DNA of 48,884 nucleotides from Flavobacteriaceae bacterium (GTDB lineage: Bacteria; Bacteroidota; Bacteroidia; Flavobacteriales; Flavobacteriaceae): contig JAFMLQ010000013.1 of assembly GCA_017852075.1 (NCBI GenBank), positions 1 through 48,884 of the forward strand. Direction: 5' to 3'. Numbering within the stretch: position 1 is the stretch's first letter; each line of letters opens with the position of its first letter. Positions 1 through 48,884 of the stretch are shown here, piece by piece. Under the pieces are notes generated by a model that saw nothing but the letters and a program-made list of their open reading frames with translations, ran no database searches and was not told where the DNA came from. Made by a program: the position numbers and the translations under genes.

Positions 1-2
1 AG

Positions 3-266
3 AAATCTTCAAAACCCCTCACTCCGCAACGCGCATTTTATTTGGAAAATAATACCGCGCAAAGTATTCCCTTACGTATTCCTGGTATAATGAATCCTAA
101 CCTTAGTCCGTTTTCAAGGAGTGGCGTCGATTTGCCCAATGGACAACAGGTTTTTCTTGATCTCAACGGCAAACGTATTTTAATCCTTACGGTTACGGAT
201 TCCATTCCACACGGTGCACGAATTGATGTGGCTACTTTAATTGAAAAGGCATTAAATCAACCCTAG
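3..266 (+). CDS. C-terminal fragment of an unrecognised protein (truncated by the window edge)
   Basis: The reading frame is open from the left edge of the window to a TAG at 264-266, so only the last 87 or so residues are visible and the true start lies outside. A TTG at 42 could be read as a start, but the frame continues upstream without a stop, so a longer protein is more likely. The visible part is a compact, mostly beta-type sequence with no signal, membrane segment or cysteines. I do not recognise the family. It converges on the next gene with one base between the stop codons, so it is not part of the polyamine operon. Confidence 0.6.
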   Translation, partial: KSSKPLTPQRAFYLENNTAQSIPLRIPGIMNPNLSPFSRSGVDLPNGQQVFLDLNGKRILILTVTDSIPHGARIDVATLIEKALNQP

Positions 267-267
267 C

Positions 268-1245
268 TTATTGTCCTAGGACATAAGCAAAGACTAAAGG
301 TGCTACGATGGTGGCATCAGACTCAATGATGAATTTTGGTGTATCTATATGGAGTTTTCCCCAGGTTATTTTTTCATTCGGAACAGCCCCTGAATAGGAT
401 CCATAACTGGTCGTAGAATCACTTATTTGACAAAAATATGCCCAAAAGGGAATGTCTTCGTGCTCCAAATCTTGAGAAAGCATAGGCACTACACAAATAG
501 GGAAATCTCCTGCAATACCTCCTCCAATTTGGAAAAATCCAATACTTGACTTTGCATTTTGGTGGTACCATTCTGCCAAGAAAGTCATGTATTCAATTCC
601 TGACTTTACGGTGTTTGCTTTTAATTCACCCTTGATGACATAACTAGCAAAAATATTACCAAGTGTACTGTCTTCCCACCCAGGGACTACCATAGGAAGG
701 TTGGCTTGTGCAGCAGCATACATCCAAGAATTTTTAATATCTATTTCGTAATACGCTTCCAATACACCAGAAAGAAGTAATTGATATAAAAATTCATGAG
801 GAAAGTAGCGCTCTCCTTTTTCTTCGGCAGTTTTCCACAATTTGAAGATATGTTTTTGCAACCGTCGAAACGCTTCTTCCTCTGGAATACAGGTATCGGT
901 CACTCGGTTCAGTCCTTGTTGTAATAAGTCCCACTCCTGCTGTGGGGTAAGGTCGCGATAGTTTGGAATTCGTTTGTAGTGGGAGTGAGCTACAAGGTTC
1001 ATCACATCTTCTTCCAGATTGGCACCAGTACACGAAATAATATGTACTTTTTCTTGTCGGATCATTTCGGCAAAAATTTTCCCTAATTCTGCAGTACTCA
1101 TAGCGCCAGCAAGAGAGACCAGCATTTTACCTTCTTGCTCCAACTGTTGTTCGTAGCCCTTGGCTGCATCGACTAGTGCTGCGGCATTAAAATGTAAAAA
1201 GTGCGATTCTATGAATTGGGAAATAGGTCCTTTTGGTGTACTCAT
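268..1245 (-). CDS. Deoxyhypusine synthase-like protein, probable homospermidine synthase
   Basis: The 325-residue protein belongs to the deoxyhypusine synthase family (NAD-dependent aminobutyl transfer). The C-terminal motif ITWGK holds the lysine (K297) equivalent to the enzyme-intermediate lysine of eukaryotic DHS, and E291 matches the substrate-binding glutamate six residues before it. By eye, however, two aspartates of the human substrate pocket are tyrosines here (in YGSYSGA), and the GGG segment continues as GGGIAGDFPI without the His pair. Bacteria have no eIF5A, so deoxyhypusine formation is not expected. The gene is third in an operon after arginine decarboxylase and agmatinase, 41 bases behind the latter, which points to condensation of putrescine into sym-homospermidine, a polyamine common in this group. 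The family call is secure; the product is inferred from family and context. Confidence 0.85.
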   Translation of the reverse strand: MSTPKGPISQFIESHFLHFNAAALVDAAKGYEQQLEQEGKMLVSLAGAMSTAELGKIFAEMIRQEKVHIISCTGANLEEDVMNLVAHSHYKRIPNYRDLTPQQEWDLLQQGLNRVTDTCIPEEEAFRRLQKHIFKLWKTAEEKGERYFPHEFLYQLLLSGVLEAYYEIDIKNSWMYAAAQANLPMVVPGWEDSTLGNIFASYVIKGELKANTVKSGIEYMTFLAEWYHQNAKSSIGFFQIGGGIAGDFPICVVPMLSQDLEHEDIPFWAYFCQISDSTTSYGSYSGAVPNEKITWGKLHIDTPKFIIESDATIVAPLVFAYVLGQ

Positions 1246-1286
1246 TTTATTAGATTTAATGAAAGTGATTTATTTTAAAATGCATT

Positions 1287-2165
1287 TTAGTCTTCAATGA
1301 AATCGAGGCTTTTTAAATGAAATTTATAACTCAACATTTTATAGTAAAGTTTTGCTGCCAGAAAATCAGACGCATATAAAGCTGGGTCTGGACAAAGTTC
1401 TACGATATCAAATCCAACTACATTTTTTTCTTTAAATACTTCACGCAAAAAGGCTAAGGTTTCGTACCAAAGTAATCCTCCGGGCTCAGGGGTTCCTGTA
1501 GCAGGAAGGATTGAAGGATCCAAGGCGTCTAAATCAAAAGTAATATAGACATTGTCTGTCATTCGTTCGATGGCCTGTTCGACCCAATATTCATTAGAAA
1601 CCATTTCGTGTGCAAAAAATACATTGTCAAGGTTCATCACACTTTTTTCATTGTGTTCCATACTGCGAATCCCCACTTGAATCAATTGGGTAGTTTGGCT
1701 TGCTTCGTAAAGAGCGCAGGCATGGTTGCAAGTGGAGCCTTGGTAAGATTGACGCAAATCTGCATGTGCATCAATTTGTACAACTGTTAAATTTTCATAG
1801 TATTTCGAAAAAGCTCTAATGGCTCCAATAGAAATGGAATGCTCCCCTCCAAATAGGGTCACAAATTTATTTCGGTTCAAGTAGCTTTTTACTTTTTCAG
1901 TAACTGCGGCTACCATAGCTTCTGGAGAATTGTTTTCAGTGATGGGTGCACTGAGAAATACACCATGCTTATACACTTCACTCTCCGTTTCTATATCGTA
2001 GAGTTCCATGTTTTTTGAAGCTGCTAAAAAGGCATCAGGACCTTTGTCGGCGCCTTTTTTCCAGGTACTTGTTCCGTCATAAGGAACAGGGATTAATACA
2101 ATTTTTGATTTTTCTGAAGTTGCATAAGAATCGGGAATTCCAGCATAGTTTGAATTTTGTTCCAT
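1287..2165 (-). CDS. speB: Agmatinase (agmatine ureohydrolase)
   Basis: This 292-residue protein is a ureohydrolase that hydrolyses agmatine to putrescine and urea in the cytoplasm. The binuclear manganese ligands are all present: H109 in GGEHS, D132/H134/D136 in DAHAD, and D211/D213 in FDLDALDP. Length is normal for agmatinases, and there is no signal peptide. It starts only four bases after the arginine decarboxylase stop, and the deoxyhypusine-synthase-like gene follows, so agmatine is the natural substrate. Arginase or another ureohydrolase activity cannot be excluded from sequence alone, but the neighbouring decarboxylase makes agmatinase by far the best reading. Confidence 0.93.
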   Translation of the reverse strand: MEQNSNYAGIPDSYATSEKSKIVLIPVPYDGTSTWKKGADKGPDAFLAASKNMELYDIETESEVYKHGVFLSAPITENNSPEAMVAAVTEKVKSYLNRNKFVTLFGGEHSISIGAIRAFSKYYENLTVVQIDAHADLRQSYQGSTCNHACALYEASQTTQLIQVGIRSMEHNEKSVMNLDNVFFAHEMVSNEYWVEQAIERMTDNVYITFDLDALDPSILPATGTPEPGGLLWYETLAFLREVFKEKNVVGFDIVELCPDPALYASDFLAAKLYYKMLSYKFHLKSLDFIED

Positions 2166-2169
2166 AAGA

Positions 2170-3567
2170 TTATAAATAGCCTAAAAGGGTTAAAAAATTA
2201 GCAGCAGTTTGTTGGGCTGCAAAGAGCTTGTGGGTCAACTGACCTTCCGCATCCCGATCGATCAAAATATGTTTGGGTTGCGGAATCAAACAATGTTGTA
2301 AGCCTCCAAAACCCCCTATGGATTCTTGATAGGCTCCGGTGTTAAAAAATCCGATATACAGTGGTTTTTTTTCGTCAAAATAGGGTAAGTGAATGGCATT
2401 GAGGTGCTGCTCACTATTGTAATAATCGTCACTATCACAGGTTAAACCACCTAATAGAACACGTTCGTATTCATCATTCCACCTATTGACTGATAGCATG
2501 ACAAAACGTTTGTTGATTGCCCAGGTGTCTGGCATGGTAGTGATGAATGAGGAGTTTATCAAGTTCCACTTTTCCCGGTCATTTTGTTGCTTTTGATACA
2601 AGACTTCAAAAATAGCACCCCCACTTTCACCCACAGTAAAACTTCCAAATTCGGTATAAATATCGGGAACTTCTACTTTTGATTCATGACAAGCAAGTTG
2701 GATCTGACCTATAATTTCATGAGCCATATAGGCATAATCATATTCAAAACCCAATGAATTTTTAATAGGAAAACCTCCGCCAATATTTAAGCTGTTCAGA
2801 CTTGGACAGATTTTTTTAAGATTTACATAAACCCGCATACATTTGAGTAATTCATTCCAATAATAGGACTGATCTTGAATGCCTGTATTGATAAAAAAGT
2901 GCAACATGGTCAATTGTACTTTCTTGTTTTTTTGAAGATGTTTTTTGTAATAAGGAATAATATTCTTGTAACCAATACCCAAACGAGAGGTGTAAAACTC
3001 AAACTTAGGCTCTTCTTCAGAGGCAATTCGAATGCCGATATCAAAAGGGTTTGTGATCGATTCAGTAAGTAAATTGATCTCTTCATAGTTGTCTATAATG
3101 GGGACGCAGTTTTTAAATCCATTATTCATCAGCCGACTAATGTTTTCAATGTATTGCGCCCGCTTAAATCCATTACAAATCACCTTAGTGTGCGGATGAA
3201 TTTTCCCTTGCATTAAAAGATTTTCAATAATATTGATGTCAAAGGCGGAAGAAGTTTCTATATGGATATCATTTTCGAGTGCACGGTCTAGTACAAACTT
3301 GAAATGAGAACTTTTTGTGCAATAACAGTAATTGTATTTACCCTTGTATTGGTGGTCTTTTATGGCATCGCCAAACCATTTTTTTGCCTTTTGAATGTTT
3401 TCAGAAATTTTAGGCAAGTAGGTAAATTTTAGTGGACCTCCATAGGTGTCCACCAAATCCATAAGGTCAATACCGTGAAACTCGAGTTGATGTTTTTGAT
3501 TCAATTTAAATTCCTCTTGCGGGAAATCGAAATTTTGTTCGATTAAATCGATGTATTTTGTTTTCAT
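2170..3567 (-). CDS. speA: Biosynthetic arginine decarboxylase, PLP-dependent (short flavobacterial form)
   Basis: The 465-residue protein is a fold-III (alanine-racemase/ODC-type) PLP decarboxylase that converts arginine to agmatine, the first step of the polyamine route encoded downstream. K85 in YCTKSSH is the expected PLP-binding lysine, IGGGFPI is the phosphate-binding glycine loop, and CDSDD near residue 380 is the catalytic cysteine segment. It is much shorter than the roughly 650-residue E. coli SpeA and matches the compact form seen in this phylum. It is first in the operon and is preceded by a 290-base intergenic region with strong RNA structure. Meso-diaminopimelate or another amino acid as substrate is less likely given the adjacent agmatinase. 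Confidence 0.88.
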   Translation of the reverse strand: MKTKYIDLIEQNFDFPQEEFKLNQKHQLEFHGIDLMDLVDTYGGPLKFTYLPKISENIQKAKKWFGDAIKDHQYKGKYNYCYCTKSSHFKFVLDRALENDIHIETSSAFDINIIENLLMQGKIHPHTKVICNGFKRAQYIENISRLMNNGFKNCVPIIDNYEEINLLTESITNPFDIGIRIASEEEPKFEFYTSRLGIGYKNIIPYYKKHLQKNKKVQLTMLHFFINTGIQDQSYYWNELLKCMRVYVNLKKICPSLNSLNIGGGFPIKNSLGFEYDYAYMAHEIIGQIQLACHESKVEVPDIYTEFGSFTVGESGGAIFEVLYQKQQNDREKWNLINSSFITTMPDTWAINKRFVMLSVNRWNDEYERVLLGGLTCDSDDYYNSEQHLNAIHLPYFDEKKPLYIGFFNTGAYQESIGGFGGLQHCLIPQPKHILIDRDAEGQLTHKLFAAQQTAANFLTLLGYL

Positions 3568-3691
3568 TATCTAGAATATGAGTGATTAAAAAAGCGATTA
3601 AGGGCCTTATAATCATTCAAATTCGAATAATAAACCGAGGAAAAAAGTTAAGTGAAATTTTCTCCCAAAACTGAGGGAGCCAATGAATTCG

Positions 3692-3759
3692 AGAAGCCAG
3701 CCGTAGAGCTCGGATCCTTAATCCTAAGGCAGCTAGGTGGACAGGCTTCTTTCGTCCAC
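3692..3759 (-). promoter_or_regulatory. Possible pseudoknotted RNA leader upstream of the polyamine operon
   Basis: Read on the minus strand, GUGGAC (3759-3754) pairs with GUCCAC (3742-3737) to close an 11-base loop. Seven loop bases AGAAGCC (3750-3744) pair perfectly with GGCUUCU (3698-3692), giving an H-type pseudoknot. The connecting stretch has its own hairpin, CCUUA/UAAGG with a GGAU loop (3729-3716), enclosed by an AGCU/AGCU pairing (3734-3731 with 3710-3707). The element sits 125-190 bases ahead of the arginine decarboxylase start. It matches no riboswitch class I can name. It could also lie in the 3' untranslated end of the DUF5916 transcript. Confidence 0.4.
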
Positions 3760-3857
3760 TTCGCCCGAACTTAAAAAATTCATTCACTGCGTAATGTCAA
3801 AACGTTTGTTGAGACGTTAAGCGAAATTAGTATTTTTTTTAAAACAAGTATATTTTT

Positions 3858-6026
3858 TTATAAATCAAATAAATATTGAAATTTCATGTACAATTGGCTA
3901 TTTTCAATACTGTACTGGTTTCTTTCATCGATTCTAGAATACCCATTGGTTCCCCCGATATAAAAAATGGTAAAAGGATTGGGATTCCATTTGAGCAAGG
4001 GTTGTAAGAAAAAAGCCTTGTCAAAATCATTAAACTCCCCGATAAGGCGAAAGGAAAAGTTCGGATTGAATTGGTAATTAATCGTGGAACGTGCAATATA
4101 GCCTGAAAAGTAAAGGCTCCCGTCTTCTTTGTTTTTCAATTGCGAGTACCTCAGGGAAGGACTAATTCTAAGTTTGGGTGTAATCTGGAAGTTATTAAAA
4201 GTTCCGATAAAAAAATTGTTCCCTACGGCGGGATTATCAGAATCGTAGCGCAAGGCTTCCCCAACTCGACTAAAAACTCCGAGCCGAACTGCCTCTGAAG
4301 GATTGTAGGAAGTAAAGACACTAAATTCTGGCATATTTTCTCCAATAAAACCTTCAAACTCCTCATTAATGACATAATTATAACTGATTTCACTTTCAAT
4401 ATTTCCACTTAATTGGATGTACATTGCACTTCCAAAATCTAAATATTTCCTTAAGTTGTCGTAATTAAAATTGATTTCACTTCCCAAATAAACCCCCAAC
4501 TGTTTGACAAAATTCTCCTTGTCAAAAAAGTGCTGATACCCGTGAAAGACATCGAAGAAACGAACACTGTTTTGGGTCACAAAACCCAGAGGTGTTTGGT
4601 AATGCGGAGAATATTGTTCGTATTCAATTTCTGTATTCCAATCTTTGGTATTGCGTTGTAATGAAAAATACAGGGCGTCACCATTCAGTTTTTCACCGTC
4701 TAATTGGGTGTTTTTATCGCGAATGCGATCTGTTTCCTCAATCCAATCTTGAGTGGGTTCTAGGAGAATACTTTTATTGAACTCGAAACTCGCAGTATAA
4801 GATTTTTTAAACCAATAACGTCCGTCCACACCAAAAGTATGCCCATAGCCTCTAGACTTAAAAATACGATTGGTGGTTAAAAAACCAATATTATTTCCTT
4901 CGTCATAGGTGCGTTGATATCTGAAAATATTAGAAAAAGATGCAGTCCCTTCGCCAAAATAGGATCGGTTTTCACCTGCAATTAAATAGGGTGAGGCTTC
5001 ATCATAAGCAGTCAGCCAGTAAAACCGTTGGTTTTCCCCCTGACTGATCAATTTAGTTGAAAGAAGGGGTTTATTAATGGAACGGGTGTAAACGGTGTTT
5101 AAACTTGTTTCAATGATGTCATTACCTTCATTGAAGTACGGACGTCGCTCTTGAAAGAAAATCGCAAAGGTATTGTTGGCTGTGATTTGGGAAACATCCG
5201 CTTCTACCTGTGAAAAGTCAGGATTTATGGCATATTCCAAAGAGGTAATATTGTTCAGATCAAACAAACCGCTCAATCCCACGGTGCCCTTGGGATTTCC
5301 ATAAACTAAGCTTCCCTCTGGAGCAGTTCCTTCCAAACCTCCATAAGCATAGGGCAATAAGTTTACTCGATTTTTAGATTTGATATTTTTTAAAGTAATC
5401 TCTGTAGGAGTTTGACAAGGGAGGCTAGGATTGTTTAAATCTATAGGGAAATTGATGTTTTGACTACGGTTGTTTTCTGTAAATGTAGAACGGTAAAGTA
5501 AAATTTTCCATTTCAATTCTGGAGCTTGTTTGAATTGCAATACACCAAAGGGAATTTTTAGTTCCACGTGGTAACTGTCGTTGTGTTTGCTAGCTTTGGA
5601 GTCAAAATTGACATCATAAGAAATGTCATCTTGACCTGTAGAAAGTAATTTTAGATCTAGTTGATTTCCTTCCGGGTTGGCACCCAAACTGACCATATAG
5701 CGTCCATCTCCGTAAGTGTCAATTCCAATTAAAACATTGTCGTCTCTAAAGCCTTCATCTCGGTTACGCACTGAAGAGCGCAAATTGGTCATATCGGCAT
5801 ATGCAATAAATCCAACATATAAATCCGTTTCGGAATAGGTAATAAACACTTCAGTCAAATGAGGGGAGGGGATATTGTTTCCTGGATCAATTTCATAATT
5901 GATTTTAAAAGTTTCTGCCCCTTCCCATTCTTCGGGACTTACTATTCCATCGAATTCTGGTAGTACTTTTTGGGCTTGAATAAATAGAGGAAAAAGGAGT
6001 AATAGGTAAATAAGGGGTTTATACAT
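3858..6026 (-). CDS. DUF5916 protein with N-terminal CBM9-like domain, exported, probable outer-membrane barrel
   Basis: The 722-residue protein starts with a signal peptide ending near residue 18 (LFIQAQ). Residues 20-210 resemble the family 9 carbohydrate-binding-like domain that precedes DUF5916. From about residue 230 onward it is DUF5916, recognised by the segment around 270-305 (NPDFSQVEAD, then FFQERRPYFNEG) and by alternating aromatic beta-strands ending in an aromatic C-terminus, as in outer-membrane barrels. The function of the family is unknown. It is a single gene between gltD and the polyamine operon, and it does not share an obvious pathway with either. Confidence 0.88.
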   Translation of the reverse strand: MYKPLIYLLLLFPLFIQAQKVLPEFDGIVSPEEWEGAETFKINYEIDPGNNIPSPHLTEVFITYSETDLYVGFIAYADMTNLRSSVRNRDEGFRDDNVLIGIDTYGDGRYMVSLGANPEGNQLDLKLLSTGQDDISYDVNFDSKASKHNDSYHVELKIPFGVLQFKQAPELKWKILLYRSTFTENNRSQNINFPIDLNNPSLPCQTPTEITLKNIKSKNRVNLLPYAYGGLEGTAPEGSLVYGNPKGTVGLSGLFDLNNITSLEYAINPDFSQVEADVSQITANNTFAIFFQERRPYFNEGNDIIETSLNTVYTRSINKPLLSTKLISQGENQRFYWLTAYDEASPYLIAGENRSYFGEGTASFSNIFRYQRTYDEGNNIGFLTTNRIFKSRGYGHTFGVDGRYWFKKSYTASFEFNKSILLEPTQDWIEETDRIRDKNTQLDGEKLNGDALYFSLQRNTKDWNTEIEYEQYSPHYQTPLGFVTQNSVRFFDVFHGYQHFFDKENFVKQLGVYLGSEINFNYDNLRKYLDFGSAMYIQLSGNIESEISYNYVINEEFEGFIGENMPEFSVFTSYNPSEAVRLGVFSRVGEALRYDSDNPAVGNNFFIGTFNNFQITPKLRISPSLRYSQLKNKEDGSLYFSGYIARSTINYQFNPNFSFRLIGEFNDFDKAFFLQPLLKWNPNPFTIFYIGGTNGYSRIDERNQYSIENSQLYMKFQYLFDL

Positions 6027-6078
6027 TTGGGGTATTTTATCTTATGACTCATTTATTCTGAATTTGTTACAGTTGTAT

Positions 6079-6108
6079 AAAAAAACCTCACTGAGGTGAG
6101 GTTTTTTT
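6079..6108 (-). terminator. Rho-independent terminator of gltB-gltD
   Basis: A perfect hairpin CCTCAC-TGAG-GTGAGG (6086-6101) is flanked by seven A on the left and seven T on the right. On the minus strand it lies 20 bases after the gltD stop and ends in a U tract, so it should end the glutamate synthase transcript. It is symmetrical and could work in both directions. Confidence 0.9.
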
Positions 6109-6127
6109 AGGATTTTGAGTTCAAGAT

Positions 6128-7594
6128 TTATTCAGCTACCAAATCACCTGCCATATTTTTTTGAGGTAGGACAGAACTTCCCATCAGATAGGCATCCACT
6201 TGATGGGCAGCTTCGCGACCTTCCGAGATAGCCCATACAATGAGGGATTGTCCTCTACGGCAGTCTCCAGCCGTAAAAATATTTTTCTTGTTTGTTTGGT
6301 AGTCGTTTTCACCTTTGATGTTTCCACGGTCGTCAAAAATGAGTCCAAACTGTTCTGGCAAACTTTTTTCAGGACCAGTAAAGCCGAGCGCAAGTAAAGC
6401 CAGATCACAAGGCCACTCTTTTTCAGAACCTTCTTTTTCGATGAGTCTAGGACGTTCGCCAGGAATTTTTTTCCATTGCACTTCTACCGTTTTTAGGGCC
6501 TTGACATGACCTTTGTCATCTCCAACAAAGGCCTTGGTTAGAATACTCCATTCTCTGTGACTTCCTTCTTCGTGCGAAGAAGAAGTTTTGAGTTTGAAGG
6601 GCCAGTAGGGCCAGGGGTGTTCCTCCGTCCTCCCCTCTGCAGGCTTGGGCAGTATTTCAAAGTTGGTTACGCTTTTCGCTCCGTGTCGGTTGGAAGTCCC
6701 TATGCAATCGGATCCTGTGTCTCCCCCTCCAATGACGATGACATGACGGTCTTTGGCAAGGTATTTTGGATCGCGTTCATGTTGTTCGTCCACCGCTTTA
6801 TTGTTGTGTGGAAGAAAGTCCATAGCTTGTACAACTCCTTCTAAGTCTGCTCCTGGAATGGGCATTTCTCTTTTGATTGTAGCGCCTGTAGCAAGAACAA
6901 CGGCATCGTATTTTTTTTCCAAGGCTTCTACAGTGATTTTTTTGCCAATTTCGACATTGCATTGGAACTGAATGCCTTCCGCTTCCAAAATCTCCAAACG
7001 ACGATCAATGATCTTTTTTTCCATCTTAAAATCAGGAATCCCATAGCGTAATAGACCCCCTATTTTATTGTCACGTTCAAAAACGGTAACTGAATGTCCG
7101 GCGCGGTTCAACTGTTGTGCAGCTGCTAGGCCTGCAGGCCCTGATCCCACAATCGCAACTGTTTTACCGGTTCTATTTTTGGGTGGGTCAGGTTGAATCC
7201 AACCCTCATTAAAACCGCGTTCAACGATATATTTCTCGATTAATTCTATAGAAACAGGAGGGTTTACAATTCCCAATACACAAGCTTCTTCGCAAGGTGC
7301 AGGACACAATCTTCCTGTAAACTCTGGAAAGTTGTTGGTACTGTGTAGAATCATCAGCGCCCGTTCCCATTCATTTTTATATACGGCATCATTAAAGTCG
7401 GGAATTAAGTTTCCTAATGGACATCCACTATGACAAAACGGAACACCACAGTCCATACAACGAGCTCCTTGTTCTTGCAATTCCTCAGTTTTGGGAGCAA
7501 GAGTGAATTCGTTGTAATTTTTAATTCTTTTTTTGGGATCAACGACCGGTTCTTTGAGTCGGTCGTATTCCATAAAACCTTTAATTTTTCCCAT
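6128..7594 (-). CDS. gltD: Glutamate synthase (NADPH) small subunit
   Basis: The 488-residue beta subunit of glutamate synthase takes electrons from NAD(P)H and passes them through FAD and iron-sulfur clusters to GltB. The N-terminal ferredoxin-like region has the CX2CX4CX3C cluster ligands C46, C49, C54 and C58, with a second cysteine group in LCPAPCEEAC. An FAD-binding GSGPAG lies near residue 150, and an NADP-binding GGGDTGSDC near residue 290. Length is normal. It begins three bases after the gltB stop, so the two subunits are probably translationally coupled, and a strong terminator follows. Confidence 0.97.
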   Translation of the reverse strand: MGKIKGFMEYDRLKEPVVDPKKRIKNYNEFTLAPKTEELQEQGARCMDCGVPFCHSGCPLGNLIPDFNDAVYKNEWERALMILHSTNNFPEFTGRLCPAPCEEACVLGIVNPPVSIELIEKYIVERGFNEGWIQPDPPKNRTGKTVAIVGSGPAGLAAAQQLNRAGHSVTVFERDNKIGGLLRYGIPDFKMEKKIIDRRLEILEAEGIQFQCNVEIGKKITVEALEKKYDAVVLATGATIKREMPIPGADLEGVVQAMDFLPHNNKAVDEQHERDPKYLAKDRHVIVIGGGDTGSDCIGTSNRHGAKSVTNFEILPKPAEGRTEEHPWPYWPFKLKTSSSHEEGSHREWSILTKAFVGDDKGHVKALKTVEVQWKKIPGERPRLIEKEGSEKEWPCDLALLALGFTGPEKSLPEQFGLIFDDRGNIKGENDYQTNKKNIFTAGDCRRGQSLIVWAISEGREAAHQVDAYLMGSSVLPQKNMAGDLVAE

Positions 7595-7597
7595 GGT

Positions 7598-10500
7598 TTA
7601 AATTGATTTTTCAAGTTCTTGTTGTGCCAAAATTTCCAAGGCACGTTTGTAATCGGTTGGCATTACTTTGATAAAGTTTTTGCTCAACTCAGACCAGTTT
7701 TTCAATATTGATTGAGCCTTTGGACTTTGAGTATAGTCGAAATGATTTTGAAGTAATTCCTGAACGGTATCTCGATCGTTGTTTTGAAGAGCTTCCAATT
7801 CCACCATTTCTAGGTTGAATTTTTTTTCATCAAAAACACCTTTTTCATCGTATAGATAGGCAACTCCCCCACTCATACCAGCGGCAAAGTTTCTTCCAAA
7901 GTCACCCAAAACTACTGCAATTCCGCCAGTCATATATTCACAACCGTGATCGCCAATTCCTTCTACTACAGCTTTAGCTCCAGAGTTTCGTACGCAAAAA
8001 CGCTCTCCAGCAATACCGTTGATATACGCCTCTCCTTGGGTTGCCCCATATAATGCGACATTTCCAATGATGACATTTTCATGAGGGATAAATGTAGATT
8101 TTTCAGGTACTTGAGCGACTAGTGTTGCTCCAGAAAGCCCTTTGCCAAAATAATCATTTACGGTTCCCTCTACCTTCATAAAAAGTCCGTGGGTTGCAAA
8201 ACCTCCAAAGCTTTGACCTGCTGTGCCTGTAAATTTTAAACTCAATGTATGTTTGGGCAATCCACCAGCACCATGAATTTTTGAGATTTCATTACTTAAA
8301 ATGGCACCAACAGTACGATTGGTGTTTTTGATACGATACTCCAGATGTTGCTTTTCTTTTCGATATAAAGCAGGATGCGCCTGACTCAAAATGTCAAAAT
8401 CCAATACATTTTCCAACTGATGGTCTTGAGTTTCAGTATTGTATTCTTTTACTTGGATTGGCACTTCCGGTTTATACAAGATATTGGACAAATCTATGCC
8501 TTGCGCTTTGTAATGTTCTAAGGCTTTTTTCGTATTTAACTTTTGAGACTGACCCACCATTTCATCAATTGTTCTAAAGCCTAGTTCTGCCATGATTTGA
8601 CGTAATTCCTCGGCCACAAAATACATGTAGTTGATTACATGTTCGGGTTTTCCTTTAAAGTTTTTCCGTAGTTCGGGGTCCTGGGTTGCGATCCCTACGG
8701 GACAGGTGTTCAAATGACACGCGCGCATCATGATACAGCCTGAAGCGATAAGGGGAGCTGTAGAGAACCCAAATTCTTCAGCACCCAATAAACAGGCAAT
8801 AGCGACATCTCTTCCTGTTTTCATCTGACCGTCACATTCCAATACGATACGACTTCTCAAGTCATTCATAACCAAAGTTTGCTGCGCTTCGGCTATTCCG
8901 AGTTCCCAAGGAAGTCCAGCATGTTTTAATGAAGTAAGAGGTGAAGCGCCAGTTCCTCCATCATAACCTGAAATAAGTATGACGTCTGCTTTTGCTTTGG
9001 CAACTCCGGCGGCTATGGTACCTACTCCTACTTCAGAAACTAGTTTAACGTTTATTCGCGCTTCTCTATTCGCATTTTTTAAATCGTAAATCAACTGAGC
9101 TAAATCCTCAATGGAATAAATGTCGTGATGGGGAGGAGGAGAAATTAGCCCTACATAGGGAGTTGAATTTCTTACCGAAGCAATGTAAGGGTTGACTTTA
9201 GGCCCTGGGAGTTGTCCACCTTCTCCAGGTTTGGCTCCTTGTGCCATTTTAATTTGAATTTCTTTAGCAGAACTTAAATAGTGACTGGAAACCCCAAAAC
9301 GTCCAGAAGCAACTTGTTTGATTGCTGAGTTCCTCAGATTTCCTTCTTGATCAGGTTGGAAACGTTTCGGGTCTTCGCCACCTTCTCCAGAATTGCTTTT
9401 CCCTCCAATTCGGTTCATCGCAATGGCTAAATTTTCATGTGCTTCTTGACTAATGGATCCTAGGGACATGGCACCTGTTTTGAAGCGCTTTACGATCTCT
9501 GTCCAAGGCTCTACTTGATCTATTGGGATGGGATCAAAACTAGAAAACTCAAATAAACCTCTTAGGGTCATGAGTTTTTCATTTTGATTATTGATCATTT
9601 TTGAAAAGGCCTCATAGCTCTCAGGTTTATTTTGCCGAACGGCTTGTTGTAAGGTTGCAATGGTAGAAGGGTTGACCACATGTGCCTCTCCATCTCTTCT
9701 CCAGCGGTAATCTCCTCCTATTTCTAAGGGCAATCCCAATTTGGATTCGTGAAGGTATGCTTTGGAATGTCGTTTACTTATTTCCTTTTCTATCTCATAC
9801 AGTCCAATTCCTTCAATACGGGTTGCGGTTTTGGAGAAAAAACGATCAATTAAATTTTGGGATAAGCCTAACGCTTCATAAATCTGAGCCCCACGATAGG
9901 AATGTAGGGTGGAGATTCCAATTTTATTCATCACTTTGACAATTCCCTTAGCAATGGCGATGTTAAAATTTTCTATTGCTTTGTCTGCCTCCAGAGCAAT
10001 AATACCTTCTTGTGTTTGATGAATGATGATTTCATTTACCATGTAGGGATTTATTGCACTGGCACCGTATCCAAAAAGAAGGGAGAAGTGATGGGGTTCT
10101 CTGGGTTCTGCGGACTCAATTATAATTCCAAACTTTGAACGTTGTTTTAATCTTTTGAATGCGTGATGGGTATGAGAAGTAGCCAACAACATGGGGATGG
10201 GAGCTAGGGAGGGCGACACTCCGCGGTCAGAAAGAATTATGATGTTTGCCCCTTGGTCTATAGCCTTTTCAACTTCTTTAATCATTTCTTCCAAGGCGTA
10301 CTCTAAACCGTTTAAGCCACTTTGAATTTCATATAATGTAGAAACTGTAGTCGATTTAAAATTATCACTTTCTATAAACTTAATTTTGTCTAAATCCTCA
10401 TTCGAGATGACAGGATTTTGAATACTTAATTTTTTGGCATGATCGGCGGTAATGTCAAAGAGGTTGAATTCGCTTCCTATGCTTAAACTCGTATCGGTAA

Positions 10501-12100
10501 CAATTTCTTCTCGAATTCCATCAAGAGGTGGATTGGTGACCTGAGCAAAAAGTTGTTTAAAATAGTTATACAAAAGTTGTGGACGATCGGACAGAACAGC
10601 CAAAGGGGTGTCTGTTCCCATAGACCCAATAGCTTCTTTGCCATCTACACTCATAGGTGTAATTAAGGTTTTTAAGTCTTCTTGAGTATAACCAAAAATA
10701 CGCATACGGGTTTCAAAATCTTCTTCCTCCACAGGAGTTTTATTTCCTGTATAAGGAACATTTTTTAAAGGGAGTAAATTTTTATCGAGCCATTTTTTAT
10801 ACGGTCGTTTAGTAGTAATTTCTTTTTTGATTTCATCATCTTCTATGATGCGCCCTTCATCCATATTTACCAAAAACATTTTCCCAGGCTCCAAACGTCC
10901 GTGTTTTTCAATGTTTTCAGGCAAAATATCGAGTACCCCAGTTTCTGAAGACATGACTACATAACCGTCCTTAGTTACCGAATATCTGGAGGGACGTAAG
11001 CCATTTCGATCCAATAGGGCTCCGATGTATTTTCCATCCGTAAATGGTATGGATGCAGGTCCGTCCCAAGGCTCCATAATACAAGCATTATATTGGTAAA
11101 ATGCCTTCTTATCTTCATCCATAGATGCGTGTTTTTCCCAAGCTTCTGGGACTAGCATCATCATCACTTCTGGGAGAGATCTTCCGGTTGCCAAAAGAAT
11201 TTCAACGACCATGTCCATAGATGAAGAATCTGATTTTCCAGGGAGAATTACAGGTAAAATCTTTTTTATTTCAGGACCAAACAGGTCGTTTTCAAGGAGT
11301 TCTTCTCGAGCCTCCATTCGACTGAGGTTACCACGAAATGTATTGATTTCTCCATTGTGACACATGTATCGGAAAGGTTGAGCTAGATCCCAAGTAGGGA
11401 AAGTATTGGTAGAGAAACGTTGGTGAACCAAAGCCAAACGGGTCACAACAGCAGGGTCTCTTAAGTCTTGATAATATCCTTTGATGTCTTCAGGAATCAA
11501 AAGCCCTTTGTAAATCAATGTATGTGTAGAAAGGCTAGGAAGATAGAAATACGAGGCTTCGGAGAGTTTGGAATTTAAAATGGTATGTTCAGCGATTTTA
11601 CGGGCACTAAATAGTTTGATGTTGAATGCGTGATCAGTTAGAGGATCCGATCCTCTTCCCACAAAAATTTGCATGATATGAGGTTCGGTTTGGGCTGCAA
11701 TACTACCTACCACTTCATTATTTACAGGTACCTTACGCCAGCCTAAGACTTCCAACCCTTGTTTTATAATTTCGTTTTCCAGCACGCCTATACAATAAGA
11801 CCGTTGGTTTTCTTTTTTAGGCAAAAAGACCATTCCTACAGCATATTGGTGTAGTTCTGGAAGTGTAAAGTCACATTGGGTTTCCAGAAAATCATGTGGA
11901 ATTTCGATCAATATTCCAGCTCCATCACCCGTTTTACCGTCGGCGCTTACAGCTCCACGGTGTTCTAGTTTGTCTAAAATATCTAACGCTTTGTGGATGA
12001 TGTCATTGGTTTTTTTTCCTTGAAGACTGCAGATAAATCCTGCTCCACAATTGTCATGTTCGTACTGAGGATCGTAAAGTCCCTGTTTTGCTGGCAACAT
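7598..12100 (-). CDS. gltB: Glutamate synthase large subunit
   Basis: This 1500-residue protein makes two glutamates from glutamine and 2-oxoglutarate. The class II glutamine amidotransferase nucleophile is C18 in DNCGAG, so a 17-residue propeptide is expected to be removed. The amidotransferase domain covers about residues 18-430. The FMN-binding synthase domain covers about 850-1220 and includes the 3Fe-4S ligands CX5CX4C in CIMMRACHLNTC. The GXGXG beta-helix domain lies near 1270-1450. It is first in the operon with gltD. The 189-base region to the divergent anmK gene must contain its promoter; on the minus strand TATATTTTG is a near match to the -7 box with one extra base. Confidence 0.97.
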   Translation of the reverse strand: MLPAKQGLYDPQYEHDNCGAGFICSLQGKKTNDIIHKALDILDKLEHRGAVSADGKTGDGAGILIEIPHDFLETQCDFTLPELHQYAVGMVFLPKKENQRSYCIGVLENEIIKQGLEVLGWRKVPVNNEVVGSIAAQTEPHIMQIFVGRGSDPLTDHAFNIKLFSARKIAEHTILNSKLSEASYFYLPSLSTHTLIYKGLLIPEDIKGYYQDLRDPAVVTRLALVHQRFSTNTFPTWDLAQPFRYMCHNGEINTFRGNLSRMEAREELLENDLFGPEIKKILPVILPGKSDSSSMDMVVEILLATGRSLPEVMMMLVPEAWEKHASMDEDKKAFYQYNACIMEPWDGPASIPFTDGKYIGALLDRNGLRPSRYSVTKDGYVVMSSETGVLDILPENIEKHGRLEPGKMFLVNMDEGRIIEDDEIKKEITTKRPYKKWLDKNLLPLKNVPYTGNKTPVEEEDFETRMRIFGYTQEDLKTLITPMSVDGKEAIGSMGTDTPLAVLSDRPQLLYNYFKQLFAQVTNPPLDGIREEIVTDTSLSIGSEFNLFDITADHAKKLSIQNPVISNEDLDKIKFIESDNFKSTTVSTLYEIQSGLNGLEYALEEMIKEVEKAIDQGANIIILSDRGVSPSLAPIPMLLATSHTHHAFKRLKQRSKFGIIIESAEPREPHHFSLLFGYGASAINPYMVNEIIIHQTQEGIIALEADKAIENFNIAIAKGIVKVMNKIGISTLHSYRGAQIYEALGLSQNLIDRFFSKTATRIEGIGLYEIEKEISKRHSKAYLHESKLGLPLEIGGDYRWRRDGEAHVVNPSTIATLQQAVRQNKPESYEAFSKMINNQNEKLMTLRGLFEFSSFDPIPIDQVEPWTEIVKRFKTGAMSLGSISQEAHENLAIAMNRIGGKSNSGEGGEDPKRFQPDQEGNLRNSAIKQVASGRFGVSSHYLSSAKEIQIKMAQGAKPGEGGQLPGPKVNPYIASVRNSTPYVGLISPPPHHDIYSIEDLAQLIYDLKNANREARINVKLVSEVGVGTIAAGVAKAKADVILISGYDGGTGASPLTSLKHAGLPWELGIAEAQQTLVMNDLRSRIVLECDGQMKTGRDVAIACLLGAEEFGFSTAPLIASGCIMMRACHLNTCPVGIATQDPELRKNFKGKPEHVINYMYFVAEELRQIMAELGFRTIDEMVGQSQKLNTKKALEHYKAQGIDLSNILYKPEVPIQVKEYNTETQDHQLENVLDFDILSQAHPALYRKEKQHLEYRIKNTNRTVGAILSNEISKIHGAGGLPKHTLSLKFTGTAGQSFGGFATHGLFMKVEGTVNDYFGKGLSGATLVAQVPEKSTFIPHENVIIGNVALYGATQGEAYINGIAGERFCVRNSGAKAVVEGIGDHGCEYMTGGIAVVLGDFGRNFAAGMSGGVAYLYDEKGVFDEKKFNLEMVELEALQNNDRDTVQELLQNHFDYTQSPKAQSILKNWSELSKNFIKVMPTDYKRALEILAQQELEKSI

Positions 12101-12289
12101 AAAATAAATTTAAGGACAATAAAATTAAGAATCCTTAAGGGAAAGCATGTCGGAATCAAAATATAAATCTCAGGGTTTTGCGATATCCTAAATTTTTATT
12201 CTTTAAATATGGAAATCTTTATTTATTAGTCAAAAAACTGAATAAATGTTAATTTTCATTTCCTTTGTTTACATCTAAATTAGATTTTA

Positions 12290-13351
12290 TTGAAAAAGCA
12301 GGATTACAAAGTTATTGGGGTCATGTCTGGTACTTCTTTGGATGGTATTGATTTGGTCTATTCACACTTTACTTGGGATGGCCAATGGAATTTCTCTATC
12401 AAAGCGGCAAAGACAGTAGCCTACACAACAGCTTGGCAGGAAATACTTGGTGGGCTGCACAATGAAGCTCCCGACCGTATCCGAGAAGTAAATAGTGATT
12501 ATACTGAGCTGTTAGCCAAAGTCATCAACCAATTTATTGTAACGCATAAATTGGAACAGATCGATGGGGTGTGTTCTCATGGACACACTGTGTTTCATCA
12601 ACCTGAAAAGGGCATTACCTTTCAGTTGGGAAATCAAGAAAAATTGGCCAAAAGATTGGGTCTTACAGTAATTTGTGATTTTAGAACTCAAGATGTTGCT
12701 TTTGGAGGACAAGGTGCACCATTGGTTCCCATTGGTGATCAGTTACTTTTCAGTAAATACGAAGCTTGCTTAAATTTAGGAGGCTTTGCCAATGCCTCTC
12801 TGACCCAAAAAGGAACCTTAGTTGCTTTTGACCTTTGTGCGGTAAATACTGTTTTAAATTTTTTAGCTCAAAAAGAAGGATTGGAATGTGATTTTGGGGG
12901 TGGATTAGCTCAAAAAGGAAGACGTATTGACCCATTATTTGAAGCCTTAGAAATACTAGATTTTTACACCAAATTACCTCCAAAATCTTTGGGGATAGAA
13001 TGGGTTAATGCCACTCTTTTTCCTCTTTTAAAAAAATACGATACACATCCAACCGAAGATGTACTCCATACCTATACACTTCACATTGGTAAACAAATTG
13101 GGGCATGTTTTGATTCACAACAAAAAGTTTTGGCAAGTGGAGGAGGGGTAATGAATGATTATTTGATGTACCAAATTCGAAAACATACAGCTGCAAGAAT
13201 TCACATTCCAAGTTCTGATATTATTAACTTTAAGGAAGCTCTGATTTTCGGTTTATTAGGAGTGTTGCGATTGCGAGGAGAAAACAATTGTTTGGCCTCT
13301 GTCACAGGGGCTTCTCAAGATCATAGCTCTGGTATAATTTTCCGAGGTTAA
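12290..13351 (+). CDS. anmK: Anhydro-N-acetylmuramic acid kinase
   Basis: The 353-residue protein phosphorylates and opens 1,6-anhydro-MurNAc to give MurNAc-6-phosphate during recycling of peptidoglycan. The N-terminal phosphate-binding motif GVMSGTSLDG is at residues 10-19, and other AnmK signatures follow (GQGAPLVP near 140, LNLGGFAN near 160, ASGGGVMN near 285). The start is TTG at 12290: a TAG lies in frame at 12281, and the first ATG falls inside the MSGTS motif, too late for a complete domain. It is divergent from gltB and stands alone before the NhaD gene. Confidence 0.94.
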   Translation: MKKQDYKVIGVMSGTSLDGIDLVYSHFTWDGQWNFSIKAAKTVAYTTAWQEILGGLHNEAPDRIREVNSDYTELLAKVINQFIVTHKLEQIDGVCSHGHTVFHQPEKGITFQLGNQEKLAKRLGLTVICDFRTQDVAFGGQGAPLVPIGDQLLFSKYEACLNLGGFANASLTQKGTLVAFDLCAVNTVLNFLAQKEGLECDFGGGLAQKGRRIDPLFEALEILDFYTKLPPKSLGIEWVNATLFPLLKKYDTHPTEDVLHTYTLHIGKQIGACFDSQQKVLASGGGVMNDYLMYQIRKHTAARIHIPSSDIINFKEALIFGLLGVLRLRGENNCLASVTGASQDHSSGIIFRG

Positions 13352-13424
13352 ATTTTTGTTGGATTCCATGGTTATTGGGGTGTAGATTTTTATATTTTTA
13401 AGGAATCAAATTAAGTTAAACTTT

Positions 13425-14756
13425 ATGGAAACCATCATAATAACGATTTTTGTTTTGGGTTACTTGGCAATCACTTTAGAGCACAACCTCAAGGTAGATA
13501 AACTGATTCCAGCCTTAACAATGATGGCTTTGATTTGGGCGATTATGTCCTTAGCCCACCTCCCTGTTTTTGAGGTAAATACAGAATTAAAACAATTAGA
13601 ACCCTCACACCTAGAGGAAATTCTTTTACATCATTTAGGAAAAACCGCAGAGATCATTATTTTTCTTTTAGGAGCGATGACCATCGTGGAGATTATTGAT
13701 TATTTCAATGGCTTTTACACGATTAAAAACTTTATAAAAACTCGAAGTAAAAAGGGTTTGCTATGGATTTTCGCCATTTTAGCTTTTATCCTTTCCGCAA
13801 TTATAGATAACCTCACTGCTACTATAGTATTGATCACAATTTTGCAAAAAGTCATTTCTGCTCGAGATACCCGATTATGGTTTGCGGGATTGATTATTGT
13901 TGCTGCCAATGCAGGTGGGGCTTGGTCTCCTATTGGCGATGTGACCACAACCATGTTGTGGATTGGCGACAAAGTAACTACTCTAAGTTTGATTAGTTAT
14001 GTTTTAGTGCCTTCCATAATTTGTTTAATCATTCCTATTGGGATTGCTTCCTTTTTACCTGCATTTCAGGGAGAGATTGAAGAAATCAAAGTAGATGAGG
14101 GCGATGTGGGTTTTCACAAGCATGGAGCTCGAATGTTATACTTAGGTCTGTCGGCAATTGTTTTTGTTCCAGTATTTAAAACCATAACTCATTTACCTCC
14201 TTACGTTGGAATGATGCTGTCATTAGCTATTGTGGCCACATTTGCAGAAATTTTCAGTAAAGCCAAAATTAATATCACTTCTATCGACGAAGAAAGTGAC
14301 GCGCATCAAACAAGCAGTCCTGTGCATCAATCATTGTCAAAAATCGAATTGCCTAGTATTTTATTCTTTTTAGGAATTTTATTAGCTGTTGCAGCATTAG
14401 AGTCTTTGGGATTATTGTTCAATTTTGCAGAAGGACTTAACACAGCAATTCCCAATACGGATATCGTAATTGCTTTGCTGGGAATTGGTTCTGCAGTGAT
14501 AGACAATGTGCCCTTGGTAGCAGCAAGTATGGGAATGTTCTCTGCACCAATAGACGATCCAATATGGCATTTAATTGCCTATGCCGCAGGTACGGGGGGG
14601 AGTATGCTAATCATTGGTTCTGCGGCAGGAGTAGTTGCCATGGGTATGGAAAAAATAGATTTTTTCTGGTATTTAAAAAAGATTGCCTGGTTAGCCTTTT
14701 TAGGATTTATTGGAGGTTTCGGAGTCTTTATACTCATGCGAAATTTTTTAATTTAA
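13425..14756 (+). CDS. nhaD: NhaD-family sodium/proton antiporter
   Basis: The 443-residue inner-membrane protein has about 11-12 hydrophobic segments. The segment AANAGGAWSPIGDVTTTMLW at about residues 159-178 is the family hallmark of NhaD (ion transporter superfamily), which exports sodium ions in exchange for protons. A second related signature, IDNVPLVAASMGM, lies near residue 360. A hydrophilic loop at 285-310 separates the two halves. The gene follows anmK by 73 bases and precedes the exbB gene by 58; neither neighbour suggests a common pathway. It fits a salt-exposed, marine lifestyle. Confidence 0.93.
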   Translation: METIIITIFVLGYLAITLEHNLKVDKLIPALTMMALIWAIMSLAHLPVFEVNTELKQLEPSHLEEILLHHLGKTAEIIIFLLGAMTIVEIIDYFNGFYTIKNFIKTRSKKGLLWIFAILAFILSAIIDNLTATIVLITILQKVISARDTRLWFAGLIIVAANAGGAWSPIGDVTTTMLWIGDKVTTLSLISYVLVPSIICLIIPIGIASFLPAFQGEIEEIKVDEGDVGFHKHGARMLYLGLSAIVFVPVFKTITHLPPYVGMMLSLAIVATFAEIFSKAKINITSIDEESDAHQTSSPVHQSLSKIELPSILFFLGILLAVAALESLGLLFNFAEGLNTAIPNTDIVIALLGIGSAVIDNVPLVAASMGMFSAPIDDPIWHLIAYAAGTGGSMLIIGSAAGVVAMGMEKIDFFWYLKKIAWLAFLGFIGGFGVFILMRNFLI

Positions 14757-14814
14757 TAAAGGGGTATAGAATTTTTTGACCCTATTTACGTTTTAATGTT
14801 AAACTAACTTTGAT

Positions 14815-15492
14815 ATGAAGCTATTCCTAGTTCAAGATCCCTCACCTCTTCAAACAGAAAAAACTCTTTCGCTGATTGAATTAATCCAAAATGGAGGTCT
14901 TGGAGGTCAAATAATTATTGGGGTCTTGAGTATTCTTTTGTTGATGGTGGTTTATATTTATTTTGAGCGACTTTTTGCCATTCGGGCTGCAGTAAAAGTG
15001 ACTCCTACTTTTATGTCACAAATCAGATCTCACGTAATGCAAGGAAAAATAGATGCTGCCCAACAATTATGTATTCAGGAAAATGCCCCTGTGTCTCGAC
15101 TGGTTTCAAAGGGTTTATCTCGAATTGGAAGACCTTTAGAGGATATCAATACGGCTATCGAAAATGCTGGACGTTTGGAGGTTTATCAATTGGAGAAAAA
15201 CATCAGTATTCTTGCTACAATTGCTGGCTCGGCTCCAATGTTAGGATTTTTAGGAACGGTGATCGGAATGATTTTATCCATTTTTGAAATTTCAAATGCT
15301 GGAGGTAATATTGATATGCAATTACTGGCAGATGGTTTATATACAGCGATGACTACTACAGTTGCAGGCCTTATTGTTGGGATTATTGGGTATATCACTT
15401 ACAACCATTTGGTAGTGAAGACCAACAAGGCGGTTTATCAGATGGAAGCCACAAGTCTGGAATTTTTAGACTTATTAAACGAACCCGCCTAA
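14815..15492 (+). CDS. exbB: ExbB/TolQ-type proton channel subunit
   Basis: The 225-residue protein has three membrane segments (about residues 32-54, 135-160 and 178-200) and the conserved cytoplasmic and transmembrane sequence of the MotA/TolQ/ExbB family, including GFLGTVIGMI. With ExbD it forms the motor that uses the proton gradient to energise TonB-dependent outer-membrane transport. The stop codon is followed after one base by the exbD start. A TAACTTTG box lies only three bases before the ATG, too close for a normal leader, so the true promoter is unclear. Confidence 0.93.
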   Translation: MKLFLVQDPSPLQTEKTLSLIELIQNGGLGGQIIIGVLSILLLMVVYIYFERLFAIRAAVKVTPTFMSQIRSHVMQGKIDAAQQLCIQENAPVSRLVSKGLSRIGRPLEDINTAIENAGRLEVYQLEKNISILATIAGSAPMLGFLGTVIGMILSIFEISNAGGNIDMQLLADGLYTAMTTTVAGLIVGIIGYITYNHLVVKTNKAVYQMEATSLEFLDLLNEPA

Positions 15493-15493
15493 G

Positions 15494-15889
15494 ATGAAGC
15501 TTCGCGGAAGGAACCAAATTCGCCCAGAATTTAACATGTCCTCCATGACGGATGTGGTTTTTTTATTATTGATTTTTTTTATGATTGCCTCCACTCTAGC
15601 CAAACAGCTCAATACAATAGATGTAAAGCTTCCACAAGCGGAAGGCAAAACAGAAAATCGAAATACCCTAGCTGTAACCATAACCAATGCCAATCAGTTT
15701 TATCTCAACGCTGATCGGGTTTCGAAAACAAATTTAGAACGGCAACTTATACAAAGTCTTTCTGCTATGAAAACTCCATCTATCGTCTTGAGAACAGAAA
15801 AAAAAGTACCCATAGACCAGGTAGTCTATGTGATGAACATCGCCAATAAAAACGGCATCAAAGTGGTTTTGGCAGTAGAGACACCATAA
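15494..15889 (+). CDS. exbD: ExbD/TolR-type biopolymer transport protein
   Basis: The 131-residue protein has a short cytoplasmic N-terminus, one membrane segment (about residues 17-37) and a periplasmic domain. The membrane segment follows MSSMTDVVFLLLIFFM, which contains the conserved proton-carrying aspartate of the ExbD/TolR family. It is encoded one base after exbB and nine bases before tonB, so the three form a single motor unit in the inner membrane. Confidence 0.94.
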   Translation: MKLRGRNQIRPEFNMSSMTDVVFLLLIFFMIASTLAKQLNTIDVKLPQAEGKTENRNTLAVTITNANQFYLNADRVSKTNLERQLIQSLSAMKTPSIVLRTEKKVPIDQVVYVMNIANKNGIKVVLAVETP

Positions 15890-15898
15890 AAGGTAAAA

Positions 15899-16750
15899 AT
15901 GAAATTTCTAAATACACCACATAAGAAAAAGTCTGCAGGGCTTACCGCATTGGTAGCAGTCCTTTTGCTATTCCTCTTTTTTGTACTGGGACTGACGTAT
16001 TATGATCCACCTATTAGTTACGGAATGGAGGTGAATTTTGGAACACTAGCTCAGGGGAGCGGAAACATCCAACCCCAGCAGCCCGTTAGTTCAAAACCAA
16101 CACCGGTTCAAAATGAGCCAAAAGTAGAGCAAATCAAACCACAACCTACTCCCAAGACAACAACCCCTGAAAAAACTCCTCCCGTTCTTACCGAAAAAGA
16201 ATCTGAAGTGAGTGTCCCAAAAAAGGATGTTTCTACAAAAGAAATTCAACCTCCTGTTGAAGAAGAAAAAGTAAAAGAAACGCCCCCAGAGAAAGTAACG
16301 CCAAAAGTTTCTGAGGCAACAAAAAGTGTGGTATCCAATTTGCTGAAAAAGAACCTCCAAAAAGGGGAAGAGATAGAAGGAGAAGGTGATGATCAGGAAG
16401 CTGGAGATAAAGGAAAAGTTGATGGAAATCCTTACGCAAGTAGTTATTACAACAACGCAGGTTTGGGAGGAATAGGAAAGGGATACGGACTGAATGGAAG
16501 AAATTTACAAACCAACGGTAAAGTAGTACAGGACTGTAATCAAGAAGGCACTGTAGTGGTTCGAATTACTGTCAATCCCCAAGGGGAAGTAGTTCGCGCA
16601 GAGCCAGGGGTAAAAGGAAGTACCAATACCCACCCTTGCTTGATGGATCCAGCAAAAAAAACAGCTTTATTGCACAAGTGGTATCCCGATTCTCAAGCAC
16701 CAGAGCAACAAATTGGGTTCGTCGTAATTCAATTTAAATTAGGAGAATAA
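15899..16750 (+). CDS. tonB: TonB-type energy transducer
   Basis: The 283-residue protein has an N-terminal membrane anchor (about residues 15-35), a long periplasmic linker rich in Pro, Lys and Glu (about 60-145), a glycine-rich stretch (about 180-210) and a C-terminal TonB-like domain (about 215-283) beginning GTVVVRITVNPQGEV. It is expected to span the periplasm and to couple ExbB-ExbD to outer-membrane receptors. Two cysteines (in QDCNQEG and THPCLMD) flank the domain and could form a disulfide. It lies downstream of exbD with a nine-base gap. Confidence 0.9.
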   Translation: MKFLNTPHKKKSAGLTALVAVLLLFLFFVLGLTYYDPPISYGMEVNFGTLAQGSGNIQPQQPVSSKPTPVQNEPKVEQIKPQPTPKTTTPEKTPPVLTEKESEVSVPKKDVSTKEIQPPVEEEKVKETPPEKVTPKVSEATKSVVSNLLKKNLQKGEEIEGEGDDQEAGDKGKVDGNPYASSYYNNAGLGGIGKGYGLNGRNLQTNGKVVQDCNQEGTVVVRITVNPQGEVVRAEPGVKGSTNTHPCLMDPAKKTALLHKWYPDSQAPEQQIGFVVIQFKLGE

Positions 16751-16753
16751 GCA

Positions 16754-17989
16754 TTGGAAACCTACAAGGAAACCATAGCATGGATGTTTTCAAAGCTTCC
16801 AATGTTTCAGCGAAAAGGAGCTGCTGCATATCGTCCTGGTTTGGAAGCTATGCATCAGTTTGACCAATACCTAGGGAGTCCACATCTATCGTACCGATGC
16901 ATCCATATTGGAGGCACAAATGGCAAAGGGTCAACCGCACATATGACCGCCTCCATACTTCAAACAGCAGGGTTTAAAACAGGACTTTATACCTCACCAC
17001 ATCTGTTGGATTTTAGAGAACGGATCAAGGTTGACGGACGTATGATCTCGAAAAAGGATGTGATTGAGTTCATCACGTCCCATAGGCCCTATTTTGAGGT
17101 TGCCCAACTTTCATTTTTTGAAATGACCGTAGGTCTTGCCTTCTGGTATTTTAAAAAAGAAAAAGTGGATTTTGCAGTCGTTGAGGTTGGTCTAGGGGGA
17201 CGTTTGGATGCGACTAATATTATTACTCCTGTACTTTCTGTAATCACCAATATTGGTTTGGATCACACTCAGTTTTTAGGAGATACTCATGCAGCAATTG
17301 CCCAAGAAAAAGCGGGGATCATCAAGTTTAAAACTCCTATTGTAATTGGAGAAGAAGATCCTAAAACTCGAAAGGTTTTTGAAGAAGTAGCTCAACGTCA
17401 ACAAGCACCTCTTTTTTTTGCTAATCCACAAAAAATTTCATTCAATTCTGACTTGACAGGAATTTATCAGAAAAATAATATTCGAACCGTAGTTTCAGCT
17501 TTGGGACAACTAAACATAGAATTGGATGAAAAAACGATACAAAAAGGCCTTTCGCGTGTCGTAGCCAATACAAAATTGATGGGGCGATGGCAACAAATAA
17601 AAAAAGCTCCGGAGGTAATTTTGGACGTGGCACATAATAAGGAAGGATTGAGCTTAATTGCAAAACAAATCAAAACCCTATCTTTTAAAAAATTGCATCT
17701 GGTAATGGGCTTTGTTCAAGGAAGAGACGTTGTTGATTTGACACGGCTTTTCCCTTCTACCGCAACATTTTATTTGAGTAGTCCCCGTTTGGAGCGAGCG
17801 ATTCCTTTGACACTCTTAAAAGAACTATTGACCCACTCACCATTGGATATTCATTATGAAGAAAGCATTACCATAGCTTACCAAACGGCATTAAAAAACG
17901 CAGCCCCTGAAGATCTTATTTATATAGGGGGGAGTACTTTTGTAGTTGCGGAGGTTCTGGAGTTTGAAAAAAGTAAACATCAGAAATAA
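16754..17989 (+). CDS. folC: Bifunctional folylpolyglutamate synthase / dihydrofolate synthase
   Basis: The 411-residue Mur-ligase-like enzyme adds glutamate to dihydropteroate and folates. The ATP-binding motif GGTNGKGST is at residues 53-61, followed by YTSPHL and VGLGGRLDATN, all typical of FolC. The start appears to be TTG at 16754, three bases after the tonB stop; AGGAG in the end of tonB sits eight bases upstream and would serve as ribosome-binding site. No ATG is available before the conserved N-terminus. It is the last gene of the exbB-exbD-tonB transcript. Confidence 0.95.
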   Translation: METYKETIAWMFSKLPMFQRKGAAAYRPGLEAMHQFDQYLGSPHLSYRCIHIGGTNGKGSTAHMTASILQTAGFKTGLYTSPHLLDFRERIKVDGRMISKKDVIEFITSHRPYFEVAQLSFFEMTVGLAFWYFKKEKVDFAVVEVGLGGRLDATNIITPVLSVITNIGLDHTQFLGDTHAAIAQEKAGIIKFKTPIVIGEEDPKTRKVFEEVAQRQQAPLFFANPQKISFNSDLTGIYQKNNIRTVVSALGQLNIELDEKTIQKGLSRVVANTKLMGRWQQIKKAPEVILDVAHNKEGLSLIAKQIKTLSFKKLHLVMGFVQGRDVVDLTRLFPSTATFYLSSPRLERAIPLTLLKELLTHSPLDIHYEESITIAYQTALKNAAPEDLIYIGGSTFVVAEVLEFEKSKHQK

Positions 17990-18006
17990 AATATAAATAG
18001 GAATAG

Positions 18007-18036
18007 TTTGGAATTGCAGTATAAATTTTATCTTTG
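18007..18036 (+). promoter_or_regulatory. Bacteroidota-type promoter of tRNA-Val
   Basis: A -33 box TTTG (18007-18010) and a perfect -7 box TATCTTTG (18029-18036, consensus TAnnTTTG) are separated by 18 bases. Transcription would begin near 18043, about 20 bases before the tRNA. This is the clearest promoter in the window and supports the phylum assignment. Confidence 0.75.
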
Positions 18037-18064
18037 CGAACCTTTAGGAAACAATATTTTCTAG

Positions 18065-18139
18065 GGGCGCTTAGCTCAGTTGGTTCAGAGCACCTCGTTT
18101 ACACCGAGGGGGTCGGGGGTTCGAATCCCTCAGCGCCCA
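18065..18139 (+). tRNA. tRNA-Val (anticodon UAC)
   Basis: A complete 75-base cloverleaf is visible. The acceptor stem is GGGCGCT/AGCGCCC, the D stem GCTC/GAGC, and the anticodon stem CCTCG/CGAGG with loop TTTACAC, giving anticodon TAC at 18100-18102. The T arm has loop TTCGAAT and the discriminator is A at 18139. The CCA end is not encoded. It has its own promoter and terminator and is therefore a single-gene transcript. Confidence 0.97.
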
Positions 18140-18144
18140 CTTCC

Positions 18145-18178
18145 AAAAAAGAGATGTAGTATATACATCTCTTTTTTT
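18145..18178 (+). terminator. Terminator after tRNA-Val
   Basis: GAGATGTA (18151-18158) pairs with TACATCTC (18164-18171), with six A before and seven T after. It lies six bases downstream of the tRNA and should end its transcript. Confidence 0.9.
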
Positions 18179-18327
18179 AGTATATCTATTTACTTATTGT
18201 GAAATTGTGAACCTTTGATAAGTTTCCTTTTTAAGAATAAAACTAATTTTTTATATTGAAAATTGGAAGCCTAATCCTTTTTAAAACTAAAGCAATGAAT
18301 TTTAAAAACAGCTTTAGCATATCCTAT

Positions 18328-18374
18328 TTTAGAAAGTGTATATACCCTTCTAAAGCGAATCGCTCTTAGAAAGG
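18328..18374 (+). promoter_or_regulatory. Mutually exclusive hairpins, attenuator-like
   Basis: Three related segments occur in a row: TTTAGAA (18328-18334), TTCTAAA (18348-18354) and TTAGAA (18366-18371). The middle one can pair with the first (13-base loop) or with the third. The second pairing is extended by AGCG-AAT-CGCT (18354-18364), with a one-base bulge at 18365 and two outer C-G pairs after a mismatch, making a stem of about 12 pairs. Only one pairing can form at a time. TTTT follows at 18375. This is the geometry of an attenuator, but no leader peptide or ligand is evident. Confidence 0.3.
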
Positions 18375-18452
18375 TTTTAACATTTTATTATCATTTGGTC
18401 ATGTAACTTTTTAAAAAAAAGCGGTCTTTATTATAGATTGGTTTATTGTTAG

Positions 18453-18532
18453 CCTGCTCGCTTATTCATTCGTTCTGATAATTATTTGATTTTGTTTACA
18501 ATTGAGTTCTTTAAAGTGAGCAGGTTTTTTTT
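18453..18532 (+). ncRNA. Candidate small RNA or large-loop terminator
   Basis: CCTGCTCGCTT (18453-18463) pairs with AAGTGAGCAGG (18514-18524), 11 pairs with a single G-U, and is directly followed by eight T (18525-18532). The loop of 50 bases is too long for a normal terminator. A TAACTTTT box at 18404-18411 could start a transcript of about 115 bases ending here. I do not recognise an RNA family; a plain terminator remains possible. Confidence 0.35.
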
Positions 18533-18598
18533 ACTAAAGTCTTTAACTTTCCTTTTTCTAGTTCAACTATTAATCTTTAAATTGGATAAAAATTTAGC

Positions 18599-19027
18599 AT
18601 GCCAAGAGTTGGAATCACAGATCGACTTTCCTTTGTAATTATTGTCATTTTTTATTTGACGACCCTAATCATAGGTTATTTTTTTATCGATGGCACGTCA
18701 TCTTCCAAGGAAAAAAACAATAATAGAAAAATGTTAGTCCATCTTGTATTAATCCAATTTAAGGACGAAACAACTCCGGAAGATTTTCAAAAAATCACAG
18801 ATGGGGCATATGGGTTACAGGCTATTCCTGGTGTAGAAGCATTAAATTTTGGCGAAAATGTTTCTCCAGAGGGATTAACACAAGGATTTACTCACAGTTT
18901 GACCATGAAGTTTGCCAGTTCGTTAGATCGAGACAGCATATACCTTCCCCATCCTATTCATCAAAAGTTTGTAGAACTATTTGTTCCAAATACAAAATCT
19001 GTTCTGGTTTACGACTATTGGGAATAA
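18599..19027 (+). CDS. Dabb (stress-responsive alpha/beta barrel) domain protein with N-terminal membrane segment
   Basis: From residue 45 the protein is a Dabb domain (MLVHLVLIQFKDETT onward), a small ferredoxin-like dimeric fold of mostly unknown function. The first 44 residues add a hydrophobic segment (about 11-30) that would anchor the domain in the inner membrane. Dabb proteins often start at the position of the internal ATG (18731), so the anchored form depends on the ATG at 18599 being used. The gene ends one base before the stop of the gene on the other strand. Confidence 0.75.
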   Translation: MPRVGITDRLSFVIIVIFYLTTLIIGYFFIDGTSSSKEKNNNRKMLVHLVLIQFKDETTPEDFQKITDGAYGLQAIPGVEALNFGENVSPEGLTQGFTHSLTMKFASSLDRDSIYLPHPIHQKFVELFVPNTKSVLVYDYWE

Positions 19028-19804
19028 CTAGCCTCCGATGAGTTTTTGAATTTTCTCTTGTTCTTCTTTAGCAAGTTCTGCATCAACTAGAATTCGTCCA
19101 CTGTGTTCATCCATGATGATTTTATTTCGCGATGCAATTTCTAGTTGGATCTGAGGAGGAATTGAAAAATAAGAGCCTCCAGAAGCTCCTCGTTCTACAG
19201 GAACAATGGCCAGTCCATTTTTTACACTTCCACGAATACGATTGTAGGAAGTAATCAATCGTTCTTCAATAGCTTTTTCGAATTCTTTGGACTTTTTTTG
19301 AAGCAAATCTTCTTCTTTATGCGTTTCTTTTAAAATGGCATCCAACTCTCCTTTTTTAGAATTCAAATGTTTGGACCGTTCTTCTATTTTTTCATTTAAA
19401 GCGGTTAAACGTTCTTGTTTTTGTTCGATTTGCTCTTTAAACTCTTTTATTTTCTTTTCAGCCAATTGAGATTCTAGATCTTGGAATTCTTGTTCTTTTA
19501 CGATCGAGCTATACTCTCTGTTGTTGCGAACGTTTTTTAGTTTTTCTTCGTACTTTTTTAGAAGTTCCTTTGCGTTTTCAATGATCTGTTTTTGATCTGA
19601 TATCCCTTTTTCACTTTCTTGGATCTCCTCATTTATTTTCTCAGAACGGCTGCTTAGCCCTGCAATTTCGTTTTCTAAGTCCTCTACTTCTAGGGGAAGT
19701 TCTCCTCTTAAACTTATGATTTCGTCGATTCTAGAATCAATGAGTTGAAGATCATAAAGTGCTCTAAGTTTATTTTCGACAGTTACTTCAGTTTTTTTGG
19801 CCAT
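19028..19804 (-). CDS. Coiled-coil protein of the C4 zinc-ribbon family, zinc ligands lost
   Basis: The 258-residue protein has a long coiled coil (about residues 40-185) and the C-terminal domain of the COG1579-type zinc-ribbon family. At the places where relatives have CxxC pairs, this protein reads S208/S211 in GASGGS and D232/S235 in MDEHSG, and the whole protein has no cysteine. The surrounding residues (VPVERG, IPPQ, GRILVD) are well kept, so the fold is probably retained without zinc. Family function is unknown; a nucleic-acid or ribosome-linked role has been proposed for relatives. It is encoded two bases after the Nif3-like gene, a pairing common in bacteria. Confidence 0.88.
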   Translation of the reverse strand: MAKKTEVTVENKLRALYDLQLIDSRIDEIISLRGELPLEVEDLENEIAGLSSRSEKINEEIQESEKGISDQKQIIENAKELLKKYEEKLKNVRNNREYSSIVKEQEFQDLESQLAEKKIKEFKEQIEQKQERLTALNEKIEERSKHLNSKKGELDAILKETHKEEDLLQKKSKEFEKAIEERLITSYNRIRGSVKNGLAIVPVERGASGGSYFSIPPQIQLEIASRNKIIMDEHSGRILVDAELAKEEQEKIQKLIGG

Positions 19805-19806
19805 AG

Positions 19807-20901
19807 CTAAGAATAATTAACAGGATTTGTTTTGGTACGTGATAAAACGAATGCAAAATTAGGCAATTTTTTGGTAAGATAATCAAATATCAAATTTTTG
19901 ATAAATTGTTCGCTTTCGTAGTGTCCTACATCGATAAGTACAAGTTGTGCTTCTCCTTGATAAAATTGATGGTATTTTAAATCTGCAGTAATGAAGGCAT
20001 CGGCATTTTGACGTTTAGCCTCTTCTATGGCAAAGCTCCCTGAACCTCCTAAAACCGCTACTTTTTTTATGGGTTTTCTCAGATCGGGACTGTAGCGTAC
20101 AAATTCTGTATTCAATTGTTTTTTTACAAAACTTAAAAAAGCATTCAGATTCATTTCTTTTTCTAAAAAGCCGATACGACCCATACCAATCTCAGAGTAG
20201 GAATTGATCAAATGATACATTTCATATGCCACAGTTTCATAGGGATGGGAAACGTGAAGTGCTTTTTGAATCTGATGGAGTAAATGAGATTCAAAAACGA
20301 CATTGACCTGAACTTCTTCTACGGATACCTTTTCTAAACGTTTTCCGAAATGAGGGGTGCTTATTTCGTTGCCTTTAAAATTTCCTGTACCTTCTAATAA
20401 AAAGCTACACTCACTGTAGTTGTCTAAATTTCCAGCACCCGCAAGATGTAAGGCCTTTAATACTGTTTCTGTATGGTTTTTTGGAACGTAAGTCACCAGT
20501 TTTTTAAGGTTGTCTTTTTTGGGGATTAATACCTTAGTGTTGACCAGTCCTAAACGTTCACAAAGCACGTGGTTGACTCCCTGAGGATGATTGTCTAAGC
20601 GAGTGTGTAAAGCAATAATAGCAATATCATTTTGTATGACTTTTTGCACTACGCGCTCCACATAAGTAGCTCCTGTAATTTTTTTTAATCCTGAAAAAAT
20701 TATTGGATGAAAACTCAAGATTACATTACAATTCTCGGTTATAGCTTCTTCCACTACGGCTTCTGTACAGTCAAGGCTTATGATGACTCCAGTACAGACA
20801 CTTCTGTGGTTTCCAACCAGCAGTCCTACATTGTCAAAGTCTTCCGCATAAGCTTTTGGAGCCCATTGCTCTAGGGTTTCGAGGAGTTCCTGAATGATCA
20901 T
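19807..20901 (-). CDS. Nif3-like dinuclear metal centre protein with central insert
   Basis: The 364-residue protein belongs to the Nif3/YbgI/YqfO family. N-terminal signatures are EDFDNVGLLVG, LSFHPIIFSG (metal-binding His) and ALHTRLDNHPQGVN; the C-terminal metal site is ITADLKYHQF and DVGHYESE. Residues about 130-230 form the insert found in YqfO-type proteins, similar to PII/CutA folds. It is expected to form a hexameric toroid; the reaction is unsettled, with GTP cyclohydrolase-like and metal-storage roles suggested. It leads an operon with the zinc-ribbon-family gene and diverges from lpxK. Confidence 0.92.
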   Translation of the reverse strand: MIIQELLETLEQWAPKAYAEDFDNVGLLVGNHRSVCTGVIISLDCTEAVVEEAITENCNVILSFHPIIFSGLKKITGATYVERVVQKVIQNDIAIIALHTRLDNHPQGVNHVLCERLGLVNTKVLIPKKDNLKKLVTYVPKNHTETVLKALHLAGAGNLDNYSECSFLLEGTGNFKGNEISTPHFGKRLEKVSVEEVQVNVVFESHLLHQIQKALHVSHPYETVAYEMYHLINSYSEIGMGRIGFLEKEMNLNAFLSFVKKQLNTEFVRYSPDLRKPIKKVAVLGGSGSFAIEEAKRQNADAFITADLKYHQFYQGEAQLVLIDVGHYESEQFIKNLIFDYLTKKLPNFAFVLSRTKTNPVNYS

Positions 20902-20918
20902 AATCTAAAGAATAAAAA

Positions 20919-20926
20919 CAAATATA
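20919..20926 (-). promoter_or_regulatory. Likely -7 promoter box of the Nif3-like operon
   Basis: On the minus strand TATATTTG matches the Bacteroidota -7 consensus TAnnTTTG exactly and lies 17 bases before the start codon at 20901. I see no good TTG -33 box at the usual distance, so the call rests on this element alone. Confidence 0.4.
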
Positions 20927-20944
20927 ATATTTATCTTCATCGAC

Positions 20945-21955
20945 ATGAAACAGTGGTCTGTCTTGTTGTTCCCATTAGCATGGATTTATAATGTAATTAC
21001 TGCTCTAAGAAACCGCTTATTCGACTGGAAATGGATTTCCTCATACAAAATAAAACAGGCCAGTATCGGTATTGGAAACTTGAGTGTAGGGGGGACGGGT
21101 AAGTCGGTAGTTGTAGATTATCTAATCACACATTTTAAAAACCATTTTACTCCTGTTGTAGTAAGTAGAGGTTATAAAAGAAAATCCCGAGGGGTGGTTG
21201 TTGCTTCAGAAAAAAGTACTGTACAGAGCCTTGGAGACGAACCCTATCAATTTTTTTCAAAACATGGGGTAGCAGTTGTTGTTGCTGAAAAAAGAAAAGA
21301 TGCGTTGAACGCTTTAAGTCAAATCTATCCTCAGCCAAATTTGATCCTATTGGACGACGTATTGCAACATAGGTATGTGAAACCTAGGCTTACAATTTTA
21401 ACAACAACTTTTTCAAATCCTTATTATTCTGATCATTTGATTCCTTGGGGGTGGCTTAGAGAATCAAAATTGGGTGCAAAAAGAGCTCAAATTATTTTGG
21501 TGACCAAATGTCCTGATAATTTGAGTTTGGATGTGCAGCAACAAATGATTAAAAAATTAAATCCTTCCAAAGACCAAAGTGTTTTTTTTACCAAAATAGC
21601 ATATCAAAGTAAGGTCCTTAACCGTAAAAACGAAAAGGCAATCACTTCAATCACTTCTCCTTTTTTACTTGTCACGGGCGTGGCAAATCCTGAGCCTTTG
21701 GTTTCTTTTTTAAGAGAAGAAGGCAAAGTTTTCGAACATTACAATTACCCCAATCACCATGAGTTTAAAACTTTTGAAATAGAAGAGCTTCAAAATTTAA
21801 AACGCAATCAGATTATAATTACAACTGAAAAAGACTTTGGACGTTTGGAGGATTTTTTTAGTCCAGAGGAGCTTTTCTATCTTCCGATCGAAATGGAGTT
21901 TTTAGAAAAAAAGGAGGCAGAACGATTTAAATTTCTTGTAAAAAGTTTGATTTAA
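20945..21955 (+). CDS. lpxK: Tetraacyldisaccharide 4'-kinase
   Basis: The 336-residue enzyme phosphorylates the 4' position of the lipid A precursor at the inner membrane. The ATP-binding loop is GIGNLSVGGTGKS at residues 42-54, preceded by a hydrophobic N-terminal membrane-associated helix (about 4-20). Later segments VVVSRGYKRKS, GDEPYQF and ILLDDVLQHR are family signatures; the last usually reads DDGLQH. Its presence shows a Gram-negative envelope. It diverges from the Nif3-like gene and converges on lipA with five bases between the stops. Confidence 0.95.
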   Translation: MKQWSVLLFPLAWIYNVITALRNRLFDWKWISSYKIKQASIGIGNLSVGGTGKSVVVDYLITHFKNHFTPVVVSRGYKRKSRGVVVASEKSTVQSLGDEPYQFFSKHGVAVVVAEKRKDALNALSQIYPQPNLILLDDVLQHRYVKPRLTILTTTFSNPYYSDHLIPWGWLRESKLGAKRAQIILVTKCPDNLSLDVQQQMIKKLNPSKDQSVFFTKIAYQSKVLNRKNEKAITSITSPFLLVTGVANPEPLVSFLREEGKVFEHYNYPNHHEFKTFEIEELQNLKRNQIIITTEKDFGRLEDFFSPEELFYLPIEMEFLEKKEAERFKFLVKSLI

Positions 21956-21960
21956 TAAAA

Positions 21961-22836
21961 TTAAGCAATATGCTTATGTGCCTTGTAAGAAGAACGAACT
22001 AGGGGTCCGCTTTCTACATGAAGGAAACCTAATTCCAATGCATATTTTTCATACACTTTGAATTGTTCTGGGGTAATAAAAGAATGAACTGGAAGGTGTT
22101 TTTTACTGGGCTGAAGGTACTGTCCGATTGTGACTACATCCACTTTAGCCTCTCTAAGATTATTTAAGGTTTCCAATACTTCTTCTTCGCGTTCTCCCAA
22201 ACCTAGCATGATTCCTGATTTTGTTCGGTTGATGCCTTGCTCTTTGAGATAGCGCAATACCTCTAAACTGGTTTTGTATTTTGCTTGTACACGTACTTTC
22301 CGTGTCAAGCGACTTACCGTTTCCACATTATGAGAAACTACTTCTGGTCTCACTTCGATGATACGATCCAAATTACGATGGTTACCTTGAAAATCTGGGA
22401 TTAAGGTTTCCAGTGTAGTAGTGGGATTGATTCTGCGAATGGCATTGACCGTTTCTGCCCAAATGATGGAGCCCATATCTTTTAAATCATCACGATCTAC
22501 CGAGGTGATAACGGCGTGTTTAATTTTCATGATTTTAATGGAATTTGCTACTTTTTCAGGTTCAGCCCAATCTACGGCGGAGGGACGTCCTGTTTGGACA
22601 CCGCAAAAAGCACAGGAACGTGTGCAAATATTTCCTAAAATCATAAAAGTGGCAGTTCCCTCAGCCCAACATTCACCCATATTAGGACAGCTTCCTGAAG
22701 TACAAATAGTGTTGAGTTTGTAATTTTCTACCAGACCCCTAAGTTCAGTGTATTTTTTCCCAGTAGGCAATTTCACACGTATCCACTCGGGCTTTTTTTT
22801 ATGTGTAATTGTTTTTTCTTGTACCTCCATCTTCAT
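21961..22836 (-). CDS. lipA: Lipoyl synthase
   Basis: This radical SAM enzyme inserts two sulfurs into the octanoyl chain on lipoyl carrier proteins. With the ATG at 22836 the protein has 291 residues, with the auxiliary cluster ligands C45, C50 and C56 and the radical SAM cluster ligands C71, C75 and C78 (CX3CX2C in CTRSCAFC). A TTG at 22848 would add four residues and another ATG at 22830 would remove two; the ATG at 22836 is preferred. It lies 26 bases after the Nramp-like gene and may be the last gene of that transcript. Confidence 0.95.
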   Translation of the reverse strand: MKMEVQEKTITHKKKPEWIRVKLPTGKKYTELRGLVENYKLNTICTSGSCPNMGECWAEGTATFMILGNICTRSCAFCGVQTGRPSAVDWAEPEKVANSIKIMKIKHAVITSVDRDDLKDMGSIIWAETVNAIRRINPTTTLETLIPDFQGNHRNLDRIIEVRPEVVSHNVETVSRLTRKVRVQAKYKTSLEVLRYLKEQGINRTKSGIMLGLGEREEEVLETLNNLREAKVDVVTIGQYLQPSKKHLPVHSFITPEQFKVYEKYALELGFLHVESGPLVRSSYKAHKHIA

Positions 22837-22862
22837 TCTTTTGTGCAAAGATAATCGAATGC

Positions 22863-24074
22863 TTACAGACTCAAAAGATAAAATAGGGTAAACCCAGTTA
22901 AAACGATCAATCCTATTAAACTTAATATACGAAGTCCTTTCTTAGGCTGATGCTCTTTGGGCATTTGTTTGCTCATCACCAATCGGTAATTTAAGAAGGC
23001 ATATAAAGGAGCAGTAATAAAAGAGAGTACAGTAGCGATTTGAACTAATCGTCCCATTTCGGACAAGAGGAAAAGAAAAATACAGCCTGTTCCTAGTCCT
23101 AAGATGATCAACCAAGGTGTATAGTAAGACTTTTGTCTTTTGAAAAGTAGTTGCATGGTTTTGGACATCGCACGTGGAGAAGCATCCAAGGTAGTAATGG
23201 TGGTACTGAGCATTGTTGAAAAAGCAGCAACAGCAATAAGTAAATAAGCACCTTCTCCTAAATTTGAAGTGTAAAGTTGTATGAGTTGACTTGCGAAAGT
23301 GCCACCCTGATTGGAAAATTCAATTCCAGTACCAAACATAACCAGTGCCCCCAGACCAACGAAACAAATTGCCAAGATTGTAGTAGCAATATATCCTACA
23401 TTAAAATCAAACAGACTCTCGGCTATTGAAGATTTTTTGGATTGTGTTTTGTTTTTTTCAAGCGTCCAGATGGAGTGCCAAATAGAAATATCTAAGGGTG
23501 CAGGCATCCAGCCCAAAAAAGCGATTAAAAAAAGTAAACCACTTCCGGTTGGGAATACCTGTTGAAATGAAAGGGTAGTTTCATTTTTTAAAAATGCTAC
23601 ACTCACTGCCAAGACACTACTAATTGCGAGGGAGACCATAATTACTTTGATGAATTTATCCAACCAATGATACCTACCTAGCACAAGGATAATACTACAA
23701 AAGAGAGTGATAATAATACTCCAGCTGACAATATCGTCAGTTATTCCGAAGAGTTTAGAAGCCAAACCAGCAGTAACCACAGTAACTGCACTTTGGATGG
23801 TAAACATGGTTCCTAAATTAACAAAAAAATACGCCCACAAATATCCTTTTCCTAATTTGTGATAACCATCTAAAAGGCTTTCACCCGTAGCCTGGGCATA
23901 GCGAGGGCCGAACTGAAAAAACGGATATTTAAATAAATTGATAAGAAGAAGTGCCCAGATTAAACCCCATCCATAATCTGCTCCAGCTCGTGTAGATTGA
24001 ACCAAATGGGAAACCCCAATAGCTGCTCCTGCAAACAGTAATCCAGGCCCTAGTTTTGAAAGATTAATTCGCAT
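22863..24074 (-). CDS. Nramp-family transporter relative with altered metal site
   Basis: The 403-residue protein has about 11 membrane segments and aligns from its first helix with Nramp transporters (GPGLLFAG at residues 9-16, AGADYGW at 30-36). In Nramp proteins the first helix carries DPGN, whose Asp and Asn bind the metal. Here the same position reads G20-V21-S22-H23. In helix 6 the methionine is kept but MPH becomes MPAP (190-193). The natural substrate is therefore uncertain: a different divalent metal, or a non-metal cargo, is possible. It overlaps the sigma factor gene by 11 bases, which suggests coupled expression. Confidence 0.85.
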   Translation of the reverse strand: MRINLSKLGPGLLFAGAAIGVSHLVQSTRAGADYGWGLIWALLLINLFKYPFFQFGPRYAQATGESLLDGYHKLGKGYLWAYFFVNLGTMFTIQSAVTVVTAGLASKLFGITDDIVSWSIIITLFCSIILVLGRYHWLDKFIKVIMVSLAISSVLAVSVAFLKNETTLSFQQVFPTGSGLLFLIAFLGWMPAPLDISIWHSIWTLEKNKTQSKKSSIAESLFDFNVGYIATTILAICFVGLGALVMFGTGIEFSNQGGTFASQLIQLYTSNLGEGAYLLIAVAAFSTMLSTTITTLDASPRAMSKTMQLLFKRQKSYYTPWLIILGLGTGCIFLFLLSEMGRLVQIATVLSFITAPLYAFLNYRLVMSKQMPKEHQPKKGLRILSLIGLIVLTGFTLFYLLSL

Positions 24075-24624
24075 CTCGATCTAATAAGTTTGCTAACATT
24101 TTTTTTGCTCTAAAAAGTTTTACTCGGATTGTAGTTTGTGGTTCATCCAGTAGAGTTTCGATCTCTTTTAAAGTCAAATCTTCAAAATAACGCATTCTCA
24201 GAAGGGTTCGAAATTCCTTCTTCATAGACTTTATGTGGAATAAAATATTATCTAAGTTTTGATTAGCAATCATCAGTTCTTCTGGTGATGGGGCTTTACT
24301 GGACAGTTCCAAGTGCGAAGTAGCGTCAATATCTTTATGCTTTTCAATCTGCTGTTTTGATTTGCGAAAACGATCAATGTGATGATTTCGGGCTATAGTC
24401 ATCAGCCAAGATCCAAAAGAGAGTTGTTCATCAAAACCATCCAAACGATCAAAGGCTTTGGCAAAAGATTCTATGGCAAGTTCTTCCGCAATATTGGGAT
24501 TTGAAGTTCTTTGATACAAAAATGAATAAATGGAGTTCCAATAACGGTCAAAAAGGATATTGTATGCATTTTGATCTTGAGCCTTTGCCCTTATAATCAA
24601 ATTGAGTTCTTCTTGAGATTCCAT
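24064..24624 (-). CDS. ECF-type RNA polymerase sigma factor
   Basis: The protein is a two-domain sigma factor. Region 2 includes LFDRYWNSIYSFLYQR and the SFGSWLMTIARNHHIDRFRK segment; region 4 has a helix-turn-helix at LTLKEIETLLDEPQTTIRVK. The ATG at 24624 gives 186 residues; a TTG at 24639, overlapping the previous stop, would add five. No anti-sigma gene with a classical zinc-binding anti-sigma or FecR domain is next to it. Instead it sits between a small membrane protein and an Nramp relative, with overlaps on both sides if the TTG is used. Its control may lie in the small membrane protein. Confidence 0.92.
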   Translation of the reverse strand: MESQEELNLIIRAKAQDQNAYNILFDRYWNSIYSFLYQRTSNPNIAEELAIESFAKAFDRLDGFDEQLSFGSWLMTIARNHHIDRFRKSKQQIEKHKDIDATSHLELSSKAPSPEELMIANQNLDNILFHIKSMKKEFRTLLRMRYFEDLTLKEIETLLDEPQTTIRVKLFRAKKMLANLLDRDAN

Positions 24625-24635
24625 TCTGGGAAGGA

Positions 24636-24848
24636 TCAATTTTTAAAAGGTATCGGATTTTTACATTCCGCTTCTTCCGGCATTTTCCCACATAAACCAC
24701 AAGGCTGATTGTCTTTGTTTAAAAAGGGGCTTTGACTGGCACAGGTACCCGCAAACTCACCGTCTTTTTTTGCCCAGATTTTGATGGCAATACCCGCAAA
24801 AGCAAGCATAAGTAGTACAAAGGAAATTAAAAAAAGCTCCATGATCAT
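24636..24848 (-). CDS. Small membrane protein with C-terminal cysteines
   Basis: The 70-residue protein has one N-terminal membrane helix (about residues 5-25), then a short polar tail with four cysteines (in GTCAS, PCGLCGK and ECKN). The CxxC pair and spaced cysteines suggest metal or redox binding. Small proteins of this shape are common in Flavobacteriia and are usually labelled only as membrane or secreted proteins. ATG starts are possible at 24848 and 24842, TTG at 24851. It is the first gene of an operon with the sigma factor, the Nramp relative and perhaps lipA. Confidence 0.75.
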   Translation of the reverse strand: MIMELFLISFVLLMLAFAGIAIKIWAKKDGEFAGTCASQSPFLNKDNQPCGLCGKMPEEAECKNPIPFKN

Positions 24849-24851
24849 CAA

Positions 24852-25237
24852 ATTATTGTTTCAAAAATACTAAATCTTTATTGGAATCTTCTATTTCATA
24901 GCCTTTGTAAGAAAAAGACTACAAACCCAAATAAGTTAATATTACCTGTTACTACAAAAACCTTACCTAAGATTACTTTAAATAGCTACTTGATTGAATT
25001 ATAGAACAATCAAAACATAATTATTCTCACTTTTGAAGAGCAAACTTTTTGCCCCAAAACTAAATTTTAACCTACGAAATGTTCTTAACGCCCCAATCCC
25101 ATAAACAATCTGAATTAAATAGCCAAGGCCTGTTGTTAAAGCATAAAAATACATGCAATGGCATAAACAACATTCATTAAATAAATATAGTGTTATGGTT
25201 TGATTGAATTTTTGGAGAAAGGAGCTGCTTTATCGTA
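24852..25237. other. Intergenic region, no gene seen
   Basis: These 386 bases between the DUF456 gene and the sigma factor operon, both on the minus strand, show no supported reading frame and no strong hairpin. A promoter box for the operon is at the left end (24862-24869). The remainder is A/T-rich sequence without recognisable repeats. Confidence 0.55.
24862..24869 (-). promoter_or_regulatory. Likely -7 promoter box of the sigma factor operon
   Basis: The minus strand reads TATTTTTG, an exact TAnnTTTG match, 13 bases before the ATG at 24848. No TTG -33 element is found at the expected distance, which could mean that an alternative sigma factor, perhaps the one encoded here, is used. That last point is inference. 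Confidence 0.4.
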
Positions 25238-25738
25238 TTATAATAAGACCTCCCTGAATTTCCACAAGGTTTGGAAATAGGTAACGGCGAATGCCAAACC
25301 AATAATTAATTTCAAGAACACCCCAGTAAAAAAACCAATTAAAGCTCCTAAAGCTGCTTTAAAGGCTCCTTTTTTATTTTCAAAATTTAGGATTAGTTCA
25401 CCAAATAGAGCTCCAAAAAAAGGGCCCAAAAGAATACCAAAAGGACCTAAAAAAAGAATTCCAATTAGCAATCCTAAAGCACTACCGATAACACTACCTC
25501 TCCCTCCGCCAAATTTTTTGGCACCAATAACGGGGATGAAATTATCCAAGATGAAAATAGCAAGGGCAATACAAAAACTGATAATTAAAAATCTATTTTC
25601 AAGATGGATAGAAGGTGCAAAGTTCAAAATGAGTAAGCCCAACCAGGAAGTAATAGGCCCTGGGATAATAGGTAAAAAACTACCTGCAATACCCAAAACA
25701 ATAAAAAAACCTGCAATCCCTATTAGTAATAAGTCCAT
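25238..25738 (-). CDS. DUF456 membrane protein
   Basis: The 166-residue protein is very hydrophobic, with about four to five membrane segments rich in Gly and small residues (GSFLPIIPGPITSWLG near residue 20, GALFGELI near 110). This is the DUF456 family, of unknown function. The glycine-zipper-like spacing (GxxxG) is typical. It is a single gene divergent from the next lipoprotein gene. Confidence 0.88.
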   Translation of the reverse strand: MDLLLIGIAGFFIVLGIAGSFLPIIPGPITSWLGLLILNFAPSIHLENRFLIISFCIALAIFILDNFIPVIGAKKFGGGRGSVIGSALGLLIGILFLGPFGILLGPFFGALFGELILNFENKKGAFKAALGALIGFFTGVFLKLIIGLAFAVTYFQTLWKFREVLL

Positions 25739-25822
25739 GCGTAAAATTATTCATTTTCTTGTGTTATTACGACTTTAGGTAGCTTAAATAGATAAAAAAA
25801 GTGTACTTTTAGTAGGAATTTA

Positions 25823-26311
25823 ATGTTTATGAAATCGTTTTATACCCTTTTAATTTTAGCATTATTTACACTCTCTTTTTCAGGATGCCATCTTTTTGAA
25901 TCTACCCAAGTGCCTACAACCGAAATTGAAGCTGCTTCAGCATGGTCTCAAAAGGATCTTGCACCCACCTTCCCAATATGTGAAGACATCGAGGTAGCAT
26001 CGGAACGTCAAGAGTGTTTTGAATCTGTTATTTCAAATTCAATAAGTGAATATATCATTCAAAACCCATGGGAATCTAAAGTTTTTTTTGAGGAACAAAT
26101 CAATGTGAAACTACTCATTGACAAGGAAGGAAATTTTACTTTAAAAGAAGTTTTGCGATCAGATGCAATAGATGCTGCAATTCCTAATTTAGTTGAGCAA
26201 CTAGAACAAGCCGTGAGTCAAATGCCTCAAGCGAAGCCCGCAGTAAAAACTAATGTTGGCACATATGTTTCCACTGAACTGACTCTACCCATTATGATTT
26301 TCGCAGAGTGA
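25823..26311 (+). CDS. Lipoprotein with TonB C-terminal-like domain
   Basis: The 162-residue protein has a signal sequence ending in a lipobox (LSFSGC, about residue 22), so it should be lipid-anchored. The last 75 residues resemble a TonB C-terminal domain: [19 protein letters not shown], then MPQAKPA and a final strand LTLPIMI. There is no membrane-spanning TonB anchor or proline-rich linker, so it is not a normal energy transducer. Two cysteines (in PICED and QECFE) lie before the domain. Start could be ATG 25823 or 25829. A TACTTTTA box lies just upstream at 25804. It is followed by ruvC after seven bases. Confidence 0.72.
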
Positions 26312-26318
26312 TGCGCTT

Positions 26319-26873
26319 ATGAACGAGCATAGCATCATTTTGGGAATTGATCCAGGAACCACCATAATGGGATTTGGACTTATCAAAACCACAAAAAGTG
26401 ATATGGAATTGATTCAAATGCATGAATTGCAATTGAAAAAGTACGACAACCATTTTTTAAAGCTTCAAAAAATATTCAATCGAACTATTGAATTGATAGA
26501 CGAGTTTCATCCAGACGAAATTGCTATTGAAGCTCCTTTTTTTGGGAAAAACGTACAGTCTATGCTAAAGTTGGGTCGAGCTCAAGGTGTTGCCATGGCT
26601 GCTGGACTTTCAAGGGAAGTTGCCATCACCGAATATTCCCCAAAAAAAATAAAAATGGCCATTACTGGCAATGGAAATGCGTCAAAGGAACAGGTGGCAA
26701 AGATGCTTCAAAAACTATTAAAGATCAAAACCTTACCAACCCATTTAGATGCCACAGATGGATTGGCAGCAGCCGTCTGTCATTTTTACAACAAGGGAAA
26801 AATTGCTTCTGAAAAGTCCTATTCTGGTTGGGGGGCCTTTGTGAATCAAAACCCCAAGAAAATAAAGTCCTAG
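26319..26873 (+). CDS. ruvC: Crossover junction endodeoxyribonuclease RuvC
   Basis: The 184-residue nuclease resolves Holliday junctions. All four acidic catalytic residues are visible: D11 in GIDPGTT, E71 in AIEAPFF, and D144 and D147 in HLDATDG, with the same spacing as in E. coli RuvC. It is encoded seven bases after the lipoprotein gene and 14 bases before hemW, so the three are probably cotranscribed. Confidence 0.97.
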
Positions 26874-26887
26874 TCTTTTTTTCAGCC

Positions 26888-28012
26888 ATGGCCAATCTCT
26901 ACATTCATTATCCATTCTGCAAACAGGCCTGTCACTACTGTAATTTTCATTTTTCTACAAACGCAAAGGGAAGAGATCAAATGATGGATCTTATCGAAGA
27001 AGAACTCCATATGAGAGCTAGTGAGCTTAAAAGTCCATTAGAGAGTATCTACTTTGGAGGAGGTTCTCCTTCGTTAATTTCTACCGAAAGATTGCAGAAT
27101 TTTATTGCTAGAGTAAAAAATCAATTTGATACAGTAAAGGGGGTTGAAATTACTTTAGAAGTCAATCCAGATGATGTTAACGAAGAGTATTTACAGCGTC
27201 TCAAAGCTGCAGGAATCAATCGTTTAAGTCTCGGGATTCAGTCTTTTTTTGAAAAGGATTTGCTTTTGATGCATCGAGCACACAATAAAGTGCAAGCTGA
27301 AGACGCTTTGAGAGAAGTCAGAAAATATTTTGATAATTTCTCACTGGATTTGATTTATGGAATGCCCTATTCAAGTATGGAGAATTGGCAAGATAATTTA
27401 ATCCAAGCCTTGCGCTCTGAGCCACCCCATATCTCTGCGTATGCCCTCACCATAGAAAACAAAACAGCCTTACACCATTTGGTCAAAGAAAACAAAGTAA
27501 AACTCTTGCCTGATGAAGCGGTTAATGATCAATATAATTTGCTGGTTGATCAATTAGAGCAAAAGGCTTATGTCAATTATGAATTTTCAAACTTTGGAAA
27601 GCCGGGATTCTTTTCAGTCAACAATCAGAACTACTGGAACGGAAAACCCTATTTTGGTCTAGGACCCTCCGCTCATAGTTTCGATGGAGTTGCAGAGCGG
27701 AGTTGGAATGTTTCTAACAACCACCTATACACTATAGGGGTACATAAAAAAAAGTTAGATCGAATCATTGAACGATTGAATACCAAAGATCGATACAATG
27801 AATACATCATGACCTCACTTCGAAAAAAGGAAGGGATTTCACTTGCTCATGTTGCAAATGTATTCGGAAAAACATATGTCGCTTATCTTGAGGAACAAAC
27901 AGCTAGACATCTAAGCCCAAGGAATCTATTTTGGGATGGCGATCATCTCAAAATCAGGAAGGAAGCCAAGTTTTTAACCGACGGTATTGCTGCAGATCTA
28001 TTTATAATTTAG
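26888..28012 (+). CDS. hemW: HemW, radical SAM heme chaperone
   Basis: The protein has the radical SAM motif CX3CX2C at C11, C15 and C18 in CKQACHYCNF, the GGGSPS glycine-rich segment near residue 55, and a HemW-type C-terminal domain. It resembles oxygen-independent coproporphyrinogen oxidase but has HYCNF where the true HemN enzymes carry CxFC-type spacing, so heme delivery rather than coproporphyrinogen decarboxylation is expected. The ATG at 26888 gives 374 residues and places IHYPFC at the usual position; upstream in-frame codons overlap ruvC. Its stop directly abuts that of the dipeptidase on the other strand. Confidence 0.94.
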   Translation: MANLYIHYPFCKQACHYCNFHFSTNAKGRDQMMDLIEEELHMRASELKSPLESIYFGGGSPSLISTERLQNFIARVKNQFDTVKGVEITLEVNPDDVNEEYLQRLKAAGINRLSLGIQSFFEKDLLLMHRAHNKVQAEDALREVRKYFDNFSLDLIYGMPYSSMENWQDNLIQALRSEPPHISAYALTIENKTALHHLVKENKVKLLPDEAVNDQYNLLVDQLEQKAYVNYEFSNFGKPGFFSVNNQNYWNGKPYFGLGPSAHSFDGVAERSWNVSNNHLYTIGVHKKKLDRIIERLNTKDRYNEYIMTSLRKKEGISLAHVANVFGKTYVAYLEEQTARHLSPRNLFWDGDHLKIRKEAKFLTDGIAADLFII

Positions 28013-29401
28013 TTACTCTTCTTTGCAGAGTCTAACGTAATGCTCATAAAATTTCGGAATCGTTTCGATCCCTTTAAAAAAATTGAACAAACCGTAATGT
28101 TCATTTGGTGAATGGATGGCATCAGAATCTAGTCCAAAGCCCATTAAAATAGACTTTACGCCCAATTCTTTTTCAAACATAGGTACTATGGGGATACTTC
28201 CTCCTCCGCGTTTGGGTACTGGAGCGGTGCCGAAAGTTTCAAGATACGCCTCTTGTGCGGCTTGATAGCCGATTGTATCAGTAGGAGTAACATAGGCATA
28301 GCCTCCATGATGCGTCACTATCTCTACTTCCACTCCAACAGGAGCTAAAGACTTAAAATATTGTGTGAAAAGTTCGCTGATTTCGTTCCAGTCTTGATTG
28401 GGCACTAAGCGCATAGAAATTTTGGCATAAGCCTTACTTGGAATCACTGTTTTGGCACCCTCTCCTGTATAGCCTCCCCAAATACCATTGACATCCAATG
28501 TAGGACGAATAGAACGGTGTTCTTCGGTATTATAGCCTTTTTCGCCGAGGACTTCTTTGATTCCGATTGAACTTTTAAACCCTTCCAAATCAAAAGGGGC
28601 TTTGCCCATTTCGGCACGTTCTTTCTCTGAAAGTTCGACCACCTTATCGTAAAATCCTGGGATGGTAATTTTTTTGTTTTCGTCCTTAAGCTGTGCAATC
28701 ATTTCACACAAAACGTTGATGGGATTTTGTACTGCACCTCCGTAAAGTCCAGAGTGTAAATCTCGGTTAGGTCCTGTCACACATACCTCCATATAACTCA
28801 ATCCTCTTAGACCTGTAGTGATAGAGGGTTGATCTTTGGCAATCATACCTGTGTCTGAGATGAGAATGATGTCACATTTTAATTTTTCTTTATTTGCTTT
28901 TACAAAATCTTCTAGATTGTCGCTACCTACTTCTTCTTCGCCTTCAATCATAAATTTTACATTACAAGACAAGGGTCCTTGAGAGCGCATCATCTCAAAA
29001 GCTTTGATATGCATAAACATTTGACCTTTATCATCACAAGCCCCACGTGCAAATACAGCTCCATCAGGGTGGAGGGCAGTGGTTTTGACTATCGGTTCAA
29101 AAGGTGGGCTATCCCACAGTTCCAGAGGATCTGGAGGTTGTACATCATAATGACCATAGACCAATACGGTAGGAAGATCGGGATCTACTAGGTACGCACC
29201 ATAAACTATAGGATGTCCTTCCGTAGGGATGATCTCTACCATCGGACAACCCGCCTGAAGGAGTGCGTTTTTTACCCATTGGGCGGCTTCTTGAACATCG
29301 GCAGTATGTGCAGGATCGGCGCTGATTGAAGGAATTTTTAAAAAATCCATCCATTCTTCTAAAAACCGTTGTTGATCGTGGTTCAATTTCATTTTTTTCA
29401 T
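28013..29401 (-). CDS. M20-family dipeptidase
   Basis: The 462-residue zinc metallopeptidase belongs to the M20 dipeptidase group (carnosinase/CNDP-like). Metal-binding motifs are YGHYDVQP (about residues 82-89), ARGACDDKG (about 118), the catalytic EGEEEVGS (about 150) and ISDTG (about 182). There is no signal peptide, so it acts in the cytoplasm on dipeptides. A second ATG three codons downstream could be the start. It converges on hemW and is followed upstream by tRNA-Leu on the other strand. Confidence 0.92.
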   Translation of the reverse strand: MKKMKLNHDQQRFLEEWMDFLKIPSISADPAHTADVQEAAQWVKNALLQAGCPMVEIIPTEGHPIVYGAYLVDPDLPTVLVYGHYDVQPPDPLELWDSPPFEPIVKTTALHPDGAVFARGACDDKGQMFMHIKAFEMMRSQGPLSCNVKFMIEGEEEVGSDNLEDFVKANKEKLKCDIILISDTGMIAKDQPSITTGLRGLSYMEVCVTGPNRDLHSGLYGGAVQNPINVLCEMIAQLKDENKKITIPGFYDKVVELSEKERAEMGKAPFDLEGFKSSIGIKEVLGEKGYNTEEHRSIRPTLDVNGIWGGYTGEGAKTVIPSKAYAKISMRLVPNQDWNEISELFTQYFKSLAPVGVEVEIVTHHGGYAYVTPTDTIGYQAAQEAYLETFGTAPVPKRGGGSIPIVPMFEKELGVKSILMGFGLDSDAIHSPNEHYGLFNFFKGIETIPKFYEHYVRLCKEE

Positions 29402-29469
29402 TTTACTTGAATCGCAAAGTTAACGCATGTATTTTTTTTCCAAGGGTAATTTTTATTGAAAAACTTAAT

Positions 29470-29477
29470 TATATTTG
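29470..29477 (+). promoter_or_regulatory. Promoter -7 box of tRNA-Leu
   Basis: TATATTTG is an exact TAnnTTTG match ending 10 bases before the tRNA, which puts the transcription start just before the mature 5' end. A TTG at 29456-29458 is too close to be the usual -33 box. Confidence 0.6.
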
Positions 29478-29487
29478 TCCACCTTTT

Positions 29488-29569
29488 GCGGGTGTGGTGA
29501 AATTGGTAGACACGCTAGATTTAGGATCTAGTGCTTCACGGCGTGGGGGTTCGAGTCCCTTCACCCGCA
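29488..29569 (+). tRNA. tRNA-Leu (anticodon UAG)
   Basis: An 82-base class II tRNA with acceptor stem GCGGGTG/CACCCGC, anticodon stem CTAGA/TCTAG and loop TTTAGGA, giving anticodon TAG at 29522-29524. The long variable arm typical of leucine tRNAs follows (GCTTCACGGCG region), then the T loop TTCGAGT. The discriminator is A and CCA is not encoded. Confidence 0.97.
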
Positions 29570-29583
29570 CACTATAAAAGTAT

Positions 29584-29609
29584 AAAACCTCAGTATTTAC
29601 TGGGGTTTT
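29584..29609 (+). terminator. Terminator after tRNA-Leu
   Basis: AAAACCTCAG (29584-29593) pairs with CTGGGGTTTT (29600-29609), with one wobble, and a further T follows. It lies 15 bases downstream of the tRNA. Confidence 0.8.
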
Positions 29610-29852
29610 TGCATTTTGAAAATGGAGCTATGCAACTCCCATACAATAACTTTATAAAAACCCTTAGGGCTAGTGAGGTTACGGGATTGTGAGGATGCTG
29701 TCATCCAAATGCTAGATGATCTGCTGCCTGACTCTAGGTTTCCTTATTTTGCATAGGTTTTTCTAACAGGACATTTTTCGATCAATAATTCATTATTACA
29801 GATTCTAAAAGATGAGTAAGGGCCCGTCTTCATTTGCTAGAAAAAATCATAC

Positions 29853-29987
29853 TTATTCAGGTGTTGTATTTTTTAACCATTTGAATAATTCGTTGTGAGA
29901 AATTCCAACACTCTTTCCGATCTTTATTAAAATCAATTGTGTAGAGTCTTCATACTCGAATATGCTTTTAATGTTAGGAATGCTCAA
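29853..29987 (-). pseudogene. Possible short gene or decayed gene remnant, 44 codons
   Basis: On the minus strand a TTG at 29987 opens 44 codons ending in TAA at 29853-29855. The amino acid sequence has a balanced, protein-like composition, with a central hydrophobic strand (LILIKIGK) and an amphipathic tail (ELFKWLKN), unlike random A/T-rich translation. A stop lies two codons upstream of the TTG, so it is either a very small protein or the tail of a broken gene. I do not recognise it. Confidence 0.25.
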
Positions 29988-30096
29988 TCTTTAGAGCCTG
30001 TGATCTTAATGTTTACTTCCTTAGCATTAAGTTAGAATAATTTTTAAAATGAATTTATTAATGAATCATTCACCTTTCTAGGAATCATTTTTTAAA

Positions 30097-30126
30097 TTGT
30101 GAGACTATTTTAAGTGAATACACTTT
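30097..30126 (+). promoter_or_regulatory. Possible promoter of the cytochrome/DUF1501 operon
   Basis: TTG at 30097-30099 is followed after 19 bases by TACACTTT (30119-30126), which resembles the TAnnTTTG -7 box with one extra spacer base and no final G. The ATG of the first gene is 17 bases further on. The match is imperfect. Confidence 0.3.
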
Positions 30127-30142
30127 TTCAAAATGATGGGCA

Positions 30143-32437
30143 ATGAATAAAAAAATAGCAAAAAACTTCAAGTTAAGTCTATACTTGTTTACACCCCTTC
30201 TTTGCATTTGGGGATACAAGGCTCTGATATCGGGGCCTAAAAGTGAGATGACGAATGCTAATGACTCTCTTTCGGTAAATGAATCGATTCCTGAAACGAT
30301 AAATTACAACTTTGATGTAAAACCAATTTTATCTGACAAATGTTACACCTGTCACGGTCCTGATGCGGAAGCACGTCAAGCGAATTTACGTTTAGACACA
30401 GAGGAAGGAGCCTTTGCTACAGCTCAAAACTTAAGCAGTTTGCCCATTATAAAAAGGGGAGATCCAAAGGGAAGTGCCCTTGTTTTTCACATCAATAGTA
30501 CTGACTCCAAAACCCAAATGCCTCCTCCAGATTCAAATTTATCACTAGCACCCTATCAAAAGCAAATTCTGGAAAAATGGATTGCCCAAGGAGCACCTTG
30601 GGAAGGACATTGGGCCTATCAAGTGCCTCGAATAGCGGGCATTCCTGACACGCAACAAAAGAATTGGGCAAAGAACGAAATCGATCATTTTATAGCTTTA
30701 AAATTAGAAAATAAAGGACTTGAGCCATCGCCTTTGGCGTCAAAAGAAATCATTTTGAGAAGGCTCGCCTTTGACCTGACAGGCCTTCCGCCAAATCTGG
30801 AATTGATGGATCAATTTTTAAATGACAATTCAGAACAAGCCTATGAAAAAATGGTAGATCACCTTTTGGCTCAACCCCAATTTGGAGAGCGGATGGCTTC
30901 GGTATGGCTAGATGTTGCACGCTATGCAGACACCCATGGTTATCAAGATGATCTCCAACGTATAATGTGGCCTTGGAGGGATTGGGTCATTAGTGCATTT
31001 AATAAAAACCTACCCTATGATGAGTTCATTACCTGGCAGTTGGCTGGTGATCTTTTAGACGAACCCACTTTAGAACAAATTGTAGCCACAGGGTACAACA
31101 GGAATCATAAAATTACACAAGAAGGTGGGGTCATTGATGAAGAGTATCGAGTAGAATATGTAGCTGACCGTGCAATAACCACCTCCAAAGCACTTATGGG
31201 TATCACCGTGGAATGTGCACGTTGTCATGATCACAAATACGATGCGGTTTCGCAAAAAGAATTCTTCAGTTTGTATAGTTTCTTTAATAATTTAGATGAA
31301 AAAGGTCGCATTGAATACGGAGAAACACCTGCGCCATTTGTAACTATAGATAAAAAAATAGCAGCAGAAGAACTTTCCTTCTTACATCTTCCGGATAGCA
31401 TCACCAAAGTAGAACTCATGGTGATGAAGGAAGTAGAAAATTTGAGAACAACATACACTTTAGCCCGAGGCCAGTACGATGCACCAGATCAAAAAGTTCA
31501 ACCAGGGACTCCAAACCGGATTTTACCGTTTGATGAAACCTATGCCCAAAATAGATTGGGGCTAGCAAAATGGTTTTTCGATGAAAAAAATCCTCTCACC
31601 TCACGTGTAGTGGTCAATCGTTTTTGGCAACAGTTTTTTGGGAGAGGTTTGGTGGCTACACCAGAAGATTTTGGAAATCAAGGGGCACGTCCTTCTCATC
31701 CAGAATTATTGGACTGGCTTGCAGTTACCTTTAGAGCTGAAGACAATTGGGACATTAAAAAATTTATCAAAAGAGTGGTTATGTCTGCTACCTATCGTCA
31801 AACCAGTAAAACTCTCCAAGAGACCAGTAGGGTGGATCCCACAAACATATTTTTAGCTCATTATCCAAGGCAAAAACTCCCCGCAGAAATGATTCGAGAC
31901 AATGCCCTTGTAACCAGTGGTTTACTAAATAAAACTATTGGAGGCCCAAGTGTGAAACCACACCAGCCTGAAGGGCTCTGGGAAGAAACGACCTCTGGAC
32001 AGGGGTTGACACAATATCAACCCGACGGAGGAGTTAATCGATACAGAAGAAGTTTATATACCTTTTGGAAGAGAACCGTTCCACCTCCTAATATGATTAC
32101 TTTTGACGCTCCTACACGTGATTTATGTACCGTTGAAAGACAGAAAACCAGTACCCCATTACAGTCTTTAGTTTTGCTAAATGACCCACAGTTTTATAAT
32201 GCTGCAGAAGCAATTGCTAAAAAAATTGATGAAGAAAAAACACTTCAAACGGAAAAGGAAAAAATTCATAAACTCTTTAGAACAATCACTTTGCGTTCAC
32301 CTACTGAGGTAGAACAAAAACTCTTAAACGATTATTTTGGTGCCATACTGAATGATTCGGAACAATCTTCCAAAAATCCATTGGTAGATCTGGCACTACT
32401 AATTTATAACCTGGATGAAACCACTCAGAAAAGTTAA
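30143..32437 (+). CDS. Planctomycete-type cytochrome c / DUF1549 / DUF1553 protein (PSD1 family)
   Basis: The 764-residue protein has an N-terminal signal anchor (about residues 12-28). It then has a PSCyt1 cytochrome c-like domain with a heme-binding CYTCH at C67-H71 (about 55-150), a DUF1549/PSCyt2 domain (about 165-370) with a second CxxCH, CARCH at C358-H362, and a DUF1553/PSD1 domain (about 480-745). The signature segments [13 protein letters not shown] and [14 protein letters not shown] are in the last domain. Family function is unknown; heme and export point to periplasmic redox chemistry. It is first of five genes on this strand, and its stop lies four bases before the probable start of the DUF1501 gene. 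Confidence 0.93.
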
Positions 32438-32441
32438 CGAT

Positions 32442-33908
32442 ATGGATCCACTACACGAACATTTATTGAATAAAAATCGACGTCATTTTTTGCAAAAAAT
32501 GGGCTTGGGAATTGGAGGTTTAGCGCTAGGGAGTTTGATGGATCCTATGGGTCTAAACTCCGGGCAAACTGCTTCTGATTTGCTACAAGCAGGCCCCGTC
32601 CACCTACCGCATTTTGCTCCTAAAGCGAAGCGAATCATTTATCTATTTCAAAGTGGAGGACCTTCACAGTTGGACTTGTTTGATTACAAGCCCAAATTGA
32701 ATGAAATGCGTGGTCAAGATTTACCAGAATCTATTCGCAAGGGACAACGCCTAACGGGAATGACCTCTGGACAAGCCAACTTTCCCCTCACAGGAAGTGT
32801 TTATAATTTTAAACAATACGGTGAATCCCGTGCATGGATTAGTGATTTGATGCCTTATACCGCAAAAATCGCAGATGAACTGTGTTTTGTGAAATCTATG
32901 CATACAGAAGCAATCAATCACGATCCCGCAATTACTTTTTTTCAAACGGGATCACAACAAACAGGTCGACCAAGTTTTGGTTCTTGGATGAGTTATGGTT
33001 TGGGAAGTTTAAATGACAATTTACCCGCTTTTATTGTCATGCTGTCTAGGGGTACTGGACGTCCTAACGGCCAACCACTATACTCCAGACTCTGGGGAAA
33101 CGGATTTTTAAGCTCATTGCATCAGGGAGTTCAATTTCGTGCAGGGAAAGATCCCGTATTGTATTTAAAAAATCCCGATGGAGTCTCCCGAAAAGAGCGT
33201 CGTCAAATGCTCGATTATTTAGCTCAAATGAATGAAGAGCAAGAAAAACTTTTCGGAGATCCAGAAGTTGCAAATCGCATTGCACAATATGAGATGGCGT
33301 ATCGAATGCAAACCTCAGTAACCGATGTCATGAATATTGAAGATGAACCTGATCATGTATTTCAAATGTATGGTCCCGAGGCACTTACTCCGGGGACTTT
33401 TGCAGCCAATTGTATTCTGGCAAGACGACTTATAGAAAAAGACGTTCGCTTTGTTCAACTATACCATATGGGATGGGATCAACATGATAATCTTCCTACT
33501 CAAATTGCAAAACAAGCTAAAGATGTGGATCAAGCATCTGCAGCTCTAATCATGGATCTAAAACAACGCGGACTGCTCGAAGATACTTTAGTGGTATGGG
33601 GAGGTGAATTTGGAAGAACTAATTATAGTCAAGGAACTTTAACCGATACCAACTACGGTAGAGACCATCATCCGAGATCATTCACCATCTTTATGGCGGG
33701 AGGAGGAATCAAACCCGGTTTTACCTATGGAGAAACTGACGAATTCGGATACAATGTGGTAAAGGATCCTATGCATGTTCACGATTTGCAAGCAACGATT
33801 TTAAACCAATTTGGAGTGGATCATTCCAAATTGACCTACAAGTATCAAGGAAGACGTTTTCGACTGACTGATGTAGCAGGTAACGTGATTCATTCCATAT
33901 TGAGCTAA
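32442..33908 (+). CDS. DUF1501 protein with twin-arginine-type signal
   Basis: With the ATG at 32442 the protein has 488 residues. The N-terminus carries a twin-arginine-like signal (NRRHFLQKMGLGIGGLALG), so it is probably exported folded. The remainder is DUF1501, a family in the alkaline phosphatase/sulfatase-like fold group; HMGWDQHD and GRDHHPRSF are candidate metal-binding segments near residues 345 and 410. DUF1501 genes regularly follow PSD1 genes, so the two probably act together, but the substrate is unknown. An ATG at 32415 would overlap the upstream gene and is less likely. Confidence 0.92.
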   Translation: MDPLHEHLLNKNRRHFLQKMGLGIGGLALGSLMDPMGLNSGQTASDLLQAGPVHLPHFAPKAKRIIYLFQSGGPSQLDLFDYKPKLNEMRGQDLPESIRKGQRLTGMTSGQANFPLTGSVYNFKQYGESRAWISDLMPYTAKIADELCFVKSMHTEAINHDPAITFFQTGSQQTGRPSFGSWMSYGLGSLNDNLPAFIVMLSRGTGRPNGQPLYSRLWGNGFLSSLHQGVQFRAGKDPVLYLKNPDGVSRKERRQMLDYLAQMNEEQEKLFGDPEVANRIAQYEMAYRMQTSVTDVMNIEDEPDHVFQMYGPEALTPGTFAANCILARRLIEKDVRFVQLYHMGWDQHDNLPTQIAKQAKDVDQASAALIMDLKQRGLLEDTLVVWGGEFGRTNYSQGTLTDTNYGRDHHPRSFTIFMAGGGIKPGFTYGETDEFGYNVVKDPMHVHDLQATILNQFGVDHSKLTYKYQGRRFRLTDVAGNVIHSILS

Positions 33909-33911
33909 CAG

Positions 33912-34946
33912 ATGACCACAAGAAGAAACTTTTTACAGTCTGGAATGGTTTTGGGAGCAGCATCACTCTCACCCTCACTGTTTTGGAAATGTGCCCAAGA
34001 AGATCCATTGATCGTTGGGCATGGAGACTTTAAATATAAAGTAGATCCAAATTGGGGTGTTTTAGATCGGACAAAAACACCCGTAAAGGATTGTCATGAA
34101 ATGGTACAGACTCAAAACGGAGACTTGTATCTATTGACCAATCACACCAAAAACAACATCCTTGTTTACACTCTGGACGGAAACCTAAAGAAAAGTTGGG
34201 GAACACAATTCCCCGGAGCACACGGCTTGACACTCTTTGATGAGAATGGAACTGAATTTTTGTGGATAACAGACTATGAGAGAAATCAAGTCTTCAAAAC
34301 CACATTAGATGGAAAAATTTTATTGACCATCAATGCTCCACAAGACCTAGAGGTCTATAAAGAAAAAGCAAACTTTAAGCCTACAGAAACTGCAATTGCT
34401 CCAGATGGAAGTATATACGTTGCGGATGGATATGGTGCCCAAATGATCACTCATTTTGACCCTCAGGGAAACCTAGTGAATGCTTTCGGAGGCTATGGTA
34501 CAGCACAGGCTCAATTTCAAAATGCTCACGGAATTTGTTTAGATCAGAGATTTGATAAAACCCCTACGCTTTTGATCACTGCTCGGGAACAACAAGCCGT
34601 GAAGCGGTTTAGTCTGGAAGGCGAGCATTTGAATACAATTTCGTTTCCTGGGGCAAATATTTGTCGCCCTGTGATTCACAATGACAATTGTTATTTCAGT
34701 GTACTCAAATCAACAGGAGTGAATAATGAGGATTCAGGTTTTGTTATGGTTTTAAATGATAAGGACGAGGTGGTTTCATGTCCAGGGGCAAGCTTTAAGG
34801 AAACTGCAAATGGACAGATGCATTATAGTCAAAATTTGCGTCTATTCAAATATCCTCATGATGTTTGCATTGATAAAGACGAAAATATTTACGTTGCACA
34901 GTGGAATTCTGATAACACCTACCCTATAAAATTAGAACGGGTATGA
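33912..34946 (+). CDS. NHL-type beta-propeller protein with Tat-like signal
   Basis: The 344-residue protein begins with TTRRNFLQSG followed by a hydrophobic stretch, a twin-arginine export signal. Residues about 45-340 hold repeated NHL-type units, for example ETAIAPDGSIYVADGYGAQ, AHGICLDQ and HDVCIDKDENIYVAQW, consistent with a six-bladed propeller. Such folds bind ligands or proteins or carry peptidylglycine-lyase-like activity; none can be assigned. It starts three bases after the DUF1501 stop and overlaps the next start by the ATGA arrangement, so it is part of the operon. Confidence 0.86.
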   Translation: MTTRRNFLQSGMVLGAASLSPSLFWKCAQEDPLIVGHGDFKYKVDPNWGVLDRTKTPVKDCHEMVQTQNGDLYLLTNHTKNNILVYTLDGNLKKSWGTQFPGAHGLTLFDENGTEFLWITDYERNQVFKTTLDGKILLTINAPQDLEVYKEKANFKPTETAIAPDGSIYVADGYGAQMITHFDPQGNLVNAFGGYGTAQAQFQNAHGICLDQRFDKTPTLLITAREQQAVKRFSLEGEHLNTISFPGANICRPVIHNDNCYFSVLKSTGVNNEDSGFVMVLNDKDEVVSCPGASFKETANGQMHYSQNLRLFKYPHDVCIDKDENIYVAQWNSDNTYPIKLERV

Positions 34947-35728
34947 AACGAATTCTTAGCTTGTTCATAACGCTTCTTTTTTTCGGCTGTCAACAGGACT
35001 CCAAATACATTAGATCCAACACCGTTCAACTTGCCACTCCACTGATCAAAAGCGCCTCACTTTTTGCTAGCGAATTCAATCAAATTGAAGCTCCTTTTTT
35101 AAATGCCTCTCAAAATCTTGAAGTGAACTATCTGGAGGGGAATGAAAAAGAAATTTATACTTCAAAGGAAAATATTGTATTAAATCAAATTGGAACCTAT
35201 CAGATAAGGACTATAGCCCCCCCTTTTTTACCCAGTGAATGGGTTGCTCTTGAAGTACTCCCCAAAGGAAAGACCATTAGTTCGATAAGCTGGGAAACGA
35301 ACCCAAAACCGAAATACTTTAAAGGGGGAAGTTCCGTATTAATTGATGGCAAAAGTGCCGAAATTTCATTTCATTCCAAAGGGTGGACAGGATCAAACAC
35401 TCCCTTTCAATTGCGTATTTATCTGGATAACGTAACCTATATTGATTCTCTTACCCTTGGTGTACTTTCCAATCCCTCAGCTTGGATTTATCCTACCTCT
35501 GAATTGCAAATAAAAATCCAAAATGAAAATTCGAAAGTAATAGTAAAAGAATTTGAGATTCAAGTTGATGGAAACCTCAATGCACAAAAGCATGCCTTTA
35601 TTTCTTTTGACATTGGAGAAGAAGTAAATGAGCTACAATTGGATTTTATTCCAAAAAATTTACCAGAGGAACATCCTGGGGCAGGAACACCTGCATGGTT
35701 TTTTCTCGATGAACTTATTTTATATTAA
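34943..35728 (+). CDS. Lipoprotein with Ig/chitobiase-C-like and discoidin-like modules
   Basis: The 261-residue protein has a lipoprotein signal (LFFGC at about residue 16). Residues 30-108 resemble a degenerate FN3-like chitobiase C-terminal domain. Residues 110-261 match the C-terminal module of the next protein in the operon, with YPTSELQIKI facing YPKSIRVYGR and HPGAGTPAWFFLDELILY facing HPAAGNEAWLFVDEILFW. In other proteins this pairing follows glycoside hydrolases and is thought to bind carbohydrate. No catalytic domain is present. It overlaps the propeller gene by four bases. Confidence 0.75.
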   Translation: MKRILSLFITLLFFGCQQDSKYIRSNTVQLATPLIKSASLFASEFNQIEAPFLNASQNLEVNYLEGNEKEIYTSKENIVLNQIGTYQIRTIAPPFLPSEWVALEVLPKGKTISSISWETNPKPKYFKGGSSVLIDGKSAEISFHSKGWTGSNTPFQLRIYLDNVTYIDSLTLGVLSNPSAWIYPTSELQIKIQNENSKVIVKEFEIQVDGNLNAQKHAFISFDIGEEVNELQLDFIPKNLPEEHPGAGTPAWFFLDELILY

Positions 35729-35745
35729 ATTGAACTAGTATACTT

Positions 35746-37764
35746 GTGGAAATCTGGATTGATTATTTAGGGAAGTTTCACCCTGTCGTTTTACACCTGC
35801 CTATCGGGGCGCTATTGTTTACATTCGTATTGGCTTTGATTGGATTGAAAGAGATAAAGCCGTTCAGAACTCCGATTAAAGTAGGAATTTTATTCAGTTT
35901 TTTTAGCGCACTTTTATCAAGTATTCTAGGGTACTTATTATATGATTCTGGAGGATATGATGCGGACAGTGTACAACGCCATTTAGTATTGGGGTGGAGT
36001 ACAACATCTTGTATTGGGCTCTTATGGGTTCTTTTTGAACGGGTTTCTTATAAAAAAATATTCTTTCCATTTTTTGTAGTGAGTGTAATCGTTCTTACCC
36101 TAACGGGCCACTATGGGGGACAAATCACTCACGGACAAGAGTATTTGGCACTTCCCGTAATTCCTGAAAAAGAAGAACGAATTGATTTGGATTCGATTCA
36201 GCTTTACGATAGAGCGGTAGCTAAGATTTTTGATAAAAAATGTGTCAGTTGTCATAATTTTTCAAAACGCAAGGGTGGTTTAGCCCTTCATCAGCCAGTA
36301 GCAATATTGGAAGGCGGAGAGCGTGGAATGCCCTACGAAACAGGAAATTCAGTAGAGAGTAGAATTATAAGCTATGCACTACTGCCTTTAGAAGATGACC
36401 TACATATGCCTCCTCAGGGAAGACCTCAGTTGACTCCAAGTGAGATCAAGCTTATGGCATATTGGATTGATCAGGGAGCTGATTTTGAGCGTACTTTAGC
36501 CTTAGAAAGTTTTCCAGAAGAGGTTCAACAATCCTTCGCACAATTTTTACCTAAAACGCTTCCAGATGTAGCCCCTTTGAGCGCAAAGACAATTATAAAA
36601 CTTCAGGAAAATGGTTTTCGACTTACTTCTTACACTGCAGACACTCCTTTTTTACAGGTAAAATATTCAGGACAGAATTTTGGTCGCAACGCACTCAACG
36701 CGCTTTTTGACGCAGCAGAATATGTGGTGGAGTTAGAACTCACCAATATGGAACTACCCGAACGTTTATGGGATAAAATAGGGGAATTTAAAAATCTTTT
36801 AAAATTAAAAATTGATGGAACCAATATCCAAGATCAACACCTTCAAAAGCTATTGGAACTGCCTTTACAATCATTAAATATTGCAAAAACAGAAGTGACT
36901 TCATCTGGGGTAAGTAGCTTATTTGCGCATTCGTCTTTAGAGCATTTGTACGCATGGAATACAAAGGTGAACCTTAGTGAAGAAGAAAAACTCCAAGAAC
37001 AAACTTCAATCAAATTAGTATTTGGAGTTTTCGAAGGCTTTTCAAAACCTCAACAGTTGAAGCCACCTCAACTTACCACAGAAAAAACCTTATTCGATTC
37101 CGTTTTAGCAGTTGATTTCTTTAGTAAAATTAAAGGAAATGTGATTCGATATACGCTGGATGGTTCGGAACCAAATTCTACTTCTCAAGAGTATGACGGT
37201 CCAATAGAAATTAAGAATTCGTTGACTCTTAAAGCGAGAAGCTTTAAAGAAGGTTGGCTACCGAGTGACGTTTTTACAGAAGATTATTTCAAGGTAGAAA
37301 AACAAGTTGTAAAGTATGAGATGTTGACTCGCCCCTCAGACAGATATTCAGGAGTTCACAAGCTCTTTGATTTTGAAGAAGGATCTACCAATTTTGCTGA
37401 CGGGAACTGGCTTGGTTTTTCAGGGAATGATTTGGAATTCACCACAAAAATTTCAGCATCCGAATCGATTAAAAACATTACGGTGAGTTGTATGGAATCC
37501 ATAGGCGGTTGGATTATCTATCCAAAAAGTATTCGAGTGTATGGCAGGTCAGGGGAAGGCTCTTTTTCAGAGATCGGTAGCTACGATTACCGCCCTAAAA
37601 AAATCCCGACGGAGACTACCAAGAAAAGTTTTACTCTACCCATCCAGGTAGAAGATCATACTGAAATTAAATTGGTCGTTCAAAATGTCGGGAAATTACC
37701 TCAATGGCATCCTGCTGCTGGGAATGAGGCATGGTTGTTTGTCGATGAAATTCTTTTTTGGTGA
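35746..37764 (+). CDS. DUF2231 membrane / cytochrome c / LRR-like / chitobiase-C fusion protein
   Basis: The 672-residue protein is a mosaic. Residues 1-130 form about four membrane segments of a DUF2231-type domain (FHPVVLHLPIGALLF). A planctomycete-type cytochrome c domain follows, with CVSCH at C166-H170 and a candidate methionine in DDLHMPPQG (about 220). Residues about 320-420 form leucine-rich-repeat-like units, 440-520 a chitobiase C-terminal domain (RYTLDGSEPNS), and 525-672 a discoidin-like module shared with the preceding lipoprotein. The start is GTG at 35746. Membrane-anchored electron transfer linked to surface carbohydrate recognition would fit, but that is inference. Confidence 0.88.
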   Translation: MEIWIDYLGKFHPVVLHLPIGALLFTFVLALIGLKEIKPFRTPIKVGILFSFFSALLSSILGYLLYDSGGYDADSVQRHLVLGWSTTSCIGLLWVLFERVSYKKIFFPFFVVSVIVLTLTGHYGGQITHGQEYLALPVIPEKEERIDLDSIQLYDRAVAKIFDKKCVSCHNFSKRKGGLALHQPVAILEGGERGMPYETGNSVESRIISYALLPLEDDLHMPPQGRPQLTPSEIKLMAYWIDQGADFERTLALESFPEEVQQSFAQFLPKTLPDVAPLSAKTIIKLQENGFRLTSYTADTPFLQVKYSGQNFGRNALNALFDAAEYVVELELTNMELPERLWDKIGEFKNLLKLKIDGTNIQDQHLQKLLELPLQSLNIAKTEVTSSGVSSLFAHSSLEHLYAWNTKVNLSEEEKLQEQTSIKLVFGVFEGFSKPQQLKPPQLTTEKTLFDSVLAVDFFSKIKGNVIRYTLDGSEPNSTSQEYDGPIEIKNSLTLKARSFKEGWLPSDVFTEDYFKVEKQVVKYEMLTRPSDRYSGVHKLFDFEEGSTNFADGNWLGFSGNDLEFTTKISASESIKNITVSCMESIGGWIIYPKSIRVYGRSGEGSFSEIGSYDYRPKKIPTETTKKSFTLPIQVEDHTEIKLVVQNVGKLPQWHPAAGNEAWLFVDEILFW

Positions 37765-37776
37765 GCAGAGTCTAAA

Positions 37777-37801
37777 GCGGTCAAAAAGGTGTTGTGACCG
37801 C
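37777..37801 (+). terminator. Possible terminator of the cytochrome operon
   Basis: GCGGTCA (37777-37783) pairs perfectly with TGACCGC (37795-37801) 12 bases after the last stop. The stem is good but the nearest T run is 11 bases further on, so intrinsic termination is doubtful. Confidence 0.35.
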
Positions 37802-37974
37802 AATACATTACGTTTTTGGAAAAAAGAGAAAATGATTTAGAGAGGGAACGATTAAGAATGGACACCAATCTCCTTTTTCTGTAAGTCAATCTATTCATTT
37901 TATTGTGTATCTTAGATTAGTATTCGTTAAGCGTAAACTAACAAAATCGCAAATGAACCTAATATAACTTCACC

Positions 37975-38418
37975 ATGAGAATACTAATTTTAATTTTAGG
38001 GCTGACAATCTCTTATGCGAATGCGCAACAGGTTAAGCCCCCATTTGAAGCAATAGAAGACTTTTTTGAAGCGTTTCACAATAAAGATGCTACTGTTCTA
38101 AACAATGCGTTTTCTGAAGAGGCGGTGATGCAAAGAGCCTCCCAACGAGAGGGAAAATCAGTACTAATTCAGCAAGACATTTCAAACTTTGTCAACCGTG
38201 TAGCCAACCGTCCAGAGACTCCCGTATGGAAAGAAGCCCTGGGAACCCCGGTAGTGCAACAATCGGCAAATCTGGCTACCGTTTGGGTACCGTTTCGCTT
38301 CTATTTGGACGGAAAATTTTCCCATTGTGGGGTCAATCAGTTTACCCTTTTTTGGAATGGTAACCAATGGAAAATCATTCATTTGATCGATACTTCAGAC
38401 ACCTGTGAATCCGAGTGA
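37975..38418 (+). CDS. Secreted NTF2-like (SnoaL-type) protein
   Basis: The 147-residue protein has a signal peptide (cleavage after YANA, about residue 17). The mature part has the NTF2-like pattern: an N-terminal helix (AIEDFFEAFHNKDATVL), then strands ending in NQFTLFWNGNQWKIIHLIDT. These small cone-shaped domains bind hydrophobic ligands or act as isomerases or hydrolases; the substrate is not apparent. Two cysteines (in SHCGVN and DTCES) may pair after export. The gene converges on the amidohydrolase gene with three bases between the stops. Confidence 0.82.
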   Translation: MRILILILGLTISYANAQQVKPPFEAIEDFFEAFHNKDATVLNNAFSEEAVMQRASQREGKSVLIQQDISNFVNRVANRPETPVWKEALGTPVVQQSANLATVWVPFRFYLDGKFSHCGVNQFTLFWNGNQWKIIHLIDTSDTCESE

Positions 38419-38421
38419 GAT

Positions 38422-39756
38422 TTAGTTTTGTAAGCTATTCTTGTAAACCTCCCCTTTTTTCATCACAAGGTCCACTTTTTGTAACAAAGAAATGTAACGC
38501 AGTACATCTCCTTTTACTGCAATGATATCTGCTTGTTTTCCCACACTTACGGTGCCTACTTTATTTTCGACTCCCATAAATTTAGAGGGCCAATAGGTTG
38601 CTGATTTTATCGCTTCCAAAGGAGGTATACCTAGTTCTCTTACCCAAATATCCAGTTCATTCCAGGTACTTTGAGAGTGAAACTTCATGGGTACGCCACT
38701 ATCGGTTCCAATTAGTAGGACTACCCCAGACTCTTTAAGTTGATTGAATTTGGTTTTTAAGGTGGGCTTTCTGATCGAAGTGAGTTGAAAATAAGGAAGT
38801 TCCCCAGGTTTACTGATGGATTGTTGGATATCTTGAACTATGGAATCGGGTAAGTCCAAATGCCAGCTATCATTGTCTAAGCTTTCAGGATTATTGACAA
38901 CATAATCGTGGTTAAAAAGAACCTCGATCGTCGGAGTCCAATACAAGGGTCCTAAATTCATTTTTGCCGTCCGCTCTTTGATTAGTTCCATCACATCAGC
39001 AGGATAGGCTGGTGAGGAAGAAAGTCCTGTGTGCTCAAAATTGTCCACTCCCGCTTTAATGCCTAAGCGGATTTCTTCAGGACGATGTGAATGGGCAACG
39101 ACTTTTAAGTTGTTTTTATGTGCTTCCTCTACAACTCCTCGAATTTCCTCCATCGTCATTTGATCTTGGTCTATCAGTTTGATGCAATCTACACCGGCTT
39201 GAGCTAATTTTCTGACTTTTGCCCTGGCGTCTTTTTCTCCATTGACTCCCCATCGGAAAGCCTCGGTTCCTGGATACGGTTCTTTTTGGATAAAGGGACC
39301 ACTCATGTACATAGTAGGGCCTGGAAGTTTGCCCGCGTTGATTGCATCTCGTACCTCTAAACTGGCTTCTAGAGGGCCTCCTAAATCTCGTGCACTGGTG
39401 ACTCCTGCTAAAAGCAATTGATGTGCAGAAGCGGGCATGATGACATTTCCAAAAATGGGTAAATAGGTTTTATCCCAATAGCTGTAATCGGAATGACCCG
39501 TGATCATTAGGTGAACATGCATGTCCCACAATCCTGGAAGCACGCTCATTCCTTCTGTAGAAATGACCTCTGCTCCCTCGGGAATGGGGGTATTGTCCAC
39601 TGTTCCTACTTTGACAATGTTTTCCCCTTCAATCAAAATCACACTGTTTTTTAGGGGTTCATTTCCGTATCCGTCTATTAAGGTTCCGCCTACTAGAGCT
39701 TTGGTTTGAGCATACATTCCCAAGGGGAGTAAGAAAATTAAAAAAAGTGTTTTCAT
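38422..39756 (-). CDS. Secreted amidohydrolase family protein
   Basis: The 444-residue protein has a signal peptide (cleavage near MYA-Q, residues 14-16). The metal-dependent amidohydrolase fold shows all usual elements: HxH at H80/H82 in MHVHL, a lysine in CIKLID (about 197), histidines in VVAHSH and FEHTG, and an aspartate in GTDSG. Imidazolonepropionase- and prolidase-like members of this family cleave small amides or dipeptides; the substrate cannot be told. It is last of four minus-strand genes, 18 bases after the D-aminoacylase relative. Confidence 0.9.
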   Translation of the reverse strand: MKTLFLIFLLPLGMYAQTKALVGGTLIDGYGNEPLKNSVILIEGENIVKVGTVDNTPIPEGAEVISTEGMSVLPGLWDMHVHLMITGHSDYSYWDKTYLPIFGNVIMPASAHQLLLAGVTSARDLGGPLEASLEVRDAINAGKLPGPTMYMSGPFIQKEPYPGTEAFRWGVNGEKDARAKVRKLAQAGVDCIKLIDQDQMTMEEIRGVVEEAHKNNLKVVAHSHRPEEIRLGIKAGVDNFEHTGLSSSPAYPADVMELIKERTAKMNLGPLYWTPTIEVLFNHDYVVNNPESLDNDSWHLDLPDSIVQDIQQSISKPGELPYFQLTSIRKPTLKTKFNQLKESGVVLLIGTDSGVPMKFHSQSTWNELDIWVRELGIPPLEAIKSATYWPSKFMGVENKVGTVSVGKQADIIAVKGDVLRYISLLQKVDLVMKKGEVYKNSLQN

Positions 39757-39774
39757 CTGAAAATTGTTAGTGTT

Positions 39775-41454
39775 TTATTGTTTTTGATAACCGGGGCCTT
39801 TTACAAATCGACCTCCAAAGGCACCGGTGTGGGTTCCATTTTCCAGGACATGTGTTCCATTGACCCAAACCTGTTCTATCCCTGTAGCATACTGCATGGG
39901 GTTTTCAAAGGTGGCAAAATCGCGAATGGATTTTGGATCAAACACCACTACATCTGCAAAATAGTTTTCTTTTAAAAACCCTCTTTCTTTAATTTTTAGG
40001 TTGGTAGCGGGCAAACCTGAGAGTTTATAAATGGCTTCTTCCATTGGGATTATCTGTTCATCACGAACGTATTTTCCCAACAATCGCGCAAAATTTCCAA
40101 AAGCACGAGGGTGAGTACTATTTTTTAAAAACACCCCTTCAGTAGCTAGGGAACCCGCATCTGATCCAAAACTCATATAAGGCAATTGAATCTGTCGTTT
40201 GATATTTTCCTCGTCCATCAAAAAATAAACGGTACCCACTCTGCTCCCGTCTTGGATGACCAAATCGATAGCGGTCTCCTCAGGGCTTTTTCCTTTTATT
40301 TTTGCCACTTCGGTAAGGGTTTTCCCTGTTAAATATTTTAGGCTGTCGTTTTTAAAACCTACCAGAATTAATTTGTCTGGAGATTCCGCAGCACGCATTA
40401 GGTTTTCCCATTCGTCGGTATCAGTTTTCATTTCTTTAATGACACGTTTGCGAATTTGGGGATCTTTAAGCCTTTCAATCCATTGTTCCAATCCACCTTC
40501 TTGAACCCAGGGAGGCATGGAGGCATCAAGGCCTGTTGCTCCTGCAGTGTAGGTGTACATATCGGTAGTTATTTTTAGTCCTTTGGCTCGAGCAGAATCT
40601 ATTTTTTGGATCACCCTATCGAGTTTTCCCCAGTTCTTTTTTCCACTTTGTTTCAGGTGATAGATTTCCGCGGGAATTCCTGCTTCGTTTGCGATTGTCA
40701 AAAGTTCATCTACGCTTTCCAGTAGTTTATTCCCTTCACTTCGCATGTGGGAAATATACATACCACCATAGTCGGCAGCAACTTTACAGATTTCGATAAG
40801 CTCTTCGGTAGAGGAGTAAAAAGCAGGGGCATAAATTAGCGAAGACCCAATGCCCATGGCACCTTCTTTCATTCCTTGATGCACCAAGTCCTTCATCAAT
40901 TCTAATTCCTCCACATTGGGCGCTCTGTCTTCATAACCCACAGCATTAATCCGAAGCGTGGTGGCTCCTAGAAAGGAGGCTACGTTGGTAGAAACTCCTT
41001 TGTCTTCCAAAAATTGAAGGTATTCACCCAAAGTCGTCCAAGTGATCTCGTATTGAATATCCCCTTGTTTTTTTTTCATAGAGGCTTTGAGTGGATCGTT
41101 GAGCGGACCCCAAGACATGCCTTCTCCAAAAACTTCTAAGGTTACGCCTTGGAAGATATCACTTTGGGACTTTCCATCTTCGATTAAACTATCTACTCCC
41201 CAACTGAGCATATTAATAAACCCTGGAGAAACTGCTTTATCCGTCGCATTGATGTTTTGATCAGCTCGAAAAAACTTTGGAGGTCCTACATATACAATTT
41301 TGTCTCCTTTTATAGCTACGGTTCCTATGAACGGGGGAGACCCTGTTCCGTCGTAAAGGGTTCCATTTTGAATTACCACATCTACTTTAGGTCCCTGAGA
41401 ACAGGAGAAGAATAAAGCAATACTGGCATAAAGTAAAAGAGAGCTTTTTTTCAT
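39775..41454 (-). CDS. D-aminoacylase-like lipoprotein lacking the HxH motif
   Basis: The 559-residue protein has a lipobox (LFFSC18) and the overall sequence of N-acyl-D-amino-acid deacylases (SPGFINML, then YISHMRSEG, IYHLKQSGKKNW and SFGSDAG). The residues that normally read D-x-H-x-H-x-D after PGFI read NMLSWGVD here (81-88), so the first metal-binding histidine pair is absent, while later His and Asp ligands remain. A one-metal enzyme or an inactive binding protein are both possible. It follows the BNR propeller gene by three bases. Confidence 0.86.
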   Translation of the reverse strand: MKKSSLLLYASIALFFSCSQGPKVDVVIQNGTLYDGTGSPPFIGTVAIKGDKIVYVGPPKFFRADQNINATDKAVSPGFINMLSWGVDSLIEDGKSQSDIFQGVTLEVFGEGMSWGPLNDPLKASMKKKQGDIQYEITWTTLGEYLQFLEDKGVSTNVASFLGATTLRINAVGYEDRAPNVEELELMKDLVHQGMKEGAMGIGSSLIYAPAFYSSTEELIEICKVAADYGGMYISHMRSEGNKLLESVDELLTIANEAGIPAEIYHLKQSGKKNWGKLDRVIQKIDSARAKGLKITTDMYTYTAGATGLDASMPPWVQEGGLEQWIERLKDPQIRKRVIKEMKTDTDEWENLMRAAESPDKLILVGFKNDSLKYLTGKTLTEVAKIKGKSPEETAIDLVIQDGSRVGTVYFLMDEENIKRQIQLPYMSFGSDAGSLATEGVFLKNSTHPRAFGNFARLLGKYVRDEQIIPMEEAIYKLSGLPATNLKIKERGFLKENYFADVVVFDPKSIRDFATFENPMQYATGIEQVWVNGTHVLENGTHTGAFGGRFVKGPGYQKQ

Positions 41455-41457
41455 TAA

Positions 41458-44400
41458 TTACGGGTTCAAAATTATTTGTTGTAAGCCGCTGAGTGACGTA
41501 TTAATCTTTTTTACCTGAACCTCCATTGTTTCCATAGTTTTCTGGTGTTGGATCAATTCTGCTTTTAAACTCTCAATACGCTCTAATTGTGGGATTGTAG
41601 GCGGATTGGTCGTATTGTCAATAGCGCGCATCAAAGATCGGATCTCTTCGCGTAGTCTTGGTCTTTGTCTGTAATTCATAGACGGAGAAGGACGCATCAG
41701 GTGTAAGTCTTTAATATCACTGAGCTCCTTGTGAAGTACTTCCACAGTACTGGTGTCTCCCTGATTATGGGATTCTAGTTTTTGTTTTAAAAGAGCCGTT
41801 TGATCGATTACAGAACTAACATAGTCAATCAATTCATGAGTTTCACTCAGTAAATCTCTTAAATTGAGTAAAGCTTCCACTTTTGCCTCATAATCGGATT
41901 GGGACATATTGATTCTAGGATCACCACTTACTTGGATCTCTGTAGTTAACGATTGGCCCATATAGTCCAAGTGTGCCGTATAGTTGCCTGGAGCCACTTG
42001 AGGTCGAATTCCTCCATAGCTAAAACCTTCTTCGACTTTGTTTTGTAATGCTTTAGCACCCTCATGCCCCAGATCCCAAACAATGCGGTTGACTCCTTTT
42101 TTAGCTTTTTTGTGAACTAAGGTCGTTACCAAGTGTCCGTTCTGGTCTTTGATTTCTACTTTAACAGGTTCTTTCGCGTCGTTGTTTAGGCTAAAATTGA
42201 TATAGGTACCGTATTCTGGATTTTTTGCCTTGTAGGTTCGGTCACCTAAATTTTCAATTCTCCAAAACATATTCCACAAGGTTCCTTCGCGAACGGGGAA
42301 CAGGTGGACGTCTTTGTCTTGTGCTTCTTCCATTTCTTCTAAAGGTCTAATGTCGTCTAGAATATAGGCACCTCTACCGTGGGTTCCTACAATGAGGTCT
42401 CGGTCTCGCGCTTGGATTCTCAAATCTCTGACCGACACATTGGGAAGATCGACATTGATTTTTTCCCAATTTTTACCCATATTCCAAGAAGCGTAAATCC
42501 CGTGTTCCATTCCTGCAAAAAGTAAATTGGGATTGTGGGGATCTTGGCGTACTACTTTGACATAATCATCGGCGGGCAAGTCTGAAACGATTTTTTGCCA
42601 GGTTTTTCCAAAGTTTGTTGTCATGAAAATATAGGGTTTAAAATCATCCATACGGTGTTGATCTACCACCACAAATGCAGTTCCAGCATTGTGTTCAGAG
42701 GCGTGTATTTTAGATACCCAAGCGTATTCAGGAAGTCCTTTGATCCGATCGTTGAGTTTGTTCCAGTTTTTTCCTCCGTCTAGGGAAAGTTGCACATTTC
42801 CATCGTCTGTTCCTGCCCAGATGACACCCTTTTGAACGGGAGATTCTGCAATGTAGAGTACAGTACAGTGAAATTCTGCTGCTGTATTGTCTTGATAGAT
42901 GGTTCCTCCAGAGGTGCGTTGTTTGGATTTGTCATTGGTAGTTAAATCTGGACTGATGACTTCCCAACTGTTTCCGCGGTCTTGAGATTTAAAAATTACA
43001 TTCCCGCCTACATAAACTGTTTCTGGGTCGTGCGGAGAGATGTGAATGGGAGCATCCCAGTTGAATCGATATTTGTGTTTTTCGATTGCATCTCCTGCAG
43101 ATCCCACAATTTTTGGATAGGGATGTATCGTTTGTACATTACCAAAGCGACTATCCACTAAAAAGGGAACTCCTCCTTGAAGATTGGTGTAAACCAAATG
43201 TTCATTTCCGGGGATGGGTTCGGCGTAATAGCCGTCTCCATAAGCGAGCCCTTTCCAATGTCGTTTTAAAATACCCGCTTCATAAAGCGAGTTGCTGGGT
43301 CCCACCCAAGTTCCGTTGTCTTGTAATCCTCCATAAACATTGTAGGGTTTTAGGTTATCTACTTGGATTTGATAAAACTGAGAAAGTTCAATATTGTTGA
43401 TTATTTCCCAATGGTCTCCCCCGTCAAAAGTACGTTGAAAACCACCGTCACTTCCGTTGAGGATGTATTCAGGATTTTCAGGATCGATCCATAAGGCTTG
43501 GTGGTCACCGTGTACGGTAGTTGCAATACGTTCCCAAGTTTGACCGCTGTCTTTGGAGCGGCTCAATCTTCCTGAAATAGAAAAAAGAATGTTGGGGCGT
43601 TTGGGATCTACACGAACATCGCTGTAATAAAAAGGTCTGAAGTTAATGTTGGGGTCGTCATTGACCAGTTCCCAGTTTTCTCCTTTGTCCTCTGAACGGA
43701 AAGCGGTTCCCCCTCCTTCAAATTCAGTCATTAAGTAAACAATGTCTGGGTCGCTTTGAGCAATGTGAATTCCCGGACGTGCCATATCGGTTTTGGGAAG
43801 CCCTTTCATGATTTTTTTCCAAGTTGCTCCGCCATCCGAAGTTTTATAAATGGCTGTATTTTTCCCCCCATCGTCGAAACGCCAAGGCTTTCTTCTGAAG
43901 GTCCACATTCCTGCATACATAATTCTGGGATTGTCGTTTTCCATGGCAAGGTCTGCACAACCGGTATCCTCATCGATATAAAGAATTTTATCCCAGTTTT
44001 TTCCGCCGTCTGTGGTTTTGAATACCCCGCGTTCCGGGTTGGGTCCCCATTCTTTTCCCAAAGCACATACACAGGCTACATCAGGATCGTTGGGATCTAC
44101 AACAATTCGCTTGATACGTTCCGTTTCTTTAAGTCCAAGATGTTTCCATGTGTCACCGGCATCATCAGAACGATAGACACCCCATCCGTAGCCCACACTG
44201 TTCCGAGGATCTCCTTCTCCCGTTCCTACCCAAAGCACATTAGGGTCGGAAGGAGCAAGGGTTAGTGCACCAATCGAATAAGCTCTTTGATTTTCAAAAA
44301 TGGGTTTAAAACTCACCCCTCCATCGATGGTTTTGTGGATTCCTCCATCGGCACCACTCACATAAAAAGTTGAGGGGTCTCCCGGGACACCGTCAATATC

Positions 44401-44550
44401 TGTAACTCGTCCTCCCATATTGGCTGGTCCAATAGCTCTCCAGGAATAGCTTTGGAGTTGTTCTGCTTTTTGGGCAAAGACCTGATTATCGATTCCTGTA
44501 AAAAAAAGGACTCCCGTCAGCAGAGTAAAAAGTTTGTTTAAATTCTTCAT
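41458..44550 (-). CDS. Large secreted BNR/VPS10-type beta-propeller protein
   Basis: The 1030-residue protein has a signal peptide (to about residue 26) and many BNR repeats (S-x-D-x-G-x-x-W), such as RSDDAGDTW, KTTDGGKNW, RSEDKGENW and SLDGGKNW, spread over residues 40-720. These form one or two large propellers of the sortilin/VPS10 type. Residues about 740-880 contain an Ig-like strand region and the last 150 residues are helical. Sialidase catalytic residues are not evident. Such proteins accompany exported peptidases and amidohydrolases in this phylum. It is second in the four-gene minus-strand operon. Confidence 0.9.
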   Translation of the reverse strand: MKNLNKLFTLLTGVLFFTGIDNQVFAQKAEQLQSYSWRAIGPANMGGRVTDIDGVPGDPSTFYVSGADGGIHKTIDGGVSFKPIFENQRAYSIGALTLAPSDPNVLWVGTGEGDPRNSVGYGWGVYRSDDAGDTWKHLGLKETERIKRIVVDPNDPDVACVCALGKEWGPNPERGVFKTTDGGKNWDKILYIDEDTGCADLAMENDNPRIMYAGMWTFRRKPWRFDDGGKNTAIYKTSDGGATWKKIMKGLPKTDMARPGIHIAQSDPDIVYLMTEFEGGGTAFRSEDKGENWELVNDDPNINFRPFYYSDVRVDPKRPNILFSISGRLSRSKDSGQTWERIATTVHGDHQALWIDPENPEYILNGSDGGFQRTFDGGDHWEIINNIELSQFYQIQVDNLKPYNVYGGLQDNGTWVGPSNSLYEAGILKRHWKGLAYGDGYYAEPIPGNEHLVYTNLQGGVPFLVDSRFGNVQTIHPYPKIVGSAGDAIEKHKYRFNWDAPIHISPHDPETVYVGGNVIFKSQDRGNSWEVISPDLTTNDKSKQRTSGGTIYQDNTAAEFHCTVLYIAESPVQKGVIWAGTDDGNVQLSLDGGKNWNKLNDRIKGLPEYAWVSKIHASEHNAGTAFVVVDQHRMDDFKPYIFMTTNFGKTWQKIVSDLPADDYVKVVRQDPHNPNLLFAGMEHGIYASWNMGKNWEKINVDLPNVSVRDLRIQARDRDLIVGTHGRGAYILDDIRPLEEMEEAQDKDVHLFPVREGTLWNMFWRIENLGDRTYKAKNPEYGTYINFSLNNDAKEPVKVEIKDQNGHLVTTLVHKKAKKGVNRIVWDLGHEGAKALQNKVEEGFSYGGIRPQVAPGNYTAHLDYMGQSLTTEIQVSGDPRINMSQSDYEAKVEALLNLRDLLSETHELIDYVSSVIDQTALLKQKLESHNQGDTSTVEVLHKELSDIKDLHLMRPSPSMNYRQRPRLREEIRSLMRAIDNTTNPPTIPQLERIESLKAELIQHQKTMETMEVQVKKINTSLSGLQQIILNP

Positions 44551-44580
44551 AATCGCAGTATTTGATTTTAATTATCTAGT

Positions 44581-46323
44581 TTAAATGCCCCAGTTTTTGA
44601 GTTTGTGGTTCCTAGGAGCCGTCTTTTTTAGTCGTTCTGTAATCTTGTCTAAATACATGGTGTTGTAACGCAGTCTTGAAATGTAATTGGGATTTTCTTG
44701 ATCCCCATTCCAACAATGTTCGGCATTATTGCCATAGTCAACTTCCCCGTTGTAGTAGGGGTTTTTAGTATTTTCTAAAAATTCTTCTGTTAGTACCACG
44801 GCATTGTTCAGATAGTAGTTGTCCATATCGCCGCAATAAATATTCACTTTTCCTTCCAGATCTTTCCCGATTTTATCCCAATCGCGTTCCATAATATATC
44901 TCAGATCGTAGTTTTCTCTCCAGTATTCAGCAACTTCACGATCGATTTCTCCAGTCAATTTATCCCAAATGGGTTTGGGATATCCGTTTTCACCCGCGGG
45001 GGAATACACCGCTTGCCAAATATCCCACTGGTCGCCTGAACGGCTGTTGTCTCCTAGAATATATTCCCTACGATTCATATCAATCAATTGGGTTTTGATA
45101 TGTCCTTTTCCGTCTCGCATTCCTGGTCGAAGGGTATTTTTAAAAGTTCCGTTTTTATAATAAGCGTTGTCATCTTTATAAATGTCCACCACGGTATAGG
45201 CTCTAAAGTCTATTGGGTCTGGGCAGGCCGCAAAACAACCGTTGTATTCTTTAGGATAAAACACCTGTACAGCAAGGGCTTCCCAGCCCCCAGTTGAACC
45301 CCCGTAAAGAAAACGTCCCCAACCTTCACCTACACCATTGAACATTTCTTCAACGTGTGGGATCAATTCATAAGTAATGGCATCGCCGTAGGGGCCCAAA
45401 TTTGCTGAATTTACAGCGTAAGAATCGTCGTAATAGGGATTTTGATGTTGAATTTCTATAACCAAAAATCTCGGAAAGTTTTTCGAAGTCCATTGTTTAT
45501 AAAAATCATACGCCTCTTTTTCCTGAATGTATTTGTATCCTGTGATGCCAAATCGATCACTAAATATTGTATCTTCTTTAGGAGCGGTAGGAGGAGTGGT
45601 TCTAAAACCACCTATAGTTTTGGGGAAATGCCCATGAAAAACCATTAGTGGGTACTCTGCTTTTTTGTCTTTATCAAATCCTTCTGGGATCAATACGTTG
45701 GCTTGAAGGTACATATCCCGTCCCCAAAATTCTGAAAGCAGTTCGCTTTTAATTTTAACATGTTTAACATATTTGCTGTCTTCCACAGGAGCAATAGGAG
45801 GGATCTCTTCTGAGATCACAATAGGAATCGGATTTGGACTTGAGGGGTCTAAGGTAACCTTGATAGGTTTGCTGTAAATGTTTTTTGGAGAGGTATTCCA
45901 ATGTTGTCCCTCTCCTTGATCCATAGGCAGTTGAACCGTGTGTCCATTGGATAGGTTGAAGGTGTCATATTTGTGGAGTATGGCCTGAACATAATAGTCT
46001 CCTTTCTCCAAATCATTTAATTTATCGATGGGGTATGCTAAGGTGTTGGAGGAAATAGTCTCTTTTTGGCCTGCATTCCAATTTTGAACATTTTTTCCTA
46101 CTACGATTCCCGTTTCATCAGAATCGTTGATTTGAAAACGCGGTTCTTTGGAGTCGTCCTTCGTTATGAGTACCAAAAGACGTCCGTCAAATCCCTCATC
46201 GCCCAATTCGTCATTGTAGGTAATTTCAAACAGGTGGGTTTCCGTTGGTGAGCACCCTGTAAAAAGTATTATGCTAAATAGTATGCCTAATAGGCTTGTC
46301 AATTCTTTTTTTGTCCGATCCAT
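44581..46323 (-). CDS. Esterase-like alpha/beta hydrolase lipoprotein
   Basis: With the ATG at 46323 the protein has 580 residues; a TTG at 46344 would add seven. It has a lipoprotein signal (LFTGC, about residue 24). Residues 25-190 form a beta-rich N-terminal domain, and residues 200-580 resemble putative esterases (alpha/beta hydrolase fold). The nucleophile elbow is GGSTGG with S343; AACPDP, GDMDNYYLNN and HCWNGD are candidate positions for acid and histidine. It opens the operon continued by the BNR, D-aminoacylase-like and amidohydrolase genes. Its substrate is unknown. Confidence 0.85.
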   Translation of the reverse strand: MDRTKKELTSLLGILFSIILFTGCSPTETHLFEITYNDELGDEGFDGRLLVLITKDDSKEPRFQINDSDETGIVVGKNVQNWNAGQKETISSNTLAYPIDKLNDLEKGDYYVQAILHKYDTFNLSNGHTVQLPMDQGEGQHWNTSPKNIYSKPIKVTLDPSSPNPIPIVISEEIPPIAPVEDSKYVKHVKIKSELLSEFWGRDMYLQANVLIPEGFDKDKKAEYPLMVFHGHFPKTIGGFRTTPPTAPKEDTIFSDRFGITGYKYIQEKEAYDFYKQWTSKNFPRFLVIEIQHQNPYYDDSYAVNSANLGPYGDAITYELIPHVEEMFNGVGEGWGRFLYGGSTGGWEALAVQVFYPKEYNGCFAACPDPIDFRAYTVVDIYKDDNAYYKNGTFKNTLRPGMRDGKGHIKTQLIDMNRREYILGDNSRSGDQWDIWQAVYSPAGENGYPKPIWDKLTGEIDREVAEYWRENYDLRYIMERDWDKIGKDLEGKVNIYCGDMDNYYLNNAVVLTEEFLENTKNPYYNGEVDYGNNAEHCWNGDQENPNYISRLRYNTMYLDKITERLKKTAPRNHKLKNWGI

Positions 46324-46375
46324 AAATAAACATTTAAATCTCAATTTAATAAAATTTAATGAGATGGATGTTCTC

Positions 46376-46383
46376 CAAATTTA
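46376..46383 (-). promoter_or_regulatory. Likely -7 promoter box of the esterase operon
   Basis: The minus strand reads TAAATTTG, an exact TAnnTTTG match, 52 bases before the ATG at 46323. No clear -33 TTG was found at the usual distance. Confidence 0.4.
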
Positions 46384-46446
46384 ATTTTGTTTTTTCGATT
46401 TTTAAACTTGGAAGATTTTGTACATTGTTGAACATAAATAAAAAAA

Positions 46447-48015
46447 ATGAAATATTTTTTTGTCCTAATCCTATCAAGTTTATTGAGCTTCAATACAACT
46501 TCGGCCCAAGAAAAATTCAATGGTCTTGCTAAGGGACCTTATAAAAAACTAGTAATTCGTGAAGCCATGGTCATTCCTGGGCATGGCGGACCTCCAGTGG
46601 GACCCTATGATATCGTAATCCAAGGAGATAAAATTACAGATATGATTCCTTTTGATCCAGTCACAGCAAAGTCTAGAGGTATTGTAGAACGAGAAACTGG
46701 GGATCGTGTTATAGACGCAAAAGGTAAGTATGTCATGCCCGGAATGATAGACCTGCACATGCACTTGCGAACAGATCCCATGCCTCTGGAATATGTATAT
46801 TATTTAAAATTAGCCCATGGGGTTACCACCATGGTTCCAGGTTCGGATCGCGGATTAAAATCGGGAATGGAACAAGCAAAACTGAGCAAACAAAATAAAA
46901 TTTTAGCGCCTAAATTATTTCCTATTTGGTCCTACGGAGCGATGACCAATTTTGATAAAATCGCTTTAGATGATCCTAAAAATGCGCCTGAAGTGGTCAA
47001 ACAAATGTTTGCTAAAGGAGCCCATGTAGTCAATGCTGGAAATCTAGGTTGGAGTCAAGAGTTGCTCAAGGCTGTATGTCGAGAAGTTACCGCCAATGGA
47101 GGAATCACCACCTATCACATTCCTCCCAGCACTACTGCAGTAACCCAAGCAGTAGATGCAGCACGGTTAGGAGTCACCATGATTGAGCACCACTATGCCT
47201 ATGCAGAATCTGCTTTGGATCGTCAAGTACAAGACTTTAAACCTACGTACAATTACAATGACGAAAACGAAAGATTTCGACAGGCGGGAAAGGTATGGTC
47301 AGAAACCAACGAAAAAAGGCTGCTCACAGAAGTAGTAGACTCGTTGATTCACTATGGAGTTACCATGCTGCCAACACGTGTTGTATATGAGGCCAATAGG
47401 GATATTTTACGAGCACAAAGTCTTCCATGGCACAAAAAATATACTCATAATTTACTTATTCAACGTAACGGACCCGACCCCAACTATCATGGTGCCTATC
47501 ATTATGATTGGACCAGTGATGACGAATATTATTGGTCTAAAGCCTTTGATTTATGGGGAGATTTGATTTTTGAATTCAATAAAAAAGGTGGTCGTGTAGC
47601 CTATGGCACCGATGACAGTTACATTTTTGCTACCCCTGGTTTTTCCAATATTCGTGAATTACAGCTTTTGCGTGAGACAGGAATGCACACCCTTGAAGTT
47701 TTAAAATCTGCAACACTCAATTCTGCTAAAACTTTACGACAAGAAAAATTAGGTTTGGTACGTCCTGGTTATACAGCAGATTTAATTATTGTCAATGAAA
47801 GTCCCCTTTACAATTTGAGAAACATGTACAGTTTTGGAGCTTTAACTACAGAACCTTCTGGAGAAATGGTGCGAAAAGGAGGCATTCTTCACACCATCAA
47901 AGACGGCATAGTGATCGAGAATGATAAGTTAATGGACGAGGTCGAAAAAATGGTTCGTGATTCCAAACAAGGAACCAAACCAACAGCTATGGAACTACCC
48001 TTTTTGATGAATTAG
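46447..48015 (+). CDS. Secreted amidohydrolase family protein
   Basis: The 522-residue protein has a signal peptide (cleavage near TTSA-Q, residue 20). The amidohydrolase metal motif is H104/H106 in DLHMHL, with further candidates in TTYHIPP, IEHHYAY and YGTDDS. The C-terminal strand region (GYTADLIIVNESP) is the usual small beta-domain of these enzymes. It is longer than the amidohydrolase at 38422-39756 and clearly divergent from it. It is divergent from the esterase operon and is followed by a small secreted protein four bases later. Confidence 0.9.
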   Translation: MKYFFVLILSSLLSFNTTSAQEKFNGLAKGPYKKLVIREAMVIPGHGGPPVGPYDIVIQGDKITDMIPFDPVTAKSRGIVERETGDRVIDAKGKYVMPGMIDLHMHLRTDPMPLEYVYYLKLAHGVTTMVPGSDRGLKSGMEQAKLSKQNKILAPKLFPIWSYGAMTNFDKIALDDPKNAPEVVKQMFAKGAHVVNAGNLGWSQELLKAVCREVTANGGITTYHIPPSTTAVTQAVDAARLGVTMIEHHYAYAESALDRQVQDFKPTYNYNDENERFRQAGKVWSETNEKRLLTEVVDSLIHYGVTMLPTRVVYEANRDILRAQSLPWHKKYTHNLLIQRNGPDPNYHGAYHYDWTSDDEYYWSKAFDLWGDLIFEFNKKGGRVAYGTDDSYIFATPGFSNIRELQLLRETGMHTLEVLKSATLNSAKTLRQEKLGLVRPGYTADLIIVNESPLYNLRNMYSFGALTTEPSGEMVRKGGILHTIKDGIVIENDKLMDEVEKMVRDSKQGTKPTAMELPFLMN

Positions 48016-48019
48016 AGAA

Positions 48020-48640
48020 ATGACACGTCTTTTTTTAGCACTTCTTGTATTATTTTCTATAAATGTTCATGCCCAACAGTATACGCGAACAATTTTGGGA
48101 GATAGTGTAAACAAAAGTACAAAACTAAAAGCCGAACGGTTCAAAACCATGTGGGATGGAAAAATCAAAGGAAAACGTTATTATAACGAGACTTTTATCC
48201 TAGGAAAAGTGAATGATGAATCGTATTACCTGAGATATGATCAGTATGCAGATCAATTTGAAGCCAAACGACAACAAGAACAAGAAGCCCAAAATTTGGA
48301 AAGAGAGCTATCGAAGGTAGTGACCTATGATTCTTTAAATTATTTTTTTCTCCCCTATTATTACAAAAATAAAAAACAGTTTAACGTAGGCTATTTGAAT
48401 TTACTTTTGAATTTGGACACACTCAAGATTTATGGGAAAAATGAAGTGACCTTTCGACCGGCAACTTTTTCTCCTACTACTATAGAGATTGGATTTCCCC
48501 CTCGATACATACACAGAAAACTTTTTTTTGTGCAGCGAATGGAAGAAACCCCCATTCAAATTAGTAAGCGAAAATTGAATAAACTTTTTGAAACATTGCC
48601 CCTTGAACCAGTTGAACTGAAGTCTGACTTCCTAAACTGA
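48020..48640 (+). CDS. Secreted protein of unknown function
   Basis: The 206-residue protein has a signal peptide (cleavage after NVHA, about residue 18). The mature part is rich in Lys, Tyr and Glu, with a charged helix around residues 80-100 (QFEAKRQQEQEAQNLEREL) followed by alternating beta-strands. There are no cysteines and no motif I recognise. It lies four bases after the amidohydrolase and is probably cotranscribed with it. Confidence 0.75.
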   Translation: MTRLFLALLVLFSINVHAQQYTRTILGDSVNKSTKLKAERFKTMWDGKIKGKRYYNETFILGKVNDESYYLRYDQYADQFEAKRQQEQEAQNLERELSKVVTYDSLNYFFLPYYYKNKKQFNVGYLNLLLNLDTLKIYGKNEVTFRPATFSPTTIEIGFPPRYIHRKLFFVQRMEETPIQISKRKLNKLFETLPLEPVELKSDFLN

Positions 48641-48676
48641 GGAGTTTTTATTACAGATCAAATAATAACTTTGTTT

Positions 48677-48731
48677 AAAACCTCATACGATTTTTTCGTC
48701 ACGAGCAGAAATCCTGATAAGATGAGGTTTT
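48677..48731. terminator. Long inverted repeat, possible bidirectional terminator
   Basis: AAAACCTCAT (48677-48686) and ATGAGGTTTT (48722-48731) are perfect inverted repeats enclosing 35 bases, which contain a smaller ACGA/TCGT hairpin (48687-48699). The A/T outer ends resemble the terminators found elsewhere in this window. It lies between the secreted protein gene and the XdhC gene. Confidence 0.45.
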
Positions 48732-48793
48732 CTGTTGTATACAAGGATCAAATCCATGTGAATTAATATCTTTATAGTGTAAGTTTCCCTGAG

Positions 48794-48884
48794 ATGACAC
48801 ACGAAATAAAACAACTTGTAGTGCAAGCATGGGCCTGGCAAAAGGACAATCGTAAAGTTGTCTTAGCCACAGTGGTAGAGATGG
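48794..48884 (+). CDS. N-terminal part of an XdhC/CoxI-family protein (cut by the window edge)
   Basis: An ATG at 48794 opens a frame that runs off the right edge; 30 residues are visible. They read as the usual XdhC start, a short helix followed by KVVLATVVEM, which matches the LATVVxxxGS strand of XdhC/CoxI proteins. These help insert the molybdenum cofactor into xanthine-dehydrogenase-type enzymes. The family call rests on this short stretch only. Confidence 0.6.
   Translation, partial: MTHEIKQLVVQAWAWQKDNRKVVLATVVEM

Follow-up and report, generated by a model that had tools for sequence, protein, structure and literature searches.

A pseudoknotted RNA inside a short conserved reading frame upstream of arginine decarboxylase genes in Flavobacteriaceae, a putative arrest-peptide leader

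Small H-type pseudoknots are found in the leaders of metabolic operons, as in the preQ1-II and SAM-II riboswitches. Other leaders act through the peptide that they encode, as do TnaC and SpeFL, in which the nascent chain together with a small molecule blocks the release factor at the stop codon. TnaC, the tryptophanase leader peptide of Escherichia coli, has Arg as its penultimate residue and UGA as its stop codon; it blocks RF2, and the parked ribosome masks the RNA directly downstream (PMC8429421). SpeFL is a sensor of L-ornithine that arrests at termination, in this case with RF1 (PMC8429421). Translation of the speF leader opens an inhibitory RNA structure (PMC6386406).

Here, we analyzed a stretch of 48,884 nucleotides from a Flavobacteriaceae genome (GCA_017852075.1, contig JAFMLQ010000013.1), hereafter the window. 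On its minus strand, a leader ORF is followed by speA, an agmatinase gene, and a deoxyhypusine/homospermidine synthase-like gene. The speA gene (2170-3567) encodes an arginine decarboxylase of 465 aa that matches PF02784, and its best NCBIfam matches are to biosynthetic arginine decarboxylase, scoring under the curated cut-off. The agmatinase (1287-2165) matches TIGR01230 over the cut-off, with 225.9 bits. The synthase-like protein (268-1245) matches PF01916 with 144.2 bits, and its NCBIfam matches are all under their cut-offs. We propose that the leader ORF encodes an arrest peptide that would gate speA through a hairpin after its stop codon, with a pseudoknot inside the ORF tuning leader translation. 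Judging from sequence comparison, we give this reading a probability of roughly 0.6.

The pseudoknotted RNA element lies at 3692-3769 on the minus strand, within codons 7-32 of the leader ORF. An earlier note on this DNA had described an H-type pseudoknot at 3692-3759 on the strand of the arginine decarboxylase transcript: a 6-pair stem closes a loop of 11 bases, seven of these bases pair with sequence further downstream, and the connector holds a small hairpin. All these parts are present, and the element is indeed on the minus strand, as speA is. The stem belongs to helix S1 (5' arm 3754-3764, partner 3732-3742), which has six contiguous pairs (3754-3759 with 3737-3742, GTGGAC/GTCCAC) and two outer pairs. 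The loop arm AGAAGCC (3744-3750) pairs with GGCTTCT (3692-3698) as the pseudoknot helix S2, and the connector hairpin S3 (3716-3729) pairs CCTTA with TAAGG (3725-3729 with 3716-3720). The pseudoknot is conserved and extends beyond these parts. Both hairpins are enclosed by a further helix, S0 (5' arm TTCGG at 3765-3769, partner CCGAG at 3709-3713), and neither this helix nor the ORF around the element appeared in the earlier description. In the gap-free alignment, the first paired base of S0 is at +19 of the leader ORF. In S3 the window pairs one base off the common register, so only three of its six pairs form in the fixed register. The folding energy of the window element was like that of shuffles (z 0.04; 91 of 200 shuffles equally stable), a test that is uninformative here because the folding program is unable to form pseudoknots.

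We took eighty loci with speA relatives as the comparison set and tested the structure on a gap-free alignment of the pseudoknot region with 47 non-redundant sequences. Standard pairs occupied 87.8% of the pair cells, changes on both sides were seen in 20 of the 27 pairs, and 0 of 500 shuffles matched the alignment on any of five measures. When the partner was slid by 1-3 columns, pairing went down to 29-53%. In these 47 sequences, 99.1% of the cells were paired in S0, 89.8% in S1, 90.3% in S2, and 72.3% in S3 in its fixed register, with two-sided changes in nine of nine pairs of S1, four of seven of S2, and six of six of S3. One parsimony reconstruction on a tree of 65 speA proteins gave 3, 25, 7, and 17 compensatory events for S0, S1, S2, and S3, compared with 1, 9, 2, and 14 for the best slid versions. 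The helix least certain in register is S3, given its 17 events against 14 when slid by +1. Some unpaired bases were nearly invariant as well (A25, T71, G75, C76, and T77 of the alignment). RNAalifold, run on the alignment, returned S2 as the sole helix.

We also applied a protein-aware null to 62 of the 65 sequences, in which codons were either redrawn from speA usage with the protein kept or permuted within column and residue. The observed pairing of S0, S1, S2, and S3 (.994,.903,.903, and.731) was higher than in all 500 draws of each kind, with values of.825,.528,.440, and.530 for redrawn codons and.984,.883,.868, and.706 for permuted ones. Thus, the pairing is above what the protein requires. 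On the covariation seen across relatives, the pseudoknot is real and conserved.

For its distribution, a covariance model built without the pseudoknot helix was run on 149 family genomes, about one per genus. It matched in 68 of them, at 70 places, and speA was present in 99 of the 149 (E<=1e-60). At 66 of the 70 places the RNA was on the same strand as speA and 117-264 nt upstream of it. In the order sample, 18 of 395 genomes matched: 17 belong to the family, and the remaining one, outside it, has a weak match of 41 bases. The phylum sample had matches in 6 of 395, all in the family and one of them weak (E 0.034). Both samples overlap the family sample, and the stricter filters used there lose weak matches. 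These matches tie the conserved pseudoknotted RNA to the speA operon. Winogradskyella and Dokdonia are examples of lineages that have the pseudoknot. The earlier note would have given up its RNA element if covariation, or conservation upstream of orthologous genes, had been lacking; both are clearly present.

Four places departed from this arrangement. In one genome (G060) the RNA stands before two other genes and then speA, and in another (G098) the match spans 43 bases and is probably due to chance. A third (G019, locus L134) has the RNA in a genome where the search at E<=1e-60 did not find speA. The fourth (G108, locus L136) is a second RNA copy before a small protein, in which the RNA is kept and the reading frame is broken. 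At L134 (contig C7), the RNA precedes a small protein that in another locus, L137, follows the polyamine synthase gene, an arrangement that looks as if the polyamine enzyme genes had been lost. L137 itself (G501, contig C3:46000-59000) has a second copy of the RNA and leader (C3:50076-50162, minus strand) that ends in IPVRI-stop and precedes a small secreted-looking protein without Pfam or NCBIfam family. By eye, the protein after the second copy of G108 resembles this one.

The leader ORF of the window (3617-3787, minus strand) has 56 codons, a GTG start (3785-3787), a TGA stop (3617-3619), and the C-terminus FIIRI. It contains the whole pseudoknot in its N-terminal half and ends 49 nt before speA. 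We collected 66 leaders, from 65 loci and the window, 64 found by script and two placed by hand. The start codon was at one aligned position in 64 of the 64 script-found leaders. TTG was the start in 41 of the 66, ATG in 18, and GTG in 7, and the 62 leaders with the pseudoknot were 54-60 aa long. The last residue was Ile in 39 leaders, Val in 25, and Leu in 2, and the penultimate one was Arg in 31, Gln in 20, and another in 15; Arg is therefore not strictly needed. The stop codon was TGA in 56 leaders, TAA in 5, and TAG in 5, against TAA in 53, TGA in 6, and TAG in 6 of the 65 speA genes at the same loci; among other long ORFs of these loci, 3 of 133 had TGA. Leaders mostly end in [RQ]-[IV]-UGA. 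Comparison of these loci shows a short same-strand ORF upstream of the gene with conserved start and stop, as arrest leaders have. The leader peptides matched no family in Pfam (two scanned) or NCBIfam (three scanned). The leader of the window is a divergent member, with Pro at -7 instead of the -9 of most tested relatives, and its own group was left out of the codon tests.

Over the pseudoknot, differences at the three codon positions were nearly equal (.291/.297/.340). Towards the end of the ORF they were uneven:.323/.258/.545 when 33 sequences were compared over the last 18 codons, and.263/.249/.552 when 20 were compared over the last nine. No such three-base period was present in the 45 nt flanking the ORF on either side. 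Phe -11, Pro -9, and Thr -7 were kept in both tested groups and their third bases vary. This codon pattern indicates that the C-terminus is under coding selection in the relatives tested, where amino-acid conservation is concentrated at the C-terminal residues and the stop codon, as in arrest leaders. Synonymous recodings of the C-terminal half of the ORF are less stably folded than the natural sequences (mean z -1.42, 62 leaders), so this half is under the influence of RNA structure as well.

We then looked at the peptide end outside the RNA-bearing set. The motif searched was an ORF of at least 18 codons ending in [RQ][IVL]-stop, 30-215 nt upstream of speA, with 20 shuffles; it was derived from the RNA-bearing set and not from the genomes without the RNA. 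It was present in 52 of 78 loci of the RNA set, compared with one on the reverse strand and a shuffle mean of 2.5. Among 30 speA genomes without an adjacent RNA match, 15 had the motif (reverse strand 0; shuffle mean 0.9, maximum 2) and 15 did not. In the genus g128, which we take to be Flavobacterium, 31 of 31 readable loci end in N[IL]RV, 30 of them with TGA, and the covariance model had no match at the leader in any of 32 loci. The N-termini are largely unrelated between species, and the last 10 residues and UGA are kept. Across 28 g128 leaders, the final 11 codons differed by.194/.144/.496 at the three positions, the 11 codons before them by.549/.46/.623, and codons still closer to the start by.585-.706. 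With synonymous recodings as the null, these 28 leaders were more stably folded over their first 50 codons (mean z -1.36). A search for a helix common to g128 leaders brought out a single candidate, a possible AAACT/AGTTT pairing that spans the final codons and might equally account for the GTT that never varies ahead of the stop. Leader length in this genus is 59 aa in 22 of the 28 (among L204-L233, L175, and L178) despite the unrelated N-termini.

Two Arenibacter leaders had the fewest pairs of the 65, with 17 and 16 of 27, and keep the C-terminus; against the covariance model, one scored 25.8 bits and the other had no match. Since the peptide end is kept where the RNA was not found, the C-terminus and UGA appear to be the widely kept core, and we infer that the pseudoknot is an addition in part of the family. 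The leader was absent from the one sampled genus-mate of the window (G137), and no such leader was found in the Gramella/Christiangramia/Salegentibacter relatives (L034, L051, L054, L065, L068, and L079). In the last ~70 nt before speA, L034, L065, L068, and L079 share, by eye, an AT-rich block, ATTAATTTACCAGTCGATT, then TTGACC and TAATTTTTAG, which is perhaps a different promoter or operator. At the class level, we read the upstream regions of the best-scoring 28 of 174 speA genomes. The motif was in 3 of these 28, two of them g128, that is, in 1 of 24 outside the family; over all 28, shuffles gave 1.1 and the reverse strand 1, so the motif is no commoner there than by chance.

Directly after the leader stop, a hairpin (TGATTA...TAATCA, 3583-3615, minus strand) ends 15 nt before the speA start. 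The spacer of the window folded better than its shuffles (z -2.46, p 0.03). The leader-speA spacers of relatives did so on average, with mean z of -1.24 (58 spacers, window included), -1.42 (14), and -2.14 (28, g128), with p<=0.05 in 19 of 58, 5 of 14, and 13 of 28, or 37 of 100 in all; the hairpins are weak and AT-rich. Medians for the three sets put the first paired base at +3, +5, and +3 after the stop and leave 16, 9.5, and 13.5 nt between the end of the fold and the speA ATG, which keeps the start codon itself outside the hairpin. An AT-rich hairpin after the stop thus tends to occur across relatives, as far as predicted folding can tell.

Upstream of the leader, a possible -7 promoter element of the Bacteroidetes type, TAATTTCG (3822-3832, minus strand), has one mismatch to the consensus TAnnTTTG. 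By eye, TACATTTG/TATGTTTG boxes are at a similar place in relatives. A 722-aa ORF (3858-6026, minus strand) lies 5' of the leader and ends ~25 nt before the possible promoter box. A small inverted repeat, AACGT/ACGTT (3801-3818, minus strand), was seen by eye upstream of the leader start codon, and some relatives have hairpins of different sequence near this position. In many g128 loci (L204-L233), the TACATTTG box ends, by eye, ~5 nt before the leader ATG, so this leader may be read from a nearly leaderless mRNA. A sigma-70 scan detected neither a terminator nor, on the minus strand, any promoter ahead of the leader. It gave one weak minus-strand site inside the leader (3656-3627), which may be a second promoter for speA.

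The proposed course of events, from leader translation and stalling to the ligand, the direction of control, and the role of the pseudoknot, is one that we infer. The transcript would start upstream of the ~55-codon leader ORF, and the leader would act as a cis-acting translational control of speA. Its N-terminal half would be shaped by selection for the pseudoknotted RNA, whose first pair at +19 would be met by a ribosome on the usually weak TTG or GTG start. Its C-terminus would be a nascent-chain arrest sequence, with a pathway metabolite in the exit tunnel slowing RF2 at UGA; by analogy, arginine or agmatine is our guess for this ligand. Given the geometry of ribosome footprints, a ribosome with UGA in the A-site would cover the 5' arm of a hairpin that begins ~3 nt after the stop. 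The parked ribosome would block the hairpin, and speA would be translated, or transcription would continue. Without the stall, the hairpin would form and speA would stay low. The pseudoknot would determine the frequency with which ribosomes load at, or move past, the start codon, a step on which polyamines could act.

Ligand sensing by a compact pseudoknot was the reading of the earlier note. What stands of it is a conserved pseudoknotted RNA tied to speA, and sensing by this RNA is possible, if unproven. As the whole story, sensing by the RNA is not supported: the element makes up the N-terminal half of a conserved ORF, whose C-terminus and UGA are kept also where the RNA was not found. In a riboswitch proper, the pseudoknot would itself, as an aptamer, bind arginine, agmatine, putrescine, or a longer polyamine and control the operon as RNA, with the ORF as by-product or read-out. 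The leader of this metabolic gene does carry a conserved, covarying RNA structure, and such an aptamer would fit the compact pseudoknot with strong covariation and nearly invariant unpaired bases, its place upstream of speA in 66 of 70 matches, and the second copy of G108 (L136) that keeps the RNA though the frame is broken. We nevertheless hold it to be improbable. The start, the length, and the C-terminus of the ORF are conserved, the latter under coding selection; g128 and half of the other tested genomes keep the peptide end without a model match; the Arenibacter leaders keep it with 17 and 16 of 27 pairs; and the RNA is 117-264 nt away from speA. Both signals would be used by a two-input leader, in which a pseudoknot aptamer, giving polyamine feedback on leader loading, sits inside the coding sequence of an arginine- or agmatine-dependent arrest peptide. 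The arrest peptide would then be an old feature of the speA operons of the family and the pseudoknot a lineage-specific addition; we regard this version as rather unlikely. A possible, if somewhat unlikely, role for the pseudoknot is to act without a ligand, either as a roadblock to translation or by helping initiation at a weak start codon; this role is compatible with the arrest model. The first pair at +19 agrees with it, as do the non-ATG starts in 48 of 62 pseudoknot leaders versus 3 of 28 in g128 (Fisher p 3.4e-9; the sequences are related, the starts are unverified, and ATG was favored by the script that chose the g128 starts). The nearly invariant unpaired bases speak against a mere roadblock, since they could mean a tertiary core or binding site, but codon constraint could also explain them. 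We think that the pseudoknot gates leader translation.

Two further readings concern the peptide. In classical attenuation, as with orf34 of Salmonella speF, slow Arg codons at low charged tRNA-Arg would shift RNA folding. Of the 56 codons of the window leader, 8 encode Arg, and orf34 uses two consecutive Arg codons (PMC6386406). However, the leader alignment shows no conserved stretch of Arg codons, the Arg at -2 is spelt AGG, AGA, or CGN and replaced by Gln in 20 of 66 leaders, and near the end Pro, Phe, Thr, Asn, Ile, and Val are as conserved as Arg, which makes this reading quite improbable to us. The leader could also encode an antizyme-like small protein that regulates the decarboxylase in trans, and a conserved short protein adjoining a gene of its pathway, with a length that hardly varies (54-60 aa in the 62 pseudoknot leaders; 59 aa in 22 of the 28 g128 leaders), would suit this. 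Yet many species of one genus share the last 10 residues and UGA but have N-termini with little relation to each other, and a trans-acting protein would not conserve the identity of the stop codon; we consider this reading highly improbable. The arrest-peptide leader, with a pseudoknot that tunes its translation, remains our preferred reading. Besides these, we dropped programmed -1 frameshifting at the T-run that precedes the pseudoknot (TTTTTTA in the window), because relatives without the run keep the frame and start position, and stop readthrough into speA, because the distance from the leader stop to speA varies without keeping the frame.

The earlier note had also stated that the pseudoknot fits no known class, and this agrees with our search of 4227 Rfam models, where two tRNAs were the only matches in the window at gathering score. 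At E<=10 over 3560-3870, two chance matches fell far under their gathering scores, neither of them over the pseudoknot. We know of no metabolite-linked arrest leader for arginine decarboxylase in Bacteroidota, and a literature search, with most subscription papers beyond its reach, returned no report of such a leader. If our reading is true, it would add one in this phylum, show a single short ORF selected both for a pseudoknot and for a signal carried by the nascent chain, and provide a simple polyamine-synthesis switch for Flavobacterium. Moreover, an ORF that conserves its C-terminus and stop codon but lets its N-terminus vary is easy to overlook, and a test of C-terminal motif and stop-codon bias could be applied to other operons.

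Compared with known systems, the preQ1-II and SAM-II riboswitches share with this locus, in their general topology, a small pseudoknot in the leader of a metabolic operon. They differ in that here the element is inside a conserved ORF, has an outer helix round both hairpins, and has no Rfam match. To our knowledge, TnaC has no pseudoknot in its ORF, and orf34, by its name, has 34 codons and is shorter than the present leader. TnaC resembles our leader as a short ORF directly upstream with a penultimate Arg and a UGA stop, at which our leader would arrest as TnaC does, and differs in its 24 residues, its ligand tryptophan, a Rho site instead of a hairpin, and Pro as the last residue (PMC8429421). 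SpeFL/orf34 of gamma-proteobacteria is likewise a leader peptide for a polyamine-forming decarboxylase, ornithine decarboxylase. It belongs to another phylum and another gene, speF, and acts with RF1 (PMC8429421), versus the RF2 proposed here. By analogy, the leader would work like TnaC and SpeFL, a likeness of kind with no claim of common descent. We file the stop-codon arrest leader under a known kind and the embedded pseudoknot as the new part.
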